NCBI RefSeq assembly: GCF_006716115.1
Contig: NZ_VFOO01000001.1
Location: forward strand, 3,658,001-3,722,000
Direction: 5' to 3'
From: Subtercola boreus
GTDB lineage: Bacteria; Actinomycetota; Actinomycetes; Actinomycetales; Microbacteriaceae
Length of the DNA stretch: 64,000 bases
The translations under genes and the position numbers were made by a program. The number at the start of each line of letters is the position of its first letter. The stretch's first letter is position 1. The notes below the pieces were generated by a model. That model saw nothing but the letters and a program-made list of their open reading frames with translations, was not told the origin of the DNA and made no database searches. This document shows, piece by piece, positions 1 through 64,000 of the stretch.

Positions 1-630
1 GTGCCCGTCGCTCACGAAGAACAGCGACACTTCGGGCCCGTCGAGGAACTCCTCGAACAGGATGTCGCCGTGCCCGAGCCACTCGCCGGCGTGCGCCAGA
101 GCCGCCTGTCGGTCGCTCGTGACGAGCACGCCCTTGCCGGCGGCGAGACCGTCGGCCTTCACCACCCAAGGGGCGCCGAACTCGTCGAGGGCGGCCTCGA
201 TCTCGGCGGCGGTGCTGGCACGGAGGGCGCGCCCTGTGGGCACCCCCGCTTCATCCATGATGCGCTTGGCGAACGTCTTGCTGCCCTCGAGGGCGGCGGC
301 CGCGCTCGACGGACCGAACACCGGAATACCGCGGGTGCGGAGAGCGTCGGCGACGCCGGCGACCAGCGGAGCCTCGGGGCCGATCACCACGAACTGGATG
401 TCTCGGGCGATCGCGAAGTTCGCGACGGCCTCGGGGTCGTTCGGGTCGAGGGTGGCGACCTCCACGACGCCCGCGATGCCGGCGTTGCCCGGCGCGACGA
501 TGATCTCGTGCTCTGCGGCAGCCGGCTCCGCGGCAGCCGGCCCTGTGGCGCCCTGCGCGGTGGTCTCCGAGAGCAGCGCGGTGACGATGGCGTGCTCGCG
601 AGCACCGGAACCGAGAACGAGAATCTTCAC
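1..630 (-). CDS. purD: Phosphoribosylamine--glycine ligase (GAR synthetase), 5' part only
   Basis: Ligates glycine to phosphoribosylamine with ATP, an early step of de novo purine synthesis in the cytoplasm. The first 210 codons are present and the gene runs off the left edge. The N-terminus MKILVLGSGAREHA is the PurD signature, followed by the N domain (GNAGIAG, VVIGPEAPLVAG) and the start of the ATP-grasp part (SKTFAKRIM, WVVKADGLAAGKGV). An Ala/Gln-rich stretch at about residues 25-38 makes the first loop longer than usual. The GTG start at 630 follows a -10 box by 6 nt, so the mRNA is probably leaderless. Identity is secure. Confidence 0.95.
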   Translation of the reverse strand, partial: MKILVLGSGAREHAIVTALLSETTAQGATGPAAAEPAAAEHEIIVAPGNAGIAGVVEVATLDPNDPEAVANFAIARDIQFVVIGPEAPLVAGVADALRTRGIPVFGPSSAAAALEGSKTFAKRIMDEAGVPTGRALRASTAAEIEAALDEFGAPWVVKADGLAAGKGVLVTSDRQAALAHAGEWLGHGDILFEEFLDGPEVSLFFVSDGH

Positions 631-636
631 TCGACG

Positions 637-642
637 ATTCTA
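637..642 (-). promoter_or_regulatory. -10 box of purD (leaderless)
   Basis: TAGAAT on the minus strand ends 6 nt before the GTG start of purD. No clear -35 is visible. There is no room for a ribosome binding site between the expected transcription start and the start codon. Confidence 0.6.
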
Positions 643-753
643 GGGCGGCGGGGGTATCCGAAAAGTTTTTGAGAAATCTGCGGAGTTCGCGTAATGGAAC
701 CGGGGGTACGCACTCTCTTACTCATGTGAGGTGCTGTTTGAGGCATCGCACGC

Positions 754-989
754 TCGTGTGGCGGGCGGTATCCCCCCTAGCTGTCCGCCACACGAAAACC
801 GCACGACCGCATCACTCGAGAACCACAGATCGACAACCACAGACTTCGCGCGTCGGGTCGCCGGCTCCCCCCGGCTGCCGCCCGGCGCGCGAACCCAGCT
901 TCGTACGGCCGTTCGCATCCCCCCTGCGTGCGGCCGTACGAACCAACTTCGCGGGGCAGCAGGTCTCCCCCCATCGGCTGCCCCGCGAA
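754..989 (+). ncRNA. 6C RNA-like locus: four hairpins each with a C6 loop
   Basis: Four inverted repeats lie in the 429-nt gap between purD and the sterol-carrier gene. Arms are 754-764/785-795, 845-857/881-893 (one G-U pair), 900-911/931-942 and 948-960/977-989. Every loop carries T followed by exactly six C (C6 at 772-777, 867-872, 919-924, 967-972). Three of the four begin TTCG and end CGAA. The last three repeat about every 50 nt. Established knowledge: the actinobacterial 6C RNA is defined by hairpins, normally two, with runs of at least six C in the loops. A weak promoter candidate is TTGAGA at 669-674 and TAATGG at 692-697 with 17 nt spacing. No U-tract terminator is visible after 989. 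Whether this is one long RNA or two 6C units cannot be decided from sequence. Confidence 0.75.
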
Positions 990-1047
990 CCACCTCCCCT
1001 CGCCGCCAGAGTCCCCAGGCTCCAGCCGTCCGCCTCCGGATGCTCGG

Positions 1048-1053
1048 TAGCCT
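1048..1053 (+). promoter_or_regulatory. -10 box of the sterol-carrier-like gene (leaderless)
   Basis: TAGCCT is followed by 6 nt and then the ATG at 1060. This is the same spacing as for purD and several other genes in the window. Confidence 0.5.
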
Positions 1054-1059
1054 TGTCTC

Positions 1060-1497
1060 ATGGCCCGCGCACGTATCCCCGACGCTGACGGAGTCGCCGC
1101 ACTGGGCGCCGCCCGTGCGGCTGTGGCGACGGTGGTCGACACGGGTGACCGGAACGGGGCAGGCGGCCCGGCCGCCGCCGACCAGGCCGCGCTCGCGGCG
1201 CTGCTTCCCCGGCCGGTGCTCGCGATGGCCGTGCGCTACTCGCTCCAGGTGCTCGCGGAACGCGCCAAGGGCAACACCGTCGAGGTGCGCGTGCCGCCGT
1301 TCGGCGCGATCCAGTGCATCGAAGGCCCGGGCCACACGCGTGGCACTCCGCCGAATGTGGTCGAGATGGATGCTCTGACCTGGGTCGCGCTGGCCACGGG
1401 TGACCTGGCGTGGGAGTCCGGGATCGAGAGCGGGAGCATCCACGCGTCCGGCCAGCGGGCTGACCTCAGAGGGTACGTGCCCGTCGCCCACCTGTGA
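1060..1497 (+). CDS. Sterol-carrier-like family protein (Rv0807-like)
   Basis: This 145-residue protein has the pattern of the actinobacterial 'sterol carrier family protein' group: an Ala-rich N-terminus, a central LLPRPVLAMAVRYSLQVLAERAKGNTVE-type segment split here as RPVLAMAVRYSLQVL and KGNTVEVRVPPFGA, a GPGHTRGTPPNVVE loop and the ending W-(V)-ALATGDL-W. In mycobacteria the homologue lies among purine genes, which agrees with purD next door, but its biochemical role is not established. The ATG at 1060 is leaderless-style. The 6C-type hairpins end 70 nt upstream, so the two could share a control region. Family call is firm, function unknown. Confidence 0.8.
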   Translation: MARARIPDADGVAALGAARAAVATVVDTGDRNGAGGPAAADQAALAALLPRPVLAMAVRYSLQVLAERAKGNTVEVRVPPFGAIQCIEGPGHTRGTPPNVVEMDALTWVALATGDLAWESGIESGSIHASGQRADLRGYVPVAHL

Positions 1498-1536
1498 CGG
1501 TGCGGTGCCGCGCAGCTTCCGGTGGTCGCGGTGGGC

Positions 1537-1542
1537 GACAAT
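1537..1542 (+). promoter_or_regulatory. -10 box of the small membrane protein gene (leaderless)
   Basis: GACAAT is followed by 6 nt and then the GTG at 1549. This spacing is the reason for choosing that start over the in-frame upstream GTG at 1522. Confidence 0.45.
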
Positions 1543-1548
1543 AGAGGG

Positions 1549-1914
1549 GTGAGTGACAACGATCGTGCCCAGTCCGAACCGACGGCCGCCAGTGGCGAGC
1601 CGGTGACCGACGTCGACGGTGTGACGAGTGTGACCAGCACCGACACGGTGACGATCCACCGCTCGCCCCGGTACTACCGGTTCATGATCGCGGGCGGCGT
1701 CGCCGGAGTGATCGTGGCGTTGGTGCTGACGTTCGCGTTCCCGGAGCCTCCCGGGTTCAACCCTGCCCAGATCTTCGGATTCCTCGGAATCCTGTTCGTC
1801 ATCGTCGGGGTCGTCGTCGGTTCCGTCGTGGCCCTGGTCATCGACCGCGTCTCGCGCCGGAACGCCCGCACGATCGACGTGGAGCGTTCTGAGTCGACGG
1901 AGCAAGCCGACTGA
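1549..1914 (+). CDS. Small two-helix membrane protein
   Basis: 121 residues. The first 45 are hydrophilic and Thr/Ser/Asp-rich. Two hydrophobic helices follow, FMIAGGVAGVIVALVLTFAF and a second starting at about IFGFLGILFVIVG, joined by a short PEPPGFNPAQ loop, then a charged tail (DRVSRRNARTIDVERSE). The protein fits a small family that occurs next to the sterol-carrier gene in Microbacteriaceae and is sometimes labelled as a Trk potassium transporter; nothing in the sequence supports potassium transport. The stop codon lies inside the first copy of a 22-bp direct repeat (1900-1921), so the C-terminal end may vary between strains. Confidence 0.75.
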   Translation: MSDNDRAQSEPTAASGEPVTDVDGVTSVTSTDTVTIHRSPRYYRFMIAGGVAGVIVALVLTFAFPEPPGFNPAQIFGFLGILFVIVGVVVGSVVALVIDRVSRRNARTIDVERSESTEQAD

Positions 1915-1974
1915 ACGGAGCTGCCGGCTGGGCTGAGCAAGCCGGCTGGGCTGAGCAAGCCGACTGAACGGAGC
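1900..1974. repeat. 22-bp direct repeat spanning a stop codon
   Basis: An identical 22-mer beginning GAGCAAGCCGACTGAACGG occurs at 1900-1921 and 1953-1974. A partial third copy (GAGCAAGCCGGCTG) lies between them. The first copy contains the TGA of the membrane protein gene, so this looks like a local tandem duplication at a 3' end. Confidence 0.85.
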
Positions 1975-2003
1975 GCAGCGGCTGTGAAGGCGGAGATCCG
2001 CCC

Positions 2004-2270
2004 CTAGGCTCGCTTCTGCTCGTCGCCCGGAATCCAGCCGGCGAGGTGTGAATCGTCGCCAGCCTCGAAATCGTCCGAATCGAAATCGTCAGCGTCGAGG
2101 TCGCTGTCGGCCTCGTCGTCGGTGTCGTACTTGGCGGCCAGGGCCGCGAAGTCGGGTTCGGCGTGTGTGCCCAACTCGCGCTCGAGCGCACTGTAGTTCG
2201 TGTCGGGGCTGAAATACTTCAGCTCGCGCGCCACCTTGGTGTGCTTAGCTTTTTGACGGCCGCGCCCCAT
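2004..2270 (-). CDS. DUF3073 family protein
   Basis: 88 residues. The basic start MGRGRQKAKHTKVARELKYFSP followed by a very acidic Asp/Glu-rich half is the hallmark of DUF3073, a small actinobacterial family of unknown function. I chose the ATG at 2270 rather than the longer frame because the family begins exactly at MGRGRQKAK and an AAAGGTGAG-like binding site lies upstream. The split into a basic head and an acidic tail suggests contact with nucleic acid or protein, but that is inference. The upstream AT-rich stretch at 2320-2350 is the only obvious place for its promoter. Confidence 0.9.
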   Translation of the reverse strand: MGRGRQKAKHTKVARELKYFSPDTNYSALERELGTHAEPDFAALAAKYDTDDEADSDLDADDFDSDDFEAGDDSHLAGWIPGDEQKRA

Positions 2271-2383
2271 GCGTGACCCCCTCACCTTTCGGGCCGGGGG
2301 ATGAACGCCACCCGGATGAGTTGAATACAAGAAAAACTACACGTGAGTTTAGCATGTAGCGACGGGGGTTCTTCTGTGTGCCG

Positions 2384-4579
2384 CTACTCGTCGGCCGCGT
2401 CGCGGGCAGCCTGTCGGCGTGCCTCGCGCGACACCCGCCCGGCCGGTACCGCAACCGGCTCCTGGGCCGAACCCGCGTCACCGACGAGGTCGCCGACGGA
2501 GTGCGCGCCCACGTCGGATCCGCCGACGGAGACCGTTGCCGGCTTCGACGGCGCACCGTCGTGCACCGTGGGGGTGTGCGCGCGCACGATCGGACGCACC
2601 GGGTCACCTCGGCGCTCCTGGCCGGGCACGGGGCGTGAGCGGCGCCCGTAGATGAGTTCGCTCGAGTCGAGCAGCCACGGCACCAGCGAGACCGTGACCC
2701 CGTGCACCAGCATGAGCCGGCGGTTCAGGCGCTTCGCCTTGTGGTTGTGCAGCAGCGACTCCCACCAGTGACCGACGATGTAGATCGGCGTGTAGACGGT
2801 GACGACCTCGGCGCCGTGCGTGAGGCGGTGCTTCTTGATGTAGGCGCAGAGCGGCTCGGCGACATCGCGGTAGGGCGATTCGATGATGTGCAGGGGCACG
2901 GCGATGTTCTGGCCCGCCCAGTCACGCTCGAGCTGGGCGGTCTGTTCCTCGTCGATCGAGATGTGCACCGCTTCGAGGGAGGCGTGCCGCGCCGCGATCG
3001 CGTAGTCGAGCGCCTTCAGCACCGGCTTCTGCATCCGGCCGACCAGCACGATGGCGTGGTCGCCCTTCGCGCCGAACGTGGTGATCGGGTCGACTTCGAT
3101 CTCCTTGTTCACGTCGCGGTAGTAGCGGTTGATGCCGAGCATGAACATGTAGAGGATCGGCATGATCACGAACACGAGCCACGCACCGTGGGTGAATTTC
3201 GTGATGGTCACGACGATCAGCACGACGCCGGTGAGCAGCGCACCGAACGAGTTGATGGTGAGGCTCCGGATGGTCCCAGCCCGGTCGGGAGCACCACTTC
3301 TCAGCAGCTTGATCCAGTGCACGATCATCCCGCTCTGGCCGAGTGTGAACGAGACGAACACGCCGATGATGTAGAGCTGGATGAGCTGGGTGAGGGACGC
3401 CTGGTAGACGAGCAGGATCGCGGTCGCAGCCAGCGCCAGCAGGATCATGCCGTTCGAGAACACCAGGCGGTCTCCGCGGGTGAGCATGGCCTTGGGAGCG
3501 TAGCTGTCTTTCGCGAGCACGGATCCGAGCAGGGGGAAACCGTTGAACGCCGTGTTCGCGGCCAGCAGCAGCACGGCGGCCGTCGCGGCCTGGATGATGA
3601 AGAACGGTATGGAGTTGTTGCCGAACACGGATGCCGCGACCTGCGCCATGAGGCTCCGCTGCGGTGTCGTCTCGCAGTTCGCGAACCCGATCAGGTCGCA
3701 GCTGTTCTCCGCGTAGTGCACCCCGGAGATCAGCGCCAGCGTGATGAGGCCGGCGAACAGCACGATCGCGATGCTGCCCATCAGCACCAGTGTGCGCTGT
3801 GCGTTCTGGATCTTGGGGCGGCGGAACGCGGGAACGCCGTTGGCGATCGCTTCGACGCCGGTGAGGGCCGAGCATCCACTCGAGAACGCCCGGAGCAGCA
3901 GCAGGATGACCGCCACCTGCCCCAGGCCTTCGGCCTTCACCGCGTAGTCCGCCGACTCGGCGACCGGGGCGCCGCCGACCGCTGTGCGGGTGAGCCCGAC
4001 CACGATCATGACGAGCACGCTGCCGACGAAGACGTAGGTCGGGATGGCGAAGGCCTTGCTCGACTCGCGCACCCCGCGGAGGTTGACCGCGGCGAGCAGG
4101 ATCACGAAGAAGATGGCGAGTTCGACGCGGAAACCGTTGAGCTCGGGGATGGCGGAGATGATGTTGTCGACACCACTGGCGACGGAGACGGCGACCGTGA
4201 GCACGTAGTCGACGAGCAGCGCGGAGGCGACGACGAGGCCGGCCTTCTCGCCGAGGTTCTTGTGCGCCACCTCGTAGTCGCCGCCGCCCGAGGGGTAGGC
4301 CTTGACGAGCTGGCGGTAGGAGGCGACCACGACCACCAGGAGCAGCACGACGGCTGCCGCGACCCAGGGGGCGAAGGAGAAGAAGGCGAGCCCGCCGATG
4401 AGCAGGATCATCAGCAGTTCCTGCGGCGCGTACGCCACGCTCGACAGCGGGTCGCTCGCGAAGATCGGCAGTGCCAGACGCTTCGGCAGGAGCTGCCCCT
4501 CGAGCTTGTGGCTGGGCAGCGGTTCCCCGATGATCCAGCGCTTCGCTGACTTGGGTTCGTTGGTCACGAGTGACGACAC
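2384..4579 (-). CDS. APC-superfamily permease with a large cytoplasmic C-terminal domain
   Basis: 731 residues. Residues about 35-500 hold some 12 membrane helices of the amino acid/polyamine/organocation fold, starting at the FASDPLSSVAYAPQELLMIL segment. The rest is a soluble domain containing HAIVLVGRMQKPVLKALDYA and EAVHISIDEEQTAQLERDW, which resembles a universal-stress-protein fold, and a Pro/Arg-rich tail. Proteins of this build are related to KUP-like and amino acid transporters; the substrate cannot be read from the sequence. A GTG at 4579 is used here. An alternative GTG at 4567 would follow a TAGTGT -10 box (4576-4581) by 8 nt and may be the real leaderless start. Confidence 0.85.
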   Translation of the reverse strand: MSSLVTNEPKSAKRWIIGEPLPSHKLEGQLLPKRLALPIFASDPLSSVAYAPQELLMILLIGGLAFFSFAPWVAAAVVLLLVVVVASYRQLVKAYPSGGGDYEVAHKNLGEKAGLVVASALLVDYVLTVAVSVASGVDNIISAIPELNGFRVELAIFFVILLAAVNLRGVRESSKAFAIPTYVFVGSVLVMIVVGLTRTAVGGAPVAESADYAVKAEGLGQVAVILLLLRAFSSGCSALTGVEAIANGVPAFRRPKIQNAQRTLVLMGSIAIVLFAGLITLALISGVHYAENSCDLIGFANCETTPQRSLMAQVAASVFGNNSIPFFIIQAATAAVLLLAANTAFNGFPLLGSVLAKDSYAPKAMLTRGDRLVFSNGMILLALAATAILLVYQASLTQLIQLYIIGVFVSFTLGQSGMIVHWIKLLRSGAPDRAGTIRSLTINSFGALLTGVVLIVVTITKFTHGAWLVFVIMPILYMFMLGINRYYRDVNKEIEVDPITTFGAKGDHAIVLVGRMQKPVLKALDYAIAARHASLEAVHISIDEEQTAQLERDWAGQNIAVPLHIIESPYRDVAEPLCAYIKKHRLTHGAEVVTVYTPIYIVGHWWESLLHNHKAKRLNRRLMLVHGVTVSLVPWLLDSSELIYGRRSRPVPGQERRGDPVRPIVRAHTPTVHDGAPSKPATVSVGGSDVGAHSVGDLVGDAGSAQEPVAVPAGRVSREARRQAARDAADE

Positions 4580-4621
4580 TACACCTCAGAAACGGCGACT
4601 CAAACTGCCCGGGAGCCGCAT

Positions 4622-5788
4622 TTATTCCCGCTTCGCAACGATCTCTGGCCCGATTTTGCCGACCGCAGACGCGCGGTGGCCTGCCCGCACCTCCAGCGCC
4701 TGCCGGGCATCCTCGAAGAGCGGGTCGTAGAACGCCGAACGGTAGGCGGCGGTGGTGGTGGCCGAGATGAGGAAGTTGAGCGACGAGACGCAGCTCAGGA
4801 ACACCGCCGTCTTGACGAGCGCGGCATCGACGGGAAGGCGGATGCCGGCCAGCTCGAGCGGCTCCCGCCCCGGCCCGAGCCAGCTGTCGAGCAGGCCTCC
4901 GCTGAACGCGATCTGGCCGAGCGCGGTGAGGAAGAGACAGACCAGGCCGGAGAAGATGGCCACCTGGAAGCCCTGCGCGAGCACGAGCACGGTGGTCACG
5001 TTGAGGTGTTCGAGGCGACTGAGCGGTGGGCCCGTGTTCTCGAGCCCGACCGTCTCCCGGCGGGTGACGGGAACGATGAAGAAGAGGCCGAGCGCCACGA
5101 AGAACGCCACGACGCCGGCCAGGCGCTCCGTCGACATCGCATTCGTCACCTCCCAGAGCGTGCGGGAGAAGAACGACACCACCACGACGAGCATGAGGAG
5201 GGGCAGGGCGCGGGTCGTCAGCTCGCCGAGCGCCCTCAGCTGCCGGATCGCCGACCGCAGGGACCAGCTCGCGAGCGACCCGAGCCCGAGCCCGGTGGCT
5301 GTGAGAGCGAGTGCGGCGGTGCCGGCGGCGCGTACGGTGCCGAGCAGGGCTCCCGTGCTCTCCAGCGGGCTGCTGCCGTCTGCTAGTGGATGCCCGGCGA
5401 GCCACGGGGCGACCACGACGTAGTACGCGAGAAGCATCCAGCCGGCCACGGTCATCCCGCGCGGCGAGGAGCTGAGCCAGGCGCTGGAACACAGGAACGC
5501 AAGCGCCGGGGCGAGGAACAGCACGACGAGCCCGAAGCCGGTGAGCACGAGCAGCACGAAGCCGGCGACGGGAGCACCGCTGTCGAGGCTGATTCTGGTG
5601 TGGTCGACCATCCAGCCCGCAAGATCGTACGAGCTCAGCAGCGTGATGAACGGCGCCGTGCGGGCGACCAGCAGCAGAGCGCGCTGCCCCGGTGCCACGA
5701 ACCACGGCAGGCCGCGGGAGCGCAGCCAGCGCTCGGCCTCACCGTCGCCCCCGTGCTCGGGCTCCGCCCGCGATGGATCTGTGAGCAT
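4622..5788 (-). CDS. Polytopic membrane protein of unknown function
   Basis: 388 residues with about eight hydrophobic segments, for example APFITLLSSYDLAGWMV, GFVLLVLTGFGLVVLFLAPA, LLMLVVVVSFFSRTLW and LAGVVAFFVALGLFFIVPV. The N-terminus is soluble and charged. I do not recognise the family. The frame stays open much further upstream, but the ATG at 5788 is chosen because TATCGT (5795-5800) precedes it by 6 nt, and the region beyond belongs to the divergent surface-protein gene. It lies 42 nt from the APC permease, which has its own leaderless-style -10 box. Confidence 0.7.
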   Translation of the reverse strand: MLTDPSRAEPEHGGDGEAERWLRSRGLPWFVAPGQRALLLVARTAPFITLLSSYDLAGWMVDHTRISLDSGAPVAGFVLLVLTGFGLVVLFLAPALAFLCSSAWLSSSPRGMTVAGWMLLAYYVVVAPWLAGHPLADGSSPLESTGALLGTVRAAGTAALALTATGLGLGSLASWSLRSAIRQLRALGELTTRALPLLMLVVVVSFFSRTLWEVTNAMSTERLAGVVAFFVALGLFFIVPVTRRETVGLENTGPPLSRLEHLNVTTVLVLAQGFQVAIFSGLVCLFLTALGQIAFSGGLLDSWLGPGREPLELAGIRLPVDAALVKTAVFLSCVSSLNFLISATTTAAYRSAFYDPLFEDARQALEVRAGHRASAVGKIGPEIVAKRE

Positions 5789-5794
5789 GACGTG

Positions 5795-5800
5795 ACGATA
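5795..5800 (-). promoter_or_regulatory. -10 box of the 5788 membrane protein gene (leaderless)
   Basis: TATCGT on the minus strand, 6 nt before the ATG at 5788. The 36-nt gap is shared with the divergent gene at 5825, which instead has a GGAGG ribosome binding site directly before its ATG. Confidence 0.5.
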
Positions 5801-5824
5801 CCTCAAATATGATAGAAATGGAGG

Positions 5825-7051
5825 ATGTCTCGTCTCTCCGTCACCAACCCATTCCCACTCGGTCTTCTCCGTTCGCGCCCGCTCGGGCGTCTCGCAGCAG
5901 CAGGAGGCCTGATCCTCGTCCTCGTGGGAGGGCCGGCAAACGGGGCGCTTGCCTCTGGAGTGAGCCAGATGATTCCCGCAGCGGCTCACGTCCACTCGGT
6001 GATACCCACCATCTCGCCAGCTACGCTGCAGACCGCTGTCATCGGGCTGGGCTATCTCGACCAAGTGACTGCCAACGGAACTGCGCCCCTCAATTTTCGA
6101 ACGTTCGACGCCCTCCCGCCCGGTCTCTCGCTCCAGTCGAGCGGCGTCATTCAAGGCACACCGCTGCCCACGGCTCTGCGTTCCGTCACGATCAACGTCG
6201 AAGTGTTCAATGCTGACGGCTCGGCGACGGCGCAGGTCACCATCCCGGTCAGGCCAGCCATCGGTCCGACCCTCACGTCGACGACCCTGCCGCCGGCCTC
6301 GATCGGAACTCTCTACTCAGAGAAGATCGCGCGCACCGGAGACGGGCGGATCGATTTCACGTCCGCGAGTCCGCTTCCGCCGGGCCTTGACCTCGATCTC
6401 GACGGAACCATCCACGGGGTCCCCACTGCGACCACCTCTTCTGCTTTCGATGTCACCGTGCAGGCAGTCAGCTTCCACGGGTTCGGGAGGGCCACTGCTG
6501 TGTTCACGATTCCCATCGCCAACCCACTGCGCGCCCCGGTGTTCACCTCTGGTTCGCCGATGGCAGGGGTCGTTGGTGCACCGTACTCGTTCGCGCCCTC
6601 CGCGACAGGAGAGCCAGCGCCGACATATTCGATCAGCTCAGGAAGACTGCCTTCAGGACTGCAGATCGATTCGGTGTCGGGGCTGATCTCCGGAACGCCG
6701 CTGGAGGCGCTGACCGCGAGATTCTCTGTTTCCGCGACGAATGCCGCTGGCAGCGCCGCGGCTGAACTCTCGATCACCATCACGGCTGCCGCAACGACAC
6801 CCCCGACAACGGGAGCGACCCCGCCCGCGACGCTCACTCCGACCCCCGGGTCTTCGGGTGTTGGCGGAACGGCCGCCGGCGTTGCGGGCGAGGGCTCCTC
6901 GCGAGGGACGCGAGGCACGGAACTGGCAGAGACCGGTCTCTCCGTGCTGGGAGTCGTCGGGGGCGCTGCTGCTGCGGCCCTGCTGCTGGCAGCCCTGGGT
7001 GGCCTCCTGCTCGCAGCCTCGGCCCGCCGGAGCGCTCGCCGAGGAGCGTGA
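5825..7051 (+). CDS. Secreted Ig-like (putative Ig / He_PIG) wall-anchored protein with LAETG signal
   Basis: 408 residues. A basic start and hydrophobic helix (AAAGGLILVLVGGPANGALA) form a signal peptide. Three cadherin/Ig-like units follow, each with the LPPGLSL or LPSGLQ - SGVIQGTP pattern typical of putative Ig modules. A Thr/Pro-rich spacer leads to LAETG, a hydrophobic helix and an Arg-rich tail: a class E-type sortase signal. It should be displayed on the cell wall, probably for adhesion or structure. Codon use is visibly less GC-biased than in the neighbours. No sortase gene is present in the window. Start: GGAGG immediately upstream of the ATG. Confidence 0.85.
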   Translation: MSRLSVTNPFPLGLLRSRPLGRLAAAGGLILVLVGGPANGALASGVSQMIPAAAHVHSVIPTISPATLQTAVIGLGYLDQVTANGTAPLNFRTFDALPPGLSLQSSGVIQGTPLPTALRSVTINVEVFNADGSATAQVTIPVRPAIGPTLTSTTLPPASIGTLYSEKIARTGDGRIDFTSASPLPPGLDLDLDGTIHGVPTATTSSAFDVTVQAVSFHGFGRATAVFTIPIANPLRAPVFTSGSPMAGVVGAPYSFAPSATGEPAPTYSISSGRLPSGLQIDSVSGLISGTPLEALTARFSVSATNAAGSAAAELSITITAAATTPPTTGATPPATLTPTPGSSGVGGTAAGVAGEGSSRGTRGTELAETGLSVLGVVGGAAAAALLLAALGGLLLAASARRSARRGA

Positions 7052-7080
7052 CGTTCTACGCTCACCGGTGGCGGCAGAAG

Positions 7081-7116
7081 AAAGAGGCGGGCACCCGAAG
7101 GGGTACCCGCCTCTTT
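7081..7116. terminator. Bidirectional terminator between the surface protein gene and glpK
   Basis: A 16-bp stem with one mismatch (AAAGAGGCGGGCACCC / GGGTACCCGCCTCTTT) and a 4-nt loop. It is flanked by A on one side and T on the other, so it can stop transcription from both convergent genes. Confidence 0.9.
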
Positions 7117-7143
7117 TCCATCCGTCAGACGACGGGAGCGAAT

Positions 7144-8664
7144 TTATTCGCGGACGTCTTCGTCGACCCAGTCCATCGACTTCGTGACGGCCTTCTTCCA
7201 GTTGCGGTAGAGGCGAGCGCGCTCGTCCTCGTCCATGTTGGGCTCCCAGCGCTTGTCTTCGAGCCAGTTGGCACGGAGGTCGTCGAGGTTGGCCCAGAAG
7301 CCGGTCGCAAGACCAGCGGCGTAGGCGGCACCGAGCGCGGTGGTCTCGGCAACGACCGGGCGAACCACGGGCACGCCGAGGATGTCGGCCTGGAACTGCA
7401 GCAGAGTGTCGTTCTGCGTGGCACCGCCGTCGACCTTGAGCTCGGTCAGCGGAACACCGGAGTCGGCGTTGACAGCGTCGATGACCTCTTTGGTCTGGAA
7501 CGCGATCGCTTCGAGCGCGGCCCGGGCGATGTGGCCCTTGTTGACATACCGCGTGAGGCCCACGAGGGCACCACGGGCATCCGACCGCCAGTACGGAGCG
7601 AACAGGCCGGAGAACGCCGGAACGAAGTACGCGCCACCGTTGTCGTCGACCGTCTTCGCCAACGTTTCGACCTCAGGGGCCGAGCTGATGATGCCGAGGT
7701 TGTCGCGCAGCCACTGCACGAGCGAACCCGTGACAGCGATCGAGCCTTCGAGCGCGTAGTGCGTCTCGCCGTCGCCCAGCTTGTAGCCGATCGTCGTCAG
7801 CAGGCCGTTCTCGCTCTTCACGATCTCGGTGTCCGTGTTGAAGATGATGAAGTTGCCGGTGCCGTAGGTGTTCTTCGCCTCACCCTTGTCGTAGGCGGCC
7901 TGGCCGAACGTGGCAGCCTGCTGGTCGCCGAGGATGCCCGCGATGGGCACCTCGCGCAGCAGCGAGTTGTCACTGGCCGTGCCGTAGACCTCGGAGGAGC
8001 TCTTGACGGTCGGCAGCATCGACTTCGGCACACCGAAGTCGGCGAGGATGTCGTCGCGCCACTCCAGGGTCTTGAGGTCGAGGAACATGGTGCGGGAGGC
8101 GTTGGTCACGTCGGTGACGTGGACGCCGCCGTTGACGCCGCCGGTCAGGTTCCAGAGAACCCAGGTGTCGGTCGTGCCGAAGATGAGATCGCCGGCTTCG
8201 GCGCGCTCGCGGGCTCCGTCGACGTTCTCGAGGATCCAGACGATCTTCGTGCCGGCGAAGTAGGTCGAGAGCGGCAGGCCCACGATGTCCTTGTACTTCT
8301 CGACGCCGTCGGAGCCGGCGAGCCGGTCGACGATGGACTGCGTACGCGTGTCCTGCCAGACGATGGCGTTGTACACGGGCTCGCCGGTGTTCTTGTCCCA
8401 CACCACAGCGGTCTCGCGCTGGTTGGTGATACCGATCGACACGATGTCGTGGCGGGTCAGGTTGGCCTTCGAGAGAGCCTGGCCGATGACCTCACGGACG
8501 TTGTCCCAGATCTCCTTGGGGTTGTGCTCGACCCAGCCCGCCTTCGGGAAGATCTGCTCGTGCTCCTTCTGGCCCGTCGAGACGATTCCACCCTCGTGGT
8601 TGAAGATGATGGCGCGCGACGAGGTGGTTCCCTGGTCGATGGCGATGACGTACTGCTCGCTCAT
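7144..8664 (-). CDS. glpK: Glycerol kinase
   Basis: Phosphorylates glycerol to sn-glycerol 3-phosphate with ATP. At 506 residues it has normal family length. The FGGY-kinase signatures are clear: [14 protein letters not shown] at the N-terminus, [19 protein letters not shown], and the C-terminal [11 protein letters not shown] motif. An AAAGGAG ribosome binding site precedes the ATG. It lies 38 nt behind glpF and surely shares its transcript. It converts the glycerol imported by GlpF into the substrate of GlpD, so the three genes make a complete uptake and oxidation route. Confidence 0.97.
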
Positions 8665-8702
8665 TGAATACTCCTTTGTAGTTTCTTAGGTTCCGGGATG
8701 CG

Positions 8703-9470
8703 TCAGGTCAGGATCGGCAGCAGCGGGATGGCCAGCAGACCGGCCAGGATGCCACCGATGATCGGGCCCACCACGGGAACCCATGAGTACGACCAGTCGG
8801 AGCTGCCCTTGCCCTTGATCGGCAGGAGGAAGTGCGCGATGCGGGGGCCGAGGTCACGGGCCGGGTTGATGGCGTAGCCGGTCGGGCCACCGAGGGAGGC
8901 GCCGATACCGATCACGAGCAGGGCGACAGGCAGTGCTGCGAGAGCGTCGAGTCCGCCGCCGCCGCTGTTGCGGGAGAAGCCGATGACGACGAAGACCAGC
9001 ACGAAGGTGCCGATGATCTCGGTGACGAGGTTCCAGCCGTAGGAACGGATGGACGGACCGGTCGAGAACACGCCCAGCTTGTTGGCCGGCTCGGGCTCTT
9101 CATCGAAGTGCTGCTTGTAGGCGAGCCAGGTGAAGACCGCACCGATGATCGCACCGATGAGCTGCGCGGCGATGAACGCGAGGATCGACAGTGCGTTGAC
9201 GTCGACCTGGGTGTTCGCGCCACCGAAGTGCGTGGCACCATTCGCCCAGAGGCCGAGCGTGACGGCCGGGTTGAGGTGGGCTCCGGAAGCGTACGAGACG
9301 ATGACACCGGCGAAGACGGCGAGGCCCCAGCCGATGTTGACCATCAGGGTGCCCCCGTTGAAGCCCTTTGACTTCGTGAGGGCGACGTTGGCGACGACGC
9401 CAGTGCCGAGGAGCACGAGGAGGGCAGTACCCACCAGCTCCGAGAGGAAATCAGTACCGAGATGATCCAC
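8703..9470 (-). CDS. glpF: Aquaglyceroporin, glycerol facilitator
   Basis: Passive glycerol channel of the MIP family, 255 residues with six membrane helices. Both half-helix signatures are present: HLNPAVTLG in the first half and YAINPARDLGPR in the second. The Asp after the second NPAR is the residue that marks glycerol-permeable members. It starts with GTG at 9470 behind a GAAAGG site. It is the first gene of the glpF-glpK unit, and a perfect 16-bp palindrome lies 114 nt upstream. Confidence 0.96.
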   Translation of the reverse strand: MDHLGTDFLSELVGTALLVLLGTGVVANVALTKSKGFNGGTLMVNIGWGLAVFAGVIVSYASGAHLNPAVTLGLWANGATHFGGANTQVDVNALSILAFIAAQLIGAIIGAVFTWLAYKQHFDEEPEPANKLGVFSTGPSIRSYGWNLVTEIIGTFVLVFVVIGFSRNSGGGGLDALAALPVALLVIGIGASLGGPTGYAINPARDLGPRIAHFLLPIKGKGSSDWSYSWVPVVGPIIGGILAGLLAIPLLPILT

Positions 9471-9583
9471 GTTGACCTTTCTTTTGGGGCGACTTCGCCA
9501 CGTTGTGTGCCTCGAGCGCGAGGCGCGGATCGGAGCCGATTGAAACCTAGCGCCGACCGCGCCTCGTGAACAAGGCGTATGTC

Positions 9584-9599
9584 ATGCACATCCGTGCAT
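9584..9599. promoter_or_regulatory. Operator-like palindrome upstream of glpF
   Basis: ATGCACATCCGTGCAT is a perfect 6-4-6 inverted repeat in the glpD-glpF gap. It has the same core (TGCAC-N4-GTGCA) as the palindrome at 11513-11528 beside the regulator gene. On the minus strand it directly follows a possible -10 (CAGAAT), a position suited to repression. The link to the SorC-type regulator is inference. Confidence 0.7.
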
Positions 9600-9642
9600 A
9601 ATTCTGTACTGCTCTGCAGGCCGCGGGGTGGCGGCCACGGGG

Positions 9643-11418
9643 CTACTTTGCAGCGGCCACCGTCTCGGCGGCGGCGGACGGAACCGCTGCCTCGAGGATG
9701 AGGCCGTGGAAGAACGAGAGGTTCTCCACCGCCAGTGTGCGCTCGGCGGCCGACTGCTCCGCCGACCAGCCGAGCTTCGAGGCGACGATCTCGCTCAGTT
9801 CGTCGAACACGGGCTGGGTGAGCCCGCCAACGAAGGCGACGATCGTACGCCGCAGCACGACGTCGGTCAGGTGCACGACGTACTCCGAACCGATGAGGTA
9901 GTCGAGCTCTGCCGTGCTGTACTCGGGCAGCGAGACGAGGGGCTTGTCGTCGCTGCTCGCGCCGATGGCGGCGATCAGCTCGGTTGCCTTGGTGCCGTAG
10001 CGCTTCAGGAGCTGGGTGGTGCGTGCCGGCGTCAGCCCGCCGGAGTTCTTCGCGACCCACGCCTTGACGCCGGAGTCGGTCGTCGGGAAGTCGACGCCGC
10101 CACCGATCTGCAGGTTCTCCGTGCTCACGGAGCGGGTCAGCTTCAGCAGGGCCAGTGTCTCGTTCGTGAGGTGTTCGGCGAGGGCGCGCCACGTCGTCCA
10201 CTTGCCGCCGACCAGGCTCAGCATCGGCGTCTTCTTGTCGCCGGCGAAGACGGTCTGCTCGATGCGGTAGTCGCGTGACACGAAGCCGGGGGCGGTGTCG
10301 TCGTGCTTCGGCAGCGGACGGATACCCGAATACCGGAACACGATCTGCGAACGGTCGATCGCGATGGTTGGGAAAACGTGCGAGACCAATTCGAAGAAGT
10401 AGTCGACCTCCTCCTCGGTGCAGACGGCAGGCTCGGACGGGTCGGCGTCGATGTCGGTCGTGCCGACGAGAACACGGCCGTTCAGCGGGTAGATCAGCAC
10501 GATGCGGCCGTCGTTGTTCTCGAAGAACATCTCTCCTCCCGCGCAGGCGTCGAAGAGTTCCTGGTTGTCGAGAACGATGTGCGAGCCCTTGGTGCCGCCC
10601 ATGAAGCTCGTCACCTTGCCGAGGGAGGCGTTGGTGAGGTCGGTCCAGGGGCCCGAGGTGTTCACGACGACATCCGCCTTGACGGTGAATTCGGTGCCAC
10701 TGACCGTGTCGCGGAGCACCACGCCTTCGGGCGACGAGCCGATCGCCTCGACATAGTTGGTGTGCCGGGCCTTGCCCTTGCCTGCCACGACGCCGTCGGC
10801 AACGATGTCGAGGGCCAGGCGCTCGGGGTTCTCGACGGCAGCGTCGTAGTAGCGGGCGGTGTACTTCACCGTGTCGCGGAGCTTCGGGAACTTCTGCATG
10901 CTCTTCTTGTGGCCCTTGAACTCATGGCGGGGCACGGTGCCGCCGTCGCGTGAGAACGAGTCGTAGCCGGTGAGCCCCAGCTTGATGAGCAGGGCGCCGC
11001 GTTCCTTGGTCTTGCCGCCCGGCTTGTGGGTCAGCAGGCGGAGGGGGGCGGAGAGGATGCCCGAGAAGGTGGAGAAGATCGGGATGGTCGTGGGAAGGGG
11101 CTTCACGTAGTGGGGCGCCAGACGGAGCAGACGGTTGCGCTCCTGCACGGATTCGCGCACGAGGCGGAACTCACCGTTCTCGAGGTAGCGCACGCCGCCG
11201 TGGATCATGTGGCTGGACGCGGCCGATGCGCCGGACACGTAGTCGCTGCGTTCGATGAGGATCACGTCGACGCCCTGGAGTGCCAGGTCGCGGAACGTAC
11301 CCACGCCGTTGATGCCGCCGCCGATGACCAGCACCTGTGCCGACGGACGGTCGATGATTGCCTGAACGTCGCTGCGGAGCCCTGTGTTCGCGATCGATTC
11401 GGAGTTTGTGTCAGTCAC
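9643..11418 (-). CDS. glpD: Aerobic glycerol-3-phosphate dehydrogenase (FAD)
   Basis: Oxidises sn-glycerol 3-phosphate to dihydroxyacetone phosphate and passes electrons to quinone at the membrane. 591 residues. The FAD-binding GGGINGVGTFRDLALQG motif lies near residue 35, followed by SSHMIHGGVRYLE, and FRYSGIRPLP in the middle, with the C-terminal helical domain of GlpD. The start is GTG at 11418 with a clear -35/-10 pair upstream. It is transcribed towards glpF and glpK but a 172-nt gap with its own operator-like site separates them, so it may be a separate unit. A Lys/Ala-rich last stretch is not conserved in the family. Confidence 0.95.
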   Translation of the reverse strand: MTDTNSESIANTGLRSDVQAIIDRPSAQVLVIGGGINGVGTFRDLALQGVDVILIERSDYVSGASAASSHMIHGGVRYLENGEFRLVRESVQERNRLLRLAPHYVKPLPTTIPIFSTFSGILSAPLRLLTHKPGGKTKERGALLIKLGLTGYDSFSRDGGTVPRHEFKGHKKSMQKFPKLRDTVKYTARYYDAAVENPERLALDIVADGVVAGKGKARHTNYVEAIGSSPEGVVLRDTVSGTEFTVKADVVVNTSGPWTDLTNASLGKVTSFMGGTKGSHIVLDNQELFDACAGGEMFFENNDGRIVLIYPLNGRVLVGTTDIDADPSEPAVCTEEEVDYFFELVSHVFPTIAIDRSQIVFRYSGIRPLPKHDDTAPGFVSRDYRIEQTVFAGDKKTPMLSLVGGKWTTWRALAEHLTNETLALLKLTRSVSTENLQIGGGVDFPTTDSGVKAWVAKNSGGLTPARTTQLLKRYGTKATELIAAIGASSDDKPLVSLPEYSTAELDYLIGSEYVVHLTDVVLRRTIVAFVGGLTQPVFDELSEIVASKLGWSAEQSAAERTLAVENLSFFHGLILEAAVPSAAAETVAAAK

Positions 11419-11478
11419 TTTTCACTCGCCTTCGTGTAAGTCCCCGGTTGCAGCCGTGCAATCCGTGTGACTCAATAC

Positions 11479-11507
11479 ATAATGAGAACTGTGACACGAA
11501 TGGTCAA
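11479..11507 (-). promoter_or_regulatory. glpD promoter
   Basis: On the minus strand, TTGACC (11502-11507) and CATTAT (11479-11484) are separated by 17 nt. The palindrome at 11513-11528 sits just upstream of the -35, between glpD and the divergent regulator gene. Confidence 0.65.
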
Positions 11508-11512
11508 GGGAG

Positions 11513-11528
11513 TTGCACACATGTGCAA
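11513..11528. promoter_or_regulatory. Operator-like palindrome between glpD and the regulator
   Basis: TTGCACACATGTGCAA is a perfect inverted repeat 19 nt before the regulator's ATG and 5 nt from the glpD -35. The same core recurs at 9584-9599 upstream of glpF. This suggests that one protein controls all three transcription units and itself. Confidence 0.75.
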
Positions 11529-11546
11529 ACCGAGGGAAGGCTCACG

Positions 11547-12524
11547 ATGAGACAACCGGTGGCCGAGCATCCGGCAGCCAGCGAGCGGGTGCGTGACGCC
11601 CTCCGGGCCGCGCACCTCTACTACATGCAGGATCTGACGATGGAAGCCATCGCGGCGGAGCTGCACACCTCGCGATCGTCGGTGTCGAGACTCATCAGTT
11701 ACGCCCGCGAAGCGGGGCTCGTCGAGATCCAGGTGAAGACGCCGGCCGAACGCATCTCCACGACGCTCCAGCGCATCCAGGACAAACACCACGTGACCGT
11801 GCACGTCGTTCCGGTGCCCGACTCGGCGAACGAGATCGACCGCCTCGAGCGGGTGGGGATGTCGGCCGCGCGCATCCTGAACCAGTACTTCGACTCGAAC
11901 ATGACGATGGGCATCGCGTGGGGGAGCACGATGAGTGCCGTGAGCCGGCACCTGCAGCCGAAAGTCACCCACAATTCGCAGATCGTGCAGTTGAACGGTG
12001 CCGCGAACACCCGGACGACAGGCATCGTGTACGCCAGCGAGATCATGAGCCGGTTCGGGGCTGCCTACGGCGCCTATGTGCAGCAGTTCCCGGTGCCGGC
12101 GTTCTTCGACGACCCGGCGACGAAGAAGGTGCTCTGGCGGGAACGCAGCATCCGGCGGGTGCTCGACATCCAGAAGCGGATGGATGTCGCGCTCTTCGGC
12201 CTCGGCACGCCGCTGTCAGACGTGCCGGGCCACGTCTACACCAGCGGGTACCTCGACGACCAGGACTTCCAGAGCCTGACCGCGTCGGATGTCGTCGGTG
12301 ATGTCGCGACCGTGTTCTACCGCGCGGACGGCTCCAGCTCCGACGTGCCCATGAACATGCGCTCGAGCGGGCCGCCCCTCGAGCAGCTCGCCCGCGTCTC
12401 CCGGCGTATCTGCGTGGTCTCCGGCAAGTCCCGGATGCCCGCCCTCCGCGGCGCGCTGGCCGCACACCTGATCACCGACCTGATCGTCGACGAGGCCACG
12501 GTGCACGGCCTGCTGGACGATTAG
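11547..12524 (+). CDS. SorC/DeoR-type sugar-binding transcriptional regulator, probable regulator of glp genes
   Basis: 325 residues. The N-terminal helix-turn-helix (residues about 20-60) contains HLYYMQDLTMEAIAAELHTSRSSVSRLI, here read in two parts (HLYYMQDLTMEAIAAEL, HTSRSSVSRLI), typical of the SorC family. The rest matches the effector-binding domain (TMGIAWGSTMSAVSR, DVALFGLGT, HLITDLIVDEATV). Members sense phosphorylated sugars; here glycerol 3-phosphate or a related ester is a reasonable inference from the divergent glpD. A GAGGGAAGG site supports the ATG at 11547; the frame runs further upstream only through the operator. Most glp operons elsewhere use a DeoR/GlpR regulator, so a SorC-type protein here is notable. 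Confidence 0.85.
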   Translation: MRQPVAEHPAASERVRDALRAAHLYYMQDLTMEAIAAELHTSRSSVSRLISYAREAGLVEIQVKTPAERISTTLQRIQDKHHVTVHVVPVPDSANEIDRLERVGMSAARILNQYFDSNMTMGIAWGSTMSAVSRHLQPKVTHNSQIVQLNGAANTRTTGIVYASEIMSRFGAAYGAYVQQFPVPAFFDDPATKKVLWRERSIRRVLDIQKRMDVALFGLGTPLSDVPGHVYTSGYLDDQDFQSLTASDVVGDVATVFYRADGSSSDVPMNMRSSGPPLEQLARVSRRICVVSGKSRMPALRGALAAHLITDLIVDEATVHGLLDD

Positions 12525-12529
12525 GCTGC

Positions 12530-13474
12530 TCAGGCCGTCCAGGCGCTGACGGTGTCGAGGGCCGCGACCTCGTCGGGGGTGAGCGTGACGTTGGCGACGG
12601 CGACGAGGTCGGCGACCTGGGACGGCTTCGAGGCGCTGGCGATCGGCGCGACGACGGTGGGCTTGGCCAGTAGCCAGGCGAGGGCCGTCGTCGTGATGCT
12701 CGCGCCGTGCGCTCTGCCGATCTCGTCGAGGGCATCGATGATCGCGAGTCCCTGTGTGGAGACGAACTTCGCGGCACCCGAGGCGCGGGGTGAATCGCCG
12801 AGGTCGTCCTTCGAGCGGTACTTTCCGGTGAGGAAGCCGCTGGCCAGGGAGTAATAAGGTACGACTCCGAGGTTCTCCCGCTCGGCGATCGGCGCGAGAG
12901 TGTCTTCGAAGTCGTTTCGGTGCACGAGGTTGTAGTGGGGCTGCAGGGCGACCGGCAGAGCGAAACCGTTGGCTCGGGCGACCGCGAAGTACTCCTCGAT
13001 GCGCTCGGGCGAGTAGTTCGACAGGGCGATGTAGCGCACCTTGCCGGCCTTCACGAGGTCGTCGAAGGCCCCGGCGGTCTCCTCCAGCGGGGTCTCCTCG
13101 TCGTCGAAGTGGGCGAAGTACAGGTCGATCACGTCGGTCTGCAGGCGCCCGAGCGAGGCGTCGGCGGCGGCGCGGATGTTCGCTGCCGCCAGTCCCAGGA
13201 AGTCGGGGTGCCTGCTCACCTTCGTCGCCACGACGATTCCGTCGCGATTGCCGCGGGCGGTCATCCACTCGCCGATGATCGTCTCGGACTCGCCGCCGTG
13301 GTTGCCCGGCGCGAACGCGGAGTAGGAGTCTGCGGTGTCGATGAAGTCGCCGCCGGCCGCGGTGTAGGCGTCGAGGATGTCGAAGGAGGTGTCACGGTCG
13401 GCCGTCCAGCCGAACACATTGCCGCCGAGGGAGAGGGGGAAGACGTCGAGGTCGCTGGAGCCGATGCGGGTCAT
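12530..13474 (-). CDS. Aldo/keto reductase
   Basis: 314 residues, an (alpha/beta)8-barrel NADPH-dependent reductase. Catalytic residues are visible: Asp in FIDTADSYSAF, Lys in VATKVSRHPDF, His in LYFAHFDDEETP, and the Tyr of DSY. The C-terminal part has the cofactor-binding segment LAWLLAKPTVVAPIASASKPSQV, shown in part. The substrate is not predictable. I prefer the ATG at 13474, which is 6 nt behind GAAAGG, over the ATG two codons upstream. It converges on the regulator gene with only 5 nt between stop codons and is divergent from the MarR gene at 13618. Confidence 0.9.
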   Translation of the reverse strand: MTRIGSSDLDVFPLSLGGNVFGWTADRDTSFDILDAYTAAGGDFIDTADSYSAFAPGNHGGESETIIGEWMTARGNRDGIVVATKVSRHPDFLGLAAANIRAAADASLGRLQTDVIDLYFAHFDDEETPLEETAGAFDDLVKAGKVRYIALSNYSPERIEEYFAVARANGFALPVALQPHYNLVHRNDFEDTLAPIAERENLGVVPYYSLASGFLTGKYRSKDDLGDSPRASGAAKFVSTQGLAIIDALDEIGRAHGASITTTALAWLLAKPTVVAPIASASKPSQVADLVAVANVTLTPDEVAALDTVSAWTA

Positions 13475-13604
13475 GTTCATCCTTTCGAGATGCTTCAAGG
13501 CTACGCCGCGTGCGGCAGGGGTGAGGGCGTGTCCGACACTCTCGTCGAGGTGGCCGCCGGAGGAAGGCATCGCTGATGCCGGGCGGGCTCGAAGGTTCTT
13601 TCGC

Positions 13605-13610
13605 TAACCT
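13605..13610 (+). promoter_or_regulatory. -10 box of the MarR gene (leaderless)
   Basis: TAACCT is 7 nt before the ATG at 13618, so transcription probably starts at or next to the start codon. Confidence 0.5.
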
Positions 13611-13617
13611 CAGACAC

Positions 13618-14082
13618 ATGTCGCCACAGGATGCCCCGGCCGAACAGAGCGTGATCCTCGACATCGAGGCGGGCATCGCGCAGCTCTTCCGTTCGGCGCG
13701 GTACGTGATCCGGCGCTATTCGGCGGAGGTGCATCCGGAGCTCCAGCCCACCGGATTCTCGATCCTCCGGCACATCGCGCAGTCGGGCCCGTCGCAGGCG
13801 AGCTCCATCATCGCCGCGACCGGGCTCGACAAGAGTGCCGTGAGTCGGCAGTTGAGCGCGCTGCGGGCGCTCGGTCTGCTCGCCACGCGGCCCGATCCGA
13901 CGGATGGCCGGTCGAGCTACCTCGTCACGACACCGCTCGCCGAGGAGCGGCTCGCGGCGGTGCGCCGGCTCGTCACGCTCGACTATGCGGAGCGCTTCGA
14001 GACCTGGAGCGGCGACGAGTTGACGACCTTCGCCCGCCTGCTCGAGCGCTTCAACGACAATCCGCCGGGCGTGCCGCGATGA
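13618..14082 (+). CDS. MarR-family transcriptional regulator
   Basis: 154 residues. The winged helix is clear: FSILRHIAQSGPSQASSIIA, then the recognition helix LDKSAVSRQLSALRALGLLA and the wing RPDPTDGRSSYLVTT. MarR dimers sense small aromatic ligands and usually repress a neighbouring gene. The divergent aldo/keto reductase, 144 nt away, is the obvious candidate target. The frame extends 14 codons upstream, but the ATG at 13618 fits the -10 position and the family length. Confidence 0.88.
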   Translation: MSPQDAPAEQSVILDIEAGIAQLFRSARYVIRRYSAEVHPELQPTGFSILRHIAQSGPSQASSIIAATGLDKSAVSRQLSALRALGLLATRPDPTDGRSSYLVTTPLAEERLAAVRRLVTLDYAERFETWSGDELTTFARLLERFNDNPPGVPR

Positions 14083-14239
14083 CCTTTCGAGCCGCGCGGA
14101 GGATGTCGGCGCTCGGCGCTGCCTGAGAGTTCTGCTGAGAGGGTTCGCGGCGAAATCGCAGCCTGCTCATCACGGTTCGACAGGTGCCCGACCTACGCTT
14201 TCACGGCCCGTCCGACTCGGCGGGGCAGGAGGAGGTCAC

Positions 14240-16513
14240 GTGGTCGGCAGGGCGAGAGCGGTAGTGGGGCTGGTGGTCGCGAGTGCGCTGGCCGGCGTGC
14301 TGGTGACGGCGATGTTCACCCCGGCGGTCGCTCTCGGCGGTGTGGTGGTGGGATCCTCCCTCGATGCCTTCGACAACCTGCCCGACTACATCAAGCCCGA
14401 CACGCTCTCGCAGACGTCGAGCATCTACTCGCAGGACGCCGACGGCAACCGCACCCTTCTGGCCTCGTTCTACGACCAGAACCGGCAGGAGGTGGGCTGG
14501 GGCGCCATCTCGCAGTACTTCAAGGACGCGATCGTGTCGACGGAGGATCCGCGGTTCTATGTGCATGGCGGCATGGATGTTCAGTCCACCGTTCGCGCGC
14601 TCGTCTCGAACACGGTGTCGGGCGGTGTCGAGTCGGGGGCGTCGACGATCTCGCAGCAGTACGTGAAGAACATCCTCGTGCAGCGCGCGGAGGCGATCAG
14701 CGACCCGACGGCGGAGGCCGCGGCCTACGCCGACGCCACCGCCACGACGGCCGACCGCAAACTGAAGGAGCTGAAGCTCTCGATCGGTCTCGAGAAGGAG
14801 TACAGCAAAGACGACATCCTGCTCGGCTACATGAACATCGCACTGTTCGGGGGCCGCGTGTACGGCATCCAGGCCGCGTCGCAGTACTACTTCGGGGTGA
14901 ACGCGGATGCGCTGACGCTGGCGCAGGCCGCCAGTCTCGCCGCGATGGTGAACGCGCCCGAGGCGCTCCGCATCGACGTTCCCGACAACATCGCCGCCAA
15001 CACCGCCCGGCGGAACGAAGACGTGCTCGCCTCGATGCTCAAGGAGCACACGATCACCCAGGTGCAGTACGACGACGCCGTCGCCACACCGGTGACCCCG
15101 AACATCACCCAGCCCTCGACGGGCTGCCAGACGGCAGCGGACGGCGCGGGTTTCTTCTGCGACTACGTGAAGAACATCATCCTGAACGACACGACGTTCG
15201 GTGCGTCGGCGGATGACCGGGCGAACGCCCTCAACCGGGGCGGCTACACGATCGTCACCACCCTCGACCCGGCCCTGCAGGCCGCAGCGAACCAGGCGGT
15301 GACCGACTACGTGCCCTCGTCGATGTCGAGCGTCGACATCGGGGGAGCGTTCGTCACGGTGCAGCCCGGCACCGGCAAGATCGTTGCCATGGCCCAGAAC
15401 AAGACGTACAGCCAGGATCCGTCGGCGGATCCGGCCACCAATACGGCCATCAACTACAGTACGGATGCCGCGTACGGCGGCTCGGCCGGCTTCCAGAACG
15501 GGTCGACGAGCAAGCTCTTCGTGCTGATGGACTGGCTGAAGAGCGGGCGTTCGCTGAACGACTTCGTGAACGGCTCGAACAACCAGAAGTTCTCGGCCTC
15601 GAACATCACGAACAGCTGCGGTGCCACCGTGAACGGCACCTACACGGCAGGCAACGACGCCGGCGAATCGGGCGGTACGGCATCCGTGCTGACGCAGTTC
15701 GAGGACTCGGTGAACAACGCCTTCCTGAACATGGCCACCAAGCTCGACCTCTGCGACATCAATGCGATCGCCACGGCGTTCGGGATGCACCGGGCCGACG
15801 GCGCGGCGATGGACACCGGCCTCTACGCCACCGTGCTCGGCGGCAACGAGGTCTCCCCGCTGACGATGGCGGCCGCCTATGCGGGAGTTGCCAACAACGG
15901 CATGTTCTGCACGCCCGTCGCCATCTCGAGCATCACGGACTCGACCGGCGCGGCCGTCGCGGTGCCGCAGAGCACCTGCACGCAGGCGATCGACCCCGCG
16001 ATCGCGCAGACGGCGCTCTATGCCATGCAGGGCGTCATCCAGGCGGGGACGGCCACCACGGCGAACCCCGCCGACGGCACCCCGCACTTCGGCAAGACCG
16101 GTACGACCGATGCTGAGAAGGATGTCTGGCTCGTCGGCGGCACCACGCAGCTCGTCTCGGCCTCGTGGGTCGGCAATGTGACCGGGAACGTGTCGATCCG
16201 GCAGACCGCGGTGACGGGCGGCAACGACGTCACGGTGCGGAGCGGACTCTCGCGGCTCTACGTCTGGAAGGAGTTCTACCAGGGCACCGCCGATGACCGC
16301 GGTGGCAACAGTTTCCCGCTGCCGGCGTCGGCGTCGCGCGGCTCCGGATCGGGTACAGGGCGCAGCACGGCCACGCCGACACCCTCCTCGACGCCCTCGC
16401 CCTCGTCGACGGCCGCGCCCGACGCCCCCACCGGCGACGGCACCTCTCCCGCGGCGGACCCTGCCGCGACGCCCCCGGCGGTTCCCGTGCCGACATCCAC
16501 GCCCGCCGGCTGA
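14240..16513 (+). CDS. Bifunctional penicillin-binding protein (transglycosylase/transpeptidase, PBP1A type)
   Basis: Polymerises and cross-links peptidoglycan on the outer face of the membrane. 757 residues: an N-terminal membrane anchor (residues 8-30), a GT51 transglycosylase with catalytic Glu102 in EDPRFY and GASTISQQYVKN, then a transpeptidase domain with the S-T-S-K motif at 422-425 (Ser422 nucleophile), S-V-N at 490-492 and K-T-G at 619-621. The last 70 residues are a Ser/Thr/Pro-rich tail. GTG start behind GGAGGAGG. All catalytic motifs are intact. Confidence 0.93.
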   Translation: MVGRARAVVGLVVASALAGVLVTAMFTPAVALGGVVVGSSLDAFDNLPDYIKPDTLSQTSSIYSQDADGNRTLLASFYDQNRQEVGWGAISQYFKDAIVSTEDPRFYVHGGMDVQSTVRALVSNTVSGGVESGASTISQQYVKNILVQRAEAISDPTAEAAAYADATATTADRKLKELKLSIGLEKEYSKDDILLGYMNIALFGGRVYGIQAASQYYFGVNADALTLAQAASLAAMVNAPEALRIDVPDNIAANTARRNEDVLASMLKEHTITQVQYDDAVATPVTPNITQPSTGCQTAADGAGFFCDYVKNIILNDTTFGASADDRANALNRGGYTIVTTLDPALQAAANQAVTDYVPSSMSSVDIGGAFVTVQPGTGKIVAMAQNKTYSQDPSADPATNTAINYSTDAAYGGSAGFQNGSTSKLFVLMDWLKSGRSLNDFVNGSNNQKFSASNITNSCGATVNGTYTAGNDAGESGGTASVLTQFEDSVNNAFLNMATKLDLCDINAIATAFGMHRADGAAMDTGLYATVLGGNEVSPLTMAAAYAGVANNGMFCTPVAISSITDSTGAAVAVPQSTCTQAIDPAIAQTALYAMQGVIQAGTATTANPADGTPHFGKTGTTDAEKDVWLVGGTTQLVSASWVGNVTGNVSIRQTAVTGGNDVTVRSGLSRLYVWKEFYQGTADDRGGNSFPLPASASRGSGSGTGRSTATPTPSSTPSPSSTAAPDAPTGDGTSPAADPAATPPAVPVPTSTPAG

Positions 16514-16608
16514 CCCCGGGCACTTCCCCTCCCTCCTCATCCCTGACGCGCGCGGGTGTGCGGGGAGGGCGGGGGTGGGCGGAGGTGCGGGGGCGCGGCG
16601 AAGCGCGC

Positions 16609-16639
16609 TTGACTCTGACGCTGCGTCAACCTCTACCGT
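16609..16639 (+). promoter_or_regulatory. MerR-type promoter and operator
   Basis: TTGACT (16609-16614) and TACCGT (16634-16639) are separated by 19 nt, the overlong spacing that MerR activators correct by twisting DNA. A TTGAC...GTCAA inverted repeat (16609-16629) fills the spacer. It lies 54 nt before the MerR gene and argues for autoregulation. Confidence 0.75.
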
Positions 16640-16692
16640 GGGGTGAGTAGGCGGCCACGAGGGTCGCCCCGACCGGAGCCCAGGAGGCCGAC

Positions 16693-17445
16693 ATGACACG
16701 GGAATGGCCGATCCAGCAGATCGCGGCGCTCGCCGGAACGACGAGCCGCACGCTCCGGCACTACGGCGACCTGGGGCTGCTCGCGCCCAGCCGAATCGGC
16801 GCGAACGGTTACCGCTACTACGACCAGACGGCTCTCGTTCGGCTGCAGCGCATCCTGATGCTGCGTCGACTGGGTCTGGGCCTGCCCGCTGTCGCCGAGG
16901 TTCTCGCGAACCAGACCGATCCGATGTCGGCGCTCGACGCGCACCTCGACGGCCTCCGGCTCGAGCAGCAACGGATCGCGCGCCAGATCACTGCGGTCGA
17001 GGCCACACTAGACGCCCTTCAGAAAGGAACCCCTCTCATGGCAGAGACGATGTTCGACGGATTCGACCACGCGCAGTACGAGCCCGAGGTGACGGAGCGC
17101 TGGGGCGGTTCCGCGTGCGCCGCCTCCGACTCGTGGTGGCGAGGGTTGACGGATGACCGGCAGCGCGAATTCCAGGCCGAGGGCCGCGCGACGGCGGCGG
17201 CGTTCGGGGCGCTGAACCTGGCCGGAGCCGAACCCACAGGCCCCGAGGCGCAAGCTCTGGCGCGGTGCCACGTCGCCTGGTTGGCCGAGGCGACGGGCTC
17301 CGTCTCGGCGGAGTACCTCGTCGGGCTGGGTGACCTGTACGTGGCCGACGACCGCTTCGGCCGCACGTACGACCGCCACGGCCCGGGCACGGCCGCCTTC
17401 GTGCGCGATGCGCTGCGCGCGTTCGCGGCCACACTGCCCGCCTGA
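16693..17445 (+). CDS. MerR-family regulator with TipAS antibiotic-recognition domain
   Basis: 250 residues. Residues 5-75 are a MerR helix-turn-helix (IQQIAALAGTTSRTLRHYGD, GYRYYDQTALVRLQRI), followed by a coiled-coil dimer helix to about residue 110. Residues 120-250 match the TipAS domain (FDGFDHAQYEPEVTERWG, HVAWLAEATG, YDRHGPGTAAFVRDALRAF) that binds thiopeptide-like drugs. By analogy with TipA of Streptomyces it should activate its own promoter, and perhaps others, when a ligand binds. AGGAGG precedes the ATG. A second, internal start (Met116) could give a separate drug-binding fragment. Confidence 0.92.
   Translation: MTREWPIQQIAALAGTTSRTLRHYGDLGLLAPSRIGANGYRYYDQTALVRLQRILMLRRLGLGLPAVAEVLANQTDPMSALDAHLDGLRLEQQRIARQITAVEATLDALQKGTPLMAETMFDGFDHAQYEPEVTERWGGSACAASDSWWRGLTDDRQREFQAEGRATAAAFGALNLAGAEPTGPEAQALARCHVAWLAEATGSVSAEYLVGLGDLYVADDRFGRTYDRHGPGTAAFVRDALRAFAATLPA
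17023..17040 (+). promoter_or_regulatory. Internal ribosome binding site and start for a TipAS-only product
   Basis: AAAGGA lies about 9 nt before an in-frame ATG at 17038 (Met116), placed exactly between the coiled coil and the TipAS domain. In TipA the short form is made from such an internal start; here it is predicted by position only. Confidence 0.6.
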
Positions 17446-17574
17446 CCGGCCAGGCCGGGCATCCGTCCTTTCGCGACGGACGAACGTCAGCTGACACGGC
17501 GCTCCAGGGAGGCCCGTGCCGGCTGAGGTTCGTCCGTCTGAACAGAACCGGCTCGAATCCGGCGGGGCCAGGGG

Positions 17575-18054
17575 TCAGGGGGCGGGCGGCGGCGGAGGTG
17601 CGTCCGCGATGACGCGGCGGTAGACCTCGGCCACGCGGGCAAGGTACAGCTCGATCGCGGCACGCTCCGACGGGGCGAAGTCGTCGAGCACGGCATCCAC
17701 GCCGAAGATGAGCGGGCGGAGCGCCGTGAAGGTGCGGGCGACGGATGCCTCGGCCGGAACGACGCGTACGCTCCGGCGGTCGCTCGGGTGCGCCTCGCGC
17801 GAGGCGTGGCCGGCCTTCTCGAGCCGGTCGATCACGAGCGTGGTGGCGGCGGTGGTGATGCCGAGCCGGTGGGCGAGCTCGGTGGGGCTGAGCGGGCCGG
17901 ACTGGATCAGGTGCTCCATGGCGCCGAGGTCGGTGCTGTTGATGGAGAGGTGCGCGGCCAGCACGCGCTCGAAGTCCGCCGTGAGATTCAGCAGCTCGCG
18001 GAAGCTCAGGCTCGCCTGCTGCATGCCCGGGAAGGGTGCATCCGAGGCCGTCAT
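17575..18054 (-). CDS. MarR-family regulator of the adjacent MMPL exporter
   Basis: 159 residues with a MarR winged helix: DLGAMEHLIQSGPLSPTELA, the recognition helix ITTAATTLVIDRLEKAGHA and the wing HPSDRRSVRVV. The C-terminus ends in a poly-Pro run. The ATG at 18054 is chosen because AGAGG lies 9 nt upstream; an ATG at 18063 overlaps that site. It is divergent from the MMPL gene at 18127, with a palindrome in the 72-nt gap, so it very likely represses that exporter and itself. Confidence 0.9.
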   Translation of the reverse strand: MTASDAPFPGMQQASLSFRELLNLTADFERVLAAHLSINSTDLGAMEHLIQSGPLSPTELAHRLGITTAATTLVIDRLEKAGHASREAHPSDRRSVRVVPAEASVARTFTALRPLIFGVDAVLDDFAPSERAAIELYLARVAEVYRRVIADAPPPPPAP

Positions 18055-18076
18055 GCAGATCATCCTATCCTCTGTT

Positions 18077-18097
18077 ATTGTCAAGTAGCTTAACAAT
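18077..18097. promoter_or_regulatory. MarR operator
   Basis: A 21-bp imperfect palindrome with outer arms ATTGT/ACAAT and inner arms AAG/CTT. It contains the TTGACA -35-like hexamer of the minus strand and lies between the MarR and MMPL genes, where binding would block both. Confidence 0.75.
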
Positions 18098-18126
18098 CAG
18101 GCAAGTAAGAGAAACGGGATCTCCGG

Positions 18127-20202
18127 ATGCGCCACCTCACCGATTTCGTCAGCGGCAAGTTCACCGCGTGGATCGTGTTCGCGCTCGCGATCGTCGCTGC
18201 GGGCATCCTGTTCGCCACCGCACCGGCGAGCACCGGCACCGTCGCACCGACCGCCGGGCTTCCCGCGAGCACCCAGTCGGCCCAGGTCGCCGAACTTCAG
18301 AAGCAGCTTCCGAACTCCGACGCCGGGTTCGCCCTGGTCGTGTTCGATCGCGGCGGTGCGGCCCTCACCGAGGCCGACAAGACCGCGATCGCAGCCCGCG
18401 GAGCGGCCCTCGCACCCGAGTCGCTCGGCGGCCAGCTGCCTCCGGCGCAGTTCTCCGACGACGGCACCGCCGCTCTGCTGCCGCTCCCGCTGCCCGCCGC
18501 GACCGACAGCGACGCCCAGGGTGAGCGGGTCGCAGACCTCAGGGCCACAGCGAAGTCCGATCTGCCCGAGGGGCTGAACGCCTTCGTGACCGGGCCCGAG
18601 GGGTTCCAGGCCGATGTGGCCGCCGCGTTCCAGGGTGCCGACTTCCGGCTGCTGCTCGTGACGGTGATCGTGGTGGCCGTGCTGCTGCTGATCACCTACC
18701 GGAGCCCGTGGCTCTGGCTGGTTCCGCTGGCCGTCATCGGGCTCGCCGACGGACTGGCAGGCATCCTCGTGAAGCAGCTGGCGAACGTGTTCGGCTTCAC
18801 CATCGACGCCTCGATCTCGGGCATCCTCTCGGTGCTGGTCTTCGGCGCGGGCACGAACTACGCCCTTCTGCTGATCGCGCGCTACCGGGAGGAGTTGCGA
18901 CGGCACGAGAACCGGCGGGCGGCGATGTCCCAGGCGCTCCGCGGTGCGGGGCCGGCGGTGCTGGCCAGCGGCAGCACCGTGACGCTCAGTCTGCTGACGC
19001 TCCTGTTCGCCGAGCTCTCCGGCAACCGGGCGCTCGGGTTCGCCTGCGCGATCGGCATCGTCACGGCGATGATCTTCGCCCTGCTGGTGCTGCCGGCGGC
19101 GCTCGTCATCTTCGGGCGAGGGCTGTTCTGGCCGTTCGTGCCGACCTTCGGCTCCGAGTCGCCGACTGAGCACGGCTTCTGGTCGAAGCTCGGCCACGGC
19201 GTCTCGAGGCGGCCGGTCGTGGTGGTGATCGGCAGCGTGGTGGTGCTCGGCGCGCTCGCCCTCGGCGCCCTCAACCTCAGTGTCGGGCTCTCGCAGGTGC
19301 AGCAGTTCCGCGGCAACCCCGAGTCGGCCCAGGGCCAGGCAGTCATCGACGAGGCGTTCCCCGCGGGCCAGAGTGCGCAGACGATCGTGATCACGCCGAC
19401 GGATGCCCTGCAGAGCGCCGAAGCAATCGCGACGGAGACGCCCGGGGTCGACGCGGTCAGCGTGGGTGCGGCTGCCGGATCCATCACCCAGCTCAGCCTG
19501 ACGCTCGCGGCCGAGCCGCAGTCCGACGCCGCCTTCCAGACGATCCAGGACCTGCGGGCCGCCTACGCCGGAGCCGGCGACGGTGCCAGCGCCGCGCTTG
19601 TCGGCGGCACGGATGCGACGGCGCTCGACGAGAAGACCGCTTCCGCCCACGACGAGGCGCTGATCATCCCGATCATCCTCGCCATCGTCTTCGTGGTGCT
19701 GCTCGTGCTGCTGCGGGCCCTCGTGGCGCCGCTGCTGCTGATCGTCACCGTCGTCGCGAGCTACTTCGCGAGCCTCGGGGCGGCGAACCTGGTCTTCAAG
19801 ACCGTCTTCGACATCCCCGCCTTCGACACGAACGTTGTGCTGTTCAGCTTCCTGTTCCTAGTGGCGCTCGGTGTCGACTACAACATCTTCCTCGTCACGC
19901 GGGCCAGGGAGGAGGCTGGTCGCCTCGGCACGAGACCCGGGATGATCCATGCGCTGTCGGCGACCGGCGGCGTGATCACCAGCGCGGGCATCCTGCTCGC
20001 CGCCGTCTTCGCGGTGCTGAGCGTGCTGCCGATCATCGCGCTCACGCAGATCGGCGTGATCGTCGGCATCGGCGTGTTGCTCGACACCCTGCTCGTGCGC
20101 ACGGTTCTCGTGCCGGCGCTCGTCTTCGTGACCGGTGACCGATTCTGGCTGCCCTCCCACCCGGCGAAGGTGCTGGCCCTGCCGGCCAGAGAGCTCGCCT
20201 GA
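18127..20202 (+). CDS. MMPL/RND-superfamily exporter
   Basis: 691 residues with about 12 membrane helices in two repeats, each with a large extracytoplasmic loop after the first helix. The first half has VFGAGTNYALLLIARYREEL and the second ALGVDYNIFLVTRAREE. In this family an Asp-Tyr pair in TM4 and TM10 carries protons; the first half has Asn-Tyr instead, while the second keeps Asp-Tyr. Such proteins (YdfJ-like) export lipids or drugs using proton force. The MarR gene and operator upstream suggest induction by a small molecule. Substrate unknown. Confidence 0.92.
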   Translation: MRHLTDFVSGKFTAWIVFALAIVAAGILFATAPASTGTVAPTAGLPASTQSAQVAELQKQLPNSDAGFALVVFDRGGAALTEADKTAIAARGAALAPESLGGQLPPAQFSDDGTAALLPLPLPAATDSDAQGERVADLRATAKSDLPEGLNAFVTGPEGFQADVAAAFQGADFRLLLVTVIVVAVLLLITYRSPWLWLVPLAVIGLADGLAGILVKQLANVFGFTIDASISGILSVLVFGAGTNYALLLIARYREELRRHENRRAAMSQALRGAGPAVLASGSTVTLSLLTLLFAELSGNRALGFACAIGIVTAMIFALLVLPAALVIFGRGLFWPFVPTFGSESPTEHGFWSKLGHGVSRRPVVVVIGSVVVLGALALGALNLSVGLSQVQQFRGNPESAQGQAVIDEAFPAGQSAQTIVITPTDALQSAEAIATETPGVDAVSVGAAAGSITQLSLTLAAEPQSDAAFQTIQDLRAAYAGAGDGASAALVGGTDATALDEKTASAHDEALIIPIILAIVFVVLLVLLRALVAPLLLIVTVVASYFASLGAANLVFKTVFDIPAFDTNVVLFSFLFLVALGVDYNIFLVTRAREEAGRLGTRPGMIHALSATGGVITSAGILLAAVFAVLSVLPIIALTQIGVIVGIGVLLDTLLVRTVLVPALVFVTGDRFWLPSHPAKVLALPARELA

Positions 20203-20267
20203 TCGATGGCGCCGTCAAGGGGGCTACCCGCGACTTCGACGCTCCGTAGAAGTGCGACACTGTAGCC

Positions 20268-23200
20268 ATGCATCTCCTCGCCGTGCTGAGCATGAAGAAC
20301 CGTGCCCTGATCGCCCTCGTGACGATCGTGGCGGCCGTCTTCGGTGGTCTGGCCCTCACCAGCCTGAAGCAGGAGTTGATCCCATCGATCGACTTCCCGC
20401 AGCTGGTCATCCTCACGAACTATCCCGGCGCGTCGCCCGAGGTCGTCAATGACGACGTCTCGACGCCGATCGAGCAGGCCGTGCAGGGTGTCGAGGGCAT
20501 CGACACCACCTCCGCGACATCCAGCACCAATCTGTCGATCGTCAACGCGACGTTCGTCTACGGCACGAACCTCGCGAACGCCGAGCAGAAGATCTCCCAG
20601 GCGATCAACCGGGTGAAGTCGACACTTCCGGATGCCGTCGACCCGCAGGTGCTGAGCGGCAGCATCGGTGACCTGCCGGTCATCCAGATCGCCGTGACGC
20701 CGGGTGCGGGCGGGGACACGAAGGCGCTCGCGGCATCGATCCGGGCCTCCACGCTAACCGACATCGAGCAGGTGACGGGGGTGCGCGCGGCGCAGCTCGT
20801 CGGCGACCCGGGGCAGCGCGTCACGATCACGCCCGACAGCGGGAAGCTTGCAGCGGCGGGGCTCAGCACCACCGTGCTCAAGACGGCGGTCGCGTCCAAC
20901 GGCGCCCTGGTGCCGGCGGGATCCCTCACCGAGAACGGAACCACCCTCTCGGTGCAGGCCGGCTCGAAGCTGGCGTCGACCGACGACATCGCCGCCCTGC
21001 CGCTCCCGGCCGCCAAGCCGGGCGGAGGCGTGTACACGATCGGCGATGTGGCGACCGTCGCGCTGGTGGACAACCCCGTGACATCCATCTCCCGGGTGAA
21101 CGGCGAGCCCGCGCTCACCATCGCCGTGACGAAGCTGCCCGCCGCGAACACAGTCGACGTGTCGAAGGGCGTGCAGGACGTCATCCCCGAGCTGCAGTCG
21201 GCCCTGCCCGGGGCGACCTTCACCGTCGTGTTCGACCAGGCCCCGTTCATCCAGCAGTCGATCGAGTCGCTCGCCACAGAGGGCCTGCTCGGTCTGTTCT
21301 TCGCCGTCGTGATCATCCTGATCTTCCTGATGTCGGTGCGGTCGACGATCGTCACGGCGATCTCGATCCCGACCTCGGTGCTCATCACGTTCATCGGGTT
21401 GCAGACAGCGAACTACTCGCTGAACATCCTGACCCTCGGTGCGCTGACGATCGCGATCGGGCGGGTGGTCGACGACTCAATCGTCGTCATCGAGAACATC
21501 AAGCGGCACCTGGGCCAGGCCGAGGTGTCGGGGCCGATCGACGGCGCGACCCGGTCGGCGGTCATCATCGAAGCGGTGCGCGAGGTCGCCACGGCCATCA
21601 CGGCGTCGACGATCACGACGGTCGCCGTGTTCCTGCCGATCTCGTTCGTGCAGGGCACGACGGGCGAGCTGTTCCGGCCGTTCGCGCTGACCGTGACGAT
21701 CGCGCTGCTCGCGTCGCTGTTCGTGGCGCTGACGATCGTGCCGGTGCTCGCGTACTGGTTCCTCGGCAGTTCGCACCGGGTGAGCCGGGACGCGCGGAAG
21801 AAGGCGGCGGCAGCCCACGCCACGCCGGCAGCCGCCGGGGATCCGGATGCGCCCGGCGCCGGCGACACCGTCGCCGGGCGTCCCGTGCGGGACAGCCTCG
21901 CCGTGGCCACCGCCGCGCTGCCCGGCCGCCGCGCCCGCCGCCAGCAGGCCGTCATCGAGGACGAGGCGCCCGGCGCCCTGCAGCGCCGCTACCTCCCGAT
22001 CATCACCTGGACGCTCAAGCACTCGTTCGTCACCCTGATCATCGCTGTGCTCGTACTCGGCGGCACCATCGCGCTCGTGCCGTTCATGAAGACGAACTTC
22101 CTCGGGTCGAGCGGGCAGAACACGCTCACCGTCACCCAGACCGTGCCGGTCGGCGCGAGCCTCGACGTGCAGGACGCGTCGGCGCAGAAGGTCGAGGCGG
22201 CGCTTCGGGGCATCACGGGCATCCAGACCGTGCAGGCCTCGATCGGTTCGAGCGGCTCGAGCCTCCGCGACGCGTTCGTGGGCGGCGGCGGCAACGCCAT
22301 CACCTACTCCATCACCACCGACGACGCGGTGAACCAGGACGACCTGCAGAACACCGTGCGCACCGACCTCGCCGCCATTCCCGACGCCGGCGACATCTCG
22401 GTGTCGGCCTCGGCAGGCTTCGGCGGCTCCTCCGACATCACCGTCGACATCTCGGCCACCAACCAGACCGACCTGCAGACCGCGGCCGACGCCGTTCTCG
22501 CCTCGGTGAAGGACCTCGACGGCATCACCCAGAGCGCTTCGAACCTGGCCGCGACCCGGCCGTACATCGCCGTGGCGGTCGACCGCACCAAGGCCGTGGA
22601 GGCGGGCCTCAGCGAGGTCGCCGTCGGGTCGCTCGTCGCGAACGCGATGCAGCCGCAGACGGTCGGATCCGTCGTCATCGACAGCACCCAGTACACGATC
22701 TACATCGCGAGCGACAGCACGCCGACCACGCAGGCTGAACTCGCGGCGCTGCAGGTGCCGACCGCGGCCGGGGCCGTGCGACTCGACTCCCTCGCAACCG
22801 TCTCCGAAGTGAACGGCCCCGACACCATCACCACGTCGCGGGGTCTCCGCACGGCGACCGTCACCGCGACGCCATCCAGTGACAACCTCGGCTCGGCCAG
22901 CGCCGAAGTGCAGAAGGCAGTGGATGCCGTGCAGCTGCCCGCCGGAGCGACCGCCGAACTCGGCGGAGCGACCTCCGACCAGAGCGACGCCTTCGGCCAG
23001 CTCGGGATCGCGCTGCTCGTGGCGATCCTGATCGTGTACGTGGTCATGGTCGCCACATTCAAGAGCCTGCTGCAGCCCATCCTGCTGCTGGTGTCGGTGC
23101 CCTTCGCCGCGACCGGGGCCATCGCGCTGCAGGTCATCTCGGGCATCCCGCTCGGTGTGCCCTCGATCATCGGCGTGCTGATGCTGATCGGCATCGTGGT

Positions 23201-23597
23201 GACGAACGCCATCGTGCTCGTGGATCTCGTGAACCAGTACAGGGAGAGGGGTCTGCCCGTTCGCGAGGCCCTCATCCAGGGCGCGGTGCGGAGGCTCCGG
23301 CCCATCCTGATGACGGCCCTCGCGACGATCTTCGCGCTGCTGCCGATGGCGATCGGCCTGACCGGCCACGGCGGCTTCATCTCGCAGCCGCTGGCGATCG
23401 TGGTGATCGGCGGGCTGGTCTCGTCGACGATCCTCACGCTGATCGTGCTGCCGGTGCTCTACAACCTCGTGATGGGCCGACTCGAACGTCGACGCCACCG
23501 CCGGGAGCAGCGGTTCGCCGACCGGCACGGCGAACGCGCCGGGACTCGAGCACTCACAGCTTCGGGCGCCGAGCCTGTGAGCACCCCGCAGGTCTGA
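20268..23597 (+). CDS. AcrB/HAE1-type RND efflux permease
   Basis: 1109 residues, two repeats of one plus five membrane helices with large porter loops (IPSIDFPQLVILTNYPGASPEVV near the start). The TM4 segment AIGRVVDDSIVVIENIKRHL carries the Asp-Asp pair of proton-driven RND pumps. The second half has ILLLVSVPFAATGAIALQVISG and ends in an Arg-rich tail. About 80 Ala/Arg-rich residues (about 505-585) are inserted in the cytoplasmic link between the repeats, longer than usual. No membrane fusion protein or outer channel lies nearby, as expected for a cell with one membrane; SwrC-like proteins act this way. A GACACT -10 box lies 6 nt before the ATG. Confidence 0.92.
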   Translation: MHLLAVLSMKNRALIALVTIVAAVFGGLALTSLKQELIPSIDFPQLVILTNYPGASPEVVNDDVSTPIEQAVQGVEGIDTTSATSSTNLSIVNATFVYGTNLANAEQKISQAINRVKSTLPDAVDPQVLSGSIGDLPVIQIAVTPGAGGDTKALAASIRASTLTDIEQVTGVRAAQLVGDPGQRVTITPDSGKLAAAGLSTTVLKTAVASNGALVPAGSLTENGTTLSVQAGSKLASTDDIAALPLPAAKPGGGVYTIGDVATVALVDNPVTSISRVNGEPALTIAVTKLPAANTVDVSKGVQDVIPELQSALPGATFTVVFDQAPFIQQSIESLATEGLLGLFFAVVIILIFLMSVRSTIVTAISIPTSVLITFIGLQTANYSLNILTLGALTIAIGRVVDDSIVVIENIKRHLGQAEVSGPIDGATRSAVIIEAVREVATAITASTITTVAVFLPISFVQGTTGELFRPFALTVTIALLASLFVALTIVPVLAYWFLGSSHRVSRDARKKAAAAHATPAAAGDPDAPGAGDTVAGRPVRDSLAVATAALPGRRARRQQAVIEDEAPGALQRRYLPIITWTLKHSFVTLIIAVLVLGGTIALVPFMKTNFLGSSGQNTLTVTQTVPVGASLDVQDASAQKVEAALRGITGIQTVQASIGSSGSSLRDAFVGGGGNAITYSITTDDAVNQDDLQNTVRTDLAAIPDAGDISVSASAGFGGSSDITVDISATNQTDLQTAADAVLASVKDLDGITQSASNLAATRPYIAVAVDRTKAVEAGLSEVAVGSLVANAMQPQTVGSVVIDSTQYTIYIASDSTPTTQAELAALQVPTAAGAVRLDSLATVSEVNGPDTITTSRGLRTATVTATPSSDNLGSASAEVQKAVDAVQLPAGATAELGGATSDQSDAFGQLGIALLVAILIVYVVMVATFKSLLQPILLLVSVPFAATGAIALQVISGIPLGVPSIIGVLMLIGIVVTNAIVLVDLVNQYRERGLPVREALIQGAVRRLRPILMTALATIFALLPMAIGLTGHGGFISQPLAIVVIGGLVSSTILTLIVLPVLYNLVMGRLERRRHRREQRFADRHGERAGTRALTASGAEPVSTPQV

Positions 23598-23612
23598 CCG
23601 ATCGTACAGAAG

Positions 23613-23635
23613 CTGACCGAGCGGTCAGGTACGCT
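23613..23635 (+). promoter_or_regulatory. TetR operator overlapping a leaderless promoter
   Basis: CTGACCG-AG-CGGTCAG (23613-23628) is a perfect palindrome with 7-bp arms. The -10 TACGCT (23630-23635) begins 2 nt later and ends 6 nt before the TetR ATG. A second half-site, CTGACCGA, lies at 23593-23600 at the end of the RND gene. This arrangement fits autorepression of the whole TetR-MMPL-YhgE operon. Confidence 0.8.
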
Positions 23636-23641
23636 CGAATC

Positions 23642-24235
23642 ATGCCGCTTCATCCGTCGCCCCGTCCCGACCCGTCCGAAGAGCTGAAGGCCGTCGCCCT
23701 CCGCCTGTTCGTCGAGACGAGCTACGCGGGTGCGTCGCTGCAGCAGATCGCGGATGCCGCGGGGTACTCGAAATCGAGTGTGCTCTACCACTTCGCGTCG
23801 AAGGAGGCCCTGCTCGAGGAGGCCCTCACTCCGGCCGTCGTGAGGCTCGACAGTCTCTTCCAGGGCTCGATCGGCCGGATCGCCGACGCCGACCTGCGCG
23901 GCACCTTCGTCGAGGACTTCATCGACTTCCTCCTGGTCTACGGCCTCGAGGCGCACATCATCATCAACCAGGGCCAGTCGCTCGCGGGCATCCCGATCAT
24001 CGACCGTGCCACCGACTTCCTCCGCCGGTTGAGCGACTCGTTCGTGAACGAGCTGGCGACTCCCGAACAGCGGATCCGGCTCGGTATCGCGCTGTCCGGC
24101 GCCGCCTACGTGGTCGCGACCGGCGTTGCGATGCAGGCGACCGACCAGGCGCCCATCGAAGAGGCCCGCTCGGCTCTCATCGCCGTGGTCACCGAACTTC
24201 TCGTCCCCTTCGCCGCCCCGGCCGTCACGCTCTAG
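23642..24235 (+). CDS. TetR-family regulator of the MMPL/YhgE operon
   Basis: 197 residues. The TetR DNA-binding domain covers residues 12-60: LKAVALRLFVETSYAGASLQ, then the helix-turn-helix QIADAAGYSKSSVLYHFASK. The C-terminal ligand domain is helical. It is the first gene of an operon with the MMPL-ABC fusion and YhgE/Pip genes, with 11 nt to the next start. The palindrome directly upstream implies self-repression, relieved by an unknown ligand, likely one that the exporters handle. Confidence 0.92.
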   Translation: MPLHPSPRPDPSEELKAVALRLFVETSYAGASLQQIADAAGYSKSSVLYHFASKEALLEEALTPAVVRLDSLFQGSIGRIADADLRGTFVEDFIDFLLVYGLEAHIIINQGQSLAGIPIIDRATDFLRRLSDSFVNELATPEQRIRLGIALSGAAYVVATGVAMQATDQAPIEEARSALIAVVTELLVPFAAPAVTL

Positions 24236-24246
24236 GAGCCCGCACC

Positions 24247-27200
24247 ATGGCAACTCTTCTCTACCGCATCGGCCGGTTCTCGTTCCGTCACCCCTGGCAG
24301 GTCATCGTGGCCTGGTTCCTGCTCCTCGCGGCCATCCTCGGTGGCGGGTTCGCCCTCGGCGGCAGCTACGACGAAGGCTTCAGCATCCCGGGAACCGAAT
24401 CGCAGCAGACGCTCGACAAGCTCGACGCCGTGTTCCCCGCGGTTGCCGGATCGAGTGCGCAGGTCGTATTCCAGGTGCCGGAGGGCCAGACGGTCACCGA
24501 CGCCGCCGACCAGGCGGCGATCACCGCTGTGACGGATGCGCTCGCCAAGATCCCGCACGTCAGTTCGGTGGTCACCCCCTACTCCGAGTACGCGACGAAC
24601 GCGATCTCCGCCGACAAGACCATCGCCTACGCCTCGGTGTCGTTCGACGGACCGACGATCGACATCCCGGCTTCGACGACGGATGCTGTACAGGCCACGC
24701 GCGACCTGGCAGCCGAAGCGGGCATCCGGGTCGAGTTCGGCGGCCAGGTCTTCCAGGACAACACCGTCGGCATCTCGCCGTCGGAGGGGCTCGGCGTGCT
24801 GTTCGCCGCCGTCGTGCTCTTCATCACCTTCGGCTCACTGCTCGCCGCCGGGCTGCCGCTCCTCTCCGCGATCATCGGTGTCGGCATCTCGATCGGCGCC
24901 GTCACCGCCTCGACCGCCTTTGCGGCCATCTCGAGCACCGCCCCGCTGCTGGCTGTGATGATCGGCCTCGCGGTCGGCATCGACTACGCGCTGTTCATCC
25001 TCTCGCGCCACCGGACCCAGCTCGCCCAGGGACAGGATCCCGAGGAATCGGCCGCGCAGGCCGTGGCCACCGCCGGCAGTGCCGTGGTCTTCGCGGGCAC
25101 GACCGTGATCATCGCCCTCCTGGGGCTCCTGGTCGTCGGCATCCCGTTCCTGAGTGTCATGGGCGTCGCTGCGGCGTTCGCCGTCTTCATCTCGGTCTGC
25201 ATCGCGGCGACGCTGCTGCCGGCCATCATGGGGCTGGCGAAGAACCGGTTGCGGCCGAAGCACGGCTCGCGGGTCGAGCGCCGGGCGCTGGCGGCGCTGG
25301 TGCACGACGAGCCGGTCACGATCGCAGGACTGGGTGCGGCTGCTTCGGATGCCCACCCGCACGCGCACGCGGCACCGGAGGTCGACGTGGTCGACGGCAA
25401 CTCTCCCGTGCACGCCGGAGCTCATGCCGCCCGCGCGAAGTCCGGTACGAAGCCGGTCTCGCGATCGATGGGTGCCCGCTGGGTGGGCCTCGTCATGAAG
25501 GCGCCGATCGTCTTCATCATCGCGGTGTGCGGGCTGGTCGGCGTCGCCGCCATCCCGGCGTTCAGCCTCGACCTGAACCTGCCGACCTCCGGCCAGCAGC
25601 CCGCCGACACGACGAATCGGCAGGCCTACGACCTGCTCGCCGAGGGCTTCGGCCCCGGGTTCAACGGACCGCTGATCGTCGTCGCCGACATCACGCAGTC
25701 CACCGACATCCAGGGCGTGCTCACCAAGATCGGCGACGAGCTGCGCACCGTTCCCGGGGTCGCGGTGGTCGGCCAGGGCATTCCCGACCCCACCGTCGAC
25801 ACCGCGATCTTCCAGGTCATTCCGACGACCGCACCCGACTCGCCCGAGACCAAGACGCTCGTGCACGATCTGCGGGCGCTGAACGACAAGGTCACGGCCG
25901 ACCTCGGCACGCCGATCGCCGTCACGGGCCAGACCGCCGTCGCTGTCGACATCTCCGACCTGCTCACCGCCGCGCTGCTGCCGTTCGGCATCCTCGTCGT
26001 CGGGCTCTCGATCGTGCTGCTGGCCATGGTCTTCCGGTCGATCGCGGTGCCGATCAAGGCGGCCGTCGGCTTCCTCTTCTCCGTCGGAGCCAGCTTCGGG
26101 GTGACGGTCGCCGTCTTCCAGTGGGGCTGGGGGGCCGACCTGCTGAACATCGCGACGACCGGGCCGCTCATCAGCTTCCTGCCGATCCTGCTGATGGCCA
26201 TCCTGTTCGGGCTCGCCATGGACTACGAGGTGTTCCTCGTGTCGGGGATGCGTGAGGAGTTCGTGAAGACGAAAGACGCCCGCCGGGCCATCCGCGTCGG
26301 CTTCGTGCAGGGCGCACGCGTGGTCACGGCCGCGGCCCTCATCATGTTCTTCGTGTTCTTCGCCTTCGTGCCCGAAGGCACCGGGGCGATCAAGCAGATC
26401 GCGCTCGCGCTCGCTGTCGGTGTCTTCGTCGACGCGTTCCTCGTCCGGATGACGCTGGTGCCCGCCGTGATGACGCTGCTCGGCGCCGCCGCGTGGAAGC
26501 TGCCGCGCGGACTGTCGCGCATCCTGCCGAATGTGGATGTCGAGGGCGAGGGTCTCCGCGAACACATCACGAGTGCGGCCTGGGCCTCCGGTCACACGGA
26601 TGACGTCATCACGGCCGAAGACCTCCGCATCGGGGGAGTCGAGAACACGCTCGACCTGTCGCTCGCCGAGGGTTCGATCCTGGTGATCGCGGGCGACACC
26701 ACGTCGCGTCGCCTGGTCGGCGCAACCCTGGCGGGGCGCCTCCACCCCGAGTCGGGCGAGCTGCAGGTGCTCGGGCTCACGGTGCCTTCCGAGGCCGGTC
26801 CCCTCAGCCGATGCGTCACCCTGGTAGACCTCGCCTCCGCGCGGACGGATGTCTCGACCTCTGTCGGCTCGGCCCTCCGTGAGCGCCTCCGCTACGCCCG
26901 GCCGGTGTTCCGGCGCGGCGCGTCGGCGGCGGAGATCGACGATCGGGTCGCCGGCATCGGCCGGGTGCTCTCGCGGTTCCCCGGCGAGGCGCCGGTCTCG
27001 GCCGACACCGCCCTCGGCTCGCTCACACCGCTCGCGACAGCACTGGTGCTCACCGCCCTGGGGCTCGCCGACGGCGGTGCGGTGATGGTGCTCGACACGG
27101 GCGACTCGGGGTCGCCGCTGGCGGATCCTCAACGCTTCGTGGATGCCCTGGCCGACCTTGTGCCCGCCGGGATGACGCTCGTGCTCGGCCTTCCCGCGGT

Positions 27201-27333
27201 GCCGGTGTTCGAGGCCGCGGGGCAGACCGCCGCGGACTCCGCATCCGCATCCACATCCGCACCCGCTTCCGCCCGGCCGCTGGTCACCCTCGAACTCTCC
27301 GCTCCCGCCCGTCATGAAGGGATCCTCCGATGA
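24247..27333 (+). CDS. MMPL-family exporter fused to a degenerate ABC-ATPase-like domain
   Basis: 1028 residues. Residues 1-770 are an MMPL/RND exporter with two six-helix repeats; both proton-relay Asp-Tyr motifs are present (MIGLAVGIDYALFILSRHR, LFGLAMDYEVFLVSGMREEF) and a 60-residue His/Ala-rich cytoplasmic linker joins the halves. Residues about 790-1010 read like an ABC ATPase that has lost its active site: the Walker A place has GDTTSRR with no GKS/T, the region before Walker B reads SLTPLATALVLTALGLADG instead of LSGGQ, and Walker B is VMVLDTGD without the catalytic Glu. In some relatives, as I recall, a separate ABC protein lies between MMPL and YhgE. It overlaps the next gene by ATGA. 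Confidence 0.88.
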   Translation: MATLLYRIGRFSFRHPWQVIVAWFLLLAAILGGGFALGGSYDEGFSIPGTESQQTLDKLDAVFPAVAGSSAQVVFQVPEGQTVTDAADQAAITAVTDALAKIPHVSSVVTPYSEYATNAISADKTIAYASVSFDGPTIDIPASTTDAVQATRDLAAEAGIRVEFGGQVFQDNTVGISPSEGLGVLFAAVVLFITFGSLLAAGLPLLSAIIGVGISIGAVTASTAFAAISSTAPLLAVMIGLAVGIDYALFILSRHRTQLAQGQDPEESAAQAVATAGSAVVFAGTTVIIALLGLLVVGIPFLSVMGVAAAFAVFISVCIAATLLPAIMGLAKNRLRPKHGSRVERRALAALVHDEPVTIAGLGAAASDAHPHAHAAPEVDVVDGNSPVHAGAHAARAKSGTKPVSRSMGARWVGLVMKAPIVFIIAVCGLVGVAAIPAFSLDLNLPTSGQQPADTTNRQAYDLLAEGFGPGFNGPLIVVADITQSTDIQGVLTKIGDELRTVPGVAVVGQGIPDPTVDTAIFQVIPTTAPDSPETKTLVHDLRALNDKVTADLGTPIAVTGQTAVAVDISDLLTAALLPFGILVVGLSIVLLAMVFRSIAVPIKAAVGFLFSVGASFGVTVAVFQWGWGADLLNIATTGPLISFLPILLMAILFGLAMDYEVFLVSGMREEFVKTKDARRAIRVGFVQGARVVTAAALIMFFVFFAFVPEGTGAIKQIALALAVGVFVDAFLVRMTLVPAVMTLLGAAAWKLPRGLSRILPNVDVEGEGLREHITSAAWASGHTDDVITAEDLRIGGVENTLDLSLAEGSILVIAGDTTSRRLVGATLAGRLHPESGELQVLGLTVPSEAGPLSRCVTLVDLASARTDVSTSVGSALRERLRYARPVFRRGASAAEIDDRVAGIGRVLSRFPGEAPVSADTALGSLTPLATALVLTALGLADGGAVMVLDTGDSGSPLADPQRFVDALADLVPAGMTLVLGLPAVPVFEAAGQTAADSASASTSAPASARPLVTLELSAPARHEGILR

Positions 27334-29345
27334 GCATCCAGAACACTGCCGCCCCCGCCGCAGAGGCCGCCCCCGTGAGATCCCACCGACGCCGCAGCAG
27401 ATGGTGGTTCGCCGTGGCTGCGGTCGCCGTGATCGTCGTCCCGCTGGCGGCCAATGCGCTCTTCTCCGGGGCGTTCTCGAACGTCTCCGACAACCTGGAC
27501 AAGGTGCCGGCGGCTGTCGTCAACAACGACAAGCTGCTCACCACGACCGCGGCCGACGGCACGCAGTCCACCGTCTACGCCGGTCGCGGACTGGTCACCG
27601 AGCTCACCGGCCCCGGCCAGACCGGCTTCGACTGGAACGTCACCAACAGCGAAGATGCCGCCAAGGGCCTCGCCGACGGCACCTACTACGCCGTGCTGAC
27701 GATCCCCGAGAACTTCTCCGCCCAGATCAACACGCTCGGCACGCCCGCTCCCGCACAGGGTTCGATCGACATCCAGACCGACGACTCGCACGGCTACCTC
27801 GCCGGTGTGGTCGCCAGCACCGTCGGCACCGCGCTGAAGGCGGGTTTCGGCCAGACAATCACGGCCCAGGTGCTGACCGGGGTCTACTCCGGGCTCGGAA
27901 CGGTCGGCACGCAGCTGAGCACGGCTGCGAACGGTGCCACACAGCTCGGCACGGGAGCTTCGACCCTCACCGACGGGCTCAACCAGCTCGCCACGGGAGC
28001 GTCGGGTGCAGCATCCGGAGCCGCCACACTCAGCTCGGGCATCAGCCAGTACACCGGCGGCGTCGACTCCCTGGCAGACGGCGTGCAGACGCTCGACGCC
28101 CAGGCCGGCAACCTCTCGCAGCTCTCCGACGGCGTCAGCACCTACACGGGCGGCATCTCGACCCTCGCGGGTGGGTTCAGCTCGCTGCAGTCGGGCATCG
28201 TCGCCGCGGTGAACTCGAACCCGAACATCCCGGACGCCCAGAAGCAGCAGCTGCTCGGAACCTACGCCCAGCTCTCCGGTGGGCTCAACCAGGCCGCGGC
28301 GGGCGGTTCGACCCTTTCGTCGCAGACGTCGTCGGGTCTGGATGCCCTCCAGGGCGGCATCTCAGAGCTCTCCTCCGGCGCCTCCCAACTCTCCTCCGGC
28401 TCCGGCCAGCTGCGGGACGGTGCGTCTCAGCTGTCCGACGGTGTCGCGCAGCTCGCCACCGGAGCGCAGCAGTCCGCCGCGGGTGCGGGCCAGCTCGCCA
28501 CCGGTGCCACCACGCTCGCCTCGGGGCTCCAGACGGGCGCGGATGCGCTGACCAAGAGTTCCGCAACGGATCCGGCTGCCTCCGCCAAGGTCGCCGCCGA
28601 CCCGATCGCGGTGAACGTGACGACGCTGAACAGCGCCGGGGGGATCGGCAGTGTCATCGCGATCCTCATCGTTCCCGCCGGGCTCTGGATCGGGGCTCTC
28701 GCGATCTTCCTGCTGCTCCGCCCGATCCGGACGTCGCTGCTGGCGAGTTCGGCCTCGACGGGCCGGCTCGTGCTGCGCATCTTCGGCCGGGCCTCCCTCT
28801 TCGCGGCGATCCAGGCGCTGGTCGTGGTGGCCTACCTGCAGTTCAGTCTCAACACGCCCTGGTCGTCGCTGCCCGCGCTGCTCGGATTCGCGTTGCTGGT
28901 CGCGCTCGCCTTCACGGCGTTCCACCAGTTCCTGCGGTCGGCGTTCGGCCGGGTCGGGGCGGTCGTGTCGCTCATCCTCTTCGCGGTGCAGATCGCGACG
29001 ACGGCTGGCATCTACCCGGTGGAGATCCTCTCCGGCCCGTTCCAGTTCATCAGCAGCATCTCCCCGGTGGCGTATGCCGTCTCGGGCATGCAGGGCATCC
29101 TGGCCGGTGGGTCCGCGGGCACGGTCTGGGCAAGCGTCGCCGTTCTCGGCATCCTGCTGCTGCTCAGCCTGCTCTTCGCAGGAGCCGCGCTCGCCAGGCG
29201 ACGCCGGCCGGAGCGTACCGGGTGGCTGCTCGTGGGGGCGCCAGCGCGCGAGACCGGTCCGCGCCGCGTGGCGCGGCAGTCGGAGCATGCGGGGCCGGCG
29301 GGCGCCGCTGCGCCGGGCGCCTCACGGCCCGGGCTCGCGACCTGA
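27330..29345 (+). CDS. YhgE/Pip-domain membrane protein
   Basis: 671 residues. One helix near the N-terminus (residues 27-47) and a phage-infection-protein (Pip) N-domain (ALFSGAFSNVSDNLDKVPAAVVNNDK, given in part: NLDKVPAAVVNND) are followed by a long outer segment of repeats such as LASGLQ, LSSGASQL and LATGAQQ, as in all YhgE proteins. Five helices (about residues 440-630) of ABC-2-permease type end the protein, with a basic tail. It looks like a membrane exporter component, and its ATGA overlap with the MMPL gene ties their synthesis together. YhgE-type proteins are often paired with MMPL exporters; the joint substrate is unknown. Confidence 0.93.
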   Translation: MSIQNTAAPAAEAAPVRSHRRRSRWWFAVAAVAVIVVPLAANALFSGAFSNVSDNLDKVPAAVVNNDKLLTTTAADGTQSTVYAGRGLVTELTGPGQTGFDWNVTNSEDAAKGLADGTYYAVLTIPENFSAQINTLGTPAPAQGSIDIQTDDSHGYLAGVVASTVGTALKAGFGQTITAQVLTGVYSGLGTVGTQLSTAANGATQLGTGASTLTDGLNQLATGASGAASGAATLSSGISQYTGGVDSLADGVQTLDAQAGNLSQLSDGVSTYTGGISTLAGGFSSLQSGIVAAVNSNPNIPDAQKQQLLGTYAQLSGGLNQAAAGGSTLSSQTSSGLDALQGGISELSSGASQLSSGSGQLRDGASQLSDGVAQLATGAQQSAAGAGQLATGATTLASGLQTGADALTKSSATDPAASAKVAADPIAVNVTTLNSAGGIGSVIAILIVPAGLWIGALAIFLLLRPIRTSLLASSASTGRLVLRIFGRASLFAAIQALVVVAYLQFSLNTPWSSLPALLGFALLVALAFTAFHQFLRSAFGRVGAVVSLILFAVQIATTAGIYPVEILSGPFQFISSISPVAYAVSGMQGILAGGSAGTVWASVAVLGILLLLSLLFAGAALARRRRPERTGWLLVGAPARETGPRRVARQSEHAGPAGAAAPGASRPGLAT

Positions 29346-29355
29346 CGCGGGGTTC

Positions 29356-29670
29356 GTGACAATCGAGGGCCGACCGTGTAACGTATACAGGTCGGCTCTT
29401 GACACCGCGCGTCGTGCGCGGATGGGTTTGTAAGTCAGGTGGGCCGGTTTCTCGTTTCGTGCGATGGGTGCGACGCAATATGGATGCGTCGTGCAAAGAG
29501 TGCACAAGCGCAACAACACCGCACGAACGAGTGCACGGGTGTGAAGGCGCGGGGCGGGAACAATCACGTATGTGAAACGGCCCCGGCCAAAGACTGCCCG
29601 GGTTCAGCAAAAGTCAATCGCAAATGTATTGACCGCTTTGCCATGCAAATGAAACAACCCGGAAAGCACC
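29356..29670 (+). promoter_or_regulatory. Promoter and long structured 5' leader of the DEAD-box gene
   Basis: No gene is supported in this 325-nt gap. A plausible promoter is GTGACA (29356-29361) and TAACGT (29379-29384) with 17 nt spacing, giving a leader of about 280 nt. It contains three hairpins: 29405-29421 (CCGCGC/GCGCGG), 29471-29491 (CGACGCA/TGCGTCG) and 29491-29505 (GTGCA/TGCAC). The last 70 nt before the ATG are AT-rich and weakly structured. Long leaders of this kind control cold-induced helicase and cold-shock mRNAs in other bacteria; that parallel is inference. Confidence 0.55.
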
Positions 29671-32076
29671 ATGCCCGATTACTCAAAGAATTCCTCGACC
29701 GGCGGTAACAAGTTCGGTCCGAAGAGCGCAGGCCACCGAGGCCAGAAGCCCGCCGCGGCCGGCGCCTCGAAGAAGGCCCGCTGGAGCCCCGACGAGCGTG
29801 CCGCTCGCGGAGCCGCCCCCACGAACCGTGGAGAGCGCCCCAACTGGGAGCCGCGCGCCGCAACCCCCACCCGCGAGTCGAACTACAGCGACCGCGGATC
29901 GCGTCCCTCCTACGGCGACCGCAACGACCGCGGTGCGTCGACGGGCCGCCCGTCCTACGGTGACCGTAACTCCTCCGGAGCCGGCCGGAGCGACCGTCCT
30001 TCATACGGTGACCGTCCCGACCGTGGTGCTCGCACCGAGCGTCCGAGCTACGGCGACCGCGGTGCATCCACCGGCCGTTCCTCGTACGGTGACCGCAACT
30101 CGTCGGGCGCGGGTCGGAGCGACCGTCCCTCGTACGGCGACCGTCCCGCGCGGAGCACCGAGCGCCCGTCGTACGGTGACCGCAACGCGTCGGGTGCCGG
30201 CCGGAGCGACCGTCCCTCCTACGGCGACCGTGGAGCATCCACGGGCCGTCCGTCCTACGGGGACCGCCCCGAGCGCAGCGAACGTCCGAGCTACGGCGAC
30301 CGCGGAGCATCCACCGGCCGTCCGTCCTACGGCGACCGCAACGCCTCCGGCGCCGGCCGCACCGAGCGTCCGAGCTACGGTGACCGCCCGGCTCGCACCG
30401 AGCGCCCCTCGTACGGCGACCGTCCCGACCGCGGTGCTCGCACCGAGCGTCCGAGCTACGGCGACCGTGGAGCATCCACCGGCCGTCCCTCCTACGGCGA
30501 CCGCCCCGAGCGCACCGAACGCCCCAGCTACACCGAGCGTGCCGGCCGCCCCGAGCGCCCGACGTACGGTGACCGCCCGGCGCGCACCGAGCGTCCCGAG
30601 CGCACCGAGCGTCCCTCGTACGGCGACCGTCCCGACCGCGGCGCCCGCACGGAGCGTCCGAGCTACGGCGACCGCCCGGCCCGCACGGAGCGCCCCAGCT
30701 ACACCGACCGCCCCGCGCGCTCGTTCGAGGACCGCCGCGACTCCAACACCGACCGTGCCGCCCGTGGCAGCGACTTCTACCCGAAGCGCGAGAACAACGG
30801 CTACAGCGACGGAGCCGGAACCGCAGCCGCGGGCCGCTTCGGAGCCGGCGACGACGTCGTGCTCGAGCGCCTCGAAGCCGAAGTGACCACCGCCAGCGAC
30901 GTCGTCGACAAGACGTTCGGCGACCTCGGCCTCGGTGACAACATCCAGCGCCAGCTCGCGTCGATGGGTGCCCCGAGCCCGTTCCCGATCCAGGCAGCCA
31001 CCATCCCCGACGTTCTCGCCGGCAAGGATGTTCTCGGCCGCGGCAAGACCGGCTCGGGCAAGACCATCGCCTTCGGTGCCCCGCTCGTCGAGCGCCTGAT
31101 GGAGAACGACGGAGCCAAGGGCCGGAAGCCCGGCCGCCTGCCGCGTGCCCTCATCCTCGCTCCGACGCGTGAGCTCGCGATGCAGATCGACCGCACCGTG
31201 CAGCCCATCGCCCGCTCGGTCGGCCTGTTCACGACGCCGATCTTCGGCGGCGTTCCCCAGTTCAAGCAGGTCTCGGCGCTGCAGCGCGGCACCGACATCA
31301 TCATCGCGACCCCCGGTCGCCTCGAAGACCTCATCGAACAGGGCCGCCTCGACATCTCGCAGGTCAAGATCGTCGTTCTCGACGAGGCCGACCACATGTG
31401 CGACCTCGGGTTCCTCGAGCCGGTCCAGCGGATCCTCCGCCAGACCGCGCCGAAGAGCCAGAAGTTGCTCTTCTCGGCCACCCTCGACAAGGGTGTCGCC
31501 CAGCTCGTGAACGAGTTCCTCGTCGAGCCGGCTGTGCACGAGGTCGCCGGTGAAGACCAGGCCTCCTCCACGATCGACCACCGCGTGCTGCTCATCGAGC
31601 AGCGCGACAAGCGTGCGATCATCGAGCAGCTCGCATCCGGTGAGGGCAAGACGCTGATCTTCGCCCGCACCCGTGCGTTCGCCGAGGAGCTCGCCGACCA
31701 GCTGGATGACGCGGGCATCCCGTCCACGTCGCTGCACGGCGACCTCAACCAGTCGCGTCGCACGCGGAACCTCCAGCTGCTCACCAGCGGCCGGGTCAAT
31801 GTGCTCGTTGCGACAGACGTCGCCGCACGCGGCATCCACGTCGACGACATCAACCTGGTCATCCAGGCCGATGCTCCCGACGAGTACAAGACCTACCTGC
31901 ACCGTTCGGGCCGTACGGGCCGCGCGGGCAAGCAGGGCACCGTCGTGACGCTCATCTCGAAGTCGCGTCGTCGCCGCATGGACGAGCTCCTCGAGCGCGC
32001 CGACATCGAGGCGACGATGGTTCCGGCCGCCCCCGGCGACCGCCTCATCGACGACCTGCAGAGCGCACACGCGTAG
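29671..32076 (+). CDS. DEAD-box RNA helicase with N-terminal SYGDR repeat region
   Basis: 801 residues. Residues about 45-360 are a low-complexity Arg/Tyr/Ser/Gly/Asp region with 18 copies of [S/T]YGDR and two variants (SYTER, SYTDR), spaced by 12-18 residues. The helicase core follows with all motifs: FPIQAATIP (Q motif, about 437), GKTGSGKT (Walker A), PTRELAMQ, ATPGRL, DEAD at about 571, SAT, and the C-domain with ATDVAARGIHVDD and HRSGRTGRAG. It unwinds RNA during ribosome assembly or mRNA decay. The repeats would bind RNA and favour condensates, an inference from similar Arg/Tyr-rich regions. Most bacterial relatives carry such tails at the C-terminus. Confidence 0.95.
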   Translation: MPDYSKNSSTGGNKFGPKSAGHRGQKPAAAGASKKARWSPDERAARGAAPTNRGERPNWEPRAATPTRESNYSDRGSRPSYGDRNDRGASTGRPSYGDRNSSGAGRSDRPSYGDRPDRGARTERPSYGDRGASTGRSSYGDRNSSGAGRSDRPSYGDRPARSTERPSYGDRNASGAGRSDRPSYGDRGASTGRPSYGDRPERSERPSYGDRGASTGRPSYGDRNASGAGRTERPSYGDRPARTERPSYGDRPDRGARTERPSYGDRGASTGRPSYGDRPERTERPSYTERAGRPERPTYGDRPARTERPERTERPSYGDRPDRGARTERPSYGDRPARTERPSYTDRPARSFEDRRDSNTDRAARGSDFYPKRENNGYSDGAGTAAAGRFGAGDDVVLERLEAEVTTASDVVDKTFGDLGLGDNIQRQLASMGAPSPFPIQAATIPDVLAGKDVLGRGKTGSGKTIAFGAPLVERLMENDGAKGRKPGRLPRALILAPTRELAMQIDRTVQPIARSVGLFTTPIFGGVPQFKQVSALQRGTDIIIATPGRLEDLIEQGRLDISQVKIVVLDEADHMCDLGFLEPVQRILRQTAPKSQKLLFSATLDKGVAQLVNEFLVEPAVHEVAGEDQASSTIDHRVLLIEQRDKRAIIEQLASGEGKTLIFARTRAFAEELADQLDDAGIPSTSLHGDLNQSRRTRNLQLLTSGRVNVLVATDVAARGIHVDDINLVIQADAPDEYKTYLHRSGRTGRAGKQGTVVTLISKSRRRRMDELLERADIEATMVPAAPGDRLIDDLQSAHA

Positions 32077-32125
32077 GTCTCACCGCAGCACCATTCCGCA
32101 CGGACCGCCACAGCAGGCGTGACAT

Positions 32126-32174
32126 GAACGGGCCCCGGATGCTCCCACCACGGTGGGGCGCCCGGGGCCCGTTC
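32126..32174 (+). terminator. Terminator of the DEAD-box gene
   Basis: A 13-bp perfect stem, GAACGGGCCCCGG / CCGGGGCCCGTTC, with a 23-nt loop that itself holds the short stem CCCACCACGGTGGG. It starts 50 nt after the stop codon. Confidence 0.8.
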
Positions 32175-32239
32175 TGCGATCGTCGCACAAAAAATGAGGT
32201 ATGTTCGACATGTGGACATAATAATTTCGGCTACTCCGC

Positions 32240-32257
32240 CTAGTGCAATTGGACTAG
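32240..32257. promoter_or_regulatory. Palindromic operator candidate of the hicAB pair
   Basis: CTAGTGCAATTGGACTAG is palindromic at 16 of 18 positions and lies 19 nt before the HicA ATG. It overlaps TTGGAC (32249-32254), a possible -35. CATAAT (32273-32278) would be the matching -10 at 18 nt spacing; a second CATAAT lies at 32217-32222. Autorepression by the antitoxin is the family rule. Confidence 0.55.
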
Positions 32258-32276
32258 TGCTACTGGTCGTCGCATA

Positions 32277-32480
32277 ATGGTGAAGGAAGTGAAGCAACGC
32301 GAGGTTGAAAGGGTTCTCGCCGCAGAAGGTTGGATACTCGCCAGAACCAAGGGTGGTCACAATGTCTGGAAGTCACCCGACGGTGAGTCGCTGGCCATAC
32401 CGACGCACGGAACCGTGTCGCCGGGCGTCGTGAGACAAGTGCTCAAGAGGGTGCCGGGAGCGCCCGAAAGGTGGAGGTAG
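32277..32480 (+). CDS. hicA: HicA-family mRNA interferase toxin
   Basis: 67 residues, the normal size of HicA. The fold is a small double-stranded-RNA-binding-like domain: VERVLAAEGWILARTKGGHN, with the catalytic His in GGHNVW, then IPTHGTVSPGVVRQVLKR. HicA cleaves mRNA and stops translation until HicB neutralises it. If the -10 at 32273-32278 is used, the ATG would be lost and the GTG at 32289, four codons in, would be the start. The HicB-like gene begins 2 nt after the stop. No mobile-element trace is seen nearby. Confidence 0.9.
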   Translation: MVKEVKQREVERVLAAEGWILARTKGGHNVWKSPDGESLAIPTHGTVSPGVVRQVLKRVPGAPERWR

Positions 32481-32482
32481 TC

Positions 32483-32875
32483 ATGGCATCGCAGGAGGTT
32501 CGCGCGTTCACGGTTGTCGCTGCCCGGGAGGGCCGATGGTGGATCATCACGGTGCCTGAGCTCGATGCCGTCACGCAGGCGCGGCATGCGCGCGAGATCG
32601 AGGACATGGCTACCGGTCTCATCTCTGCGCTTCTCGACATCGAGGAGGAGTCCATCAGTGTCGCTGTCACTCTCGAGTTGCCCGAGCGCGTCGCTGCGGT
32701 CTGGGGCGAGGCGTCAGCGCTTCATGACCGGGCGCTTGCCGACGAGAGGCGTTCGTCAGCATTGCGCCGCCAGGTGGTCAGGGAGCTCTTGACCTCCTCG
32801 GGCCTCAGTCAGAGGGACACGGCCCGGTTGCTCGGTTTGTCCTCCCAGCGCGTTCAGCAACTGGCGCACCAGTAG
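32483..32875 (+). CDS. hicB: HicB-like antitoxin
   Basis: 130 residues. The N-terminus (FTVVAAREGRWWIITVPELD, DMATGLISALLDI) has the HicB ferredoxin-like pattern, and the C-terminus has a helix-turn-helix (SGLSQRDTARLLGLSSQRVQ) for DNA binding. ATG at 32483 is 3 nt after GGAGGTA, itself inside the last codons of hicA, so the two genes are translationally linked. Toxin first, antitoxin second is the usual hicAB order. The middle part (about residues 50-95) diverges from typical HicB. Confidence 0.82.
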   Translation: MASQEVRAFTVVAAREGRWWIITVPELDAVTQARHAREIEDMATGLISALLDIEEESISVAVTLELPERVAAVWGEASALHDRALADERRSSALRRQVVRELLTSSGLSQRDTARLLGLSSQRVQQLAHQ

Positions 32876-32893
32876 GGTGTCGGCCACCCGCTT

Positions 32894-33556
32894 TCAGTGA
32901 TCGGAGGTCGAGTGGTTGGCGGGGGAGGGGGAGGCGGAGGCCGAGGCGCGCGCGGCAGTCGCGCGGGCCTTCTGGTGGCGGGCGATCTGCCCCTCGACGA
33001 AGCCGGAGAGCAGCAGCAGGAACAGCGAGTAGAGCCCGATCGCGAAGGAGAGCGCGAACGCCGCCGCCATGGCGCAGGTGGCGACGACAGCGGGTGTGAG
33101 GCGCAGGGTGCCCCGCACCGACTCGAGTTGCATCTCGGGTCTTCGCGCGATGATCACGAGCTGCACCAACCCGGTCACCGAGGTCACGAGCATCGTGCCG
33201 ATGTAGAGAGCCCCGGTCACGGTGCTGACGGTGGTGCCCTGGCCGAGGAGCTCCGTCGGGAAGGGCAGGAAGACGATCGAGAGCAGCCAGGCGAAGTTCA
33301 CCCAGACGAGCGGGATCGTGTATCCCTCGATGACCCGGTAGATCTGGTGGTGCAACAGCCAGAACCGGGCTATGACGACGAAACTCAGCCCGAACAACAG
33401 GAGACCCTGCACGTTGTCCTCGAGGAACTGGGCGGGCGACGTCGAACTGATGTCGCCCGCCCTGTCGACCAGGGGGAGGATCAGCAGCGTCACGGCGATC
33501 GCGATCACTGCGTCGCTCAGGTTGACGAGCCGGTCGTAGCCGCGGGTGAACACCAT
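32894..33556 (-). CDS. TMEM175-family (DUF1211) potassium channel-like protein
   Basis: 220 residues with six membrane helices. The first helix carries RLVNLSDAVIAIAVTLLILP, the bacterial TMEM175 signature (RxxxFSDAVxAI), with Leu in place of the usual Phe. Bacterial members form K+-conducting channels. The C-terminal tail is Ala/Ser-rich and soluble. AATAAT lies 6 nt before the ATG, so the mRNA is probably leaderless. It stands alone, 18 nt from the convergent hicB stop. Confidence 0.87.
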   Translation of the reverse strand: MVFTRGYDRLVNLSDAVIAIAVTLLILPLVDRAGDISSTSPAQFLEDNVQGLLLFGLSFVVIARFWLLHHQIYRVIEGYTIPLVWVNFAWLLSIVFLPFPTELLGQGTTVSTVTGALYIGTMLVTSVTGLVQLVIIARRPEMQLESVRGTLRLTPAVVATCAMAAAFALSFAIGLYSLFLLLLSGFVEGQIARHQKARATAARASASASPSPANHSTSDH

Positions 33557-33562
33557 GGGCCC

Positions 33563-33568
33563 ATTATT
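33563..33568 (-). promoter_or_regulatory. -10 box of the TMEM175-like gene (leaderless)
   Basis: AATAAT on the minus strand, exactly 6 nt before the ATG at 33556. It lies in the 60-nt gap behind the MFS gene. Confidence 0.5.
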
Positions 33569-33616
33569 CCGCGAGCGGGCCCGTCGAGGTGCCGCCGGGC
33601 ATCCGGAGCGACGGGC

Positions 33617-34909
33617 TCAGCAGGGCTGCAGGGTTGATGAACCCGGGAGGGCTTCGCACGGGTTCGGCTTCACGGTGATCGGTTCGCCGGCGTCGGACGC
33701 GGAGGCGGCGGATGCCCGGCGAACCCCGAGCACCAGGACGGTGACGGCACCGACGGCCGCGATCCCCCCGGCCAGCCAGAAGTCGACGGCGATCCCGCCT
33801 GTGCTGACCGCGACGGCACCGGCCGTCGATCCGGCCGCGATGGAGATCTGGATGGTCGTGACGAACAGTGCCAGGCCCCCTTCCGCCGCCGCGGGGGCTG
33901 CGGAGATCACCCACGTCTGCATCGCGAGGGGCAGGCCGCCCCAGACCATGCCCCAGAGCGCGAGGAGCACAAACGCTCCGACGGCGCTTCCGGCGACGAT
34001 CGGCAGCAGCAGGATGGCGACAGCCGCGATCGCCATCGCTCCGACGACGGTCGCGGTGATGCTGCGGTCGAGGGCGAAGCCGGCGATGAAGTTGCCGGCG
34101 ACGCCCGCGACACCGAACACGAGCAGGGCCAGTGTGATCGAGGCGGGATCCAGTCTCACCAGCTCTTCGAGGTAGGGGGAGACGAAGGTGTAGGCGGCGA
34201 ACTGGGCGAAGAAGACGAACGCGGCCCCGATCAACCCGATCCGGGCCCGCGGAACCTTCAGCAGGGCGACGAGGGTCGACGTGCGCACACGCTGAATCGA
34301 CGGGATGCCCGGCAGCAGCAGGAGCTGGCCGAGGAGCGCGACCAGGGCCAGGCCCGCGCCGATCAGGAAGGCGAGCCGCCAACTGGCGAGGGAGGAGATC
34401 AGGGCGCCGAGGGGCAGGCTGACGACAGTGGCGACGGAGATGCCGGCGGTGATGAACGAGGTGGCGCGGATGACCGACCCCGGTTGCACGAGTCGGGATG
34501 CGACTGCGGCGCCGATGGCCCAGAATCCGCCGAGGGCCACGCCGAGCAGCAGACGGGCGGCGAGCAGAACGGTGAAATTCGGGGCGAGAGCGCCCGCGAC
34601 ATCCGCGACCACCAGCGCGGCCGACAGGGCGATGAGCACGACGCGGCGGTCGAGGCTCGAGGTGACGATGGTCACGACGGGCGCGCTCACTGCGGCGGCG
34701 AGGCCGGTCGCGACGACGACGAGGCCCGCGGTGCCGATGCTCACGTCGAGGTCGGCGGCGATGGCCGGAAGCAGGCCGATCGGCAGGAACTCCGAGAGCA
34801 CCAGCACGAACGAGCCGAGCGCGACCGAGAGGACGGCCAGCCAGGCCCGCCGGCCAGTGCGGGCGGGGGCGGAGACGGGGAGCCGGACGCTTCCGGTGTG
34901 AGTGCTCAT
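33617..34909 (-). CDS. MFS transporter, AraJ/DHA1-like
   Basis: 430 residues with 12 membrane helices. SFVLVLSEFLPIGLLPAIAADL in helix 1 (quoted in part: SEFLPIGLLPAIAADL) is typical of the AraJ/YdhP branch of drug:H+ antiporters and sugar exporters. The motif A region reads SLDRRVVLIAL and is weakly conserved. Substrate cannot be assigned. It is divergent from the 5'-nucleotidase gene with 184 nt between the starts. Identity as an MFS exporter is firm. Confidence 0.88.
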   Translation of the reverse strand: MSTHTGSVRLPVSAPARTGRRAWLAVLSVALGSFVLVLSEFLPIGLLPAIAADLDVSIGTAGLVVVATGLAAAVSAPVVTIVTSSLDRRVVLIALSAALVVADVAGALAPNFTVLLAARLLLGVALGGFWAIGAAVASRLVQPGSVIRATSFITAGISVATVVSLPLGALISSLASWRLAFLIGAGLALVALLGQLLLLPGIPSIQRVRTSTLVALLKVPRARIGLIGAAFVFFAQFAAYTFVSPYLEELVRLDPASITLALLVFGVAGVAGNFIAGFALDRSITATVVGAMAIAAVAILLLPIVAGSAVGAFVLLALWGMVWGGLPLAMQTWVISAAPAAAEGGLALFVTTIQISIAAGSTAGAVAVSTGGIAVDFWLAGGIAAVGAVTVLVLGVRRASAASASDAGEPITVKPNPCEALPGSSTLQPC

Positions 34910-35093
34910 GCGGTGCTACAAGCTGGCGGGTGCCGGATCCATTCCCGAGAAACTGCTTGCCGAATATGAACATTTCGTTACAGCTCCAATCCGGAGTCTG
35001 AGAATCGGCACACAAACCGTATGGTTTCTTAGAGCCCTCTTCCAGCGTGGCCGTCTGCGGCTGCACCGAACACGAACCCATGAAGGAGACCTG

Positions 35094-37247
35094 GTGTCCC
35101 CGAGAAACTCCCTTCCCCGTCGACTGCCGCGCATCGTCGCGCTGGCAGCGTCGGTGACCCTCGCCGTCGGCCTGAGTGCGGCATCCGCCGGTACCGCGTC
35201 TGCGGCCTCCGCTCCGGTCAAGATCGACATCGTGAACATCAACGACTTCCACGGTCGCCTCGAGGCGAGCGGCAGCACTGCCGGTGCCGCCGTGCTGGCC
35301 GGAGCTGTGGACGATTTCCGGGCGAAGAACCCGAACACGATCTTCGCCTCCGCCGGTGACAACATCGGGGCGTCGACGTTCACCTCGTTCATCCAGGACG
35401 ACCAGCCGACGCTCGACGCGCTCAACGCCATGAAGCTCGACGTGTCGTCTGTCGGCAACCACGAGTTCGACAAGGGTGCCGCCGACCTGACGGACCGCGT
35501 CATCCCGGCTGCCGACTTCCCGTACCTCGCGGCGAACGTCTTCGACAAGGCGACGGGCAAGCCGGCCTACGACCAGTACTTCGTGAAGGATGTCGCGGGC
35601 ATCCGGGTCGGTTTCATCGGTGCAGTGACCGAGGAGCTTCCCTCGCTCGTGAGCCCGGCGGGCATCTCGTCGATCACGGTCGGGCCGATCGTGTCGAGTG
35701 TCAACACCGTCGCCGACGAGCTGAAGGACGGTGACGCCTCCAATGGGGAGGCCGACGTGATCGTGCTGCTCGTGCACGAAGGAGCGCCGACACCCGAGGT
35801 CGCTGCGCCGGATTCGGTGTTCGGCAAGATCGTGAGCGGTGTCGACTCGAACGTCAGCGCGATCATCAGCGCCCACACCCACCAGCTCTACGACTACGAC
35901 GCACCCGTGCCCGGCGTCGCCGGCGCCACCCGCCCGGTGCTGCAGACCGGCTCGTACAGCATGGACCTCGGCCACCTCGCCCTCTCGGTCGACCCCGACT
36001 CGAAGCAGCTGCTGAGCATCACGTCGGAGGTGCTGCCGTTGACGGATGCGGCCGCAGAGAACGCGCCGCTCTACCCGGCCGATCCCGCCGTGCAGGCGAT
36101 CGTCGACGCAGCCGTCGCGAAGGCCGATGTGCTCGGCAACGTGCAGACCGGTACCATCACGGCCGACTTCAACCGGGCCAGGCAGAGCGACGCGAGCGAG
36201 AACCGCGGAGGGGAGTCGTCGCTCGGCAACTTCGTCGCCGATGTGCAGCTTTCGGCGACCGAGGAGGCCGGCGCTGAGGTCGCGTTCATGAACCCGGGGG
36301 GTCTGCGCGCGGATCTCACCTATGCCGGGTCCGGTGACGAGGCCGGGTCTGTGAGCTACAAGGAAGCCGCGAGCGTGCAACCCTTCGCCAACACGCTGGT
36401 GACACTCGACCTCACGGGCGCCCAGATCAAGCAGGTGCTCGAGGAGCAGTGGCAGCCCGCCGCGGCGGCCCGGCCGTTCCTGAAGCTCGGTGTCTCGAAG
36501 TCGCTGGCGTACACCTACGACCCCGCCGCTGCGGCCGGTTCGCACATCACGTCTCTCTCGCTGAACGGTGCGCCGCTGGCCGCCGACCGGAGCGTCACGG
36601 TCGTCGTCAACTCGTTCCTGGCCTCGGGGGGCGACAACTTCAGCACGCTTGCAGAGGGAACGGATGTCGCCGACTCCGGCAAGATCGACCTGCAGTCGAT
36701 GGTCGACTACTTCGCCCAGTTCACGACGGCGTCGCCCGACGAGGCCCAGCGTGCCGTCGGCGTCTCGTTCGGCCCGGGCGTGGATGCCGCGGCCGGCGTC
36801 GCAGCGGGCCAGACCGTCACCGTGAACCTCTCCTCGCTGCTGTTCAGCGGCGGCGAGGCTCCTGCGCCGACCGTCGACATCCTCTCGGGTGGACAGGTCG
36901 TCGCGAGCCAGGCGATCGACCCCGCTGTGGTGGACACGACGGATGAGGTGGGGCGGGCATCCGTCACCTTCACCGTTCCCGCCACCGCTGCGGTCGGCGA
37001 CGTGATCTCGGCCTCGGTGCCGGGCACCGGTACGACGGCCGCACTGCTGACCGTGACCACGGCGGCTGTCGTGACGCCGACGACGCCGGAGACACCGGTT
37101 CCGACGCCGGGGGCCACGGGCGCTCCGGTGCTCGCGAACACCGGAGCGCCGGGCGCCGAGAGCATCGGTGTCGGGGCCCTCGGGGTGCTGGCACTGCTCA
37201 TCGGTGGTGCTGCGGTCGCCGTGCGCCGCCGCCGCGTCGTGCGGTAG
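35094..37247 (+). CDS. Wall-anchored 5'-nucleotidase / UshA-type phosphoesterase
   Basis: 717 residues. A signal peptide (IVALAASVTLAVGLSAASAG) is followed by the calcineurin-like phosphoesterase domain with the metal ligands of IVNINDFHGRL, FASAGDNIGAS, VGNHEFDKG and ISAHTHQLYDY. The C-terminal 5'-nucleotidase domain has FMNPGGLRADL and VNSFLASGGDNFS. The end has LANTG, a hydrophobic helix and RRRR, a sortase class E-type signal. It releases nucleosides and phosphate from extracellular nucleotides. Start: GTG at 35094 behind GAAGGAGA; the frame is open upstream but without a signal peptide at its end. Confidence 0.93.
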   Translation: MSPRNSLPRRLPRIVALAASVTLAVGLSAASAGTASAASAPVKIDIVNINDFHGRLEASGSTAGAAVLAGAVDDFRAKNPNTIFASAGDNIGASTFTSFIQDDQPTLDALNAMKLDVSSVGNHEFDKGAADLTDRVIPAADFPYLAANVFDKATGKPAYDQYFVKDVAGIRVGFIGAVTEELPSLVSPAGISSITVGPIVSSVNTVADELKDGDASNGEADVIVLLVHEGAPTPEVAAPDSVFGKIVSGVDSNVSAIISAHTHQLYDYDAPVPGVAGATRPVLQTGSYSMDLGHLALSVDPDSKQLLSITSEVLPLTDAAAENAPLYPADPAVQAIVDAAVAKADVLGNVQTGTITADFNRARQSDASENRGGESSLGNFVADVQLSATEEAGAEVAFMNPGGLRADLTYAGSGDEAGSVSYKEAASVQPFANTLVTLDLTGAQIKQVLEEQWQPAAAARPFLKLGVSKSLAYTYDPAAAAGSHITSLSLNGAPLAADRSVTVVVNSFLASGGDNFSTLAEGTDVADSGKIDLQSMVDYFAQFTTASPDEAQRAVGVSFGPGVDAAAGVAAGQTVTVNLSSLLFSGGEAPAPTVDILSGGQVVASQAIDPAVVDTTDEVGRASVTFTVPATAAVGDVISASVPGTGTTAALLTVTTAAVVTPTTPETPVPTPGATGAPVLANTGAPGAESIGVGALGVLALLIGGAAVAVRRRRVVR

Positions 37248-37276
37248 TCCGCCCAGCCTGCGGCTCGTCCTCTCGA

Positions 37277-37320
37277 GGGGTGGGCCTGTGGAGAAGGAAC
37301 TCTCCACAGGTTCACCCCTT
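37277..37320 (+). terminator. Terminator of the 5'-nucleotidase gene
   Basis: A perfect 10-bp core stem CCTGTGGAGA / TCTCCACAGG with a 6-nt loop, extended by GGGGTG/CACCCC outside and followed by TTT. Confidence 0.85.
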
Positions 37321-37346
37321 TCGGTTTCCGTGTCGGAGGCCGAACC

Positions 37347-37352
37347 TAAACT
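37347..37352 (+). promoter_or_regulatory. -10 box of recQ (leaderless)
   Basis: TAAACT, exactly 6 nt before the ATG at 37359. Confidence 0.5.
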
Positions 37353-37358
37353 GGGTGC

Positions 37359-39431
37359 ATGACGATGCGACCTCCCGCCGGCAACCCCGAGGCTGAACCG
37401 CCGCCCCTGGACTACCCCGGGGCGGAGGCTCCCGGTGATGAATACCCGGGCGCCGAGCCGCCGCTGCCCGACTATCCCGAGCCCGACTACCCCGACTACG
37501 ACTCGTTCTCGTTCGACGCGCCCTCCGGTGGGGCGTCCGCGGCGCGGTCCGCGCCAACGCGGCAGGCGGGCCCGGCGGTTCTCCGGGCGCGGCCCGCGCT
37601 CGGCGAAGACGCGCGCGCGGTGCTGAAGCGGGTCTTCGGCTACGACGACTTCCGCGGTGACCAGGCCGCCGTCATCGACCACGTCGCAGGCGGCGGCGAC
37701 GCCGTCGTGCTGATGCCCACCGGTGGTGGCAAGTCGCTCTGCTACCAGATCCCCGCGCTCCTCCGCGAGGGTACGGGTGTCGTCGTCTCGCCGCTGATCG
37801 CCCTCATGCAAGACCAGGTCGACGCGCTGAACGCCGTCGGGCTGCAGGCGGCGTACCTGAACTCGACGCAGGATGCCCGGGAGCGCGAGCGCGTCGAGAC
37901 CGCGTACCTCGCGGGCGAGCTCGACCTCCTCTACGTGGCACCGGAGCGGTTGTCGTCGGAGGCGACCAAACGCTTCCTCGACCGCGGCACCATCTCGCTG
38001 TTCGCGATCGACGAGGCGCACTGTGTGTCGCAGTGGGGGCACGACTTCCGGCCCGACTACCTCGGGCTCTCCGAGCTGCACGAGCGCTGGCCCGACATCC
38101 CACGCCTGGCGTTGACCGCCACGGCGACCGAGGCGACCCACAAGGAGATCACCGAGCGGCTCGGCATGGACCGCGCCCGGCACTTCGTTGCGAGCTTCGA
38201 CCGGCCGAACATCCGGTACCGCATCGAGAACAAGGCCGAGGTGAGGCAGCAGCTGCTGGCGCTCATCCGCACGGAGCATGCCGGCGACGCGGGCATCGTC
38301 TACGGGTTGTCACGCAAGACGGTCGAGCAGACCGCGCAGTTCCTGGCTTCGAACGGGGTCAACGCGCTGCCGTACCACGCCGGTCTCGACGCGGGCACGC
38401 GTGCGCGCACCCAGTCGCGTTTCCTCCGGGAAGACGGGGTGGTGATCGTCGCGACCATCGCGTTCGGCATGGGCATCGACAAGCCCGACGTGCGGTTCGT
38501 CGCGCATATCGACCTGCCGAAGTCGGTGGAGGGGTACTACCAGGAGACCGGGCGCGCCGGGCGTGACGGGCAACCGTCCACGGCGTGGCTGGCCTACGGG
38601 CTGCAAGACGTGGTGCAGCAGCGGCGGATGATCGACCAGTCGCCGGGAGACGTCTCCCACCGCCGCAAACTCTCCGCCCACCTCGACGCGATGCTCGCAC
38701 TCTGCGAGACGGTCGACTGCCGGCGGGTCAACCTGCTCGGCTACTTCGGCCAGGCGAGCACGCCGTGCGGCAACTGCGACACCTGCCTCGTGCCGCCGGA
38801 GGCATGGGACGGCACGGTGCCCGCCCAGAAACTGCTCTCGACGGTCGTGCGACTGCAACGGGAGCGCAACCAGAAGTTCGGTGCCGGGCACCTCATCGAC
38901 ATCCTCCGGGCGAAGAAGACCCCGCGGGTGACACAGTACGGGCACGACGACCTCGCGGTCTGGGGCATCGGCGACGACCTCAGCGAGCAGCAGTGGCGGG
39001 GAGTGGTGCGCCAACTGCTCGCCAAGGGCCTCCTGGCGGTGAACGACGACGGCTTCGGCACGCTGGTGCTCGCGCCCGAGAGCGCGGCCGTGCTGAGCGG
39101 GGCGACCCGGGTGTCGTTCCGCACCGAGCCCGAGCGCACGGCGAGCCGGTCGCAGCGCTCCGGTTCCGGGTCTGGAGCGAGGGCGGCCGCCACGGCAGAC
39201 CTCAGCGACGACGCCGTGCCGCTGTTCGAGGCGCTGCGGGCCTGGCGTTCGGCCACCGCGAAGGAGCTCGGGGTGCCCGCCTACGTGATCTTCCACGACG
39301 CGACGCTCCGCGAACTGGCGACCCGTCGCCCGGCGGCGCTCAGCGACATCGACGGTATCCCGGGCATCGGCCAGAAGAAGCTCGACACGTACGGGGAGGC
39401 GCTTCTGGAGGTTGTGGCAGGTCTCTCATAG
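37359..39431 (+). CDS. recQ: RecQ ATP-dependent DNA helicase
   Basis: 690 residues; unwinds DNA 3' to 5' in recombination repair. Residues 1-80 are an unusual acidic Pro/Tyr-rich extension (repeats such as [16 protein letters not shown]). The helicase core has Walker [10 protein letters not shown] near residue 120, [17 protein letters not shown] near 218, and [10 protein letters not shown] in domain 2. A zinc site (C-x5-C ... CGNCDTC, about 448-470), a winged-helix RQC domain and a C-terminal HRDC domain ([27 protein letters not shown]) complete the full-length form. Confidence 0.95.
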
Positions 39432-39540
39432 AACCTTCCGCGGGTTGTAGGTATCCACAAGGTGCCGCGAGGCGCGAGGCGCGCCGATTGTAGGGCTGGC
39501 ACTGGTTGTTTGGCGTGCGGCAAGCAGGCTCATATCGTGA

Positions 39541-39554
39541 AAATGCGAGCATTT
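39541..39554. promoter_or_regulatory. Operator-like palindrome before the acyl-CoA oxidase gene
   Basis: AAATGC-GA-GCATTT is a perfect AT-rich palindrome, rare in this GC-rich sequence, 31 nt before the ATG at 39585. A possible promoter, TTGTTT (39506-39511) and TCATAT (39530-39535), ends just upstream, so the site would sit near +1. The regulator is unknown. Confidence 0.55.
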
Positions 39555-39584
39555 CGAACCGACGCCAAGAGATGAGGGCCACCC

Positions 39585-41738
39585 ATGGTCACCACAGCTG
39601 TTACTGACACCACCGCTGCCGCGAAGGCGGGGCTCCGGAAGGTCGAGCTTCCGGCGAAGGGTTCGAAGAATGCCGCGAACGCGAAGGGTTCGAAGAACGT
39701 CGCGCCCGCGACATCCGTCGCACCTCGCATCGACATCGACTGGCTGAGCCGCTACCTGCTCGGCACCTGGTCGGAGGCGCGCCTCGAGTCGCGCCGGGTC
39801 GCCGGCCGGCCGGAGCTGCAGCGCATCGAGGGCCAGACCCGCGCCGAGCACCGCACGACGGTCTTCGGCCAGCTGCACGTGCTGGTCGGGGAGGGCGCCG
39901 TGAACAAGGCCTTCCCGAAGCACCTCGGCGGTGAAGACGACCACGGCGGCAACATCGCCGGGTTCGAAGAACTGGTGACCGCCGACCCGTCCCTGCAGAT
40001 CAAATCAGGCGTGCAGTGGGGCCTGTTCGGTGCCGCCGTACTGCACCTCGGCACCGCCTACCACCACGAGACCTTCCTGCCCGCGATCATGAGCCTCGAG
40101 GTGCCCGGTGCCTTCGCGATGACCGAGACCGGCCACGGCTCGGATGTCGCCGCCATCGGCACCACGGCGACCTACGACGCCGCCACAGAGGAGTTCGTGC
40201 TGAACACGCCGTTCCGCGGCGCATGGAAGGACTACCTCGGCAACGCAGCTGTCGACGGCACCGCAGCGGTCGTGTTCGCCCAGCTCATCACGGCGGGGGT
40301 GAACCATGGCGTGCACGCGTTCTACGTTCCGATCCGTTCGGTCGACGGCACGTTCCTCGACGGGGTCGGCGGGGAGGACGACGGCCTCAAGGGCGGCCTG
40401 AACGGCATCGACAACGGCCGACTGCACTTCGACCACGTGCGCGTGCCCCGCCTCAACCTTCTGAACCGGTACGGCGACGTCGCCGCCGACGGTACCTACA
40501 CCTCGTCGATCACCAGCCCGGGCCGCCGCTTCTTCACGATGCTCGGCACCCTCGTGCAGGGCCGGGTCTCGCTCGACGGGGCATCCACCGCGGCAGCCAA
40601 GATCGCCCTCATCATCGCGATCACCTACGGCAGCCAGCGCCGCCAGTTCACGGCGGGCAGTGACACCGACGAGGAGGTGCTGCTCGACTACCAGAAGCAC
40701 CAGAGCCGTCTCTTCCCGCTCCTGGCGACGACGTATGCCGCGAGTTTCGCCCACGAAGTGCTGCTGACGAAGTTCGACAGCGTGTTCTCGGGCGCGCATG
40801 ACACCGACGTCGACCGGCAGGACCTCGAGACGCTGGCCGCGGCGCTCAAACCGCTCTCCACCTGGCACGGGCTCGACACCCTGCAGGAGGCGCGCGAGGC
40901 GTGCGGAGGGGCCGGGTTCCTCGCCGAGAACCGCCTCACCAGCCTCCGGGCCGACCTCGACGTATACGCGACGTTCGAGGGCGACAACCACGTGCTGCTG
41001 CAGCTCGTGGCGAAACGACTGCTGACCGACTACAGCCGCAAGTTCGCGAAGGCCGACGTGGGCGTGCTCGCCCGCTACGCCGTCGAACAGGCCGCCGACC
41101 GCGCCGTGAACGGTGCGGGGCTCCGTCGGCTCGCCCAGAACGTCTCCGACCGCGGGTCTGTCGCCCGCTCGGTGGGGCAGCTCCGCTCCGCGCGCTCGCA
41201 GCGCGCCCTGCTGACCGACCGCGTCGAGACGATGGTCGCCGAGATCGCCGGCAACCTGCGGCCTGCAGCGGCGGGCTCGAAGAAGCCCGGGGCGAAGAAG
41301 AAGGCTGCCGACCTGTTCAACCAGAACCAGAACGCGATGATCGATGCCGCGCAGGCGCACGGTGAACTGCTGCAGTGGGAGGCCTTCACGGATGCTCTCG
41401 CGAAGATCGACGACCCGGGCACGAAGACGGTGCTGACCTGGGTGCGCGACCTGTTCGGGCTCGGCCTGATCCAGAAGCACGCGGCGTGGTACCTCATCAA
41501 CGGTCGGCTCTCGCCGAGCCGGGCGAAGGCCGTCGAGGCGTACATCCAGCGCCTCACCCTGCGGCTCCGCCCGCACGCTCTCGACCTCGTCGACGCTTTC
41601 GGCTACGGCCCCGAGCATGTGCGCGCCCCGATCGCCTCCGGTGCCGAGGCGGCGCGCCAGACCGAGGCCAGGGACTACTACCGTGACCTCCGCGCGAGCG
41701 GCGACGCCCCGGTCGACGAGAAGGCCCAGAAGAAATAG
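39585..41738 (+). CDS. Acyl-CoA oxidase / acyl-CoA dehydrogenase-type flavoprotein
   Basis: 717 residues, the length of acyl-CoA oxidases rather than the 390 of ordinary dehydrogenases. First step of fatty acid beta-oxidation. Residues 1-50 are a Lys/Ala/Thr-rich extension. The FAD/substrate core has FAMTETGHGSDVAAIGTTAT, then TPFRGAWKDYLGNAA and FDHVRVPRLNLLNRYG. The second FAD-binding half has EACGGAGFLAENRLTSLRAD and DVYATFEGDNHVLLQLVAKR. The C-terminal acyl-CoA oxidase domain contains an Ala/Lys linker (PGAKKKAAD). A dehydrogenase-like electron route is possible, since bacterial oxidases of this kind are little studied. Confidence 0.88.
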   Translation: MVTTAVTDTTAAAKAGLRKVELPAKGSKNAANAKGSKNVAPATSVAPRIDIDWLSRYLLGTWSEARLESRRVAGRPELQRIEGQTRAEHRTTVFGQLHVLVGEGAVNKAFPKHLGGEDDHGGNIAGFEELVTADPSLQIKSGVQWGLFGAAVLHLGTAYHHETFLPAIMSLEVPGAFAMTETGHGSDVAAIGTTATYDAATEEFVLNTPFRGAWKDYLGNAAVDGTAAVVFAQLITAGVNHGVHAFYVPIRSVDGTFLDGVGGEDDGLKGGLNGIDNGRLHFDHVRVPRLNLLNRYGDVAADGTYTSSITSPGRRFFTMLGTLVQGRVSLDGASTAAAKIALIIAITYGSQRRQFTAGSDTDEEVLLDYQKHQSRLFPLLATTYAASFAHEVLLTKFDSVFSGAHDTDVDRQDLETLAAALKPLSTWHGLDTLQEAREACGGAGFLAENRLTSLRADLDVYATFEGDNHVLLQLVAKRLLTDYSRKFAKADVGVLARYAVEQAADRAVNGAGLRRLAQNVSDRGSVARSVGQLRSARSQRALLTDRVETMVAEIAGNLRPAAAGSKKPGAKKKAADLFNQNQNAMIDAAQAHGELLQWEAFTDALAKIDDPGTKTVLTWVRDLFGLGLIQKHAAWYLINGRLSPSRAKAVEAYIQRLTLRLRPHALDLVDAFGYGPEHVRAPIASGAEAARQTEARDYYRDLRASGDAPVDEKAQKK

Positions 41739-41831
41739 CGCAGCTCGACTAGTACCCGGGTACCACACAGGCGGAGGCGGCAGCCGTAAAGACCCGTCTG
41801 TGGGCGGATGCCCGGGTACGAGGCATCCTCG

Positions 41832-41837
41832 TAGTGT
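41832..41837 (+). promoter_or_regulatory. -10 box of the ABC/two-component operon (leaderless)
   Basis: TAGTGT, exactly 6 nt before the ATG at 41844. It would drive the four genes to 46019. Confidence 0.5.
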
Positions 41838-41843
41838 CGAAGC

Positions 41844-42884
41844 ATGATCGAAGCACACTCACTCAGTAAGAAGTACGGCCCGAAGACCGCCGTCGACGAT
41901 GTGACGTTCACCGTCAGGCCGGGGCTGGTCACCGGCTTCCTCGGCCCGAACGGCGCCGGCAAGTCGACCACCATGCGGATGATCGTGGGCCTCGACCGCC
42001 CGAGCGGTGGCAGCGTCACCGTCAACGGCAAGGCCTACCGCGACCACGCGGCGCCGCTCCACGAGGTGGGTGTGCTGCTCGACGCGAAGGCCATCCACCA
42101 GGGCCGGTCGGCCTACAGCCACCTGCTCGCGCTCGGCGCGACCCACGGCATCGGGGCTTCCCGGGTGCGCGAGGTCATCGAGATGACCGGGCTCGACACC
42201 GTCGCGAAGAAGCGCGTCGGCGGGTTCTCGCTCGGCATGGGCCAGCGGCTCGGCATCGCCGCCGCGATGCTCGGAGACCCGTCGACCCTCATCCTCGACG
42301 AACCGGTGAACGGGCTCGACCCCGAGGGTGTGATGTGGGTGCGCGAGCTCGTGCGCTTCCTCGCCTCGGAGGGCCGCACCGTGCTGCTGTCCAGCCACCT
42401 GATGAGCGAGATGGCCCAGACGGCCGACCACATCATCGTCATCGGCAAGGGCCGCGTCATCGCGGACGCGCCGGTGGCCGACATCGTCAGCGGCGCCACC
42501 ACCTCCTCGGTGCGAGCGGTCAGCCCGCGCGCCGCGGAGATGGCCCGCCTCCTCAACTCGCCCGGCGTGACCATCACCAGCGTCGACGGAGAGACCCTCG
42601 AGATCGTCGGGCTCACGTCGGCGGCCGTCGGTGAGATGGCCGCCTCGAACGGCATCGTGCTGCACGAGCTCACCCCGCTCCGCGGCTCGCTCGAAGACGC
42701 CTACATGAACCTCACCGCCGACGCCGTCGAGTACCGCACGGGCGTCTTCGACCCCGTGAACACGCTGCAGCCCGCGGCCCACGCCGACCCTGCAACGGTC
42801 GACGCCCCCCACGAACACACGCACGCGGCAAGCCACGCCGCTCCGACCCACGCCGCACCGACCGGCCCGGAGGCAACCCGATGA
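41844..42884 (+). CDS. ABC transporter ATP-binding protein
   Basis: 346 residues. Walker A GPNGAGKST (residues about 34-42), signature FSLGMGQRLGIA, Walker B LILDEPVNGLDPEG and the switch His in LLSSHLMSEM are all intact. The type matches drug- or peptide-exporter ATPases (CcmA-like). The last 40 residues form a His/Ala-rich tail (HEHTHAASHAAPTH), unusual for this family and possibly metal-binding. It overlaps the permease gene by ATGA. The downstream two-component genes suggest a sensed and exported cell-envelope agent. Confidence 0.93.
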   Translation: MIEAHSLSKKYGPKTAVDDVTFTVRPGLVTGFLGPNGAGKSTTMRMIVGLDRPSGGSVTVNGKAYRDHAAPLHEVGVLLDAKAIHQGRSAYSHLLALGATHGIGASRVREVIEMTGLDTVAKKRVGGFSLGMGQRLGIAAAMLGDPSTLILDEPVNGLDPEGVMWVRELVRFLASEGRTVLLSSHLMSEMAQTADHIIVIGKGRVIADAPVADIVSGATTSSVRAVSPRAAEMARLLNSPGVTITSVDGETLEIVGLTSAAVGEMAASNGIVLHELTPLRGSLEDAYMNLTADAVEYRTGVFDPVNTLQPAAHADPATVDAPHEHTHAASHAAPTHAAPTGPEATR

Positions 42885-43705
42885 GCGCCACGATCACCAA
42901 GCGGAGCACTGCGCTCCCCACCTCGCCGATCCGCCTGACCGCGGGCGGCATCATCCGTTCCGAGTGGATCAAGCTCCGCTCCCTCCGTTCGACGATCTGG
43001 GCGTACGCGGTCATCCTCGTGCTGCAGATCGCGATCGGGCTGCTCGTGATCTCGTTCACGGTGAGCAACATCGACTCCCCCCGCGGGGAGGCGATCCTCC
43101 AGTCCCCGGAGCTCGCCACAGCCGGCGCGACGGCCGGAGTCGTCTTCGCCCAGCTCGTCGTCTCCGTGCTCGGCGTGCTGGTCATCAGCGGCGAGTACTC
43201 CACCGGCCAGATCCGTTCGAGTTTCGCCGCGGTGCCCAAGCGACTGCCTGTGCTCTGGGCGAAGCTCGCCGTGTTCGGCGTCGTCACGTTCGTGGTCTCG
43301 CTCGTCGGCATCCTGCTCGCCTACGGCGTCACCTACCCGATCCTCGCGAATGCCGGCCACTCGTCGAATCTCTTCGACTCGGCCGTCTTCCTGCCGATCA
43401 TCGGTGCGGCCGGTTACCTCGCCCTGATCGGGATGCTCGCCCTCGGCCTCGGCGCGATCCTCCGCAGCACCGCCGGTGGTATCGCCGCCTCGCTCGGTCT
43501 GCTGCTCGTCGTGCCGGTGATCTTCTCGCTCATTCCGGTGGACTGGGCGCACAGCATCTCCGACTGGCTGCCGGGTTCCGTCGGCCCGGCGATCTACCAG
43601 ATGAGCGCGACATTCGAATGGTGGCAGGCCCTGCTCATTATGATCGGATGGATCGCCGTCGTCTTCGCCGCGGCCGCCACCCTGATGCGCCGGAGGGATG
43701 CCTGA
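42881..43705 (+). CDS. ABC-2-type permease
   Basis: 274 residues with six membrane helices, for example STIWAYAVILVLQIAIGLLV, TAGVVFAQLVVSVLGVLVI and LALIGMLALGLGAILRSTAG. The N-terminal SEWIKLRSLRSTIW is the usual start of ABC-2 permeases that pair with single ATPases. It is translationally coupled to the ATPase gene (ATGA) and lies 2 nt before the histidine kinase gene. Substrate not predictable. Confidence 0.9.
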   Translation: MSATITKRSTALPTSPIRLTAGGIIRSEWIKLRSLRSTIWAYAVILVLQIAIGLLVISFTVSNIDSPRGEAILQSPELATAGATAGVVFAQLVVSVLGVLVISGEYSTGQIRSSFAAVPKRLPVLWAKLAVFGVVTFVVSLVGILLAYGVTYPILANAGHSSNLFDSAVFLPIIGAAGYLALIGMLALGLGAILRSTAGGIAASLGLLLVVPVIFSLIPVDWAHSISDWLPGSVGPAIYQMSATFEWWQALLIMIGWIAVVFAAAATLMRRRDA

Positions 43706-43707
43706 GC

Positions 43708-45225
43708 ATGACGCCTGACGAACGCCCGGTCACCCCGCCTCGAACGGCGACGGTGGCCGGGCGTTCGTCCGTCGGGCAAGGGGCGGTTCCGGTTGCCCGT
43801 GGTGCTGCCGGGCCGGGTGCACCCGCGGCGGCTCCGGATGCCCGGATGAGCGACCTCGCCCTGCCGAAGCCACCCGGGGTGTTCCGTTCGTTCTTCGCCC
43901 GGCACGCCTGGATCGTGGACGGTTCGATCGTGGTGGTCTACGGGCTGCCCACCATCCTGTTCCTCGGTGTCTCGTTGGCGATGGGACGGGACGACTGGAG
44001 CCGCGACCCGCTCCGGGCGGGCGCGGCGATCGCGGGTTCGCTGATCGTGCTCGTCGCCCTCTACCTCCGCCGACGGCATCCGTTCGTGCTCGTCATCGCG
44101 ACGGGGGTCGGCATCCTCCTGGTCGCCCCGAGCTTCGAGGGCCTCGCCCAGATCCCGTCGGTCGTGGCGCTGTACGGGGTCGCGGTGTACGTGTCGTCGC
44201 GGTCGGCCCTGGTCGCGTTCGCGGGCCTCGCGGCGGTGCGCATCCTCGCCGATCTGATTGCTCGTGGCGGCGATCTCGGACAGGTGCTCGTGATGTCCAC
44301 GGCCTCCATCTTCCTGATGCTGATCGCGACCCTGATCGGCATCAACGTGGGCAACCGCAAGCGGTACGTCGAGGCGCTGCTCGACCGCGCCGCGCAGCTC
44401 GGGCGCGAACGGGACCAGCAGGCCCTGCTCTCCTCCGCCTCCGAGCGGGCGCGCATCGCCCGAGAGATGCACGACATCGTGGCACACAGTCTCACGGTGA
44501 TGGTGGCGCTGGCGGATGGGGCGGACCGCACCGTCGGCCACGATCCGGGCCGCGCCCAGGAGGCGATCCGGCAGGTCGCGGAGACGGGCCGCGTGGCCCT
44601 CGCCGACATGCGCGTGGTGCTCGGGGTGCTGGCTGAGCCGCTCGCGCCCGCCCAGGAACCCGCCCGAGAACCCGCCCCGGAACCCGTCCCGGAACCCGTC
44701 CAGGGGACCCAAAGTGCTCCTTCCGGGGCCTCTCTGGAGCAATTCGCGTCCCCTCGAGGCCGCGCGACCGCAGGCGCCGACGCATCGCCGTCGCTCACTC
44801 CGCAGCCCGGCCACGACGACCTCGACGCGCTCATCGCCTCGTACCGGAGCGCCGGCATGGTGGTCGTGTACACGGTCACGGGGGCGATCAACCCCGATCC
44901 GGGCATCCAACTCGCCGTGTTCCGCATCGTGCAGGAGGCTCTCACGAACAGCCTCCGCTACGCGCCCGACCCGAAGCACGTCACGGTCGCCGTCGTGTTC
45001 TCCGGGGACGGGATCGCGGTGACCGTCTCCGACCAGGGCCAGTCGCAGGTCGCGGCCCCCTCGATCGGAACCGGCCACGGCATCGTGGGCATGCGGGAGC
45101 GCGCGCACGGCTACGGCGGAACCCTCGAGGCAGGCCCGACGACGGCCGGCGGGTGGCAGGTGCGCGCGCGCATCCCGCAGCCGGCGAAACCCGCGGGAGA
45201 CGCTGAAGACACGGAGGACGCATGA
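43708..45225 (+). CDS. Sensor histidine kinase, NarL-system (HisKA_3) type
   Basis: 505 residues. An 60-residue Pro/Ala-rich N-terminus precedes about five membrane helices. HisKA_3 has the phospho-acceptor His in [19 protein letters not shown]. The ATPase domain has [18 protein letters not shown] and [16 protein letters not shown]. Between them lies an extra linker of about 55 residues with Glu-Pro repeats ([15 protein letters not shown]) and a palindromic DNA element (44703-44753). Nothing identifies the signal, but the exporter genes in front make envelope stress or an antimicrobial plausible. It overlaps the regulator gene by ATGA. Confidence 0.92.
44703..44753. repeat. Palindromic element inside the histidine kinase linker
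   Basis: Two 18-nt arms (44703-44720, 44736-44753) match as GGGGAC-N6-TGCTCC / GGAGCA-N6-GTCCCC around a 15-nt loop. It is in frame and encodes part of the linker between the HisKA and ATPase domains. The A/T-rich N6 parts (CCAAAG, ATTCGC) stand out from the neighbouring sequence. Confidence 0.7.
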
Positions 45226-46019
45226 CCGACATCCGGCTGCTGCTGGTCGACGACCAGGCGCTGCTCCGCCTCGGGTTCCGCATGGTGCTCGAGGCCGAGC
45301 CGGGGTTCGTGGTGGTGGGCGAGGCCTCCGACGGGGCATCCGGTGTGCGCGAGGCGACCGCGCTCCGGCCCGACGTGATCCTGATGGACGTTCGGATGCC
45401 CGGCATGAACGGCATCGAGGCGACCCGGGCGATCGTGCGGGAGGTGCCCGAGAGTCGCGTGCTGATCCTCACGACGTTCGACCTCGACGAGTACGCCTTC
45501 GAAGCGCTGAGGGCGGGTGCGAGCGGTTTCCTGCTGAAGGATGCCCGGCCTGCCGAGCTCGTCGCGGCGATCAACGCCGTGGCGTCCGGGGATGCCGCGG
45601 TCTCGCCGCGCGTCACCCGGCAGCTGTTGGAGCTGTTCGGCCGCGACCTGCCCGGGGCCGGGGCTGGGGCGGGGGCCGGGGCCGGGGGCGGGGCCGGGAC
45701 GGCAGCAATCGGCGGCGCTGGCGGCGCGACGGGCGCTGAGCGCCGGGAGGGTGCCCCCGGGCATCCGGAGACCGACGGCACCGTGCAGGCCGGCCGCCAC
45801 GCCAGCAGGATCGCAGCACTCACCGAGCGGGAGCGCGAAGTGCTCGTCGCGATCGCCGAAGGGCTGACGAACACCGAGATCGCCGGCCGGCTCGTCGTTT
45901 CGGAGTCGACGGTCAAGTCCCACGTGGGTCGGGTGCTGACGAAGCTGCAGGCGCGCGACAGGGTGCAGGCGGTCATCCTCGCCTACGAGGCCGGGCTGGT
46001 CGGGCCGCTCGAGCGCTGA
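45222..46019 (+). CDS. NarL/LuxR-type response regulator
   Basis: 265 residues. The receiver domain (1-125) has the acidic pair in [14 protein letters not shown], the phospho-acceptor Asp in [11 protein letters not shown] and the Lys of [11 protein letters not shown]. The GerE helix-turn-helix ([20 protein letters not shown], then [20 protein letters not shown]) ends the protein. Between them is a Gly/Ala-rich spacer of about 50 residues (GAGAGAGAGGGAG), much longer than the usual 15-20. Partner of the kinase just upstream. Confidence 0.94.
45654..45698 (+). other. G-run cluster with quadruplex potential inside the response regulator
   Basis: Eight runs of three to five G lie within 45 nt on the coding strand, separated by one to three nt. 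They encode the Gly/Ala spacer. The mRNA and the coding DNA strand could fold into G-quadruplexes; this is a sequence-based expectation only. Confidence 0.6.
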
Positions 46020-46089
46020 GCGTTTCGGGCGAAAGATCGTGGGAAACGACGGTGCACCGCTATGTTGAGCACAACCGAGGAGCCCAAAC

Positions 46090-46401
46090 ATGGGCATATT
46101 GCTCTATGGCAACCCCAGCATTGAGATCGATTTCGACGACCGCGCCCTGACCCACCTGCAGATCGTCATCACGGCGAAGCTCCGGCGGCGGGAAAGTTTC
46201 GTCTTCTCGTGGACCGACTCGCCGGGCGCCGGCAGCGGTCGCAGTTCGATCTGGGTCGATCCGAGCAGCACCCTCTACTACCGCTTCTACGGCAGCCGGA
46301 TCCCGTCGATCAACCGTGTGTGGATCGAACGTCTGATGGCGTCCGCGAACAGCGGTGGGGGCCTCTACTTCACTCCGGAGCCGCCCGAGGGGAGATCGTG
46401 A
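46090..46401 (+). CDS. Small DUF7882-like protein of Microbacteriaceae
   Basis: 103 residues with the pattern MGILLYGNPSIEIDFDDRAL, HLQIVITAKLRRRESFVFSW, SSIWVDPSSTLYYRFYGSR, IPSINRVWIERLMASAN. I recall near-identical small proteins in many Microbacteriaceae, often annotated as ATP-dependent DNA ligase; at about 100 residues it has no nucleotidyltransferase motif, so that label must be wrong. Function unknown. It looks like a compact alpha/beta domain. GAGGA lies 11 nt before the ATG. Confidence 0.78.
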   Translation: MGILLYGNPSIEIDFDDRALTHLQIVITAKLRRRESFVFSWTDSPGAGSGRSSIWVDPSSTLYYRFYGSRIPSINRVWIERLMASANSGGGLYFTPEPPEGRS

Positions 46402-46445
46402 GCCCGGTGCGCACCGCGGGAGCGGACACGGTGCTGCCCGGGCCG

Positions 46446-46451
46446 TAGGCT
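46446..46451 (+). promoter_or_regulatory. -10 box of the iminopeptidase gene (leaderless)
   Basis: TAGGCT, exactly 6 nt before the ATG at 46458. Confidence 0.5.
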
Positions 46452-46457
46452 CGGAAC

Positions 46458-47438
46458 ATGGCAGCCCTCCGAACCCTGTACCCCGAGATCGAGCCCGACG
46501 AGATCGGCTTCCTGCCGGTCGGTGACGACCAGGAACTCTACTGGGAGACCTCCGGCAACCCCGACGGCAAGCCGGTCGTGTTCCTGCACGGCGGGCCGGG
46601 CGGCGGCACCAGCCCCGCGCACCGGCGCCTCTTCGACCCGGCGAAGTACCGCATCGTGCTCTTCGACCAGCGCGGCTGCGGCCAGAGCATCCCGCACGCG
46701 TCGACCTCGCCCGACCACCTCGCGTCGAATACGACCTGGCATCTGGTCGAGGACATCGAGAAGCTCCGCTCGCACCTCGGGATCGACCGCTGGATGGTCT
46801 TCGGCGGTTCGTGGGGCAGCACGCTCGGGCTCGCCTACGCCCAGACGCACCCTGAGCGCGTCACCGAGCTCGTGCTGCGGGGCATCTTCACGCTCCGGAA
46901 GCTCGAACTCGACTGGTTCTACGAAGGCGGGGCGCGGATGATCGTGCCCGACCTGTGGGAGCAGTTCGTGGCGCCCGTGGCGGCGTCGCCGCTTGTTCCG
47001 GATGATCGGGGGCACCTGATCCGCGCGTACCACCGGCTGCTGAACGACCCCGACCCGCGGGTGCACGTGCCCGCAGCCGTGGCGTGGTCCACGTGGGAAG
47101 CGTCGACGATCACCCTCCTGCCGCGCGCGGAGCTCGTCGCGCGGTTCGCCGAGCCCTCCTACGCGCTCGCGTTCGCGCGCATCGAGAACCACTACTTCCT
47201 GAACGGTGGGTGGCTCGACGAGGGGCAGCTGATCGCCGACGCCGGGCGGCTCGCCGGGATCCCCGGGGCGATCATCCAGGGCCGGTACGACCTGTGCACG
47301 CCCGCCGTGACGGCGTGGGACCTGCACGAGGCGTGGCCGGAGGCGTCGTTCACGCTGGTGCCCGACGCCGGCCACGCGTTCGACGAGCCGGGCATCCTCG
47401 ACGCCCTCCTCGAGGCGACGGACCGCTTCGCGGCCTGA
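46458..47438 (+). CDS. pip: Proline iminopeptidase (prolyl aminopeptidase)
   Basis: Removes N-terminal proline from peptides. 326 residues, alpha/beta-hydrolase fold. HGGPGGGTSPAHRRLFDP holds the oxyanion motif and the family's PxxYRIVLFDQRGCGQS segment follows. The nucleophile Ser is in FGGSWGSTL, the Asp in GRYDLCTP and the His in PDAGHAFDEPG. All three catalytic residues and the typical length are present. A single-gene transcript is likely. Confidence 0.94.
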   Translation: MAALRTLYPEIEPDEIGFLPVGDDQELYWETSGNPDGKPVVFLHGGPGGGTSPAHRRLFDPAKYRIVLFDQRGCGQSIPHASTSPDHLASNTTWHLVEDIEKLRSHLGIDRWMVFGGSWGSTLGLAYAQTHPERVTELVLRGIFTLRKLELDWFYEGGARMIVPDLWEQFVAPVAASPLVPDDRGHLIRAYHRLLNDPDPRVHVPAAVAWSTWEASTITLLPRAELVARFAEPSYALAFARIENHYFLNGGWLDEGQLIADAGRLAGIPGAIIQGRYDLCTPAVTAWDLHEAWPEASFTLVPDAGHAFDEPGILDALLEATDRFAA

Positions 47439-47545
47439 CGCCGCCGCCCCGCGCCCCGCTCTCGCCGCGCCCCCGCACCCCCGCCCCCTCTCGCCGCGCG
47501 CCCTCGCGCCCCCGCGCCCAGCGCCCGCGCGCCCGCCCCGCTACT

Positions 47546-47591
47546 GTTTGTCGCTTCCGCTACGGCGCGCGCAGGCGCGGAAGCGACAAAC
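47546..47591. repeat. Palindromic element, 15-bp perfect arms
   Basis: GTTTGTCGCTTCCGC (47546-47560) pairs with GCGGAAGCGACAAAC (47577-47591) around a 16-nt GC-rich loop. The rest of the 257-nt gap 47439-47695 is C- and G-rich low-complexity sequence and a terminator; no gene is seen. Confidence 0.75.
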
Positions 47592-47620
47592 GGGCGCGCT
47601 TCGACCTGCGCGCGCGAAAG

Positions 47621-47651
47621 CGGGGGCGGCCCGGGGGAGGGGCCGCCCCCG
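47621..47651. terminator. Hairpin between the iminopeptidase and the secreted-protein gene
   Basis: An 11-bp perfect stem, CGGGGGCGGCC / GGCCGCCCCCG, with a 9-nt loop lies between two convergent genes. There is no U-tract, so termination is inferred from position and stem strength. Confidence 0.55.
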
Positions 47652-47695
47652 CGGGGGTGGTGCTGGGATGGTGCTGGGCTGGTGCGCGGGGCGGG

Positions 47696-48556
47696 TCAGC
47701 CGCCGATCGGGGTCGGGTCGACGGGGTTCGGCGGCACCGGCAGGGAGCCGTGGATCTGGTTCTGCGCCTGGCACTGGCTCGTGCAGTTGGTGGCGCCGGC
47801 CGAGAGCTCGATGGCGTCCTCGCCGAGCACGCCGCCGAGGCGACCGCCGGGCTGCACGATCCACTTCGTCACGGTGCCGGTCTGCAGGGTCTTCGTCGCG
47901 ACCTGGGGACTGTCCTTGCCGAGCAGCATCTGGTGCGCGTTCGGGCCGGAGGTGACAGCGTCGACACCGTCGCCGAAGTTCACCTTGCCGGTGAAGGCGT
48001 TGACGAAGTAGAAGATGCCCGGGGCGAGGGTGTGCACGAACTCGACGGGGGCGGCGAACTCGGTCTCCATCTGGAAGATGCCGCCCTGCGCGCCATCCTT
48101 CGCCTGGATCTTGTACTTGCCGGCCGCGGTGGTGAACGTCACGACGAGCGTGTCGTCCTGCACCTGCAGTTCCTTGATGGTCGCGCCCGCCAACTGGGCG
48201 GAGGAGAGCGTGGGAACCTTGGAGGCGAAGATCGTGGTCGGCTTCGTGACCATCCGCTGGGCATCCGGAGCGCCGGTCAGCGTGTAGTTGTAGACGCCGA
48301 GGTTGGCGACCCGGATGTCGAAGCCGACGTTGATGCCGCGCACGGCGACCGTCGCACCGGGCTTCAGATCCTTCAGCTTGACGTCTTTGCCGGGAGCCGG
48401 GTTGTAGGTGGTGCCGGCGACGGTGACCGCGAAGTCACCGCCGTTCGCGCTCGTCTTGGCCTGGGCGGGAGCGGCGAACGCGAGAGACGAGGCGAGCACG
48501 GCGGCCGCGACGATCGCCGCCCTGCCGATGGTGCGCCTGGTGCGGGTGGGAGCCAT
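47696..48556 (-). CDS. Secreted protein of unknown function
   Basis: 286 residues. An Arg-rich start (MAPTRTRRTIGRAAIVAAAV) and a hydrophobic stretch to AAPAQA give a clear Sec signal peptide. The mature part is rich in beta-prone segments (FAVTVAGTTYNPAPGKDVKL, GINVGFDIRVANLGVYNYTL) with one Cys pair near the end (NCTSQCQAQNQ). No catalytic motif, anchor or sorting signal is visible, so it is probably released. I do not recognise the family. AAAGG before the ATG at 48556 supports this start over the longer frame, which runs through the pump gene. Confidence 0.75.
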   Translation of the reverse strand: MAPTRTRRTIGRAAIVAAAVLASSLAFAAPAQAKTSANGGDFAVTVAGTTYNPAPGKDVKLKDLKPGATVAVRGINVGFDIRVANLGVYNYTLTGAPDAQRMVTKPTTIFASKVPTLSSAQLAGATIKELQVQDDTLVVTFTTAAGKYKIQAKDGAQGGIFQMETEFAAPVEFVHTLAPGIFYFVNAFTGKVNFGDGVDAVTSGPNAHQMLLGKDSPQVATKTLQTGTVTKWIVQPGGRLGGVLGEDAIELSAGATNCTSQCQAQNQIHGSLPVPPNPVDPTPIGG

Positions 48557-48682
48557 GGGAGGGGCCTTTCGATCGGGGAGGGTGCGGAGGTGTGCTGTCC
48601 TCCGACTCTCCCCGTTCCCACCGGTGCCGGCAATCAGACCATGGTCGTAGTACCTCGCGCGGGGGCGACCCGACAGGGCTTC

Positions 48683-48714
48683 GGATGCCCGGGGTCGGGC
48701 GGCCCCGGGCATCC
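48683..48714. terminator. Hairpin terminator with GGATGCCCGGGG arms
   Basis: A perfect 12-bp inverted repeat, GGATGCCCGGGG / CCCCGGGCATCC, with an 8-nt loop. It is 13 nt beyond the MFS stop codon on the minus strand. The same arm sequence recurs three times at 56449-56585. Confidence 0.75.
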
Positions 48715-48726
48715 ACCGACCGCGGC

Positions 48727-50163
48727 TCAGAGCTTCGCGACCCGACCCGACGGGAGCAGCAGGGCGACCAGAGTCGCCGCAGCGAGGGCTGCACCGCCGA
48801 CGAACACCGCGGGGATCGCCGCGTCGACGTATCCGGTCGGGGTGAGCTGGCCGCCCGCGCCCGTGAAGACGGCGGTCAGCACGGCGATTCCGAGCGCCAC
48901 GCCGATCTCCCGGAGGGTCGAGTTGGTGCCGGACGCCTTGGCCTGGTCGGCCGGGGCCATGTTGATGAGAACGGCCGACGATGACGGGGCGAAGACGAGC
49001 CCCATACCGATCCCGGTGAGCAGGAACGGCCCGACCATCGAGGCGTAGCTCGCATAGGCCGACAGGATGCTCGCAAGCCAGAGAATGCCGGCCGCCTGCA
49101 GCGCGAGCCCTGCCACGATCGGCGCACGGGTGCCGATGCGCGGGGTGATCAGGCCGGTGAGGGGGGCGACGACGAGGGGCGCCATCGTCCACGGCATGGT
49201 CATCAGGCCGGCTTCGAGCGGGCTGTGTCCCTGCACGATCTGCAGGAACTGGATGAGGATGAACACCGATCCGAAGATGCCGAAACTGAAGACCACGCCG
49301 ACGATGTTCGCGACGCTGAAGCTGCGGTCGCGGAACAGGCGGAGCGGCAGCAGGGGAGCGGATGTGCGGGACTCCCACACGATGAACGCCGCGAGCAGCA
49401 CGGCACCGAGCGCGAGCGACCCGACCACCTCGAGGCTCGACCAGCCCGCGTCGTTGCCGCGCACGATCCCGTAGACGATTCCGAGCACGCCGAGCCCGAC
49501 GAGCGCGAGCCCCAGCACGTCGGCGCGGAGGCGCGCCCCGAAGGTGTTCGGCAGTGCCAGCAGCGCCAGCGGCACCGAGATGATGCCGATCGGAACGTTC
49601 AGCCAGAAGATCGCCTCCCAGTTGAACCCTTCGATGACGGCGCCACCGATCAGGGGGCCGAGTGCGACCCCGAGGCCGGAGACTCCACCCCAGATGCCGA
49701 TCGCGAGCGGGCGGAGCCGCGTGCTGACCGACCCGACGAGCAGCGTGAGCGAGAGGGGCATGAGCGCCGCCGCGCCGACGCCCTGGAACGCGCGGCCGAC
49801 GATGAGCATCCACGGATCGGTGCTGAGCGCTGAGAACGCACTCGCCGCGGTGAAGAGTGCGATGCCGAAGACGAACACCGACCGGCGGCCGAGCCGGTCG
49901 CCGAGGGCCACAGCCATCAGCATGAAGGTGGCGAACGAGAGGGTGTAGGCGTTGACGAACCACTGCAGTTCGCCGATCGAGGCGTTGAGGTCGGTGCGGA
50001 TGACCGGCAGGGCGCTCGTCATGATGAGGTTGTCGAGCGTCGCCATGAACATCGGCAACGAGGCCGCGACGACCGCGAGCCAGATCGGGATGCGGCGGCG
50101 GGTGGTCGGCTGTGCGCCGAGGGGCGTGTCGGGGCGGGGTGCGGGGAGGGTCTGGGTTGTCAT
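48727..50163 (-). CDS. MFS drug exporter, DHA2 (EmrB/QacA) type
   Basis: 478 residues with 14 membrane helices. Helix 1 reads FMATLDNLIMTSALPVI, where most DHA2 pumps have LDxTIVNVALP; motif A is GDRLGRRSVFVFG and motif C is GGVSGLGVALGPLIGG. These point to proton-driven export of drugs or dyes. It is divergent from the TetR gene at 50252, and two palindromes fill the gap, so it should be induced by a TetR ligand. No adaptor gene accompanies it. Confidence 0.92.
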   Translation of the reverse strand: MTTQTLPAPRPDTPLGAQPTTRRRIPIWLAVVAASLPMFMATLDNLIMTSALPVIRTDLNASIGELQWFVNAYTLSFATFMLMAVALGDRLGRRSVFVFGIALFTAASAFSALSTDPWMLIVGRAFQGVGAAALMPLSLTLLVGSVSTRLRPLAIGIWGGVSGLGVALGPLIGGAVIEGFNWEAIFWLNVPIGIISVPLALLALPNTFGARLRADVLGLALVGLGVLGIVYGIVRGNDAGWSSLEVVGSLALGAVLLAAFIVWESRTSAPLLPLRLFRDRSFSVANIVGVVFSFGIFGSVFILIQFLQIVQGHSPLEAGLMTMPWTMAPLVVAPLTGLITPRIGTRAPIVAGLALQAAGILWLASILSAYASYASMVGPFLLTGIGMGLVFAPSSSAVLINMAPADQAKASGTNSTLREIGVALGIAVLTAVFTGAGGQLTPTGYVDAAIPAVFVGGAALAAATLVALLLPSGRVAKL

Positions 50164-50208
50164 TGCCGGGCTCGATTCCGGTGGGAGGTGTGGGCGGGGG
50201 AGGTTAAC

Positions 50209-50249
50209 TTATCGATCGATTACTTCGAAACTTTAGCTATCGACTGATA
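50209..50249. promoter_or_regulatory. Two TetR operator-like sites between the MFS and TetR genes
   Basis: TTATCGATCGATTA (50209-50222) and TATCGACTGATA (50238-50249) are related palindromes in an AT-rich stretch; they also pair with each other as a larger inverted repeat (10 of 12). The spacing suits binding of two dimers over both divergent promoters. Confidence 0.7.
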
Positions 50250-50251
50250 AC

Positions 50252-50929
50252 ATGTCAAACATGAATGTTGCAGTCACCGGAGCCGGGCATCCACCGCTCA
50301 CCCGCATGCGGGGCGAAGACCGGCGGGAATCGATCCTGCAGGCGGCGATGCAGGTGTTCGGGGACCACGGCTACGTCGGGTCGACCACGGCGCAGATCGC
50401 CCGCGCGGCCGGTGTGAGCCAGCCCTACGTGGTGCAGACGTTCGGCACGAAGGAGGGGCTCTTCCTGGCGGTGATCGACCGGGCGCTCGACCGGCTGCTC
50501 GCAGCTTTCGTCGAGGTGGTGGAGTCGTCGGCTACCGTGTCGGCCGGCGCTGACGGTGCTTCGTCAGCTGACGGCGCGGCGCCCGAGGACGGCATGACGC
50601 TCGCCGGCCGGCTCGGCAGCGCGTACATCGACCAACTGAACGACCACGGCCTGCTGCTCTCGCTGATGCACGCCTTCGTGCTCGGAAAGGATCCGGTGAT
50701 CGGCCCGGTCGGTCGCGCCGGGTTCATGAAGGTCTATCGGTACCTCAGGGATGCGGCAGGATTCAGCCCCGAAGAGGTGCGGATGTTCCTCGCTGAGGGC
50801 ATGCTGATCAACACGATGGTCGGGCTCAGGATGACCGACGACATCGACTCGGATCCCGACGTGCGGCAACTCCTCGAGTGCTCGTTCGAGGGCAAGCTCG
50901 AGCAGGTGCGGGCGCTCTCCGGGGCGTAG
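50252..50929 (+). CDS. TetR-family regulator of the divergent MFS pump
   Basis: 225 residues. The DNA-binding domain has DRRESILQAAMQVFGDHGYV and the helix-turn-helix STTAQIARAAGVSQPYVVQTF. The rest is a helical ligand domain with an Ala/Ser-rich insert (about residues 95-112). The ATG at 50252 overlaps a possible -10 (GATAAC); if that is used, the ATG at 50261 is the true, leaderless start. Autoregulation and control of the pump are inferred from the operator pair. Confidence 0.9.
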   Translation: MSNMNVAVTGAGHPPLTRMRGEDRRESILQAAMQVFGDHGYVGSTTAQIARAAGVSQPYVVQTFGTKEGLFLAVIDRALDRLLAAFVEVVESSATVSAGADGASSADGAAPEDGMTLAGRLGSAYIDQLNDHGLLLSLMHAFVLGKDPVIGPVGRAGFMKVYRYLRDAAGFSPEEVRMFLAEGMLINTMVGLRMTDDIDSDPDVRQLLECSFEGKLEQVRALSGA

Positions 50930-51092
50930 GCGGGCCCGGTTTCGGGTGCGGCTTCGGGTGCGGGTGCGGATGTGCGCGGCTTATGAGTCGCCGGTGAGAG
51001 CGCTGCGCGCGCTGTCGGCCTGGCGCGACCCTGTCTAGGGTCGGATCAGGGCCGCTCGCGCTCCCGACGGCGGCCCGACTGGAGGAGAACCG

Positions 51093-51623
51093 ATGCTCAT
51101 CGCCACATGGATGCTGACCGCCCTGCTCTCGCGAGCCGCCTCAGGTGCTGAAGGCGGCGCCGATGCTGGCGCGGGTTCTGCTGCGGTGATCGTGACCCTC
51201 ATCGCGCTCACCGTCGGCGCTGCACTCGCAGCGGTGGGCGCAGTGGTCGCGGTCGCCGTCTCCGTCGCGGCGGTTGCTGGTCGGTCTGCTGACGCGGCTG
51301 CGGTCAGTGCCGCTTCCCCGGCCTCTGGGCGCGCCGCCCTGGCCGCGATCGGCGTCGCCACCACCACCGTGGCCGGCGCCGCCACCGGTTCCGCGGCTGG
51401 TTCCGCCATCCCTGTCGGCCCCGCCATCCCCGCCACCGAGGCCGGCCCCGCGGCTGGTTCCGCCATGCTTGTCGGCTCCGCTGCCACCCCTGCCACCGCG
51501 GCCGGCCCCGCCACCCTCCCTGCTGCCGAGCCGCCACGCGTCGACATCGAAATGGTTATCGCCGCCATGGAACTGGCGTTCGCCAGCGAACCGAGCGTGA
51601 AGCCCGCCCATCTGGTTGCGTAG
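51093..51623 (+). CDS. Hypothetical Ala-rich protein with one membrane region
   Basis: 176 residues. A long hydrophobic region (about 30-65, VIVTLIALTVGAALAAVGAV and on) follows a short soluble start; the rest is Ala/Gly/Pro-rich with an imperfect repeat (PAAGSAM-type, about residues 105-140) and a final segment VDIEMVIAAMELAFAS. GGAGGA 6 nt before the ATG supports translation. However, composition is extreme and several other frames are open here, so this may not be a real gene. No family recognised. Confidence 0.42.
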   Translation: MLIATWMLTALLSRAASGAEGGADAGAGSAAVIVTLIALTVGAALAAVGAVVAVAVSVAAVAGRSADAAAVSAASPASGRAALAAIGVATTTVAGAATGSAAGSAIPVGPAIPATEAGPAAGSAMLVGSAATPATAAGPATLPAAEPPRVDIEMVIAAMELAFASEPSVKPAHLVA

Positions 51624-51928
51624 GCGACTGAGCAGCGACCGCACGGCGCGATACAGCGTCACCGACTACTTCCTCGACCGTCCCTCCGAACCCGGCGCCC
51701 GCCGCAGCAGCCAACGCCACCCCGCGTCGAGGGCATCGCTTCGCGGTCCGACCAGAGAGGCTCGGTGGCCGGCGCGCGGATGAGCAGCGCTGGCGATGTG
51801 GAGACAGAACGGGCCCCGCGGGAGCCTGCTTGGGCAGACTTCGCGGGGCCCTACCCGCGCCGTTCCTGTTCGGCGCGAGTCGGACGAGAGTGGAAGACCA
51901 GGGGCCCCGACCTTCCACTCTCAGATTG
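51624..51928. other. Gene-free stretch with two strong hairpins
   Basis: I see no credible gene in these 305 nt. Two inverted repeats are present: GGGCCCCGCG (51811-51820) with CGCGGGGCCC (51842-51851), and the terminator at 51887-51921. The open frame at 51765-52451 runs antisense into the surface-protein gene and has no family features. Confidence 0.6.
51887..51921 (-). terminator. Terminator of the LAHTG surface-protein gene
   Basis: AGAGTGGAAG (51887-51896) and CTTCCACTCT (51912-51921) form a perfect 10-bp stem with a 15-nt loop, 8 nt beyond the stop codon on the minus strand. Confidence 0.75.
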
Positions 51929-53353
51929 TCAGCTGCCGGATGCCGCACGCCGGCGGCGATTCGCGGTCAGGGTGAAGGCTGCGAAGCCGGCTCCCAGCAG
52001 AGCGAAGGCGAGGGTGCCCCACGGCACCAGTTGCGACTCCAGCGGTAGTCCTGTGTGGGCGAGTGTCGCAGTCGTTCCGGTGTCGCCGCGGCTCGCCGCT
52101 GTTGCTGCAGCCGTGGTGGCGGTCGTGGTCGGAGTGGTCGTCGGCTGCACGATCGGGCCGGCGTTGGGGCCGACCGAAGCACTTGCCAGATCGACCTGGG
52201 CGGTGGTGCCGTTCGGCCCGAGACCGATCCGGAGAGCCGTCTCTGTGAACGTTCCGGCCGTCACGTCACGGTGGTTGACGGTGAACTGTGTGAGGTTCCG
52301 CAGGGCGATGCCGAGCAGTCCTTGGAAGGCGCTACCCAGGTTCATCACAATGGGGTCGACGATGGCACGGGCGGTCGTGATGGCGAGCGTCAGAGCAGGC
52401 CTCATTCCCACAGGCACGCCCGGAATTGCGGCTGTCGCAGTGGCAAGGTAGTCGTTCGCCTCCCGCGTGATCTGGTTCGACACGGCAAGGGGGATGAACT
52501 GGGTCAGGTCGGTGTCAGCCGGGAGATCGTTCAGGTCGCTGGGGAGACCCGCCGCCTGAAGGTCCGCCGTCGTCAGCTTCATGGTGAAGTCGGCAGGGAA
52601 AGGATTTGAGGGGGCAGGGGCCCCCGCGGCCGCCAGCGCGGCGATGACCGCGTCGAGGGCGGGTCTGATGGTCGAGACGGGCGTCGCTACCAGGGGGCCG
52701 CCCACCGTCAGGCCGAGGGCTCCCAGTCGATACCCGCCCGACTGCGCGCCGGCTGCACTCTGGTCGGCGGAAGCCGAGAGCTCGACGAAGTCGGCCTTGA
52801 GAGCGACAGGATCGGTCACCGGGTTGCCCACGAGGAGCGTCGCAGCGCTGCCTGTGGTCGGGGTGCCGACGGGTCCGCCCCTCGTGAGGGCAGGCCCCGC
52901 GAGCATGACGACAGTGCTGGCGACCGTTCCCGAGAACGCCATCGAAGACCCGTCATTGTTCGCGCGACCGTACTGACCGACTGCGCCGAGCCTGACGACG
53001 CCCGCGTCACCGAACAGCATCGCCGTCCCCCCTGCACTGAGGGCCGTCAGCCCGCTGATCGCTCCGGCGTCCAACGGCCTGTCGACGATGACGTCGCCCG
53101 CTGCAGTGGTGTTGACGGCATCAGCGCCCTTCAGGGTGGGCAAAGAGTCGAGTATCGAGGTGGTGAGCAGTGACGTGGTGACGAGCCTGCCCGTGCCCTG
53201 CGAGACGATCGTCTGCGCGTTGGCCGATGCGGGAACAGCGAGTGCGAGAGTGGTTCCCATCGCGAGTGAGGCGGCGAGCATCCGCCGCCCTACCCGGAAC
53301 CGTTCTCCGGATATGCGCGAGTGAGTTCGGCCGCGGGGTGGTGCATTCTTCAC
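51929..53353 (-). CDS. Secreted choice-of-anchor-type surface protein with LAHTG sorting signal
   Basis: 474 residues. An N-terminal signal peptide (MLAASLAMGTTLALAVPASA) starts after a basic leader. The body is repetitive beta-rich sequence with Ala/Gly/Thr (GRLVTTSLLTTSILDSLPTL, AVGQYGRANNDGSSMAFSG) resembling the choice-of-anchor G group; I am only moderately sure of that. A Thr-rich spacer is followed by LAHTG, a hydrophobic helix and RRRR, a class E-type sortase signal. GTG start at 53353 with GGAGG 6 nt upstream. Probably displayed on the cell wall. Confidence 0.75.
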   Translation of the reverse strand: MKNAPPRGRTHSRISGERFRVGRRMLAASLAMGTTLALAVPASANAQTIVSQGTGRLVTTSLLTTSILDSLPTLKGADAVNTTAAGDVIVDRPLDAGAISGLTALSAGGTAMLFGDAGVVRLGAVGQYGRANNDGSSMAFSGTVASTVVMLAGPALTRGGPVGTPTTGSAATLLVGNPVTDPVALKADFVELSASADQSAAGAQSGGYRLGALGLTVGGPLVATPVSTIRPALDAVIAALAAAGAPAPSNPFPADFTMKLTTADLQAAGLPSDLNDLPADTDLTQFIPLAVSNQITREANDYLATATAAIPGVPVGMRPALTLAITTARAIVDPIVMNLGSAFQGLLGIALRNLTQFTVNHRDVTAGTFTETALRIGLGPNGTTAQVDLASASVGPNAGPIVQPTTTPTTTATTAAATAASRGDTGTTATLAHTGLPLESQLVPWGTLAFALLGAGFAAFTLTANRRRRAASGS

Positions 53354-53407
53354 TGGTGTCCTCCATGTTCACCCCACTGCCGGGGGTTCAGAAGGAAGAG
53401 TAGCGCA

Positions 53408-53428
53408 TTAATGACGAATCATCATTAA
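53408..53428. promoter_or_regulatory. AT-rich palindrome at the promoter of the surface-protein gene
   Basis: TTAATGA / TCATTAA with a 7-nt centre (53408-53428), in one of the few AT-rich places of the window. It overlaps the stop codon of the EamA gene and lies 55 nt upstream of the surface-protein start. It could be an operator or a stem for the EamA transcript end. Confidence 0.5.
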
Positions 53429-54438
53429 ATACGTCGCTGAGGTCTGCGCGTGATGGTCAGGATGAGGATGCCCGCGACGAGGAGCAGAAGCCCGACGACA
53501 ATCGAGGCCGTGAACTGCTCGTGCAGCAGCAGTACCCCGAGAACGGTGGCGGTGAGCGGTTCGACGAGGGTGAGGGTGGCGGCGCGCGACGCAGGCAGGC
53601 GGCGGAGCCCGCGGGCGAAGAGGGTGTAGGCCAGCGCGACGGTCACGATGGCCAGCCAGGCCGTGCTCGCTAATCCGCCCGGCCGCGCGAGCCAGCCGAG
53701 GTCTGTCGTCAGGAGCACCGGTGCCATGATCACGGCTGCGGCGCCGAAGGTCGCGCCCATCGCGGCGGTGGGGGGCCAGCCCCGGTCGAGCAGCAGTTTG
53801 CTGCTGAGGGCGTAGACCGCGTACGAGGCGCCGGCTCCGAGCGAGCCGAGCAGGCCCACGACGGTCACGGTTCCGGATGCCCCGCTCCCCGACTGGGCAG
53901 GACTCAGGATGCCCGACAGCACGGCCACGCCGGCCGCCGCCACGGCAGTCGCCAGGGCCCAGCGCAGCCCGGGCGCCTTTCTGCGGACGCCCCACTCGAG
54001 CAGGCCGGTGAGCACGGGTGCCGATCCGAGTGCGACCAGCGTGCCGACTGCGACACCGTTCTCGTGGGTGCCGGTGAAGAAGGTGGGCTGGTAAGCGGCG
54101 ACCCCGATGGCGCCGACGATGACGAGTGCCAGGGCCGCGGCCGGAGAGCGTCGTCGCCCTGGCGCTCGCGGCGGTGCCGAGGGGGAATCGTCTGACGGAG
54201 CGCAGAGTTCAGTGCCGGTCACGCCGCCGCGACGGGTGCGGGCGGCGATCGCCAGTGCGATCAGGGCGAGAAGTGCCCCGCCGAAGACGATCCGCGCCGC
54301 TCCGAGGGAGAGCGCGCTTGCGTCGGCGGCGCCGAGGGCCTGGGCGGTGCCGGTCGTGCCGAAGCAGACTGCGGCTGCGACCACGAGGAGGGTCGCGGCC
54401 CGGGTGCCCGTGTTCAGCGAGCGGCCCGGACTGGTCAT
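53425..54438 (-). CDS. EamA/DMT-family transporter
   Basis: 337 residues with ten membrane helices in two EamA repeats, the second starting at LLGSLGAGASYAVYALSSKL and ending with VEPLTATVLGVLLLHEQFTAS, the classic EamA signature. Members export amino acids or other metabolites. An Arg/Ser/Pro-rich loop of about 30 residues (about 68-97) interrupts the first repeat. CAGAAT lies 6 nt before the ATG, so a leaderless transcript is likely. Substrate unknown. Confidence 0.9.
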   Translation of the reverse strand: MTSPGRSLNTGTRAATLLVVAAAVCFGTTGTAQALGAADASALSLGAARIVFGGALLALIALAIAARTRRGGVTGTELCAPSDDSPSAPPRAPGRRRSPAAALALVIVGAIGVAAYQPTFFTGTHENGVAVGTLVALGSAPVLTGLLEWGVRRKAPGLRWALATAVAAAGVAVLSGILSPAQSGSGASGTVTVVGLLGSLGAGASYAVYALSSKLLLDRGWPPTAAMGATFGAAAVIMAPVLLTTDLGWLARPGGLASTAWLAIVTVALAYTLFARGLRRLPASRAATLTLVEPLTATVLGVLLLHEQFTASIVVGLLLLVAGILILTITRRPQRRI

Positions 54439-54444
54439 CCCCCG

Positions 54445-54450
54445 ATTCTG
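54445..54450 (-). promoter_or_regulatory. -10 box of the EamA gene (leaderless)
   Basis: CAGAAT on the minus strand, exactly 6 nt before the ATG at 54438. Confidence 0.45.
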
Positions 54451-54519
54451 GCACAGGGCGCGGCGCGGTCTGGCGGCCGGGTGTGCCCCGGGCCAGATGG
54501 GTTCCGGGACCGTTCAGCC

Positions 54520-54571
54520 AAGGGGCGCATATCGCGTCAGAACGAGGGGCTTGGAGCGATATGGGACCCTT
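54520..54571. repeat. Palindromic element between the TspO-like and EamA genes
   Basis: Arms 54520-54535 and 54556-54571 match at 14 of 16 positions, with a perfect core CATATCGC / GCGATATG, around a 20-nt loop. It is 10 nt beyond the stop of the TspO-like gene. No U-tract follows. Its arms recall those of the element at 44703-44753 (GGGGCGC, GGGACCC). Confidence 0.65.
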
Positions 54572-54580
54572 TGAGCCTCC

Positions 54581-55432
54581 TCAACGCGCCACGGCGGTCG
54601 GGCGCGCGCGGCGCGCCGACACGATCCGCGCGACCAGTGTCACCACCACGACCACCACAGCCGCCACGAGCGCCGCCATGGCCACGGGCCGGGAGGGGAG
54701 CGATCCCGAGACGCGGGAGACATCGATCCAGACCAGTCCCCAGGCCAGCGACAGCATCGGGGCGACGCTTCCCCGGCTCCAGACGGCGACGAGCACGCCG
54801 ACCAGACCCGCCACGGCGACGATCGTGATGCCCCAGGCTTCGGGCGACCATCCGAAGCCCGTGAAACCGGCGAACTGCAGGTACGACGTGAGATTCGCGG
54901 CCGTCGCGACGCTCACCCAGCCGAGGTACAGGCCGAGAGTGCCGTCGACGAGCAGGGTGCCGATGAGCGAGCGGCGGCCGAGACCGCGGGTCGCGATGGC
55001 GCGCGAGTATGCCCAGCAGAGCGCCACCAGAAGCAGCACGATCACCACCGCGCTGAGGGCGAGGAGGCCCGCCTGCACGCTGAGGATCCAGGCCGCGTTC
55101 AACACCAGGGTGAGCAGCACCGGGTAGCCGAGGCGGCGCTGGCGATCATCCGCTCGCTGCGCTGGGAGGAACTGCCAGATCGCGTACGCCACGAGGCCGA
55201 GGTAGATGACGCTCCAGATCGAGAAGGCTCCGCCCGCCGGTGCGAGCAGTGTCGCGTCGGCGCTGAGCGCGCCGCCCGCGGCCTCTGCGATCGGGGTGCC
55301 GCCGGCGGCACCGGATCCGATGAAGGAGCCGACGAGGGCAACGACCGCACCCACGGCGACGAGCACCTGGCGCAGGCGGTCGGAGGAGGGGGCGTGCTGA
55401 CCCGATTCGAGGTGTGCCTCGTGTGACGTCAT
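54581..55432 (-). CDS. TspO/MBR-like (tryptophan-rich sensory) membrane protein
   Basis: 283 residues with about seven hydrophobic segments. GGAFSIWSVIYLGLVAYAIWQ and VLNAAWILSVQAGLLALSAV resemble the TspO Trp-containing helices, but the protein is longer than the 160-residue TspO and the match is partial. TspO proteins bind porphyrins and affect stress responses; such a role here is inference. The ATG at 55432 is chosen since the longer frame would overlap the divergent gene's control region. Confidence 0.62.
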   Translation of the reverse strand: MTSHEAHLESGQHAPSSDRLRQVLVAVGAVVALVGSFIGSGAAGGTPIAEAAGGALSADATLLAPAGGAFSIWSVIYLGLVAYAIWQFLPAQRADDRQRRLGYPVLLTLVLNAAWILSVQAGLLALSAVVIVLLLVALCWAYSRAIATRGLGRRSLIGTLLVDGTLGLYLGWVSVATAANLTSYLQFAGFTGFGWSPEAWGITIVAVAGLVGVLVAVWSRGSVAPMLSLAWGLVWIDVSRVSGSLPSRPVAMAALVAAVVVVVVTLVARIVSARRARPTAVAR

Positions 55433-55508
55433 GCTCCTATTCCAGAGGCTTTCCCCAGGGAAAAGCAAGACCGCGCTGCCGGTCGGATCGCTGTGGGAGG
55501 ATAGGAGT

Positions 55509-55730
55509 ATGGCTGAAAACGGTGAACAGGGCGCGCCCATCATGGCGGGTAGCGACGACGCGACCAACGAGGAGAAGACGGCCGGAATCCTTGCCCAGAC
55601 CCGGCAGGACTACGCTGGCCAACCCCTGACGGTCGTGCTGCACAACCTCCGTGAGCGGTTCGAGCAGGCGAAAGTCGAGACCGACGACATCACGCTCGCC
55701 CGTCTGGCGCACCAGATCTCCGACAGCTAG
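55509..55730 (+). CDS. Small acidic hypothetical protein
   Basis: 73 residues, rich in Glu, Asp, Ala and Thr (GSDDATNEEKTAGILAQTRQ, LTVVLHNLRERFEQAKVETD), probably helical and soluble. The ATG at 55509 follows GATAGGAG closely, leaving little room for a ribosome binding site. Family not recognised; codon use and the regular amphipathic pattern support a real gene. It is divergent from the TspO-like gene with 76 nt between starts. Confidence 0.65.
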   Translation: MAENGEQGAPIMAGSDDATNEEKTAGILAQTRQDYAGQPLTVVLHNLRERFEQAKVETDDITLARLAHQISDS

Positions 55731-55878
55731 ACCGGCCGGTGGTGGCCAGCCGGTCGCCACACCCCGGCTCCGGGCGTCCTCCCCCCGGAGCCTCGTCCCC
55801 CCCTCCGGTTTCGTCCACCCGGGCCCTGTTCCCTCCGGGTTCGGCCATACGTGTGATCACTTCGAGGTGCCCCGTCCC

Positions 55879-56439
55879 ATGCTCAGTCCGTCGACCTGGC
55901 CCGGCTGGTTCCGGGGAGCTCTGCTCGTCGCCGCGTTCTTCGCGCTGTTCCTTCCCCATGTGGGGTGGCTCGCGACGCTCGCCCTGGTGGTCGCTGCGCT
56001 GATCTCCTTCCGTGCCTCGGCGGCTCTCCGCCAGGGCGACGAGCTTCTGCGAGCCGAGCTGTTCGAGGTTCCGGTGGGGGAGCCGGTCTCCACGATCGAG
56101 GTCGCGGTCGATCATCCGTTCGAGGTCTATGCCACCGACTACCACCAGGAGGGCATCCTCGCCGTCGTCGAGGCCCGAACGGCCCTCGCGGAACCCGACG
56201 AGCCCCTCTTCGCCTCGCTCGAACTCGAACCGAACAATCCGTTCGACACGAACGCGGTGCGCGTGGAGCTGCTGCTCTACTACGGATCCCAGAAGGTCGG
56301 CTACCTGCCGCCCGGACTCAGCCGCGACTGGGCCGCGCAGTTGCGCCCGCACATTCTCGAGGCGCAGCAGGTGATCGTGCCCGCGACGATCCTCGGCAGC
56401 GGTTCGAAGGGCGATCCGTGGCGGGTGCGGCTCGGCTGA
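55879..56439 (+). CDS. Membrane-anchored HIRAN-like domain protein
   Basis: 186 residues. Residues 8-45 hold two hydrophobic segments (WFRGALLVAAFFALFLPHVG, LATLALVVAALISFRAS). The soluble part ends in a segment like a HIRAN domain: LEPNNPFDTNAVRVELLLYY, then KVGYLPPGLSRDWA. HIRAN domains bind damaged or single-stranded DNA ends and are usually part of helicases or nucleases, so a membrane-bound form is unusual. The longer open frame upstream lacks hydrophobic sense and overlaps the 55509 gene. Call is moderate. Confidence 0.6.
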   Translation: MLSPSTWPGWFRGALLVAAFFALFLPHVGWLATLALVVAALISFRASAALRQGDELLRAELFEVPVGEPVSTIEVAVDHPFEVYATDYHQEGILAVVEARTALAEPDEPLFASLELEPNNPFDTNAVRVELLLYYGSQKVGYLPPGLSRDWAAQLRPHILEAQQVIVPATILGSGSKGDPWRVRLG

Positions 56440-56448
56440 GCGGCGGCT

Positions 56449-56585
56449 CCGGATGCCCGGGGCTGGCCGCTTGTGCGGTGCGGAGTGACGGGCCTGGCCG
56501 AGACCGGCTCCGGATGCCCGGGGCTGGCGCTTGTGCCGGGCCGATGCCGAGCCGGCCTCGGCCCATGCACCGGATGCCCGGGGCT
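56449..56585. repeat. Three copies of CCGGATGCCCGGGGCT at about 60-bp spacing
   Basis: Identical 16-mers at 56449-56464, 56510-56525 and 56570-56585 fill the gap between two convergent genes. The sequence after copies 1 and 2 is also similar (GGC-CGCTTGTGC). The third ends at the stop codon of the metal ATPase. The same core forms the hairpin at 48683-48714. Confidence 0.85.
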
Positions 56586-58951
56586 CAGTCGCGCGCGCCG
56601 GCGAGCCGTGCGGGGTCGAGGTCGATCCGCCGCAGCAGCTGGGCGTTCGCGGCCACGATGATCGTCGACGCCGACATCAGGATCGCGCCCACCGCTGGCG
56701 ACAGCACGAATCCGATCGGAGCCAGCACGCCGGCCGCCAACGGCACCGACAGCAGGTTGTAGCCCGCACCCCAGACGAGATTCTGGATCATCTTGCGGTA
56801 GCTCGCCTTCGACAGCTCGATCACCGAGAGCACCGCACGGGGGTCGCTCGAGACCAGCACGACGCCGGCGGACTCGATCGCGACATCCGTGCCCCCGCCG
56901 ATCGCGATGCCGACATCGGCGCGGGCGAGTGCGGGTGCGTCGTTGACGCCGTCGCCGACCATCGCGACCCGGAGGCCGCGCGCCTGCAGTTCGGCGACCT
57001 TCCCGTCTTTGTCTTCGGGGAGCACCTCGGAGAAGACCTCGTCGATGCCGAGCTCTTCCGCGACCGCGTTCGCGACCGTGTGCGAGTCGCCGGTGATCAT
57101 GGCGACGGTGACGCCGCGGGCGTGCAGTGCGTCGACCGCCTGGCGGGACTCGGGCCGGATGCCGTCCTCCAGCGCGAACGTGCCGAGCACCTGCCCGCCG
57201 CGGAGTACGTGCAGCACCGTGGCGCCGCGCTCGGCCCAGGCGGCGGTCTCGCGGGCGAGTCCCTCGGGCAGCTGGGTCCGCTCGGCGCGCAGCAGCGCGG
57301 GCCCGCCGACGCTCACCGTCTCCCCGTCGACGCTCGCCTGCACGCCGCGCCCGGTCAGCGAACGGAAGTCGCTCGCCCGGTACGCCGCGCTGTCGCCGGA
57401 TCCAAACCCCGAAAGTTGTCGGTCTGCGGCGCCGATACCGGCAATTTTCGGGGTTTCGACTGCGGCGGGGGTGGCGGCGGCGCGCACGATGGCGCGGGCG
57501 AACGGATGCTCGGAGTCCGCCTCGACGGCGGCCGCGAGGGCGAGCAGCGTCTCGCGCGTCAGACCCGCGCCCGCGGGGGCGGAGTGGGCGGCATCCGGGG
57601 TCGGCGCCTGCGGCGCGGTCGGGAGCGCGCCCGCGGAGGCGGACGCGGGGGCGGCGACCGCGACATCCGTGACCGTCGGCTGGCCGAGCGTGAGGGTGCC
57701 GGTCTTGTCGAAGAGCACCACGTCGATGGTGCGCATGCGTTCCAGTGCGAGCCGGTTCTTCACCAGCACGCCCGCGCGGGCGGCGCGCTCGGTCGAGATC
57801 GCGATCACCAGCGGGATCGCGAGGCCGAGGGCGTGCGGGCAGGCGATCACGAGAACGGTGACGGTGCGGGTGACGGCGTCGTCGAGGTTGCCGACGAAGG
57901 CCCACACCACGAAGGTGACGATGCCGGCGGCTGCCGCGTAGTAGAAGAGGAGCGCCGCGGCGCGGTCGGCGAGGGCCTGGGCGCGCGAGGAGGAGTTCTG
58001 GGCGTCCGCCACGAGTCGGCGGATGCCCGCCAGCGCGGTATCGTCGCCGATCGCCGTCACGCGCACGCGCAGCGCACTGTCGGTGGCGACGGTTCCCGCG
58101 ACGACACGGTCACCCGTCGTGCGTCGCACGGCTTTCGACTCGCCGGTGATCATGGATTCGTCGACCGCCGCCGTACCGTCGACGACGGTTCCGTCGGCGG
58201 GGATGCGCGCGCCGGAGCGCACGAGCACGACGTCGCCGGTCGCCAGGTCGCCGATGGGAACCTCCTCGGTGGCGGTGGCGGTGGCGGTGGCGGTGGCGGT
58301 GGCGGTGGCGGTGGCGGTGGCAGCGCCGGCGGCCGTGGCTGCACTTTCACCCGTCACGCGCTCTGCCGTGTCGGGGAGCAGGGCCGCGAGGGCGTCGAGG
58401 GCCCCGGATGCCGCACCCAGAGCCCGCATCTCGACCCAGTGGCCCAGCAGCATGATGACCACGAGCAGGGCCAGTTCCCACCAGAAGTCGAGGTCGAAGG
58501 AGCTGATCCTGAGGGTGGTGATCCACGAGGCGACGAAGGCCACGGTGATGGCCATCGCGATGAGGAGCATCATGCCCGGGCGGCGCGAACGCAGTTCGGA
58601 GAGGCCGCCGGTGAGGAACGGTGCCCCGCCGTAGACGAAGATGACGGTGCCGAGCACGGGGGAGATGAGGGTGGCGCCCGGGAAGTCGGGCACGGAGTAG
58701 CCGAGCAGCTGGCTGAACATCGAACTGAAGAACACGGTCGGCAGCGCGAGCACGAGGGTGATCCAGAACTTGGTGCGGAACTGCGCGGCGTGATCGCCGT
58801 GGCCCGCGTGCCCGCCGTGGCCCATGTGGTCGTGCCCGCCGTGACCGGCGTGGGCGTCGTGACTCGCGTGATCCATCTGGTCGTGGTCGTGCCCAGCAGG
58901 CGAGACGTGATCGTCGTGCCCAGCGTGTTCGTGCGCACCCGGAATGGTCAT
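56585..58951 (-). CDS. CopB-type metal-translocating P-type ATPase
   Basis: 788 residues. The N-terminus is His-rich (HEHAGHDDH and HGGHDHMGHGGHAGH, residues 7-55). Helix 6 has C-P-H at 371-373, the CopB-type (P1B-3-like) metal site, in contrast to CPC of CopA. DKTGT follows with the phosphorylated Asp415, then TGES, TGDSHTVANAV and VGDGVNDAPALARADVGIA. It exports copper or silver using ATP. Two in-frame DNA oddities lie inside: nine GGTGGC hexamers (Ala-Thr repeat, residues 211-228) and a palindrome (residues about 499-516). ATG at 58951, with a CsoR-like operator 24 nt upstream. Confidence 0.93.
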   Translation of the reverse strand: MTIPGAHEHAGHDDHVSPAGHDHDQMDHASHDAHAGHGGHDHMGHGGHAGHGDHAAQFRTKFWITLVLALPTVFFSSMFSQLLGYSVPDFPGATLISPVLGTVIFVYGGAPFLTGGLSELRSRRPGMMLLIAMAITVAFVASWITTLRISSFDLDFWWELALLVVIMLLGHWVEMRALGAASGALDALAALLPDTAERVTGESAATAAGAATATATATATATATATATEEVPIGDLATGDVVLVRSGARIPADGTVVDGTAAVDESMITGESKAVRRTTGDRVVAGTVATDSALRVRVTAIGDDTALAGIRRLVADAQNSSSRAQALADRAAALLFYYAAAAGIVTFVVWAFVGNLDDAVTRTVTVLVIACPHALGLAIPLVIAISTERAARAGVLVKNRLALERMRTIDVVLFDKTGTLTLGQPTVTDVAVAAPASASAGALPTAPQAPTPDAAHSAPAGAGLTRETLLALAAAVEADSEHPFARAIVRAAATPAAVETPKIAGIGAADRQLSGFGSGDSAAYRASDFRSLTGRGVQASVDGETVSVGGPALLRAERTQLPEGLARETAAWAERGATVLHVLRGGQVLGTFALEDGIRPESRQAVDALHARGVTVAMITGDSHTVANAVAEELGIDEVFSEVLPEDKDGKVAELQARGLRVAMVGDGVNDAPALARADVGIAIGGGTDVAIESAGVVLVSSDPRAVLSVIELSKASYRKMIQNLVWGAGYNLLSVPLAAGVLAPIGFVLSPAVGAILMSASTIIVAANAQLLRRIDLDPARLAGARD
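57404..57456. repeat. Palindromic element inserted in the metal ATPase gene
   Basis: Arms of 20 nt (57404-57423, 57437-57456) match at 18 of 20 positions, and both mismatches are G-U pairs in RNA, around a 13-nt loop. The AT-rich parts (CCCCGAAA, TTTTCGGGG) stand out from the GC-rich gene. It encodes residues about 499-516, in the nucleotide-binding domain loop that is variable in this family. Confidence 0.75.
58268..58321. repeat. Hexanucleotide repeat, nine copies of GGTGGC
   Basis: Nine perfect copies encode an Ala-Thr repeat (residues 211-228) between the second pair of membrane helices and the actuator domain of the metal ATPase. Slippage would change protein length in steps of two residues without a frameshift. 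Confidence 0.95.
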
Positions 58952-58974
58952 GTTCGCCCTTCGACCACTCCAGC

Positions 58975-58991
58975 ATACCCCCCAGGGGTAT
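58975..58991. promoter_or_regulatory. CsoR-like copper operator
   Basis: ATACCCC-CCA-GGGGTAT is a perfect 7-3-7 palindrome, 24 nt upstream of the ATPase ATG. It matches the known ATACCC...GGGTAT form of CsoR sites, so the ATPase should be induced by copper. No csoR gene lies in the window. Confidence 0.8.
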
Positions 58992-59101
58992 CCGATGAAG
59001 GGCCCAAGACCGGACCCCGTGTGAGTTTCCACATCTTTTTCCCGCCCCGGCTCCGCCTCCGACGCGGGCGAGCCAGCATAATCAGAACGGAGAGGTGATT
59101 C

Positions 59102-59776
59102 GTGAGACTGCTGATTGTCGAAGACGAAGACGAGATGGGGCGCCTGCTGGTCAAGGGGCTCGTGGCCGAAGGCTACGAGGTCGACCGGGTGGCCAATGGT
59201 GTCGACGGTCTCATCTCGGTCAGCACCGAGACCTACTCCGCGGCGATCGTCGATGTGATGCTCCCGGGAATGTCCGGTTTCGAGTTCTGCCGCCACATGC
59301 GCGAGCAGAGCTCCTCCGTCCCCATCCTGCTGCTCACCGCCCGCGACGACGTCGACGACCGGGTGAAAGGTCTGGATGCCGGGGCCGACGACTATCTCAC
59401 GAAACCGTTCGCGTTCGTGGAGCTGACGGCGCGCATCCGGGCCCTGCTGAGACGCGAGAGCGTCGGGCCGCAGCTCTCGCTCACGGTCGGTTCGCTCGTC
59501 GTCGACAGTCACAACCGCAAGGCGATCGTCGGGAACGCCACACTTTCGCTCAGCCCCAAGGAGTTCGACCTGCTGCGCCTGCTCGCCGGCCGGCCGGGCG
59601 TCACCATGAGCCGCACCGAGATCCTCGACGAGGTCTGGGGTCGCACCGAACACATCGACGCGAACGTCGTCGACCAGTACGTGAGCTACCTGCGGCGAAA
59701 GCTCGATCCGCTCGGCTCCGACGTGTCGATCGCCACACGCCGCGGTGTCGGCTACGGGCTCGAGGTCGCCGAGTGA
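59102..59776 (+). CDS. OmpR/PhoB-type response regulator
   Basis: 224 residues. The receiver has LLIVEDEDEMGRLLVKGLVA, the phospho-acceptor Asp in AAIVDVMLPGMSGFEF and the Lys of GADDYLTKPFAFVEL. The winged helix has LSPKEFDLLRLLAGRPG and the end VVDQYVSYLRRKLD, RGVGYGLEV. GTG start behind GGAGAGG. It is divergent from the metal ATPase, so a metal-related role is possible but not shown. The kinase gene starts 48 nt downstream of its stop. Confidence 0.94.
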   Translation: MRLLIVEDEDEMGRLLVKGLVAEGYEVDRVANGVDGLISVSTETYSAAIVDVMLPGMSGFEFCRHMREQSSSVPILLLTARDDVDDRVKGLDAGADDYLTKPFAFVELTARIRALLRRESVGPQLSLTVGSLVVDSHNRKAIVGNATLSLSPKEFDLLRLLAGRPGVTMSRTEILDEVWGRTEHIDANVVDQYVSYLRRKLDPLGSDVSIATRRGVGYGLEVAE

Positions 59777-59824
59777 GCCGCGTGGGCCGCGCCCGCCGAG
59801 TGGGCACAGCGGGCCGGTGACGGC

Positions 59825-61444
59825 GTGAGGCTCGCCCGACGCCTCTCCATCAGAGTGCGGCTGACCGTCGGCACCCTGGTCATCGCGGGGGTCTTCTTCG
59901 CGGGAACGGCCGTGGTCGTGCACCGGCAGGTCGACTCGATCCTCCGCAGCTCCTCGGTGATGCTGCTCGAGGGCGACCTCGCCCAGTACCAGCAGGAGAT
60001 CGCCGACGGCCGATCGTCGAACCTCGACACCCCCGCCCAGGGCCAGCTCGTCGCGGTCATCGACCCGGTCGGGCGGGTGATGCAGTCGTCGCTGCCCGCC
60101 GAACTCGAGCCGCAGCTGTCGGCGCTCGCTGCTGCCGGAACCGCGGTGCAGGATGTTCGGACCCCCGCCGCGCGATACCTCGTCCTGGCCCGCCAGGTGT
60201 CGTCGAGCGATGGCGTCTGGAGTGTCGTGACGGCGCGCAATGAGGCGGCGTCGAGTCTCTCGCTCGACAACCTCACCCGCGCGCTGGCGTGGGGACTGGT
60301 CATCCTGACACTGCTCTTCGGGGTCGGGTCGTGGCTTCTCGCCTCTGCGGCACTCCGGCCCGTGTCGGCCATGCGGCGCACTGCCGAGCGGCTGACCGGC
60401 AGCGCCTCGGTGGAGCTTCTGCCCGTCGGCCCCGCGCACGACGAGCTGTTCTACCTCGCCAGCACGCTGAACGACCTGATCACGCAGCTGCGAGCGTCGG
60501 CCGACCGCGAGAAACAGCTCGTCTCGGATGCCAGCCACGAACTCCGCACGCCGCTCGCCATTCTGCAGACCCAGCTGGAACTCGCCCACCTCAGCACGGG
60601 TGACGCCGACGCGCTGCTCGGCGAGATCGAGTCGGCCGAACGCACGGTGCAGCGGCTCTCCGCGCTCGCGGCGAGCCTGCTCGAACTCACCCGGATCGAG
60701 GGGATGACCGCCCAGGAGACGACGACGTTCGACGATCTCGCCGAAGAACTCGCCGACGCGATCGACAGGGCCAGGCTGATCAGCATCGGCTCGGAGATCG
60801 TGGTGGACTACGAGGTGCTTCCGGATGGCACGGATGGCGGCGGCGAACGGGAGTCCGCTGCCGAGACTGTCACGGGGCCATCGCCGAGCGCTTCGCCCTG
60901 GCCGCCACCATCCCTTTCGCCGCCGACCGTGCCGCCAGCGACATCCACGCCCCCGGCCACACCCATGCCGCCGGCGGGGCGGTCGCGAAACGAGGTCTTC
61001 GACCTCTCCGGCCGGAGCTTCGGCCGGGTCGCGGACAACCTGCTCGGCAACGCCATCGTCGCTGTGAACGAGGCGGCAGGCCCGGGAACCGGATCCGTGC
61101 GGGCCACCCTCGCCCGCACCGCCGACGGCATCCGCCTCGAGATCAGCGACACGGGCCCCGGGATGTCGCCCGACTTCATTCCGCTGGCCTTCGACCGGTT
61201 CGCGCGCGAAGACGAGTCGAGGGGCGGAACCCGGCCGGGGTCCCGGGGGGCAGGCCTCGGACTCTCGATCGTGCTCGCCCTCGTCGCCTCGGCAGGCGGC
61301 ACTGTTACGATGACGAACCGGCGACCACGAGGGCTGAGTGCCGTCGTCACCCTGCCCGCGTCGCGCGATCCCGCTCACCCGCCGGCGCCCGCAGCCGCCC
61401 CTTCCCCGCCCCCGCCCCCGCCCAGTCAGGACCAGAACGCGTGA
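59825..61444 (+). CDS. Sensor histidine kinase with HAMP domain
   Basis: 539 residues. Helix 1 (residues 11-32), an outer sensor loop of about 120 residues, helix 2 (about 158-178) and a HAMP region precede the phospho-acceptor motif SDASHELRTPLAILQTQLEL. The ATPase domain has NLLGNAIVAVNEAAG, DTGPGMS and GAGLGLSIVLALV. A Pro/Ser/Thr-rich insert of about 50 residues (about 345-395) separates the two, and the tail is Pro-rich. Start GTG at 59825, 48 nt after the regulator gene. The signal is unknown. Confidence 0.93.
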   Translation: MRLARRLSIRVRLTVGTLVIAGVFFAGTAVVVHRQVDSILRSSSVMLLEGDLAQYQQEIADGRSSNLDTPAQGQLVAVIDPVGRVMQSSLPAELEPQLSALAAAGTAVQDVRTPAARYLVLARQVSSSDGVWSVVTARNEAASSLSLDNLTRALAWGLVILTLLFGVGSWLLASAALRPVSAMRRTAERLTGSASVELLPVGPAHDELFYLASTLNDLITQLRASADREKQLVSDASHELRTPLAILQTQLELAHLSTGDADALLGEIESAERTVQRLSALAASLLELTRIEGMTAQETTTFDDLAEELADAIDRARLISIGSEIVVDYEVLPDGTDGGGERESAAETVTGPSPSASPWPPPSLSPPTVPPATSTPPATPMPPAGRSRNEVFDLSGRSFGRVADNLLGNAIVAVNEAAGPGTGSVRATLARTADGIRLEISDTGPGMSPDFIPLAFDRFAREDESRGGTRPGSRGAGLGLSIVLALVASAGGTVTMTNRRPRGLSAVVTLPASRDPAHPPAPAAAPSPPPPPPSQDQNA

Positions 61445-62139
61445 CCTTCGAATCGGCCCTGGCCGCAGTCCCCGGTGTGACGAACGCGCTCGGTGCGCTC
61501 ACCGGAGTGAACCCGATCGACCCCAACACGGTCATCCAGAACACCGGGCCCTGGGCGCTCGTGGTGGTCTGCGCGATCATCTTCGCCGAGACCGGGTTGC
61601 TGATCGGTTTCGTGCTGCCGGGCGACACCCTGCTGTTCTTCACCGGGCTGCTGACTTTCACCGGCGTGATTCCCGTGCCGATCTGGCTCGTGGTAATCGT
61701 GATCTCGATCGCGGCCGTGCTCGGCGACCAACTCGGGTACCTGATCGGCTATCGAACGGGACCGCGCATCTTCGAGCGCAAGAGCTCCGGCATCTTCAGC
61801 ACGAAGAGCGTCGAACGCACCCAGGCGTTCTTCACGAAGTACGGCGGGGTCGCCGTCATCCTCGCCCGCTTCATCGCAGTGGTGCGCACGTTCGCGCCCG
61901 TCGCAGCGGGTGTGGGCCGGATGCACTACCGGAAGTTCCTCCTCTACAACGCGATCGGCGGGGTGGGCTGGACCCTGCTGATCGTGCTGCTCGGTTACTT
62001 CCTCGGGCACATCCCCGGGGTCGCCGACGTCGTCACCCGGTACATCGACGTCGTTATCGGCGGAATCCTCGTGATCACGCTGGTCTCCGTGCTTGTCTCT
62101 GTGCTCCGCGCCCGCAGGGCGAACCGGGCGGAGAGCTGA
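61441..62139 (+). CDS. DedA-family membrane protein
   Basis: 232 residues. Helices and motifs are typical: FAETGLLIGFVLPGDTLLFF, GDQLGYLIGYRTGPRIFERK, and ILARFIAVVRTFAPVAAGVG. Members act as flippases for undecaprenyl phosphate or other lipids. GTGA overlap with the kinase gene couples its translation, so it is part of the two-component operon and may be co-regulated with a stress signal. Confidence 0.92.
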   Translation: MTFESALAAVPGVTNALGALTGVNPIDPNTVIQNTGPWALVVVCAIIFAETGLLIGFVLPGDTLLFFTGLLTFTGVIPVPIWLVVIVISIAAVLGDQLGYLIGYRTGPRIFERKSSGIFSTKSVERTQAFFTKYGGVAVILARFIAVVRTFAPVAAGVGRMHYRKFLLYNAIGGVGWTLLIVLLGYFLGHIPGVADVVTRYIDVVIGGILVITLVSVLVSVLRARRANRAES

Positions 62140-62146
62140 CACGATC

Positions 62147-62152
62147 TAAGCT
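62147..62152 (+). promoter_or_regulatory. -10 box of gabT (leaderless)
   Basis: TAAGCT, exactly 6 nt before the ATG at 62159. Confidence 0.5.
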
Positions 62153-62158
62153 CGTTCC

Positions 62159-63502
62159 ATGGCCTCTTCTCCCTTCACTGTCTCCCAGGAACGCAAGATC
62201 GTCACCGAGCTCCCCGGCCCGAAGTCGAAAGAGCTGCACGCCCGCCGTCTGAAGACGGTCTCGCGCGGTGCGGGCACGCTCGCCGACATCTACATGGACC
62301 ACGGATCGGGCGCCATCCTGGTCGACGTCGACGGCAACCAGATCATCGACCTGGGCTGCGGGATCGGCGTCACCACCATCGGCCACGCGCACCCGGCCAT
62401 AGCCGCTGCTGCCGCCGCCCAGGCCAACAAGCTGACGCACACGCTGTTCACCGTGACGCCCTACGAGAACTACCTGCTGGTCGCCGAGAAGCTCGCCGAG
62501 ATCACTCCCGGCGACTTCGAGAAGCGGTCGATCCTCGTGAACTCGGGAGCGGAGGCCGTCGAGAACGCGGTGAAGATCGCCCGCAAGTACACCGGTCGCC
62601 GGGCGATCGCCGCCCTCGACCACGCCTTCCACGGCCGCACCAACCTCACAATGGCGATGACCTACCGGCCGTGGCCGGAGCGTGCGGGGATGGGGCCGTT
62701 CCCCGGTGAGATCTACAGCGTTCCGACGAGCTACCCGTTCCGCGACCCTCAGGGCATGACGGGCGTCGAGGCGGCGGAGCGCACGATCGACTACATCAAC
62801 ACGCACATCGGGGCCACCGAACTGGCGGCGCTCTTCGTCGAGCCGATCCAGGGCGACGGGGGCATCGTCATCCCGGCCGAGGGCTTCTTCGAGACGCTCA
62901 GTGCCTTCTGCACCGAGAACGGCATCGTGTTCGTCTCCGACGAGATCCAGGCCGGCATCGCCCGGTCGGGCGCCTGGTACGCGATCGAGCACCACAACGT
63001 CGTCCCCGACCTGGTCACGAGCGCCAAGGGCATCGCCGGCGGCTTCCCGCTGGCCGCGGTCACGGGCCGCGCCGAGATCATGGACGCCGTGCAGCCCGGT
63101 GGCATCGGCGGCACCTTCGGCGGCAACCCTGTGAGCACTGCGGCGGCGCTGGCGGTCTTCGATCTCATCGAGAGCGAGAACCTGATCGAGGAGGCGAAGC
63201 GCGTCGAGCGGGCCTTCTTCGCTCGCATCGGCGACTGGGCCGAGCGTTTCTCGGTGGTCGGCGAGGTGCGCGGCAAGGGCGCCATGTTCGGCGTGGAGCT
63301 CGTGCATCCGGGCACCCGGAAGCCCAACCCCGAAGCGCTATCGGCGGTCATCACGCATGCGACCACGAACGGCGTGATCGTTCTGGATGCGGGCAGCTGG
63401 GACAGCGTGCTGCGCTTCCTGCCGAGCGTCGTCATCAGCGAAGCCCTCATCGACGACGCCGCGACCGTCATCGAGCAGGCCCTGCAGGCCCTCGAGCCGT
63501 AG
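62159..63502 (+). CDS. gabT: 4-aminobutyrate aminotransferase
   Basis: Converts 4-aminobutyrate and 2-oxoglutarate to succinate semialdehyde and glutamate, with pyridoxal phosphate. 447 residues. SGAEAVENAVKIARKYTGR, HAFHGRTNL, FVSDEIQAGIARSG and the cofactor Lys in TSAKGIAGGFPLAAV are the class III signatures. The C-terminus (SWDSVLRFLPSVVISEALID) is intact. No gabD is in view. It converges on the DeoR-type regulator. Confidence 0.93.
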   Translation: MASSPFTVSQERKIVTELPGPKSKELHARRLKTVSRGAGTLADIYMDHGSGAILVDVDGNQIIDLGCGIGVTTIGHAHPAIAAAAAAQANKLTHTLFTVTPYENYLLVAEKLAEITPGDFEKRSILVNSGAEAVENAVKIARKYTGRRAIAALDHAFHGRTNLTMAMTYRPWPERAGMGPFPGEIYSVPTSYPFRDPQGMTGVEAAERTIDYINTHIGATELAALFVEPIQGDGGIVIPAEGFFETLSAFCTENGIVFVSDEIQAGIARSGAWYAIEHHNVVPDLVTSAKGIAGGFPLAAVTGRAEIMDAVQPGGIGGTFGGNPVSTAAALAVFDLIESENLIEEAKRVERAFFARIGDWAERFSVVGEVRGKGAMFGVELVHPGTRKPNPEALSAVITHATTNGVIVLDAGSWDSVLRFLPSVVISEALIDDAATVIEQALQALEP

Positions 63503-63533
63503 GCCGCCGCGCGTCGCCCCGCGCCCCGCGGGC

Positions 63534-64000
63534 CTAGAAGCGGGCGGCTGAGGCCGCGTCGGTGACCACGAGCAACCCCGCCTGCTCGTATTCCTCGGCC
63601 AGGGCATCCGGGGCCGCCGCCGCACCCGTCACCAGCGCGTCGAACTCGCGGAGCGATCCGACGGTGCCGAGGTGCACCTGGCCGAGCTTGCTGCGGTCCG
63701 CGATGATCACCGCGCGGCTCGCCGACTCGAGCATCAGACGCTTCACCTGCGCCTCGGGCAGGTTGAGGTTCGTCACGCCGAGGGCCCCGTCGACCCCGTT
63801 GCAGCCGATGAACGCGAGGTCGGCGTGCAGCCCCCGGATCATCGACGACGCCAGCGGTTCGACGAGGGAGTGCTGCTGCGGGCGGAGCGTCCCGCCCGAG
63901 ACGATCACGGTCAGCCGCCCCGCCACCACGCCCGGCTCCAGGGCCAGTGCGATGCGGAGCCCGTTCGTGATCACCACCACGTCGCTGAGGTCGCCCCGCG
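63534..64000 (-). CDS. DeoR-family transcriptional regulator, C-terminal part only
   Basis: The gene continues beyond the right edge; 154 codons of the sensor domain are present. RGDLSDVVVITNGLRIALAL, VIVSGGTLRP, DLAFIGCNGVDGALGVTNLN and RAVIIADRSKLGQ are the DeoR/GlpR sugar-phosphate sensor pattern, related to GlpR and FruR. The target cannot be seen from here; the neighbour gabT is convergent and so not an obvious target. Confidence 0.88.
   Translation of the reverse strand, partial: RGDLSDVVVITNGLRIALALEPGVVAGRLTVIVSGGTLRPQQHSLVEPLASSMIRGLHADLAFIGCNGVDGALGVTNLNLPEAQVKRLMLESASRAVIIADRSKLGQVHLGTVGSLREFDALVTGAAAAPDALAEEYEQAGLLVVTDAASAARF

Follow-up and report, generated by a model that had tools for sequence, protein, structure and literature searches.

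A conserved row of C-loop hairpins between purD and an SCP gene in Subtercola, probably a small RNA and distinct from 6C RNA

Our analysis of the intergenic region between purD and a sterol-carrier-like (SCP) gene in Subtercola boreus identifies a conserved hairpin array that probably represents a C-loop RNA and is not a four-hairpin 6C RNA. We regard it as fairly likely that the array is an independent small-RNA gene, co-expressed with secreted proteins, whose loops would pair with G-rich ribosome-binding sites. This reading draws on the hairpins and their C-rich loops, their conservation, a promoter-like motif, the link of that motif to secreted-protein genes, and a separate 6C-like locus. 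Within the window, i.e. the whole stretch of DNA analysed (64,000 nt), the locus is composed as follows.

1..630, - strand: purD (start at 630; Pfam GARS_N/GARS_A), the divergent upstream neighbour, cut by the window edge
690..719, + strand: promoter-like CGTAAT-N17-CTCTCTT, with a putative -35 at 690-695 and a putative -10 region at 713-719; exact in 12 of 12 Subtercola genomes
754-795, + strand: hairpin 1, loop UAUCCCCCCUAG (folding, stem scan, hairpin catalogue, ortholog pair counts)
845-893, + strand: hairpin 2, loop with CUCCCCCC (folding, stem scan, hairpin catalogue)
900-942, + strand: hairpin 3, loop with AUCCCCCC (folding, stem scan, hairpin catalogue)
948-989, + strand: hairpin 4, the last, loop with CUCCCCCC (folding, stem scan, hairpin catalogue, ortholog pair counts)
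1060..1497, + strand: SCP_3 gene (bacterial SCP ortholog; Pfam PF17844, E 2.6e-40), the downstream neighbour

The initial observation of four C-loop hairpins, made in an earlier note on this DNA, was correct. All four inverted repeats carry a T plus exactly six C in the apical loop on the + strand, and the TTCG...CGAA frame claimed for three of them is present, hairpin 1 being framed by CTCG...CGAA. The spacing, formerly given as about 50 nt with one hairpin 95 nt upstream, comes close to the start-to-start distances of 91, 55 and 48 nt, and the location between purD and the SCP gene was borne out. The ungapped outer stems of hairpins 1-4 comprise 16, 14, 13 and 13 bp, and no other hairpin with a stem of at least 10 bp around a run of at least six C is found on either strand of the 64-kb window. 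Shuffling of 650-1060 yielded no such hairpin in 1989 of 2000 shuffles, one in 11 and two or more in none; 100 shuffles of the whole window, which are richer in C6/G6 runs than the real window (49.3 vs 19), averaged 1.03 such hairpins and never exceeded 5. The region 720-1060 folds at -168 kcal/mol (z = -7.59), a value that 0 of 100 shuffles reached. In the 4.2-Mb genome the pattern TTCG..TCCCCCC..CGAA has three copies, all within the array, and its reversed control has none. A hairpin covariance model, built partly from the four array hairpins, gave four strong matches in the genome, again all in the array (42.5-51.4 bits), the next best match scoring 23.8 bits. No U-run follows the last hairpin in the window sequence.

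All 12 Subtercola genomes searched, this one included, have the array between purD and SCP, as do three of eight Agreia genomes (G140, G159 and G161); G163 has one weak match. A second set has it at 8 of 8 Subtercola and 3 of 6 Agreia loci; ten loci are common to both genome sets, so that the two counts are not additive. Scanning of 80 SCP loci gave 11 arrays (8 Subtercola, 3 Agreia), and seven other loci had a single, chance-like hairpin on one strand. Outside Subtercola and Agreia no array was found among 150 genomes of the family, of which 72 had a match at E<=0.5, clustered only in G000 (this genome), G007, G090 and G140. In 396 genomes of the order, 25 yielded matches at E<=0.02, which form a cluster in this genome only, with hits inspected for 9 of the other 24; both sets are samples of larger groups, and the search filters lose weak matches. 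The best match of the hairpin model outside the two genera, in another family of the order (G486; L267 1459-1546), comprises two adjacent hairpins with C5 and C6 loops and is perhaps a 6C locus.

In 15 of 15 arrays the purD N-terminus is located upstream and an SCP-type N-terminus downstream (the SCP of G007 was identified separately). The arrays contain 62 hairpins, four in each of eleven Subtercola genomes, six in S. vilae (G007), and five, five and two in Agreia, the two-hairpin array being that of G159. The number four thus stands for this genome and falls as a fixed number. The C-run has six bases in 33 hairpins, five in 16, seven in 9, nine in 2 and four in 2; it is located on the + side in all 62, and a G-loop, with the run on the other strand, occurs in none. 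Stems, linkers (2-6 nt; 10-100 nt between hairpins 1 and 2 in Subtercola) and hairpin number vary while the C-run stays, and the last stem is opened by UUCGCGGGGC in the 12 Subtercola genomes. Comparison of the purD-upstream region among relatives, which the earlier note had proposed as a check, was thereby passed, every one of the 62 hairpins in the 15 genomes having retained its C-run. In the S. vilae array (L006 692-871) hairpins 2, 4 and 5 of the six are much alike, which suggests a recent tandem duplication of single modules. Two array-less Agreia loci, L102 (2850-2900) and L118, have a short, clean purD-SCP gap of a few dozen bases. At Agreia L104 the sequence CGTCAT is found at both array edges, so that loss of an array by recombination between short repeats is possible.

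The stems change with pairing kept. In an alignment of 19 hairpins from four genomes (one outermost base of one row mis-entered), 92.1% of stem cells are paired, vs 77.0% in shuffles; changes on both sides occur in 9 of 14 pairs, where shuffles give 6.0 and 11 of 500 reach 9, and the covariation score is matched by 0 of 500. These pair counts exclude the covariance-model alignment, which mixes both strands of palindromes. Orthologs of hairpin 1 are 92.5% paired with three double-change pairs (228 of 500 shuffles as high), and orthologs of the last hairpin 97.8% paired with one such pair (375 of 500 as high); no shuffle out of 500 matched the covariation score of either. Covariation among orthologous hairpins alone is modest.

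The earlier note had interpreted the locus as a four-hairpin 6C RNA instead of the usual two. Its general idea of a 6C-like design, with C-rich loops that could pair with G-rich ribosome-binding sites, is supported by our data. Membership in the 6C family is not: the Rfam 6C covariance model (RF01066), the proposed check, finds nothing at E<=10 within window 1-5000, the array loci score low, and all 12 Subtercola genomes carry a separate 6C-like locus with two hairpins. Over eight array loci (this one and seven relatives) the best RF01066 score was 27.2 bits (E 8.4, Agreia L011), vs 31-54 bits for the 6C-like loci of the family; the gathering score is 47 bits, and in Subtercola and Agreia even the 6C-like loci reach only 31.1-35.4 bits. 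In this genome the 6C-like locus, with the classical two hairpins, is found at C1:2434376-2434482 (31.1 bits, below the cut-off of 47). DNA similarity to the G007 6C-like locus identified one such locus in each of the 12 Subtercola genomes, 90-94% identical (G007 itself aside) over about 107 of 137 query bases. Each of these genomes therefore has two separate C-loop loci, and the array probably sits beside the known 6C RNA, not in its place. In G090 the 6C-like locus adjoins an acetyl-CoA-synthetase-like and a Tad-ATPase-like ORF, both identified by reading. The Rfam model is weak in this family, since 98 of 150 genomes have matches at E<=1 but only five exceed the cut-off. None of its matches in the present genome (29.7, 27.1 and 24.3 bits) is the 6C-like locus, and the best of them, C1:1415289, reads as a terminator-like hairpin; the count of 98 consequently includes false matches, this genome's two among them.

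It is unlikely that the array is a duplicated or extended 6C RNA, i.e. a paralogue that would have multiplied its hairpins, acquired a second promoter and kept the targets of 6C. Both share GC-rich stems and C5-C6 loops, RF01066 also matches the loci of nine weak hairpin-model hits (E 0.1-0.5) from other genera, and extra 6C copies have been described in some mycobacteria (PMC9569102). However, beyond the low array scores, the array differs from 6C in hairpin flanks, promoter region and place: the family's 6C hairpins, with GAUUCCCCCCAAUC loops and GGCGGCACC...GGUGCCGCC, lack the array flanks (UUCGUGCGG...CCGCACGAA), and the 6C-like locus, which would be expected to share place and sequence with an ortholog, stands elsewhere. 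The apical loops do agree with the roughly six C of 6C RNA (6, 6, 6 and 6 here; 4-9 in all 62 hairpins), while the short RNA with two hairpins is replaced by four hairpins here and by two to six in the 15 arrays.

The promoter-like motif upstream of the array argues for a gene of its own. Counted from the first motif base, hairpin 1 starts at a constant distance of 62-65 nt in the 12 Subtercola genomes, compared with the 10-100 nt that separate hairpin 1 from hairpin 2; the motif is also exact in both five-hairpin Agreia arrays (79 nt), and the two-hairpin array has CGTCAT and CTCTCT (75 nt). Exact motif sites number 29 in the 12 Subtercola genomes, 12 at arrays and 17 elsewhere, and the reversed control has none; the spacer at exact sites is always N17, though 15-18 were allowed. 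At 16 of the 17 non-array sites an ORF with a signal-peptide-like start follows 12-58 nt downstream, and the 17th site is cut by a contig end. Signal-peptide likeness was judged by hydrophobicity and by eye, the most hydrophobic start being chosen by script; several of the 17 sites are mutually orthologous or recently copied from one another. As a control, 2000 positions drawn at random from this genome were put through the same script, and 121 passed, the threshold being the lowest value among the 16. Of the motif-linked proteins, two (of 159 and of 186 aa) are without a match in Pfam, and a third (481 aa) has WD40-like repeats.

In this genome further motif sites are located at C1:1721149, 1721952, 1722758, 2552005 (- strand) and 2981564 (+ strand, one mismatch), and three motif-preceded secreted-protein genes lie within 1.7 kb. 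Allowing up to two mismatches gave 26 sites, five of them exact and one with a single mismatch, vs 18 in the reversed control, so that the remaining sites are mostly noise. The one-mismatch site and three of the 20 two-mismatch sites (picked for an intact CGTAATG) precede signal-peptide-like ORFs, one of which is less hydrophobic than all 16 exact-site ORFs. The motif set looks like an alternative sigma factor regulon of secreted proteins. BldN of Streptomyces has the -35 element CGTAAC, to which CGTAAT may be similar; the string CGTAAC was not found in the BldN literature, among the matches listed.

These data also bear on cis action, which the earlier note had suggested and which now appears less likely. 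Quite improbable, in our view, is that the array serves as the 5' UTR or attenuator of SCP (or, on the other strand, of purD), even though it lies directly upstream of SCP in all 15 genomes having it. SCP has a -10-like TANNCT 6-7 nt ahead of its start in 14 of 15 arrays (the exception is G007); here TAGCCT at 1048-1053, 6 nt ahead of the SCP ATG, would fit an own leaderless promoter. Similarly, TAGAAT at 637-642 (- strand), 6 nt ahead of the purD GTG as read in this genome, would fit a leaderless promoter for purD. SCP is furthermore present without an array in three of six Agreia loci, two of which (L102 and L118) have purD and SCP close together. The presence of this TANNCT and the fact that some Agreia lack the array disfavour cis control, and the fixed distance from promoter to hairpin 1 points in the same direction.

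Over 119 kb of this genome, comprising 94 ORF calls, no convincing array-specific target was found. A run of at least five G within 22 nt of a possible start occurs in seven of the 94, several of them doubtful. The clearest candidate is the following leader.

2240-2300, - strand: leader of a DUF3073 gene (gene start 2270), with CCCCCGGCCCGA..TGAGGGGGTC.CGC before the ATG

This leader is almost unchanged between Subtercola and Herbiconiux. The 110 loci scanned gave 10 distinct leaders, and all 10 retain the GAGGGGG ribosome-binding site, also in Herbiconiux, which lacks the array. As the same G5 site is found in array-less genera, DUF3073 would suit 6C RNA equally well and was rejected as an array-specific target. 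Its C5 and G5 runs could pair and thereby hide the ribosome-binding site, and the G5 run suits C-loop RNAs. The motif-bearing secreted-protein genes are not obvious targets either, since none of the 16 read has G6 within 100 nt after the motif (the maximum is five, in two of them).

An alternative function would be that of a protein-binding decoy or sponge, comparable to multi-site titrating RNAs, in which copy number tunes titration and mRNA pairing plays no part. One motif repeated in variable number (2-6) without fixed loop flanks would agree with such a role, as would the outcome of the target survey. We nonetheless give it little credence, because the C-loop RNAs available for comparison, B11 and sX13, pair with G-rich mRNAs (PMC10470900, PMC3771888). 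To our knowledge, no actinobacterial protein binding C-runs has been described. A DNA-level element (palindromic protein-binding sites or a REP-like repeat), for which the near-perfect inverted repeats and the TTCGTGCGG/CCGCACGAA consensus of many stems might speak, is highly improbable given a C-run confined to one strand (62 to 0), stems that vary with pairing kept so that no single site is retained, and a genome without comparable matches outside the array.

In the small-RNA scenario that we favour, the + strand would be transcribed from CGTAAT-N17-CTCTCTT, separately from SCP and purD, by means of a probably alternative, ECF-like sigma factor that would also drive the secreted-protein genes. 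The resulting RNA would form a row of rigid GC-rich stems with short linkers and a run of C4-C9 in each apical loop. These loops are most likely trans-acting, pairing with G-rich Shine-Dalgarno or leader sequences and repressing translation by analogy with 6C/B11 and sX13, and the presence of several loops may provide redundancy or valency. Points against this scenario are the survey's failure to yield an array-specific target, the modest covariation among orthologous hairpins, and the missing U-run behind the last hairpin.

Going further, we tentatively suggest a new family of small RNAs whose evolving variable would be the C-loop number (2-6) and which, switched by a sigma factor together with the secretome, could damp competing mRNAs with G-rich ribosome-binding sites. 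Enterobacteria have sigmaE-dependent repressor RNAs; if our suggestion is true, the array would be their actinobacterial counterpart, switched separately from 6C. If transcribed, it would represent an RNA family absent from Rfam that joins the few known C-loop regulators, and Subtercola would possess two distinct C-loop loci, each controlled differently. Since the shared motif ties the array to definable secreted-protein genes, the signal it answers to becomes directly testable. Natural arrays of two to six loops also offer a handle on how loop number relates to the strength or breadth of RNA action.

The array shares with known trans-acting small RNAs of the C-rich-loop type several stable stems, apical C-rich loops and one conserved strand. 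In the open-licence literature we found no comparable array and no Subtercola small RNA, and sX13 and B11 were the only multi-loop C-rich small RNAs found there. Rfam matches touching the arrays of relatives all stay below their gathering scores, e.g. in L169, where a miRNA family matches the last hairpin. The CcsR or "cuckoo" RNAs of Alphaproteobacteria (Rfam RF02791, CcsR1) likewise have C-rich loops and form tandem copies in some species. Their loop motif is CCUCCUCCC, named also in the title of the Rfam family, whereas the array has pure C runs; the CcsR1 model has no match in window 1-5000, and two sub-threshold matches in Agreia loci (16.8 and 19.7 bits) fall outside the arrays. sX13 of Xanthomonas resembles the array in having more than two stem-loops with apical C-rich loops (4C, 4C and 5C) and represses mRNAs with G-rich motifs near the start through three such loops (PMC3771888); it belongs to another phylum, has three loops, and is compared by design only. 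6C RNA (RF01066; B11 in mycobacteria) is likewise an actinobacterial, compact intergenic locus with GC-rich hairpins and C5-C6 apical loops. In M. abscessus, B11 represses eccB4 via either of two C-rich loops, acting through six G in the eccB4 5' UTR, and repression is regained upon compensatory mutation (PMC10470900). In contrast to 6C RNA, with its two hairpins and its own place, the array has two to six hairpins, other stem and loop flanks and another promoter-like motif.
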